The translations under genes were made by a program, and so were the position numbers. A stretch of 18,923 nt of DNA. Origin: a bacterium. GTDB taxonomy: Bacteria; UBP18; UBA7526. The notes under the pieces were generated by a model, which made no database searches, was not told where the DNA came from, and saw only the letters and a program-made list of their open reading frames with translations. The stretch is from the NCBI GenBank assembly GCA_030619985.1, contig JAUXAI010000015.1, forward strand, positions 1-18,923, read 5' to 3'. Positions 1-18,923 of this stretch are shown here, in pieces; positions within the stretch are counted from its first letter, which is position 1; each line of letters starts with the position of its first letter.

Positions 1-91
1 AAAATTCCAATGTCCAAAACTATTGTTTGTGATTTCGGCCATTTGGTCATTGTATATTGTTTGTGATTTGTAATTTGTATATTGGAATTTT
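1..91. repeat. 11-bp inverted repeat framing AT-rich direct repeats upstream of pta
   Basis: Bases 1-11 (AAAATTCCAAT) are the exact reverse complement of 81-91. Inside lies a perfect 15-base direct repeat (TATTGTTTGTGATTT) at 21-35 and 55-69, and variants of the word TTTGTATATTG recur. The rest of the gap up to pta (92-115) holds only the pta Shine-Dalgarno. A -10-like TATATT lies at 78-83 but has no convincing -35, so I do not call a promoter. The element could be a small palindromic intergenic repeat or the end of a larger one cut by the window edge. Confidence 0.6.
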
Positions 92-115
92 AAGTTTATG
101 CAGCAGGGGTAGATG

Positions 116-1105
116 ATGGATTTATTAGAAGAGATTAGAGACAGGGCGAAGAAGAGTCCTAAAAGAATTGTTCTTCCTGAGGGAGAGGAAGAGAGGACCA
201 TTAGGGCAACGGCAGAGATTCTAAAGGAGGGCATAGCAAAGATAATCCTTTTGGGTGAAGAGATAAAGATAAAAGATAAGGCTCAATCTCTAAAGATAGA
301 CATTGGAAAAATAAGAATTATTGAACCAAAGAAATCAGAGAAGTTGGAAGGATATACTAACACTTACTGTGAAATAAGAAAAGAGAAGGGAATAAGCAAG
401 GATGAGGCTCTTTCTGTTATGAAGGAGCCTCTCTTTTATGGAGTCATGATGGTTAAGAAAGGGGAGGGAGATGGTTCGGTATCCGGAGCAATCCATACTA
501 CAGCGGAAACCATAAGGCCTGCCCTACAGATTATAAAGACTGCTCCCGGAGTGAAGAAGGTATCAAGTTCCTTTCTTATGATTTTAAAAGATAGGAAATT
601 TGGGGAGGACGGGGCATTGATTTTTGCTGACTGCGCCATCCTGCCTAGTCCGAATGAGGAGGAATTGGCAGATATCGCCATTGCTTCTGCCAAGACAGTA
701 AAGGATTTGATGGGCTGTGAACCGAGAGTGGCCATGCTCTCCTTCTCTACTAAGGGAAGCGCCAAGCATAAATTAGTGGATGAAGTAGTAAAGGCAACAG
801 AAATAGTCAAAGAGAAAGCGCCTGAGCTTTTGGTCGATGGGGAGCTACAGGTAGATGCTGCTTTGATCCCAGAGGTGGCATCTCAAAAGGCTCCCAAGAG
901 TCCTATCGCGGGAAAGGCAAATGTTTTAATCTTTCCTGACCTAAACTCTGCAAATATTGGTTATAAATTGGTCCAGAGATTGGCTGGTACCCAGGCCATC
1001 GGCCCCATTTTGCAGGGACTGGCAAGGCCAGTGAACGATCTCTCCCGGGGCTGTAGTGTTGAAGATATTATTAATCTGGTAGCCATTACCTCTCTTCAAG
1101 CTTGA
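116..1105 (+). CDS. pta: Phosphate acetyltransferase (Pta, short form)
   Basis: This cytoplasmic enzyme interconverts acetyl-CoA plus phosphate and acetyl phosphate plus CoA. It normally works with acetate kinase to make ATP or to feed acetate into acetyl-CoA. The 329-residue product is the usual length of the single-domain PTA/PTB family. Family blocks are visible: IVLPEGEEERT near residue 18, GSVSGAIHTTAETIRP near 120, and a C-terminal block running from NVLIFPDLNSANIGYKL through ARPVNDLSRGCS, which belongs to the phosphate/CoA-binding end of the enzyme. Two ATGs stand in tandem at 113 and 116. I chose 116 because the AGGGG at 105-109 is 6 nt from it but only 3 nt from 113, and MDLLEEIR matches typical Pta starts. 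No acetate kinase gene is visible in the 112 upstream bases. The stop codon overlaps the -35 of the next promoter. Confidence 0.95.
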   Translation: MDLLEEIRDRAKKSPKRIVLPEGEEERTIRATAEILKEGIAKIILLGEEIKIKDKAQSLKIDIGKIRIIEPKKSEKLEGYTNTYCEIRKEKGISKDEALSVMKEPLFYGVMMVKKGEGDGSVSGAIHTTAETIRPALQIIKTAPGVKKVSSSFLMILKDRKFGEDGALIFADCAILPSPNEEELADIAIASAKTVKDLMGCEPRVAMLSFSTKGSAKHKLVDEVVKATEIVKEKAPELLVDGELQVDAALIPEVASQKAPKSPIAGKANVLIFPDLNSANIGYKLVQRLAGTQAIGPILQGLARPVNDLSRGCSVEDIINLVAITSLQA

Positions 1106-1129
1106 CAAATTTCTTTATTCTGTTAGAAT
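1102..1129 (+). promoter_or_regulatory. Sigma-70-type promoter for rpmF-plsX-fab genes
   Basis: TTGACA at 1102-1107 is a perfect -35. A 16-nt spacer is followed by TAGAAT at 1124-1129 (5 of 6 matches to TATAAT), preceded by TG at 1121-1122, which makes an extended -10. Transcription would start near 1136, leaving only about 20 nt before the ATG at 1156. The -35 overlaps the TGA of pta, so pta and the lipid cluster can be driven separately. It is the best promoter match that I see in the window. Confidence 0.75.
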
Positions 1130-1155
1130 GACAAAACGATCTAAGGGGAGTGAAT

Positions 1156-1464
1156 ATGAATAAAAGAACAATCATAACAGGTACTTTATTGCTAGCGGTA
1201 GGAATAATTATTTTCAGCTTTAAAGAAAAGTATTTGGATGGAATGGACCTTCTGAAGGGCATGGCTGTTATCTTGCAGCTGCCCAAGAGGAGGCATTCCA
1301 AGTCGAGAAGGGATAAGAGAAGGGCGCAGTGGAAGATAAAAAGCCCTAACCTATCCCGCTGTCCTCAGTGTGGGGCTCCAAAACTTCCCCATAGGGTATG
1401 TCCAGAGTGCGGCTACTATGAGGGAAGGGAGATCATCCCTCCCAAGAAGAAGGAGAAGAAGTGA
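1156..1464 (+). CDS. rpmF: Ribosomal protein L32 in frame with an N-terminal transmembrane segment
   Basis: The C-terminal ~60 residues are bL32, a zinc-ribbon protein of the large ribosomal subunit. They contain the basic block PKRRHSKSRRDKRRAQWK and four zinc-ligand cysteines in two CxxC pairs (C69/C72 and C82/C85, numbered from 1156). L32 is normally about 57-60 residues, but this open frame gives 102. The first ~40 residues carry a hydrophobic stretch (about residues 5-23, TIITGTLLLAVGIIIFSF) that looks like a membrane segment. The ATG at 1156 has a good Shine-Dalgarno (GGGGAG, 1145-1150, 5-nt spacing) just after a strong promoter. An internal ATG at 1261 would give MAVILQLPKRRH. That resembles the usual MAVPKRR start with four extra residues, but its GAAGGG at 1254-1259 is only 1 nt away. 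A TTG at 1273 (MQLPKRRH) has 13-nt spacing. L32 may therefore start internally, with the upstream part a separate or vestigial small membrane ORF. The DUF177/YceD gene that often precedes rpmF is absent. plsX overlaps by GTGA. Confidence 0.8.
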   Translation: MNKRTIITGTLLLAVGIIIFSFKEKYLDGMDLLKGMAVILQLPKRRHSKSRRDKRRAQWKIKSPNLSRCPQCGAPKLPHRVCPECGYYEGREIIPPKKKEKK

Positions 1465-2459
1465 GGGTTGCCCTGGATGCCATGGGAGGGGATAGGGCTC
1501 CGGGAATAATAGTTGAGGGAGCCATCCAGGCTCTAAGAGAATACAGAGATTTAGAAGTAATCCTGGTTGGGGATGAGAAGAAAGTAAAGAGGGAGTTATC
1601 TAAATATCGTATTAAAGGACTTCCCCTTTCTATTATTCACGCTTCTCAGGTAGTGGAGATGGATGAGCTGCCCACCAGTGCTCTACGTGAGAAGAAGGAC
1701 TCCTCCATTATGGTGGCTGCCAGATTAGTGAAAGAGAGGAAGGCACAGGCCATCGTCTCTGCTGGGAATACCGGGGCGGCCATGGTGGCTACTAAGGTCG
1801 TCTTAGGAACGTTAGAGGGGATAGAGAGGCCAGCCATTGCCATCTTAACGCCTCACATATACGGGGTCTCAATACTGACCGATGTGGGAGCGAATGTGGA
1901 CTGTAAACCCCAGCATCTTCTCCAGTTCGCCATCATGGGAAATACCTATGCTAAAGAGATCTTAAGAATAGAAAAACCTAAGGTTGGGCTTTTGAGCGTG
2001 GGAAAGGAGAAGATCAAGGGAAATGAGTTAACCAAGGCCACCTACGACCTATTAGCAAAAACTTCTCTAAACTTTATTGGAAATGTTGAGGGAAGGGATA
2101 TCTTCAATGGCTCTGTGGATGTCATCGTCTGTGATGGCTTTATCGGCAATATTGTTTTGAAAACTGGGGAAAGTCTGGCAGAGACCATGCAGGGAATGCT
2201 TAAGAAGGAAATCACCAAGAATTTTTTGCGCAAACTTGGTGCTTTACTATCAATGGGAGCCTACCGGGCATTGAAAAAGAGGTTTGATTACTCAGAGTAT
2301 GGAGGAGCGCCACTCTTGGGGATCAATGGGGTATGCATCATAACCCATGGCGGGGCCCCCACCTTAGCGATAAAGAATGCTTTAAGAGTAGCGGGTGAAT
2401 TCATTAACCATAAAGTGAATGCCCACATTATAGAGGCAGTTAAGAGAGAGAAAATATGA
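1461..2459 (+). CDS. plsX: Phosphate acyltransferase PlsX
   Basis: PlsX is a soluble, membrane-associated enzyme that converts acyl-ACP plus phosphate to acyl phosphate. Acyl phosphate is the donor used by PlsY for the first step of phosphatidic acid synthesis. The 332-residue length is normal for the family. Recognisable blocks are the start RVALDAMGGDRAPG, the central ILTDVGANVDCKP (around residue 136), VDVIVCDGFIGNIVLKT (around 220), and the C-terminal EYGGAPLLGINGVCIITHG. The start is a GTG at 1461 that overlaps the L32 stop (GTGA), with AAGGAG at 1450-1455 and 5-nt spacing inside the rpmF tail. Gene order rpmF-plsX-fabH-fabD-fabG-acpP is the widespread lipid cluster, so the identity is secure. 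Confidence 0.96.
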   Translation: MRVALDAMGGDRAPGIIVEGAIQALREYRDLEVILVGDEKKVKRELSKYRIKGLPLSIIHASQVVEMDELPTSALREKKDSSIMVAARLVKERKAQAIVSAGNTGAAMVATKVVLGTLEGIERPAIAILTPHIYGVSILTDVGANVDCKPQHLLQFAIMGNTYAKEILRIEKPKVGLLSVGKEKIKGNELTKATYDLLAKTSLNFIGNVEGRDIFNGSVDVIVCDGFIGNIVLKTGESLAETMQGMLKKEITKNFLRKLGALLSMGAYRALKKRFDYSEYGGAPLLGINGVCIITHGGAPTLAIKNALRVAGEFINHKVNAHIIEAVKREKI

Positions 2460-3436
2460 GGTCGGCTAAAATTGTCGGTGTTGGCTCTTATGCCCCACCA
2501 AAGGTGTTGACTAATAAAGACCTAGAGAAGATGGTCGATACCTCTAATGAGTGGATCATAGAGAGAACGGGGATAAGGGAACGCCATATCGCAGATGATA
2601 AGACAGCAACCTCGGATATTGGTCTTGAAGCAGCCAGAAGGGCCTTAGAAGATGCTAGGATAAACCCAGAGGAACTGGACTTAATTATTGTCGCTACCGT
2701 TACTCCAGATTTCATCTTCCCCGCTACTGCTTGCCTCATTCAGGATAGATTGGGAGCAAAGAAGGCAGCGGCCTTTGATCTGGAGGCCGCCTGCTCTGGT
2801 TTCATATATGGCCTCTCTGTTGCCCGAGGTTTCATCGCCTCTGGGGAGTATGATACCATCCTGGTCATTGCCTCTGAGGCTCTAACCAAGATCACGGACT
2901 GGGAGGATCGTGCTACCTGTGTTCTCTTCGGTGATGGGGCGGGGGCGGCAATATTAAAACCGGCTGAAGAGGGCCAGGGGATCCTTTCCAGTTACTTAAG
3001 GGCAGATGGAGGAAACTGGGACCTCCTCCGGGTACCGGCTGGGGGTTCACGCCTTCCAGCCACCCATGATTCCATAGACAAAAGACTCCATTACATGAAG
3101 ATGGAGGGGAATAAGGTCTTCAAGATTGCGGTACAGTCTATGACTGAGGCCGCAATTGAAGGATTGAAGAGGGCAAAGATAAAAATAAAAGATCTTTCTC
3201 TGCTCATTACCCATCAGGCAAACGCAAGGATCATCAATGCCGTAGCCAAGAGGCTGGGTCTTCCTCCGGAGAAGGTCTACATTAATCTCGATAGATATGG
3301 TAATACCTCCGCGGCTTCTATTCCCCTTGCTTTGGATGAGGCGGTGAAGAAGGGAAAAATAAAGAAGGGAGACCTGGTTATTTTAGTGGCCTTCGGTGGC
3401 GGCTTCACCTGGGCCTCTGCGGTTATAAAATGGTAA
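2456..3436 (+). CDS. fabH: Beta-ketoacyl-ACP synthase III (FabH)
   Basis: FabH starts fatty-acid synthesis by condensing a short acyl-CoA, usually acetyl-CoA, with malonyl-ACP to give acetoacetyl-ACP and CO2. The 326-residue protein is full length and has the complete catalytic triad: Cys113 in AACSGF, His253 in ITHQANAR, and Asn283 in YGNTSAAS. The thiolase-like fold is also suggested by the N-terminal NEWIIERTGIRERH block, which is typical of FabH. The ATG at 2456 overlaps the plsX stop as ATGA and has only a weak purine-rich stretch upstream, so translation is probably coupled to plsX. Substrate preference (straight or branched primers) cannot be read from the sequence. Confidence 0.97.
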   Translation: MRSAKIVGVGSYAPPKVLTNKDLEKMVDTSNEWIIERTGIRERHIADDKTATSDIGLEAARRALEDARINPEELDLIIVATVTPDFIFPATACLIQDRLGAKKAAAFDLEAACSGFIYGLSVARGFIASGEYDTILVIASEALTKITDWEDRATCVLFGDGAGAAILKPAEEGQGILSSYLRADGGNWDLLRVPAGGSRLPATHDSIDKRLHYMKMEGNKVFKIAVQSMTEAAIEGLKRAKIKIKDLSLLITHQANARIINAVAKRLGLPPEKVYINLDRYGNTSAASIPLALDEAVKKGKIKKGDLVILVAFGGGFTWASAVIKW

Positions 3437-4365
3437 GATTAGTATTCTTATTTCCGGGTCAGGGTTCGCAGGAAGTGGGTATGGGGAAGGAGCTATATGA
3501 CAACTTCCCTAAAGCAAAGGAAGTATTCCAGAGGGCAGATGCGGTCTTGGGAATAGGTTTGACAAGACTAATCTTCGAAGGCCCAGAAGAAGAATTAAAA
3601 GAGACCATAAATGCTCAGCCAGCCATATTTACAGTAAGTGTAGCATGTTATGAAATATTGAAGGAAAAAGTGATAATTCCAGAGGTTACTGCTGGACACA
3701 GTCTTGGTGAGTACTCTGCTTTAGTAGCCAGTGGAGCAATAGACTTTGAAAATGGATTAAGATTGGTGAGGAAGAGGGGAGAGTTCATGCACCAAGCAGC
3801 AACAGAACACCCCGGTGGAATGGCAGCCATCATCGGACTGGATATTAAAAAAGTGGAGGAGATATGCAGGAAAGTCTCTTCCTTTGGAATAGTAGTCATC
3901 GCTAATCTGAACTCTCCTGGCCAGGTAATCATCTCTGGTGAGAAGAAAGGGATCGAAGAAGCAGTTAGACTGGCGGAAGAGGCGGGAGCGAAGAGGGCCA
4001 TTCCCCTAAAGGTCTCTGGAGCCTGGCACTCCCCCTTAATGGAACCGGCAAAAGAGAGGTTGGCCCAAGAGATTGAGAGAACCGATTTTATTGAGCCTAA
4101 AATTCCTTTGGTGGCCAATGTAAGTGCTGATTATGTTAGAGATGCGGGAAATATAAGGAAGGCCCTCATCGATCAGGTATGTGGGGTTGTCCACTGGGAA
4201 GACTCCATGAAGAGGATAATTGGGGATGGCTTCCATACCTTTATAGAGGTTGGTCCAGGAAAGGTCCTAAGCGGTCTTTTGAAAAGGATAAATAGGGAAG
4301 TAGAGGTTCGCAATGTCGGAGATAAGGCAAGCCTGGAAGAAACAATAAGAGCATTAAAGGAGTAA
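3430..4365 (+). CDS. fabD: Malonyl-CoA:ACP transacylase (FabD)
   Basis: FabD moves malonyl groups from CoA to acyl carrier protein and so supplies the extender for FabH and FabF. The 311 residues include the N-terminal FPGQGSQ, the nucleophile Ser91 in GHSLGEYSA, and the partner His200 in GAWHSPLM. The C-terminal VGPGKVLSGL block closes the domain. The ATG at 3430 lies inside the end of fabH, overlapping it by 7 nt, and gives MVRLVFLFPGQGSQ, the normal family start. No independent promoter is visible. An acyltransferase domain of a polyketide synthase would look similar, but the stand-alone size and neighbours fit FabD. Confidence 0.96.
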   Translation: MVRLVFLFPGQGSQEVGMGKELYDNFPKAKEVFQRADAVLGIGLTRLIFEGPEEELKETINAQPAIFTVSVACYEILKEKVIIPEVTAGHSLGEYSALVASGAIDFENGLRLVRKRGEFMHQAATEHPGGMAAIIGLDIKKVEEICRKVSSFGIVVIANLNSPGQVIISGEKKGIEEAVRLAEEAGAKRAIPLKVSGAWHSPLMEPAKERLAQEIERTDFIEPKIPLVANVSADYVRDAGNIRKALIDQVCGVVHWEDSMKRIIGDGFHTFIEVGPGKVLSGLLKRINREVEVRNVGDKASLEETIRALKE

Positions 4366-4370
4366 AGGAG

Positions 4371-5111
4371 ATGAGATTGAAGGATAGGGTGGCCCTGGTT
4401 ACTGGAGGAGGAAGGGGGATCGGAAAAGCCATCGCCCTTGCTCTGGCTAAAGAGGGGGCAGATATCGTGGCCTGTGATATTAACCTGGAGAACTTAAAGG
4501 AAGTGGCAGCTGAAGTAGAAAAAATGGGAAGGAAAATTCTCATTTTGAAGGCTGATGTCTCTAAGGTAAGTGAAGTGGAAGAGATGGTGAAAAAAGCACT
4601 TGACAAATTCACTAAAATTGATATATTAGTAAACAATGCTGGGATTACCCGGGATAACCTCATCGTCAGGATGAGCGAAGAAGAGTGGGACCAGGTCCTG
4701 GATATCAATCTAAAAGGGGCCTTTAATTGTTTAAAGGCGGTTGCTCGGCCCATGATGAAGCAGAGGTCGGGCAGGATAATCAACATCGCCTCGGTAGTGG
4801 GGATGATGGGAAATCCGGGTCAGGCGAACTATGCTGCCTCCAAGGCCGGGATCATCGGTTTAACAAAATCAGCAGCCAAGGAACTCGCCTCCCGGGGAAT
4901 AAATGTCAATGCCATTGCCCCAGGATTCATAAAGACCGCTATGACCGAGGCCTTGGACGACGAGATAAAGGAGAGATTGACCAGCCAGATTCCCTTAAAA
5001 AGACTAGGGGAAGTGAAAGATGTTGCCAACCTGGTAGTTTTTTTAGCCAGCAACGATGCCAGCTATATCACCGGAGAAGTAATAAAAGTGGATGGCGGAA
5101 TGTTAATGTAA
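4371..5111 (+). CDS. fabG: 3-oxoacyl-ACP reductase (FabG)
   Basis: FabG reduces the 3-oxoacyl-ACP made by FabH or FabF to 3-hydroxyacyl-ACP with NADPH. It is a 246-residue short-chain dehydrogenase with the cofactor-binding TGGGRGIG (residues 11-18), the NNAG motif, and the catalytic Ser141, Tyr154 and Lys158 in the Y-x3-K arrangement. The C-terminal [12 protein letters not shown] is typical of FabG. The gene starts 5 nt after fabD. One AAGGAG touches the ATG directly and cannot serve as its Shine-Dalgarno, whereas AAAGGAG at 4356-4362, inside the fabD end, is 8 nt away and probably does. Confidence 0.96.
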
Positions 5112-5128
5112 TAAGGAGGTGGAGAGAA

Positions 5129-5368
5129 ATGGCGATTGAGGAGAAGGTAAAGCAGATTATTGTCGATCAGTTAGGAGTGAATGCCGAAGAGGTGACGGAT
5201 GAGGCATCCTTCATCGATGATCTAGGAGCAGACTCCCTTGATACTGTGGAATTGGTCATGGCTTTAGAAGAAGAGTTTGACATCGAGATCCCGGATGAGG
5301 ATGCAGAGAAAATCACCAAGGTAGCAACGGCAATAGAATATATCAAGAAGCATTCTAAGAAAGAGTAA
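5129..5368 (+). CDS. acpP: Acyl carrier protein (AcpP)
   Basis: AcpP carries growing acyl chains on a phosphopantetheine arm attached to Ser36 of the [10 protein letters not shown] motif. The 79-residue protein is acidic and of normal length. It is preceded by TAAGGAGGT (5112-5120), a near-perfect complement to the 16S rRNA tail with 8-nt spacing. That is the strongest Shine-Dalgarno in the cluster and fits the very high level at which ACP is usually made. A longer open frame extends upstream across fabG, but the ATG at 5129 is clearly right from the protein start [11 protein letters not shown]. It is followed by a ~100-nt gap with inverted repeats before fabF. Confidence 0.97.
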
Positions 5369-5443
5369 CGCTAAACGCCAAGTCGCCAAAGTTTAAAATA
5401 AAAACGTCAAATTGTTTTTTATACTTTGGCGGATTATTTAGCG
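5369..5443. repeat. Nested inverted repeats between acpP and fabF
   Basis: An inner perfect 9-bp pair, CGCCAAAGT (5384-5392) and ACTTTGGCG (5423-5431), encloses a second near-pair, ATAAAAAC (5398-5405) with GTTTTTTAT (5414-5422). An outer 7-bp pair, CGCTAAA (5369-5375) and TTTAGCG (5437-5443), brackets both. The whole gap could fold into one long imperfect hairpin. No T-tract follows the stem, so it is not a classical intrinsic terminator. It may be an RNA processing or stability element that separates abundant acpP mRNA from fabF, or a repeated intergenic element. The remainder, 5444-5472, holds the fabF Shine-Dalgarno. Confidence 0.65.
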
Positions 5444-5472
5444 ATTTTGCGTTTACGCGTTAAGGAGAGAAT

Positions 5473-6750
5473 ATGGAGAGAAGGGTCACTTACGCTCCAG
5501 AGCTTCAGCGACGGCGCGTAGTTATAACTGGAATAGGTGCAATTACCCCAATAGGGAATAATGTCCCGGAGTGCTGGGAGGCCCTTTCCCAGGGTAAATC
5601 GGGAATAGAGAAGATAACTCTCTTTGATATCAGTCAATTCACTTCCCAGATAGCGGGAGAGGTGAAGGGCTTCGAGCCAGAGAAGTACATCGATAAGAAG
5701 GAAGTAAGGAGAATGGATAGGTTCGCCCAGTTTGCCATGGCAGCGACTTCTGAGGCCATCCAGGATTCAAAATTGAACCTATCCCAAGAAGATACTAAGA
5801 GGATCGGGGTCTTACTTGGTTCTGGTATCGGAGGCCTGGGAACCATTGAGAAAGAGCATAAGGTGCTTCTGGAGAAGGGCCCCAGGAGGGTCTCCCCCTT
5901 CCTCATCCCCATGCTCATCATCGATATAGCCTCTGGTCTGGTTTCCATAAAGTATGGATTGAAAGGTCCCAATAGTGCGGTAGTTACTGCCTGCGCCAGT
6001 GCTGCCCATGCCCTAGGAGACTCCTTCAAGATCATTCAGAGAGGGGATGCAGAGGCCATGGTTACCGGAGGAACAGAAGGCGCTATAACGCCTTTAGGCC
6101 TGGCTGGCTTCTGCTCCATGAAGGCCCTGTCCACACGCAACGATGACCCCCATAAGGCCTCTCGACCCTTTGATAAGGAAAGGGATGGCTTCATTATGGC
6201 AGAAGGAGCGGGGATAATAATCTTAGAATCATTGGAACATGCTAAAGCCCGAGGAGCGAAGGTCTATGCTGAGGTGGTGGGCTATGGGATGAGCGGTGAT
6301 GCCTATCATATGACCGCTCCGGCACCAGAGGGTGAGGGTGCTGCCCAGGCCATGCAGATGGCTTTAGATGATGCTCAGATGAAGCCAGAAGAGGTGGACT
6401 ATATCAATGCCCATGGGACATCAACCCTTTTAAATGATAAGTATGAGACCATGGCCATCAAGAAGGTCTTTGGTGAATATGCCAAGAAACTTCCGGTGAG
6501 TTCTACCAAGTCCATGACCGGTCATCTATTAGGAGCAGCAGGAGGGATAGAACTCATTGCCTGTCTCTTAGCTATGGAAAAGGGGATCATCCCCCCCACC
6601 ATGAATTATGAATATCCCGATCCCGAGTGTCAGGGTCTGGACTTCGTTCCTAACCAGGCCAGGAAGAAGGAGGTTAAGGTGGCCATGTCCAATTCCTTCG
6701 GCTTCGGGGGCCACAATGCGGTCTTAATCATTAAGAAACTTGAAAAGTGA
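5473..6750 (+). CDS. fabF: Beta-ketoacyl-ACP synthase II (FabF)
   Basis: FabF elongates acyl-ACP by condensing it with malonyl-ACP. The 425-residue protein has the catalytic triad of the KAS I/II family: Cys174 in TACASAAHA, His314 in NAHGTST, and His351 in [11 protein letters not shown]. The conserved C-terminal [10 protein letters not shown] is also present. The ATG at 5473 has AAGGAG at 5462-5467 with 5-nt spacing. This start adds about a dozen residues ([13 protein letters not shown]) before the usual [15 protein letters not shown] start, a small N-terminal extension, and I see no better internal start. FabF cannot be told from FabB with certainty, but length and the FabG-AcpP-FabF order favour FabF. 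rnc overlaps its stop. Confidence 0.95.
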
Positions 6751-7418
6751 TAAGCTTTGGAATAAGGAATCAAAGACTTCTTAAGGAGGCCCTGACCCAC
6801 AGATCATATATTAACGAGAATAGACTGAAGGATTCAAAGGATAATGAGGAGCTGGAGTTCTTGGGGGATGCTGTCTTAGGTTTGGTGATCAGCGATTATC
6901 TCTATCGAAGATATCCTCAGTACTCCTGTGGGGAGCTATCCAAGCTAAAGGGTATCGTAGTCAGTGAACCAATACTAACCAAGCGGGCTAAGATCTTGGG
7001 AGTGGGGAAATACCTCCTCCTGGGCAAGGGAGAGGAGAGAGCGGGGGGAAGGTCTCGTTCCTCTATCCTTTCCGATGCTCTGGAGGCAATAATCGGCGCC
7101 CTTTACTTAGATCGCGGGCTGGGAGCAGCCCGCCATTTTATTTTAAAAGAATTCGGTGAGGAGATTAATTTTCTGGTTAAGGAGAAGTATCTTCAGGACT
7201 ATAAGGGCCTGTTGCAGGAGATTATTCAGGACAGGTTCAAGAGAAAGCCGAGTTATAAGGTCATTGGCCAAAGGGGCCCCCAGCATAAGAAGATCTTTAC
7301 TGTAGAGGCCAGGCTGGGTAAGAGAACTATAGGAAAGGGTAAAGGGAAGAGTAAGAAGGAGGCCGAGCAGAGAGCCGCCCAGAAAGCCTTAAAATCAGTT
7401 AACAAGTTGATAGGTTGA
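6747..7418 (+). CDS. rnc: Ribonuclease III
   Basis: RNase III cuts double-stranded RNA, notably in rRNA precursor processing. The 223 residues comprise the catalytic domain with the signature [12 protein letters not shown] (Glu34, Glu37, Asp41) and [13 protein letters not shown] (Asp110, Glu113), the usual metal-binding acidic set. A C-terminal double-stranded-RNA-binding domain follows (about 150-217, from [12 protein letters not shown] to [13 protein letters not shown]). The GTG start at 6747 overlaps the fabF stop (GTGA) and has no clear Shine-Dalgarno, so it is probably translationally coupled. The N-terminus is slightly shorter than usual. The last codons (VNKLIG and stop) are encoded by a tandem 8-bp repeat that continues into the intergenic gap, so the original gene end has probably been replaced. 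The acpP/fabF-rnc neighbourhood is common. Confidence 0.95.
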
Positions 7419-7437
7419 CAAGTTAATAAGTTGATAA
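7398..7437. repeat. Five tandem 8-bp units overlapping the 3' end of rnc
   Basis: Units are GTTAACAA, GTTGATAG, GTTGACAA, GTTAATAA and GTTGATAA, consensus GTTRAYAA, at 7398, 7406, 7414, 7422 and 7430. The rnc stop (7416-7418) lies in the third unit. The period of 8 is not a multiple of three, so this is not a protein-level repeat. Confidence 0.85.
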
Positions 7438-7450
7438 GTCGTCTGTTTTT

Positions 7451-7508
7451 AATCCGTGCCAATCCGTGTTTTTAGGCTAACGCGATAAGTAGTAAAAAGA
7501 AATCCGTG
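7451..7508. repeat. Three copies of AATCCGTG before the acyl-CoA dehydrogenase gene
   Basis: AATCCGTG occurs at 7451-7458, 7461-7468 and 7501-7508. The last two are followed by TTT(TT)AGG, so the third copy merges into the Shine-Dalgarno AGGAGGG (7512-7518) of the next gene. I see no convincing promoter or terminator in this gap, although a new transcription unit might begin here. Confidence 0.75.
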
Positions 7509-7522
7509 TTTAGGAGGGAAAG

Positions 7523-8686
7523 ATGGAATATTTCTTGACTGAAGAGCAGGTCATGATCCGGGACTTAGCGAGAAAGATTGCGGAGGAGAAGATCGCACCA
7601 AAGGCCCAGGAACTGGATGAGAAGGGGGAGTTTCCCTGGGAGATAATAAAGGTCTTGGCCCAATCTGACCTCTTTCGGGTCTTCCTGCCTGAGGAGTATG
7701 GTGGACTGGGAGGGGGGGTATTCGAACTCTGTTTGGTGACTGAGGAGTTATCTAAGGCATGTAGCGGAGTGGCGGTGAGTTATGCAGCAAGTGCCTTGGG
7801 TGCCTTTCCCATTCTATTATATGGAACAGAGGAGCAGAAGAAGAAGTATCTACCAGATATTGCCAGTGGCAAGAAATTGACCGCTTTCGCTTTGACAGAG
7901 CCAGAAGCCGGGTCCGATGCCTCAGCCATCCAGACTACTGCAGTCAAGGATGGAGATCACTATATTCTGAATGGAACTAAATGCTTCATCACCAATGGAG
8001 GGGAGGCAGAGATCTATACTATCATTGCTATGACCGATAAGAAGAAAGGAGCAAGGGGAGCGAGCGCCCTCATCGTAAAGAAAGGGACAGAGGGATTTAC
8101 CTTTGGCAAGGAAGAGGATAAGATGGGGATCAGGGCTTCAGCAACCAGGGAACTGGTCTTCAGTGATTGTAAAGTTCCCAAAGAAAATTTAATCGGCAAG
8201 GAAGGAGCGGGTTTCATCGTGGCCATGAAGACCTTTGACTCTTCTCGGCCGGGCATTGGTGCCCAGGCAGTGGGCATTGCCCAGGGAGCATTGGATAGGG
8301 CCATAGATTATGCCCGACAGAGGGTGCAGTTCGGCCATCCCATCTCCTCTTTTCAAGGGATACAGCATATGTTAGCCGATATGGCCACCCAGATAGAGGC
8401 CGCTCGTGCCTTAGTCTATGCGGTAGCCCGAATGGTAGACAAGGGAGGTAAGGATATTGCCAGGCCAAGTGCTATGAGTAAGCTCTTCGCCAGTGATATG
8501 GCTATGAAGGTCACCACAGATGCTGTCCAGATATTCGGGGGCTATGGCTATATGAAGGAGTATCCGGTAGAGAAGATGATGAGGGATGCCAAGATCACCC
8601 AGATCTATGAGGGAACTAATCAGATTCAGCGCAATATCATTGCCCTGGCACTGATCAAAGAAGCAGCCAGAAGAAAGAAGAAATGA
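7523..8686 (+). CDS. Acyl-CoA dehydrogenase, probably short-chain (butyryl-CoA type)
   Basis: This FAD enzyme makes or reduces the alpha-beta double bond of an acyl-CoA. The 387-residue length and all family landmarks match. They are the FAD-proximal ALTEPEAGSDAS (around residue 131), the C-terminal IFGGYGYMKEYPVEKMMRD, and the catalytic Glu363 in QIYEGTNQIQR, the position used by short-chain and butyryl-CoA dehydrogenases. The gene has a good Shine-Dalgarno (AGGAG, 7512-7516, 6-nt spacing). It is followed by a DUF1189-like gene (ATGA overlap) and then etfB-etfA, the electron carrier for such enzymes. This makes a butyryl-CoA dehydrogenase/Etf complex plausible, running as crotonyl-CoA reductase in fermentation or as an oxidase in beta-oxidation. 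No thiolase, crotonase or 3-hydroxyacyl-CoA dehydrogenase gene is present, so the exact substrate is open. The symbol bcd would be a guess. Confidence 0.93.
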   Translation: MEYFLTEEQVMIRDLARKIAEEKIAPKAQELDEKGEFPWEIIKVLAQSDLFRVFLPEEYGGLGGGVFELCLVTEELSKACSGVAVSYAASALGAFPILLYGTEEQKKKYLPDIASGKKLTAFALTEPEAGSDASAIQTTAVKDGDHYILNGTKCFITNGGEAEIYTIIAMTDKKKGARGASALIVKKGTEGFTFGKEEDKMGIRASATRELVFSDCKVPKENLIGKEGAGFIVAMKTFDSSRPGIGAQAVGIAQGALDRAIDYARQRVQFGHPISSFQGIQHMLADMATQIEAARALVYAVARMVDKGGKDIARPSAMSKLFASDMAMKVTTDAVQIFGGYGYMKEYPVEKMMRDAKITQIYEGTNQIQRNIIALALIKEAARRKKK

Positions 8687-9441
8687 AGTTCTTCATCAAT
8701 CTCTGGAGGAGCGTAACGAGTTTTAGGTTCTATAAGGAGATTGCTTTTCAGAAGGTCTCAAAGAGTATCGGCTACTTCTTCCTCTTCATCCTCCTTATTA
8801 CCCTCGTTTTTTCTATGAAACGCAGCACGGCCTTGATTCAGGGGATGGATGAGGTGAGTAAGGAGTTAGGTGATAAACTACCTGAGATAAGGATAGAGGA
8901 TGGAGTAGTATCAACAGATGCCCAGGAGCCCTTCGTCATTGAAGAGAAAGATTTCATATTCATTATTGATACCACAGGAAAGATAACTACAGTAGATCCT
9001 TCTTACAAACAGGGGATTCTCCTTACCAAGAATAAACTAATCCATAGACAGAGTGAGATCGAGACTAGGGAGTACGACCTTTCGAAGATAAAGTCCTTTA
9101 CCGTGAATAAGGAGGCAATGGAGAGATGGAAGAAGACTTTCTCTCGCTTTGCCTTCCCCATTCTACTTGTAAGCCTCTTTCCTTATTTCACAATTGCCAA
9201 ACTAATCCATATATTATTATTCAGCCTCATTGCTTTGATAGTAAATACTGCCACTAAAGCGAACCTGAAGTATGAGAACCTCTTTAATATCTCCCTCTTC
9301 GCCCTTACCCCACCGGTCCTACTTGCTACCATCTTTAATCTCGCCGGTTTCAAAATACCTCCCCTCTGGTCTGTCTTTTTATACACCGTTGTTTATATCA
9401 TATTCCTCACCGGAGGCGTAAGAAGCTGCAGAAAGGTTTAA
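8683..9441 (+). CDS. DUF1189-like integral membrane protein
   Basis: The 252-residue protein has one N-terminal membrane segment (about 28-45, GYFFLFILLITLVFSM). A ~110-residue hydrophilic extracytoplasmic part contains FIIDTTGKI and a following SYKQGILLTKNKL block. Four or so further membrane segments follow from about 155 to 246. This layout and the N-terminal RSVTSFRFYKEI segment match the DUF1189 family as I know it. Its biochemical function is not known to me. Its ATG overlaps the acyl-CoA dehydrogenase stop (ATGA), and etfB starts directly after its own stop, so it is translated as part of the electron-transfer unit. That context suggests, but does not show, a role in bringing the dehydrogenase/Etf system to the membrane or in sensing its state. 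Confidence 0.8.
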   Translation: MKFFINLWRSVTSFRFYKEIAFQKVSKSIGYFFLFILLITLVFSMKRSTALIQGMDEVSKELGDKLPEIRIEDGVVSTDAQEPFVIEEKDFIFIIDTTGKITTVDPSYKQGILLTKNKLIHRQSEIETREYDLSKIKSFTVNKEAMERWKKTFSRFAFPILLVSLFPYFTIAKLIHILLFSLIALIVNTATKANLKYENLFNISLFALTPPVLLATIFNLAGFKIPPLWSVFLYTVVYIIFLTGGVRSCRKV

Positions 9442-10227
9442 ATGAATATTATTGTCTGTATTAAGCAGGTGCCGGATACTACGGACATCAGGATCGATCC
9501 CAAGACCAATACCCTGATAAGAGAAGGGGTCCCTTCCATTATCAATCCCTTCGATACCTATGCCATTGAGGAAGGGGTGAGGCTAAGGGAGAAGTATCAA
9601 GGGAAGGTTACCGTGATATCGATGGGCCCTCCTCAGGTAGAGGATGCCCTAAGGGAAGCCATATCCTTGGGGATAGATGAAGGGGTCTTATTATCCGATA
9701 GGGCCTTTGCTGGTGCGGATACCTTAGCCACTTCTTATACTTTAGCAAAGGGGATAGAAAAGATGGGGAAGTTCGATCTCATCATCTGCGGGAAGCAGGC
9801 CATGGATGGCGATACCGCCCAGGTGGGACCAGGAATTGCTGAAAAACTGAATATTCCCCATGTTACCTATGTGAGAAAAATAGAAGAAGTGAAGGAGGGC
9901 TATATCCAGGTCGAGAGATTGATGGAGGAAGGCTATGAAATAATCAGGATGCCCCTTCCTGCTTTAATCACCGTGGTAAAGGAGATTAATGAGCCGAGGA
10001 TGCCTTCTTTGAAGGGAAAGTTGAAGGCCAAGAGTGCTCAGATAATCACCTGGAGCACTAAAGACTTAGAAGCCGAAGAAGATAGGATTGGATTACAGGG
10101 TTCACCTACTCAGGTAATCAAGATATTTACTCCCCAGCTGAGAGGAAAAGGGGAGATGATAGAGGGAACGCCGGCAGAGCAGACAGCGAAGTTAGTAGAA
10201 AAGCTGAGGGAGACGAAAATCGTATAA
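9442..10227 (+). CDS. etfB: Electron transfer flavoprotein beta subunit
   Basis: EtfB pairs with EtfA to shuttle electrons between acyl-CoA dehydrogenases and other carriers. The 261 residues include IKQVPDT at the start, the NPFDTYAIEEGVRLRE block, and the nucleotide-binding CGKQAMDGDTAQVGP (116-130). The DGDTAQVGP version is what I know from EtfBs of anaerobes, where the beta subunit can bind FAD in place of AMP and support electron bifurcation. That assignment is inference. The ATG at 9442 follows the DUF1189 stop with no gap, with AAAGG a few bases upstream. A repetitive ~96-nt gap then separates it from etfA, which is unusual for a heterodimer pair. Confidence 0.95.
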   Translation: MNIIVCIKQVPDTTDIRIDPKTNTLIREGVPSIINPFDTYAIEEGVRLREKYQGKVTVISMGPPQVEDALREAISLGIDEGVLLSDRAFAGADTLATSYTLAKGIEKMGKFDLIICGKQAMDGDTAQVGPGIAEKLNIPHVTYVRKIEEVKEGYIQVERLMEEGYEIIRMPLPALITVVKEINEPRMPSLKGKLKAKSAQIITWSTKDLEAEEDRIGLQGSPTQVIKIFTPQLRGKGEMIEGTPAEQTAKLVEKLRETKIV

Positions 10228-10233
10228 AACCTA

Positions 10234-10311
10234 CGTCTTTCTGTCAGTCCGTCTTTCCGTCTGTCCAGCCATTTAACAACGGATTCGACGGATCAGACGG
10301 ATCAGACGGAT
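10234..10311. repeat. Opposed CCGTCTG / CAGACGG word repeats between etfB and etfA
   Basis: The left half contains variants of CCGTCT (CGTCTTTC at 10234, CCGTCTTTCC at 10249, CCGTCTG at 10257). The right half holds a 9-bp tandem unit, GACGGATCA, 2.8 copies from 10287 to 10311. TCCGTCTG at 10256-10263 is the exact reverse complement of both 10294-10301 and 10303-10310, so the gap can form alternative hairpins. There is no T-tract. The etfA Shine-Dalgarno is a weak GGTG at 10315-10318. Confidence 0.8.
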
Positions 10312-10323
10312 AATGGTGAAAGC

Positions 10324-11517
10324 ATGATTGAGATTAAGATAACTGATAAGTGTACTGGCTGTGAGAAATGTATCCCCAGCTGTCCCTACGGTGCCATAGA
10401 AGTCGTTGATAAGAAAGCGGTCATTTTAGATACTTGCACCCTCTGCGGAGCATGCGTTACTTCTTGTTCCTTTAAGGCCATTGAACTCACCAAGAAGGAA
10501 GTGAAGATGGCTGGCCTCGAGGAGTATAAAGGGGTATGGGTCTTTGCTGAACAGAAGAATGGAAAGGTGCAGAGCGTGGTCTATGAACTCTTGGGCAAGG
10601 GAAGGGAACTGGCTGATCAACTAAAGGTGGAACTGGCCGCTATTCTATTGGGAGAAAAGATGGAGAAGTCAGCCCAGGAACTCATCGGCTCTGGGGCAGA
10701 TAAGGTTTATCTTGCGGACCATGAGAAGCTGAAGGACTTCCGAGATGACTCCTATGCCGATGTCCTGGTTGATCTAATCGGTGAATATAAGCCAGAGATC
10801 ATCTTAGCCGGAGCGACATCCATCGGAAGGTCTCTCATTCCCAAGGTAGCAACCAGACTGGAGACGGGATTGACCGCAGACTGCACCGGATTGGAGATCG
10901 ATAAGGAGAAAAATATCTTACTCCAGACCAGACCGGCCTTCGGAGGAAATATCATGGCCACCATCATCTGCCCCAACCACCGGCCCCAGATGGCTACCGT
11001 AAGGCATAAGGTGATGAAGGAGGCCCCCTTCGATGAGAAGAGAAAGGGAGAAATAGTTAGGGTAGAGGTCGATCCTAAGAGAATCCCCTTGAGAACAGAG
11101 GTAATCAAGATGGTGGAGAGGATGGAGGAAACGGTTCTCTTGGAGGAAGCGGACATCATCGTCTCTGGGGGAAGGGGATTGGGAGCACCAGAGCATTTTA
11201 AGCTTATTGAGGAACTGGCCAAGACCGTAGGAGGAGCAGTGGGCGCTTCAAGAGCCACGGTAGATGCCGGATGGATTCCCTATGCTCATCAGGTGGGCCA
11301 GACAGGGAAGACGGTCTGCCCCAAGATCTACATCGCCTGCGGGATATCGGGCCAGATTCAGCACCTGGCTGGTATGCAGTCTTCAGATATCATCGTGGCC
11401 ATCAATAAGGACCCTGAGGCGCCCATATTCAATGTCGCTACCTATGGCATTGTAGGAGATTTATTTGAAGTAGTTCCCGCCCTAATAAAGAAGTTTAAAG
11501 AGATTCTCGGCGAGTGA
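10324..11517 (+). CDS. etfA: Electron transfer flavoprotein alpha subunit with N-terminal 2x[4Fe-4S] ferredoxin domain
   Basis: The protein is 397 residues. Residues 1-60 are a bacterial-type ferredoxin domain with two cluster motifs, C10/C13/C16/C20 followed by Pro and C38/C41/C44/C48, enough for two [4Fe-4S] clusters. The EtfA N-terminal domain follows from about residue 64, then the FAD-binding C-terminal domain with GGRGLGAPEHF, SRATVDAGWIPYAHQVGQTG and YIACGISGQIQHLAGMQ. Ferredoxin-fused EtfA is known from anaerobes such as the Acetobacterium woodii caffeyl-CoA reductase and lactate dehydrogenase complexes, where it works in flavin-based electron bifurcation. By analogy, this Etf could couple an exergonic acyl-CoA reduction by NADH to ferredoxin reduction. 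The gene ends in GTGA and is followed by a terminator hairpin. Confidence 0.95.
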   Translation: MIEIKITDKCTGCEKCIPSCPYGAIEVVDKKAVILDTCTLCGACVTSCSFKAIELTKKEVKMAGLEEYKGVWVFAEQKNGKVQSVVYELLGKGRELADQLKVELAAILLGEKMEKSAQELIGSGADKVYLADHEKLKDFRDDSYADVLVDLIGEYKPEIILAGATSIGRSLIPKVATRLETGLTADCTGLEIDKEKNILLQTRPAFGGNIMATIICPNHRPQMATVRHKVMKEAPFDEKRKGEIVRVEVDPKRIPLRTEVIKMVERMEETVLLEEADIIVSGGRGLGAPEHFKLIEELAKTVGGAVGASRATVDAGWIPYAHQVGQTGKTVCPKIYIACGISGQIQHLAGMQSSDIIVAINKDPEAPIFNVATYGIVGDLFEVVPALIKKFKEILGE

Positions 11518-11542
11518 ATTTAAAAGAAGGAGTTAAAGATTC

Positions 11543-11564
11543 ATGCCCAGGGAGGGCATTTTTT
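11543..11564 (+). terminator. Rho-independent terminator after etfA
   Basis: A perfect 6-bp stem, ATGCCC (11543-11548) and GGGCAT (11554-11559), with a 5-nt loop AGGGA is followed by a run of six T (11559-11564). It ends directly at the ATG of the next gene, so it closes the etf unit. Read-through would be needed to express the protease pair from upstream, since no convincing promoter is visible in the short gap. Confidence 0.75.
11551..11556 (+). promoter_or_regulatory. Shine-Dalgarno of the CPBP protease gene, inside the terminator hairpin
   Basis: GGAGGG spans the loop and 3' arm of the preceding hairpin, 8 nt before the ATG at 11565. It decides the start of the downstream gene. When the hairpin is folded, part of this site is paired, so translation may be limited. 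Confidence 0.55.
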
Positions 11565-13178
11565 ATGAGAAGAGAGGCTTTAATCATCTCAGTTATTATC
11601 TTAATTGGATTGGCAGGGTTGGCAACCTTTATTGCTTTCTACGATTCTGTCTTTCCTACTGCCTCTTTAGACTTCAAAATATCCCGACCGCAAGCCTTAA
11701 AAAATACTCGAAGGTTTGTAACTTCCCGGGGCTTTGACTTAAAGGGCTATCAAGAGACCATCATCTTCTCCCATGACTACTATGCCCAGATCTATATGGA
11801 GAAGACCATTGGATTAAAAGAGGCCAATAGGTTGATGAGAAAGGAGGTGAGCGTCTGGTACTGGAGGGCGAGATGGTTCAAGCCCCTGCAGAAAGAGGAG
11901 TTTAGGGTTTGCCTTGATCCTGGGGGGAGAGTGGTTAGATATAGCCATCTTCTCTTAGAAGACGCTAAGGGGGCGAATCTTTCAAAACCTCAGGCTCTGA
12001 AACTTGCCCGAATATTCCTGACTGAAGAGAAAGACTTTAATCTCTCAGAATATGAACTTGTAGAAGTCTCAAAGGAGAAGAGGAAGAACCGAACAGACCA
12101 TTACTTTAACTGGAAGAGAAAGGATTTTAAGATAGGGGATGCCACCTATCGCTTAACAGTAAGTGTCCAGGGGAATAGAGTAGATTCCTTCAGTGAATAC
12201 CTGAAGGTTCCTGAGAAGTTTAGAAGGGATTATAGGAAAACACGTTCCCGGGCTGGCCTTCTCTCTCAGATCGCCGGGTCTCTTCAGGGACTATTATTCA
12301 TTGGATTAATCCTGGTCTTTATGTTCAAACTCAGGGCAAATGATATAAGATGGAGATGGGCCCTGGTCTTGGCCTCTCTGGCAGCATTCCTGATCCTGAC
12401 CGCTCAGATCAATTCTCTCTCTTTAGTAAGATCGTACTTCTCTACTAAGGTGACCTTATCAAATGAGACCATTAAATGGATTTTTTCCGCCCTTATCATC
12501 ACCGGCCTGGGTGGTCTCTATCTCTGGTTTATCGGTTCCAGTGGTGAATCCCTATATCGGGAGGTCTTTCCTAAAAAGACCCCCCTGATTAAGAGCTTCA
12601 GATGGAGGAACATACTATCCCCTGAATTTACCAAGGCCTCCTTAGTTGGTTATTCTGTTGGTTTTGCCTTCTTGGGCTATTTAGTGGTATTCTACCTCTT
12701 TGGTAAGAAATACCTGGGTGCCTGGGCTCCAGCCCACAGCCCCTATGATAATATCATCTCCACCGCCCTTCCCTGGATCTATCCTTTAACCGTAGGAGTT
12801 ATGGCAGCGGTAGATGAGGAATTCTTCTTTAGACTCTTTGCTATCTCCTTTTTAAAGAAATATCTGAAGAAGATATATCTAGCAGTAATCATTCCGGCCA
12901 TCATCTGGGGCTTTTTACATTGTCTCTATGCTGTGGAACCCATCTACATTAGAGGATTGGAATTAACTATTGCTGGGATCATCTTTGGGATAGTCTTCTT
13001 GAGGTTTGGATTATTCTCTGTTCTCATTGCCCATTATGTTATAAATGCCTTGATAGTGAGTCTACCCCTCTTGCGTTCCAAGAGTCCCTACTTCTTTATC
13101 TCTGGCCTGGTAGTGGTAGGATTAGCCCTTCTACCCATCATCCCCGTTGTCATTAGACTGTTAAGGAGGAAGAGATGA
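11565..13178 (+). CDS. CPBP-family intramembrane metalloprotease with extracytoplasmic sensor-like domain
   Basis: The 537-residue protein begins with a membrane segment (about 6-25). A ~205-residue hydrophilic region follows that looks PepSY-like, with two weak repeats each built around a 'DL.GY/DLSEYEL' element and a block with WRARWFKP. About eight more membrane segments come next. The C-terminal part has all three CPBP (Abi/CAAX protease-like) motifs: Glu418-Glu419-x3-Arg423, His452 in WGFLH, and His490-x3-Asn494 in HYVIN. CPBP proteases cut within membranes. Members process prenylated proteins, bacteriocin-related peptides or regulatory targets, and the substrate here is unknown. The open frame extends back to a GTG at 11514, but the terminator lies in that stretch and ATG 11565 has GGAGGG at 8 nt, so I start there. 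It is followed by a paralog with ATGA overlap. Confidence 0.85.
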   Translation: MRREALIISVIILIGLAGLATFIAFYDSVFPTASLDFKISRPQALKNTRRFVTSRGFDLKGYQETIIFSHDYYAQIYMEKTIGLKEANRLMRKEVSVWYWRARWFKPLQKEEFRVCLDPGGRVVRYSHLLLEDAKGANLSKPQALKLARIFLTEEKDFNLSEYELVEVSKEKRKNRTDHYFNWKRKDFKIGDATYRLTVSVQGNRVDSFSEYLKVPEKFRRDYRKTRSRAGLLSQIAGSLQGLLFIGLILVFMFKLRANDIRWRWALVLASLAAFLILTAQINSLSLVRSYFSTKVTLSNETIKWIFSALIITGLGGLYLWFIGSSGESLYREVFPKKTPLIKSFRWRNILSPEFTKASLVGYSVGFAFLGYLVVFYLFGKKYLGAWAPAHSPYDNIISTALPWIYPLTVGVMAAVDEEFFFRLFAISFLKKYLKKIYLAVIIPAIIWGFLHCLYAVEPIYIRGLELTIAGIIFGIVFLRFGLFSVLIAHYVINALIVSLPLLRSKSPYFFISGLVVVGLALLPIIPVVIRLLRRKR

Positions 13179-14872
13179 AATATAAGCCCCTGTCGAGAAA
13201 GAATATACTAATCCTGGTTGGACTGGCAGCCATAGGACTAACTCTATACCTTCTTTCCTTCTTCGCTATCCTTCCCGAGGTTCAGGATTTCGGTGAGACC
13301 CTTCATCTGACCACTACTCGTTGGGAGGTTCAAGAAACCTCCCAAAAATATTTAGAAGATCTGGGCCTTTCCTTGAAGGGTTACCGTTCTGTAACCTACT
13401 TTACCACTCGGGGAGCCGGAGTCTGGGCAGAAACCTATGTTCTGCGCCAGGTGGGGATGAAGAAGACCAACCAGATATTCACTGAGGAACTTCCCTTCTG
13501 GAGATGGAGAGCGAGGTGGTATAGGCCATTAGAGAAGGAAGAGATAAATGTCTGGATCGACCCTGAAGGAAGGGTCTGTGGTCTCTGGCACCCCATAGAA
13601 GAGGATGCCCCGGGTGCTAACCTCTCTCCCGAGGTAGCGAGAGCAATCGCAGAGAAATCCACTAAGGAAGAAGGGAGATTTGATCTATCAGAATTTAGGT
13701 TGATTAAGACCGATTCTGAGAAGCAGAAGAATAGAAGAGACCATATCTTCCTTTATGAGAAGGAGGAGCCCGAGATAGGGGAGGGAAGATTTAGATTAAA
13801 ACTGAGGGTAAAAGGAGACAGATTATTCGGTTATCACTACTTCTTCAAAACTCCAGAGGAGTTTATCAGGGAAGAGAGAAAAGCAGGCATTAGGAAGGCG
13901 ATCATCGGTGGACTAATGGTCCTCTTTTTTATCACCTTAGCGATTACTGCAATTGTTTTATTTTTCATAAAGTTTACGAGAAGGGATATCAGATGGAGAT
14001 TGGTCTTAATCTTAGCTGGAATATTGGCTGCTTGGAAGATAATAGGTCTACTAAACGGCCTACCCACTTTCTTCTCTCATTACTCGACAGCGAAGGATTT
14101 ACCGGTATTCGTTACCCAGCGAATTATATGGAATTTAACTGGTATTGTATCTGGGTTCCTTTTCTCTTGCGTTCTACTCTCTGTTGTAGAATCCCTGTGG
14201 AGAGAGGTCTTTCCTAAAATAGAGCCGCTCACTACTTGGTTCAAAAAATTAAAGCCCAGTAACTGGCTATCTCGAGAGTATATCGATGGCTGCCTGGTAG
14301 GATATTTGATATTTGGAGCTTTGGGGATCTATTCCCTTCCAATTGGCTGGATAACCCAAAGATATCTCACTTCTTCATTAAGGGCCCATTCCCAACTTCC
14401 CACGGGTATTCTCCAGACCTTCATCCCTTCTCTCGCTTCCTGGGGAAAGGCCTGGGGAGCTGCCCTATGGGGAGGAGCAGCCCTCCTTCTCTTCCTTCTC
14501 TTACTCAAGAAGTACTTGAAGAAGTGGAAATGGGTCATTTTAACCTTCGTTCTTCTTTCGTTTATAGGCGTTGCTATCGAGGCAAGGAGTCTCTCTGAAG
14601 GAATAATAAAGAGTAGCCTTTCTCTCTTAGGTCTGGGGGTAGCGATCCTTTTCATTATCAATTACTTTCGCTTCAATATCCTCTGCTACCTTTTTAGCGT
14701 TTACTTCGTTCTTCTATTATCAAATGGCTGGTATCTGGTTACTTTCAAACATTCCTATTTCATAATTCACGGGGTAATCATACTTGTCTTAGCCGCCTTA
14801 CCCCTTATTCTCTTACTTTTTGCCTATCTTAGAAAGAGACTGAGAAGCACTGAACCCCGCACCTTTAAGTAA
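13175..14872 (+). CDS. Catalytically dead paralog of the CPBP protease (pseudo-protease)
   Basis: The 565-residue protein has the same order of parts as the preceding gene: an N-terminal membrane segment, a ~200-residue extracytoplasmic region with WRWRARWYRPLEKEE and DLSEFRL, then many membrane segments. Clear collinear matches include R(R/A)DIRWR after the first long loop, SLWREVFPK, and LLKKYLKK. Where the neighbour has EEFFFR before FLKKYLKK, this protein has AALLLF. The WGFLH and HYVIN positions likewise lack histidine, with SFIGVA and VYFVLLLSN in about the same places. It is therefore unlikely to be a protease, and an interacting or regulatory partner is more likely. The frame is intact with no stop or frameshift, so it is not a decaying pseudogene. 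The ATG at 13175 overlaps the previous stop. Its last codons are part of a 12-bp inverted repeat. Confidence 0.82.
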   Translation: MKYKPLSRKNILILVGLAAIGLTLYLLSFFAILPEVQDFGETLHLTTTRWEVQETSQKYLEDLGLSLKGYRSVTYFTTRGAGVWAETYVLRQVGMKKTNQIFTEELPFWRWRARWYRPLEKEEINVWIDPEGRVCGLWHPIEEDAPGANLSPEVARAIAEKSTKEEGRFDLSEFRLIKTDSEKQKNRRDHIFLYEKEEPEIGEGRFRLKLRVKGDRLFGYHYFFKTPEEFIREERKAGIRKAIIGGLMVLFFITLAITAIVLFFIKFTRRDIRWRLVLILAGILAAWKIIGLLNGLPTFFSHYSTAKDLPVFVTQRIIWNLTGIVSGFLFSCVLLSVVESLWREVFPKIEPLTTWFKKLKPSNWLSREYIDGCLVGYLIFGALGIYSLPIGWITQRYLTSSLRAHSQLPTGILQTFIPSLASWGKAWGAALWGGAALLLFLLLLKKYLKKWKWVILTFVLLSFIGVAIEARSLSEGIIKSSLSLLGLGVAILFIINYFRFNILCYLFSVYFVLLLSNGWYLVTFKHSYFIIHGVIILVLAALPLILLLFAYLRKRLRSTEPRTFK

Positions 14873-14904
14873 AGAGAAGGAATTGAATAGCAAAAGGTGC
14901 GGGG
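14855..14904. repeat. 12-bp inverted repeat straddling the stop of the pseudo-protease gene
   Basis: CCCCGCACCTTT at 14855-14866 is the exact reverse complement of 14893-14904, with a 26-nt loop that contains the stop codon (14870-14872). No T-tract follows, so it is not a standard terminator by itself. It may protect or process the 3' end. Confidence 0.75.
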
Positions 14905-14934
14905 TGAAGACTAAGAATCTATATTTTGATTTTG

Positions 14935-14981
14935 AAAAGTGCCCAGGAATCCTGAATACAATCGGGAGAAGGGCATTTTTT
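14935..14981 (+). terminator. Rho-independent terminator after the CPBP pair
   Basis: TGCCC (14940-14944) pairs with GGGCA (14971-14975). An inner CCTGA/TCGGG stem (14951-14955 with 14962-14966) extends the hairpin, and upstream A residues pair into a run of six T at 14976-14981. The outer arms and T-run match those of the terminator after etfA, including the TGCCCAGG start. It separates the protease pair from smc. Confidence 0.7.
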
Positions 14982-14982
14982 G

Positions 14983-15011
14983 TTGCTTTTTAGACGAAAA
15001 TGTGATATATT
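14983..15011 (+). promoter_or_regulatory. Putative promoter for smc
   Basis: TTGCTT (14983-14988), a 17-nt spacer, and TATATT (15006-15011, 5 of 6 matches) form a sigma-70-like promoter directly after the terminator. The -35 is weak (3 of 6). The start site would be near 15018 and leave a leader of roughly 170 nt before smc. Confidence 0.5.
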
Positions 15012-15018
15012 AAAAAAG

Positions 15019-15170
15019 GTTTACAGTTAACGGTGTACCCGCTCCCCCGAGTCATCGGGGTCGCTGTTTACAGTAGAAAACCGTAAACAGTAAACAGCCC
15101 AAAGGGCGGGCGAATTGAATAATAATTATTCATCAGCGGGGCAAGTAAAACGCACCGCTCAACGGTAAAC
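15019..15170. repeat. Word-repeat-rich leader upstream of smc
   Basis: The gene-free stretch 14873-15189 holds the two hairpins and promoter listed separately, then this leader. The word GTTTAC/GTAAAC recurs at about 15019, 15066, 15083, 15090 and 15165. GCTGTTTAC (15063-15071) and GTAAACAGC (15090-15098) form a perfect 9-bp inverted pair. CCCCGA-gtca-TCGGGG (15045-15060) is a compact 6-bp hairpin, and GCCC-AAA-GGGC lies at 15097-15107. I recognise no known riboswitch, tRNA or leader peptide here. Confidence 0.7.
15116..15132. promoter_or_regulatory. 17-nt perfect AT palindrome, possible operator
   Basis: Arms TGAATAAT (15116-15123) and ATTATTCA (15125-15132) are perfectly symmetric around a single A. 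It lies in the smc leader, about 100 nt downstream of the putative start site. A dimeric regulator could bind it, or it may simply be another chance or repeat-derived palindrome. Confidence 0.35.
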
Positions 15171-15178
15171 GATGTTTC

Positions 15179-15183
15179 AGGAG
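15179..15183 (+). promoter_or_regulatory. Shine-Dalgarno that sets the smc start
   Basis: AGGAG lies 6 nt before the ATG at 15190. The upstream in-frame ATG at 15172 has no comparable site and would add six residues not found in typical SMC starts. Confidence 0.7.
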
Positions 15184-15189
15184 AATCAG

Positions 15190-18100
15190 ATGTACTTCAA
15201 GAACCTAATCATGCAGGGGTTCAAGTCCTTTGCTGACGAGACCAAGTTAGAGTTTGAGCCCGGCCTCACAGCCATCGTTGGCCCCAATGGCTGCGGGAAA
15301 TCGAATATTTCAGATTCAATACGCTGGGTTTTAGGAGAACAGCGGCCAACTGCTCTGCGCTTGAGCAAGATGGAGGATCTCATATTTTCCGGCTCCGAAG
15401 CCCGGAAGCCCTTGGGCATGGCCGAGGTCTCTCTAACAGTAACCAATGAGGATAAAAAGCTTCCCATTGAGTTCAGCGAGGTCACCATCACTAGGAGGTT
15501 CTTTCGGAGTGGGGAGAGTGAATACTATATCAACAAGGCACCAGTGAGGCTCAAGGATATCCAGGAACTCTTTATGGATACTGGCCTGGGCTCCAGCACC
15601 TACTCCCTGATTGAGCAGGGGAAGATCGAACTCATCCTATCTTCCAAGCCAGAGGATAGGAGATTTTTGTTTGAGGAGGCGGCCGGGATCTCAAAGTATA
15701 AGCACCGGAGAGAAGAGACCCTCAGGAAGTTAGAGGCCACTCAGGAGAACCTCCTGCGCTTAGCGGATGTTATTGGGGAGGTGAGGCGCCAGATCAACTC
15801 TCTCAAGAGGCAGGTAAGTAAGGCAGAGAGGTATCAGAAGTTAAAGGATGAATTAAAAGATCTAGACCTAAATCTGGGGGTTATTGAATTTCGGGAATGG
15901 AAGAAGAGAAAGGAAACCTCTTCAGAGGAGACCACTAAGTTAGAGGATTCGAGGGAATCCTTAGGAAAGAGGATAGAAGAGAAGGAGAAGTCCTTAAGAG
16001 AGATAGAGGAGGGAGCAAGGGAGATAGAGAGGAACCTCTACGAAATCCACCAGAAGGTATTCAAAATAGCAAGCGATATTGAGAGGTCAAAGGACAGGAT
16101 TGCTACCTATCAGGAAAGGGGAGAAGGAATTGAAGGAGAGAAGGCAAGAAGAAGAAAGGAGATAGCGGCCTTTAAGGAAAAAGAAAAGGGTTTAGAGGAA
16201 GAGATAGGGAGAAGGGAAGAGGAATTAAAAACCCTTGCCACCCAGATTGAAGAAGAATCTGCGAAAGCAAAGGAGCAAGAGCATTCCCTTAAAGGATTTA
16301 ATGAGGAGTTAAAAAAGGCTATAGAGGCCCTGGAGATACTGAAGAACGAGGTTATTGAAACTCTCTCCAAAACAGCAAGCACCAGAAATGACCTGAGATA
16401 CTTAGAGACTGGGCAGAGGAATATCGATATCAGGAAGGAGAGGCTCTTAACTGAGAAGACGAGGGTTGAGAAGGAGTCGAAGGATATTGGGGGAAAAACG
16501 AGGGAGATAGAGAAGAGCATCCAAGACCACAGGAAAAGAATCTCTGGACTTGAAGAGGAGAAGAAGAGTCTCTTAGAAGAGGAGAAGAGAGATGGAGAAG
16601 GGCTTCACGCCTTAGAGGAAAAGATCGATGGATTGAAGGCCCAGATAACGAAGAAGACCTCCCATTTAGAATTCCTACAAGAAGGGCTTGGAGGTTACTA
16701 TAGCGGAGTGAGAGAAATTCTCCTTGCCCGGGATAGATTATCGGGCATCGAGGGAGTGGTAATAGATCTAATCCAGACCTCTCCAGAATATGAGAGGGCC
16801 ATCGAGGCCGCCTTGGGGGAAAGGATACAGGATATTGTTATCCGGGATGTGAAGGCCGCCCAAGAGGCCGTGGAGTATCTGAAGGCCAGGAGTCTGGGAA
16901 GGGCCACCTTCCTTCCTTTAAAGGCCATTAAGCCAGGTAGAAGATTGAATCCCTCTTCTCTACTAAAGGAGAAGGGAGCCATTGGCCTTGCTTCTGGCCT
17001 CGTCAAGTATGAAGCAAGATATCGGCCGATTATAGAGTATCTCTTAGGAAATGCCTTGGTGGTAGAAGACCTTAAGGTGGCCTTTGAAATCAGCAGAAAG
17101 GCAAGGGGAGATATCAGAGTAGTTACCCTCGAAGGAGAGATAATTACTCCTCAGGGGGAGATTACTGGTGGTTCTCTGAGGCGCTTGCTGGGGAAAGAGA
17201 GGGAGAAAGAAGGACTCGCCAGAGAGATCAAGGCCCTGAACGAGAACCTTAAAAAGTTAGAGAAGGATAGGGCTAATCTAGAGAAGAGGTTGCTCGAGAT
17301 TGGAGAAAGAGTGGCAAGCATCGATTCCGATATCAAGAAAGAGGAACTGAAAATAAATTTTAAGGAAAGGGACTTAGCAAGCATCGACTCTCAAGGAGAG
17401 AGGGTAAAGAAAGACCTCTCGCTCTTAGAGGCAGAAGGTGAGGAACTGGATAAAGAGGGGGAGGAACTAACCAAGAAGAGGGAAGAACTGGAGGCCCAGT
17501 TAGAAAATCTCAAGGAGAAGGAGATTGGGACCCAGGAGAGGACGGCTGAGTTAAAGGAAGAGATTGGGGAAAGGGAAAAAGAGATTAGTAAAAATAGTAG
17601 TGAGGTGACGGCACTTAAGATCTCTATCGCTTCCTTAGTGGAGAAGGAGACTGGATTTCGAGAAAGTCTGGGGCGCATGAGGGAGAATTTAAACGACCTC
17701 ATCCAGTCGATCAAGGCCCGCCAAGAAGAGGTCGATGAGGGAGGAACGAGAAAGGAAGAGATTGGAGATTTAATCGCCAAAGAAGAAGAGAGGCAGAAGG
17801 AATTATCGAGAGAAAGCGAAGAGGCAAAAAAAGAACTTGAAGACCTAAAAAAGAAAAAGGAAGAAATTGCTGGCGAAGTATCTAAAAGAGAGGAGGAATT
17901 GAGAGAGGTCAGGACCTTAGGTGAGAGACTTCAGGGTCAGTTTAATGAATTAACTTTCCAGGGCCGGGAGCTCAACCTCGAATTGGAGAACCTTTCTCGC
18001 AGAATGAGAGAGGATTATGGGGTTTCCTTAGAAGAGATTGAAAGGGATTATCAGATACAGAAGATAGAGGATAGGGAAGGCTATAGAGTAAGGATAAGAG

Positions 18101-18780
18101 AGTTGAGAGAGAAGATGGAGGCCATGGGACCGGTGAACTTAGTAGCCATGGAGGAGTATAAGGAACTTGAGGAGAGGTATAACTTCTTAACTGGCCAGAA
18201 GAAGGACTTAGAAGAGGCGGCCGCCTCTTTAAAAGAAGCCATTACTAAGATTAACAGAACGACGAGAAGCCTCTTCTCCAAAACCTTTGAACAAATACGA
18301 GAGAATTTCAATATGGTATTCACTAGACTATTTGAAGGAGGAAAGGCGGACCTCGTCCTATTGGATGAGCGGAATATCTTAGAATCAGGAATAGAGATCA
18401 AGGCTCGACCGCCAGGAAGGACCCTGAAGAGTATCTCCCTCTTATCTGGAGGGGAGAAGGCTCTGACGGCCATCGCTCTATTATTCGGTATCTTCATGGT
18501 CAAGCCCTCTCCCTTCTGTGTCCTGGATGAGATCGATGCCGCCCTGGATGAAGCGAATATCGGTAGATTTACCCGGGTGTTAGTGGAGTTTGCCAAAAAG
18601 TCCCAGTTCATCATCGTCACCCATAACCGGGGAACCATCGAGGCCTCGGATACCATGTATGGAGTGACCATGGAGGAGAGCGGGGTATCGAAATTAGTCT
18701 CAGTCAAATTTGCCCAGGAAGAGATCGAAAGACAGAAAAGAGAAGAGGGAAAGTCCCGGGCCCAAGGTCCCAAGTCATGA
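15190..18780 (+). CDS. smc: Chromosome partition protein SMC (condensin ATPase)
   Basis: SMC forms the ATP-driven condensin core that compacts and segregates the chromosome together with ScpA and ScpB, which are not in this window. At 1196 residues it is the normal family length. It shows the Walker A GPNGCGKS (31-38), the R-loop region LRLSKMEDLIFSGSEARKP, the Q-loop region YSLIEQGKIE, and a first long charged coiled coil (about 170-510). The hinge spans about 517-660 (GIEGVVIDLIQTSPEYERAI to PQGEITGGS), followed by the returning coiled coil. The C-terminal head carries the signature LSGGEKALTA (from 1085) and Walker B with Asp1113-Glu1114 in FCVLDEIDAALDEAN. The start MYFKNLIMQGFKSF matches the family. 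The extreme C-terminus is encoded by a CCC/AAGTCCC word-rich stretch. The following gene overlaps by ATGA. In many genomes smc directly follows rnc, but here 7.8 kb separates them. Confidence 0.97.
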   Translation: MYFKNLIMQGFKSFADETKLEFEPGLTAIVGPNGCGKSNISDSIRWVLGEQRPTALRLSKMEDLIFSGSEARKPLGMAEVSLTVTNEDKKLPIEFSEVTITRRFFRSGESEYYINKAPVRLKDIQELFMDTGLGSSTYSLIEQGKIELILSSKPEDRRFLFEEAAGISKYKHRREETLRKLEATQENLLRLADVIGEVRRQINSLKRQVSKAERYQKLKDELKDLDLNLGVIEFREWKKRKETSSEETTKLEDSRESLGKRIEEKEKSLREIEEGAREIERNLYEIHQKVFKIASDIERSKDRIATYQERGEGIEGEKARRRKEIAAFKEKEKGLEEEIGRREEELKTLATQIEEESAKAKEQEHSLKGFNEELKKAIEALEILKNEVIETLSKTASTRNDLRYLETGQRNIDIRKERLLTEKTRVEKESKDIGGKTREIEKSIQDHRKRISGLEEEKKSLLEEEKRDGEGLHALEEKIDGLKAQITKKTSHLEFLQEGLGGYYSGVREILLARDRLSGIEGVVIDLIQTSPEYERAIEAALGERIQDIVIRDVKAAQEAVEYLKARSLGRATFLPLKAIKPGRRLNPSSLLKEKGAIGLASGLVKYEARYRPIIEYLLGNALVVEDLKVAFEISRKARGDIRVVTLEGEIITPQGEITGGSLRRLLGKEREKEGLAREIKALNENLKKLEKDRANLEKRLLEIGERVASIDSDIKKEELKINFKERDLASIDSQGERVKKDLSLLEAEGEELDKEGEELTKKREELEAQLENLKEKEIGTQERTAELKEEIGEREKEISKNSSEVTALKISIASLVEKETGFRESLGRMRENLNDLIQSIKARQEEVDEGGTRKEEIGDLIAKEEERQKELSRESEEAKKELEDLKKKKEEIAGEVSKREEELREVRTLGERLQGQFNELTFQGRELNLELENLSRRMREDYGVSLEEIERDYQIQKIEDREGYRVRIRELREKMEAMGPVNLVAMEEYKELEERYNFLTGQKKDLEEAAASLKEAITKINRTTRSLFSKTFEQIRENFNMVFTRLFEGGKADLVLLDERNILESGIEIKARPPGRTLKSISLLSGGEKALTAIALLFGIFMVKPSPFCVLDEIDAALDEANIGRFTRVLVEFAKKSQFIIVTHNRGTIEASDTMYGVTMEESGVSKLVSVKFAQEEIERQKREEGKSRAQGPKS

Positions 18781-18923
18781 AAAAATTTCTTTTAGTAATC
18801 TCGATGTTGTTAATAACCTCCTTAGTATATGGGCAGGGGATAAAGTGGTATGAGGACTTTGATGAGGGATTGGCAGAAGCCAAAAGAACGGGAAAGCCCA
18901 TGATGATTGACTTCTATACTGAG
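18777..18923 (+). CDS. Secreted thioredoxin-like protein, N-terminal part only
   Basis: The first 49 codons are visible and the frame runs off the window end. Residues 1-20 (MKKFLLVISMLLITSLVYGQ) are a typical Sec signal peptide. The following KWYEDFDEGLAEAKRTGKP and MMIDFYTE match the beginning of thioredoxin-like domains of the Thioredoxin_7 / DUF255-like type, where W-C-x-x-C would come next, just beyond the edge. The ATG overlaps the smc stop (ATGA) and has no strong Shine-Dalgarno, so translation may be coupled to smc. The redox cysteines cannot be confirmed. Confidence 0.7.
   Translation, partial: MKKFLLVISMLLITSLVYGQGIKWYEDFDEGLAEAKRTGKPMMIDFYTE

Follow-up and report, generated by a model that had tools for sequence, protein, structure and literature searches.

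Control of a protease by a pseudoprotease is best known in eukaryotes, from iRhom and APH-1. Rhomboids have a serine-protease fold that is unrelated to that of the CPBP (Rce1-like) glutamic proteases. The likeness of iRhom to the locus studied here is by analogy of function only, and iRhom differs in being encoded by a separate gene rather than fused to an active copy. iRhom is a dead relative of an intramembrane protease that has been kept as a regulator (PMC3149277). Among proteins with the CPBP fold itself, APH-1 of gamma-secretase and LnsB of Staphylococcus aureus have degraded motifs and serve another enzyme (PMC7387801), and SpdC (LyrA) of S. aureus, an Abi-domain CPBP protein that lacks key catalytic residues, regulates membrane partners (PMC5854430, PMC7387801). 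Abx1 binds CovS and works without its catalytic residues (PMC3578759). In none of these four (Abx1, SpdC, LnsB, and APH-1) is a dead CPBP unit combined with an active paralog of itself. In a literature survey covering few subscription papers, we found neither a fusion of CPBP to SpoIIE nor one of protease to pseudoprotease; no system with the exact layout reported below turned up, in line with the preliminary description of this DNA.

The locus lies in a window of 18,923 nucleotides (the whole stretch of bacterial DNA that was analyzed), between etfA and smc, and comprises two genes, W1 and W2 (Table 1). The preliminary description had noted that the genes overlap and share one order of parts, and both points hold: a single N-terminal membrane span is followed by an outer region some 215 residues long (212 in W1 and 217 in W2) and a multispan C terminus, with 8 or 9 more spans by hydropathy. 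The words WRARW, REVFPK, and LKKYLKK, singled out earlier, stand in collinear order in the two proteins. W1 matches PF02517 with an E value of 2.1e-11 (44.4 bits, against a cutoff of 22.4), and alignment finds its catalytic set complete, as had been claimed. We infer that it is a catalytic, glutamic-type intramembrane protease, its proteolysis being predicted from these motifs. W1 and the active halves of the fused relatives considered below resemble CPBP/Rce1-like proteases in their Pfam matches (W1 and several relatives) and in having all catalytic motifs, but differ from them in the large YcdB-like ectodomain and in the dead second copy that adjoins or is fused to the active one. For W1 the start at 11565 is preferred; GTG at 11514 would also be possible, but conservation with the sister genome does not extend over the added upstream part. 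A terminator-like hairpin with a T run (11543 to 11563) ends just 5' of the W1 start codon.

Table 1. Positions of the genes, motifs, and related fusions discussed in the text (window coordinates unless a locus is named).
Feature	Position	Strand	Details and basis
W1, predicted active CPBP (Rce1-like) intramembrane protease	11565-13178	+	537 aa; PF02517 match and intact motifs
W1 outer region (aa 24-235), YcdB/YcdC-like ectodomain	11634-12269	+	Hydropathy; weak PF16244 match
W1 EExxxR motif (E418, E419, R423)	12816-12833	+	
W1 H452, FxxxH-type motif	12918-12920	+	H in 60/61 A halves
W1 HxxxN motif (H490, N494)	13032-13046	+	Relatives usually have D, not N
ATGA overlap, W1 stop and W2 start	13175-13178	+	Sequence; GGAGG just upstream
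W2, catalytically dead CPBP paralog	13175-14872	+	565 aa; paralogy, alignment, profile match
W2 outer region (aa 30-246), paralogous ectodomain	13262-13912	+	Hydropathy; profile match
W2 positions replacing EExxxR (G433, G434 ... L438)	14471-14488	+	Alignment
Phosphatase fusions	L032:7374-9857; L033:8310-10721; L086-L100; L147-L150	- (L032); + (L033)	YcdB-like ectodomain and dead CPBP part

The likeness of W2 to W1 is not due to chance, since the two proteins are 35% identical over 550 amino acids (tblastn E value of 3e-69). W2 had been called dead in a clean frame, and indeed all six positions aligned to the catalytic residues of W1 are changed (G433, G434, L438, E469, V509, and L513) within an open frame. 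W2 by itself has no match to PF02517 in Pfam. In profile comparisons its dead membrane core aligns to the active family core with a probability of 96% (E value of 1e-9), rather than its C terminus going to an unrelated membrane family, and its ectodomain matches those of the active halves with a probability of 99.95%; reversed-sequence controls with profiles of the dead units (the core of the fused dead halves, and the whole membrane parts of these and W2) stayed below 7%. Judged from these alignments, W2 is a member of the CPBP superfamily by descent. SpdC resembles W2 as a CPBP-family protein that has lost its catalytic residues, but it is a single unit without an active twin, and its known partners are histidine kinases; the enzymes partnering APH-1 and LnsB are of an unrelated fold, whereas here the partner is the active paralog. 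We infer from the ATGA overlap that W1 and W2 may be translationally coupled. An inverted repeat, CCCCGCACCTTT / AAAGGTGCGGGG, was spotted by eye across the W2 stop codon (14856 to 14904).

The resemblance of the outer region to the YcdB/YcdC domain is weak: PF16244 scores 20.3 bits on W1 (E value of 6e-4) and 15.2 bits on W2, against a cutoff of 27 that one fused relative passes on its dead half (30.2 bits). NCBIfam models all stayed below their cutoffs when run against W1, W2, and the tested fused proteins. Structure prediction for the two window proteins (four sequences) yielded a usable model of the ectodomain, with pLDDT mostly 76 to 89 in the W1 outer region, and a poor one of the membrane part, with pLDDT mostly below 50. 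With these models, neither Foldseek nor VIA-align (the latter without W1) returned a meaningful fold match, there being no PDB match at an E value of 0.001, and a sequence search of the PDB found nothing.

Purifying selection acts on the dead copy. The sister genome (G002) also has the pair, with protein identities of 97% for W1 and 93% for W2, and comparison with the window genome (G000) gives dN/dS values of 0.10 for W1, 0.30 for W2 (p of 5e-8 against equal rates), and 0.24 for the dead core of W2, its last 135 codons (p of 1e-6). For three pairs of fused proteins, the values are 0.11 to 0.17 for the dead halves and 0.07 to 0.11 for the active halves, with synonymous sites near saturation in one pair. 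These ratios indicate that the dead unit is kept, and on this basis decay of W2 was rejected. The retention of an inactive paralog beside an active protease, proposed in the preliminary description, is thereby borne out; a missing, frameshifted, or neutrally evolving second gene was not found, W2 being intact in the sole other genome found to have the pair. Within W2, codons 241 to 430 (13895 to 14464) differ from the sister sequence with a dS of 0.02, and the next 135 codons have a dS of 0.37; this mosaic of divergence suggests recent recombination.

Presence and absence vary at the etfA-smc junction. In one relative (G004, L233), smc comes almost immediately after etfA and neither W1 nor W2 is there, and in another (G001, L232) the slot is taken by another protein, probably secreted, of some 256 amino acids. 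Neither gene was found in the other genomes of the window's family, which are incomplete, and a scan of contigs gave G002 only. Within this family, and in a small sample, the pair is gained or lost as a unit at this junction. At 15020 to 15098, between the upstream gene and smc, lie short, degenerate repeated words; such words are also present at the corresponding place in L232 and L233, and they differ between species.

In at least three other phyla, an active unit (A) and a dead unit (B) are fused, A first, in one protein of about 1,100 to 1,180 amino acids. For three phyla, fused open reading frames of more than 1,050 amino acids occur in 18 of 39, 13 of 82, and 35 of 101 genomes, and a wide sample of the domain, counted apart, added 10 further genomes with the fusion. 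The co-occurrence check proposed earlier thus returned the pair together in G002 and A-B fused elsewhere. We conclude, going beyond the preliminary description, that W1-W2 is the split-gene form of a widespread and apparently undescribed fused protein. That the halves are fused in at least three other phyla points to B as a conserved partner with a function rather than the product of a broken gene. In one fused protein (L191:3172-7038, minus strand, in G085), a single in-frame TAG breaks the frame within the B half, from either decay or sequencing error.

The full catalytic set is found in 60 of the 61 A halves of the fused proteins versus none of the 61 B halves. By residue, the first glutamate is present in 60/61 A halves, the second glutamate and the arginine in 61/61, the histidine of the second motif and that of the last motif each in 60/61, and the final D or N in 61/61. 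Lone active units, mostly from one class, have the full set in all 23 cases. Near-invariance in A and in the lone units against free loss in B argues for selected catalysis in A, which makes it quite improbable that the whole system is nonproteolytic and that the conserved residues of W1 and A serve some other chemistry or structure, even though Abx1 is functional with its catalytic residues changed to alanine (PMC3578759). The exception among the A halves, in the fused protein at L229:3028-6474 (plus strand, G182), has the equivalents of E418, H452, and H490 replaced. Active units without any B occur in the class of G057, in family f31, and in G121; the catalytic unit therefore does not need B everywhere.

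The history of the dead unit was examined in trees of 71 units and of a smaller set without the longest branches, used for topology testing, with A and B labels fixed beforehand by position in the fused protein. In the 71-unit tree, W2 falls among the B halves and W1 among the A halves. In the smaller set, the grouping of W2 with B has an SH-aLRT value of 99 and a sister relationship of W1 and W2 is rejected (AU p of 0.004); the membrane part alone gives 99 and again rejection (p of 0.019), and the N-domain alone gives 92, with the sister relationship not rejected (p of 0.27). Taken together, these results favor one old duplication followed by fission or fusion, with the long branches counseling caution, and they favor W2 as an ortholog of the B halves; the dead branch probably predates this lineage. 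That W2 is instead a recent, lineage-specific duplicate of W1 on its way to decay would fit this nonrejection by the N-domain and the fact that W1 is the nearest relative of W2 by BLAST, which could also arise because both evolve slowly. We consider such a duplicate highly improbable given an open W2 frame in two species, the dN/dS of W2 and of its dead core, and rejection by the full-length and membrane trees.

From this combination of features, we think it probable that W1 and W2 constitute a protease-pseudoprotease pair in which the dead unit senses for, scaffolds, or gates the active one. The two would be subunits of one complex, the split-gene counterpart of the A-B fusion, and W2 would be kept as a dead copy through membrane pairing with W1. 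Both paralogous ectodomains would jointly read an envelope signal, and the active CPBP fold would be gated or fed by its dead counterpart. That A and B are fused speaks for joint action of the halves, and that both ectodomains are conserved speaks for each of them detecting something outside the membrane. Of the heteromeric sensor-protease proposed in the preliminary description, the part that stands is an active protease with a selected dead paralog, on the grounds of selection and paralogy; heteromeric sensing itself stays conditional.

B halves diverge faster than A halves (mean identity of 20% versus 33%), as a substrate-facing surface might. This would suit a purely structural role, in which W2 or B is a substrate-presenting or scaffold subunit that does no sensing and the ectodomains are structural, comparable to APH-1 in gamma-secretase, a CPBP member with poorly conserved catalytic residues that has been proposed to present substrates to presenilin (PMC7387801). 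However, conservation within B is highest in the ectodomain (A155, R187, D189, G214, and P227 in W2 numbering) and not in the membrane core, and the phosphatase fusions described below need no substrate presentation; we regard the purely structural role as rather unlikely. The identities of A and B correlate across organisms (r of 0.91, a value as high being reached in 0 of 2,000 permutations), but mirrored trees are expected for any two halves of one gene and are no evidence of contact.

In a third branch of the family, this ectodomain and a dead CPBP membrane part precede a SpoIIE phosphatase domain (PF07228), which Pfam found in 12 of 12 proteins tested. Such fusions are common in the phylum of G050. 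Two of their CPBP domains pass the Pfam cutoff and are therefore true CPBP descendants. The second glutamate and the arginine are often kept and the histidines are gone; with the full catalytic set in 0 of 18 phosphatase fusions, the ectodomain-CPBP module probably transmits a signal without proteolysis. The output domain is shared with RsbU-type SpoIIE phosphatases, which differ in their input: that of the third branch is an ectodomain with a dead CPBP membrane domain, for which we found no paper.

To judge from the phosphatase branch, a dead CPBP module is able to relay signals to the inside. Dead units fused to phosphatases would also be expected if W2 or B were a signaling pseudoenzyme with a target of its own (a partner kinase or hydrolase, for example) and were merely coexpressed with W1 or A. 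There are precedents in SpdC, which lacks key catalytic residues (PMC7387801) and binds histidine kinases (PMC5854430), and in Abx1, which controls CovS without its catalytic residues (PMC3578759). Yet B is found chiefly as a fusion with A, in several phyla, and clustering of the neighbors of 61 fused loci gave no gene common across phyla. An independent target is thus, in our judgment, unlikely. The upstream neighbors of these loci, named by eye, are mainly RadA- and thymidine-kinase-like, in the small-genome phylum; none of the conserved neighbors indicates a substrate. Fusion, ectodomain conservation, and the phosphatase branch together make sensing or gating for W1 the likeliest role of W2.

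More broadly, and with confidence falling a little short of even, we propose an undescribed family of bacterial receptors in which a YcdB-like ectodomain is set on a CPBP fold that acts as an active protease, as a dead partner (split or fused), or as a dead transducer driving SpoIIE; the CPBP fold would then be a general transmembrane signaling module, freed from proteolysis at least twice. If so, many proteins annotated only as CPBP proteases may be receptors, and A-B fusions in several phyla, together with dead halves joined to phosphatases, would make it possible to test what a pseudoprotease does within a single chain. Another group, with proteins of about 540 amino acids (L065-L068, in G087, G088, G089, and G091), lacks the histidine of the second motif but retains the last histidine, the second glutamate, and the arginine.
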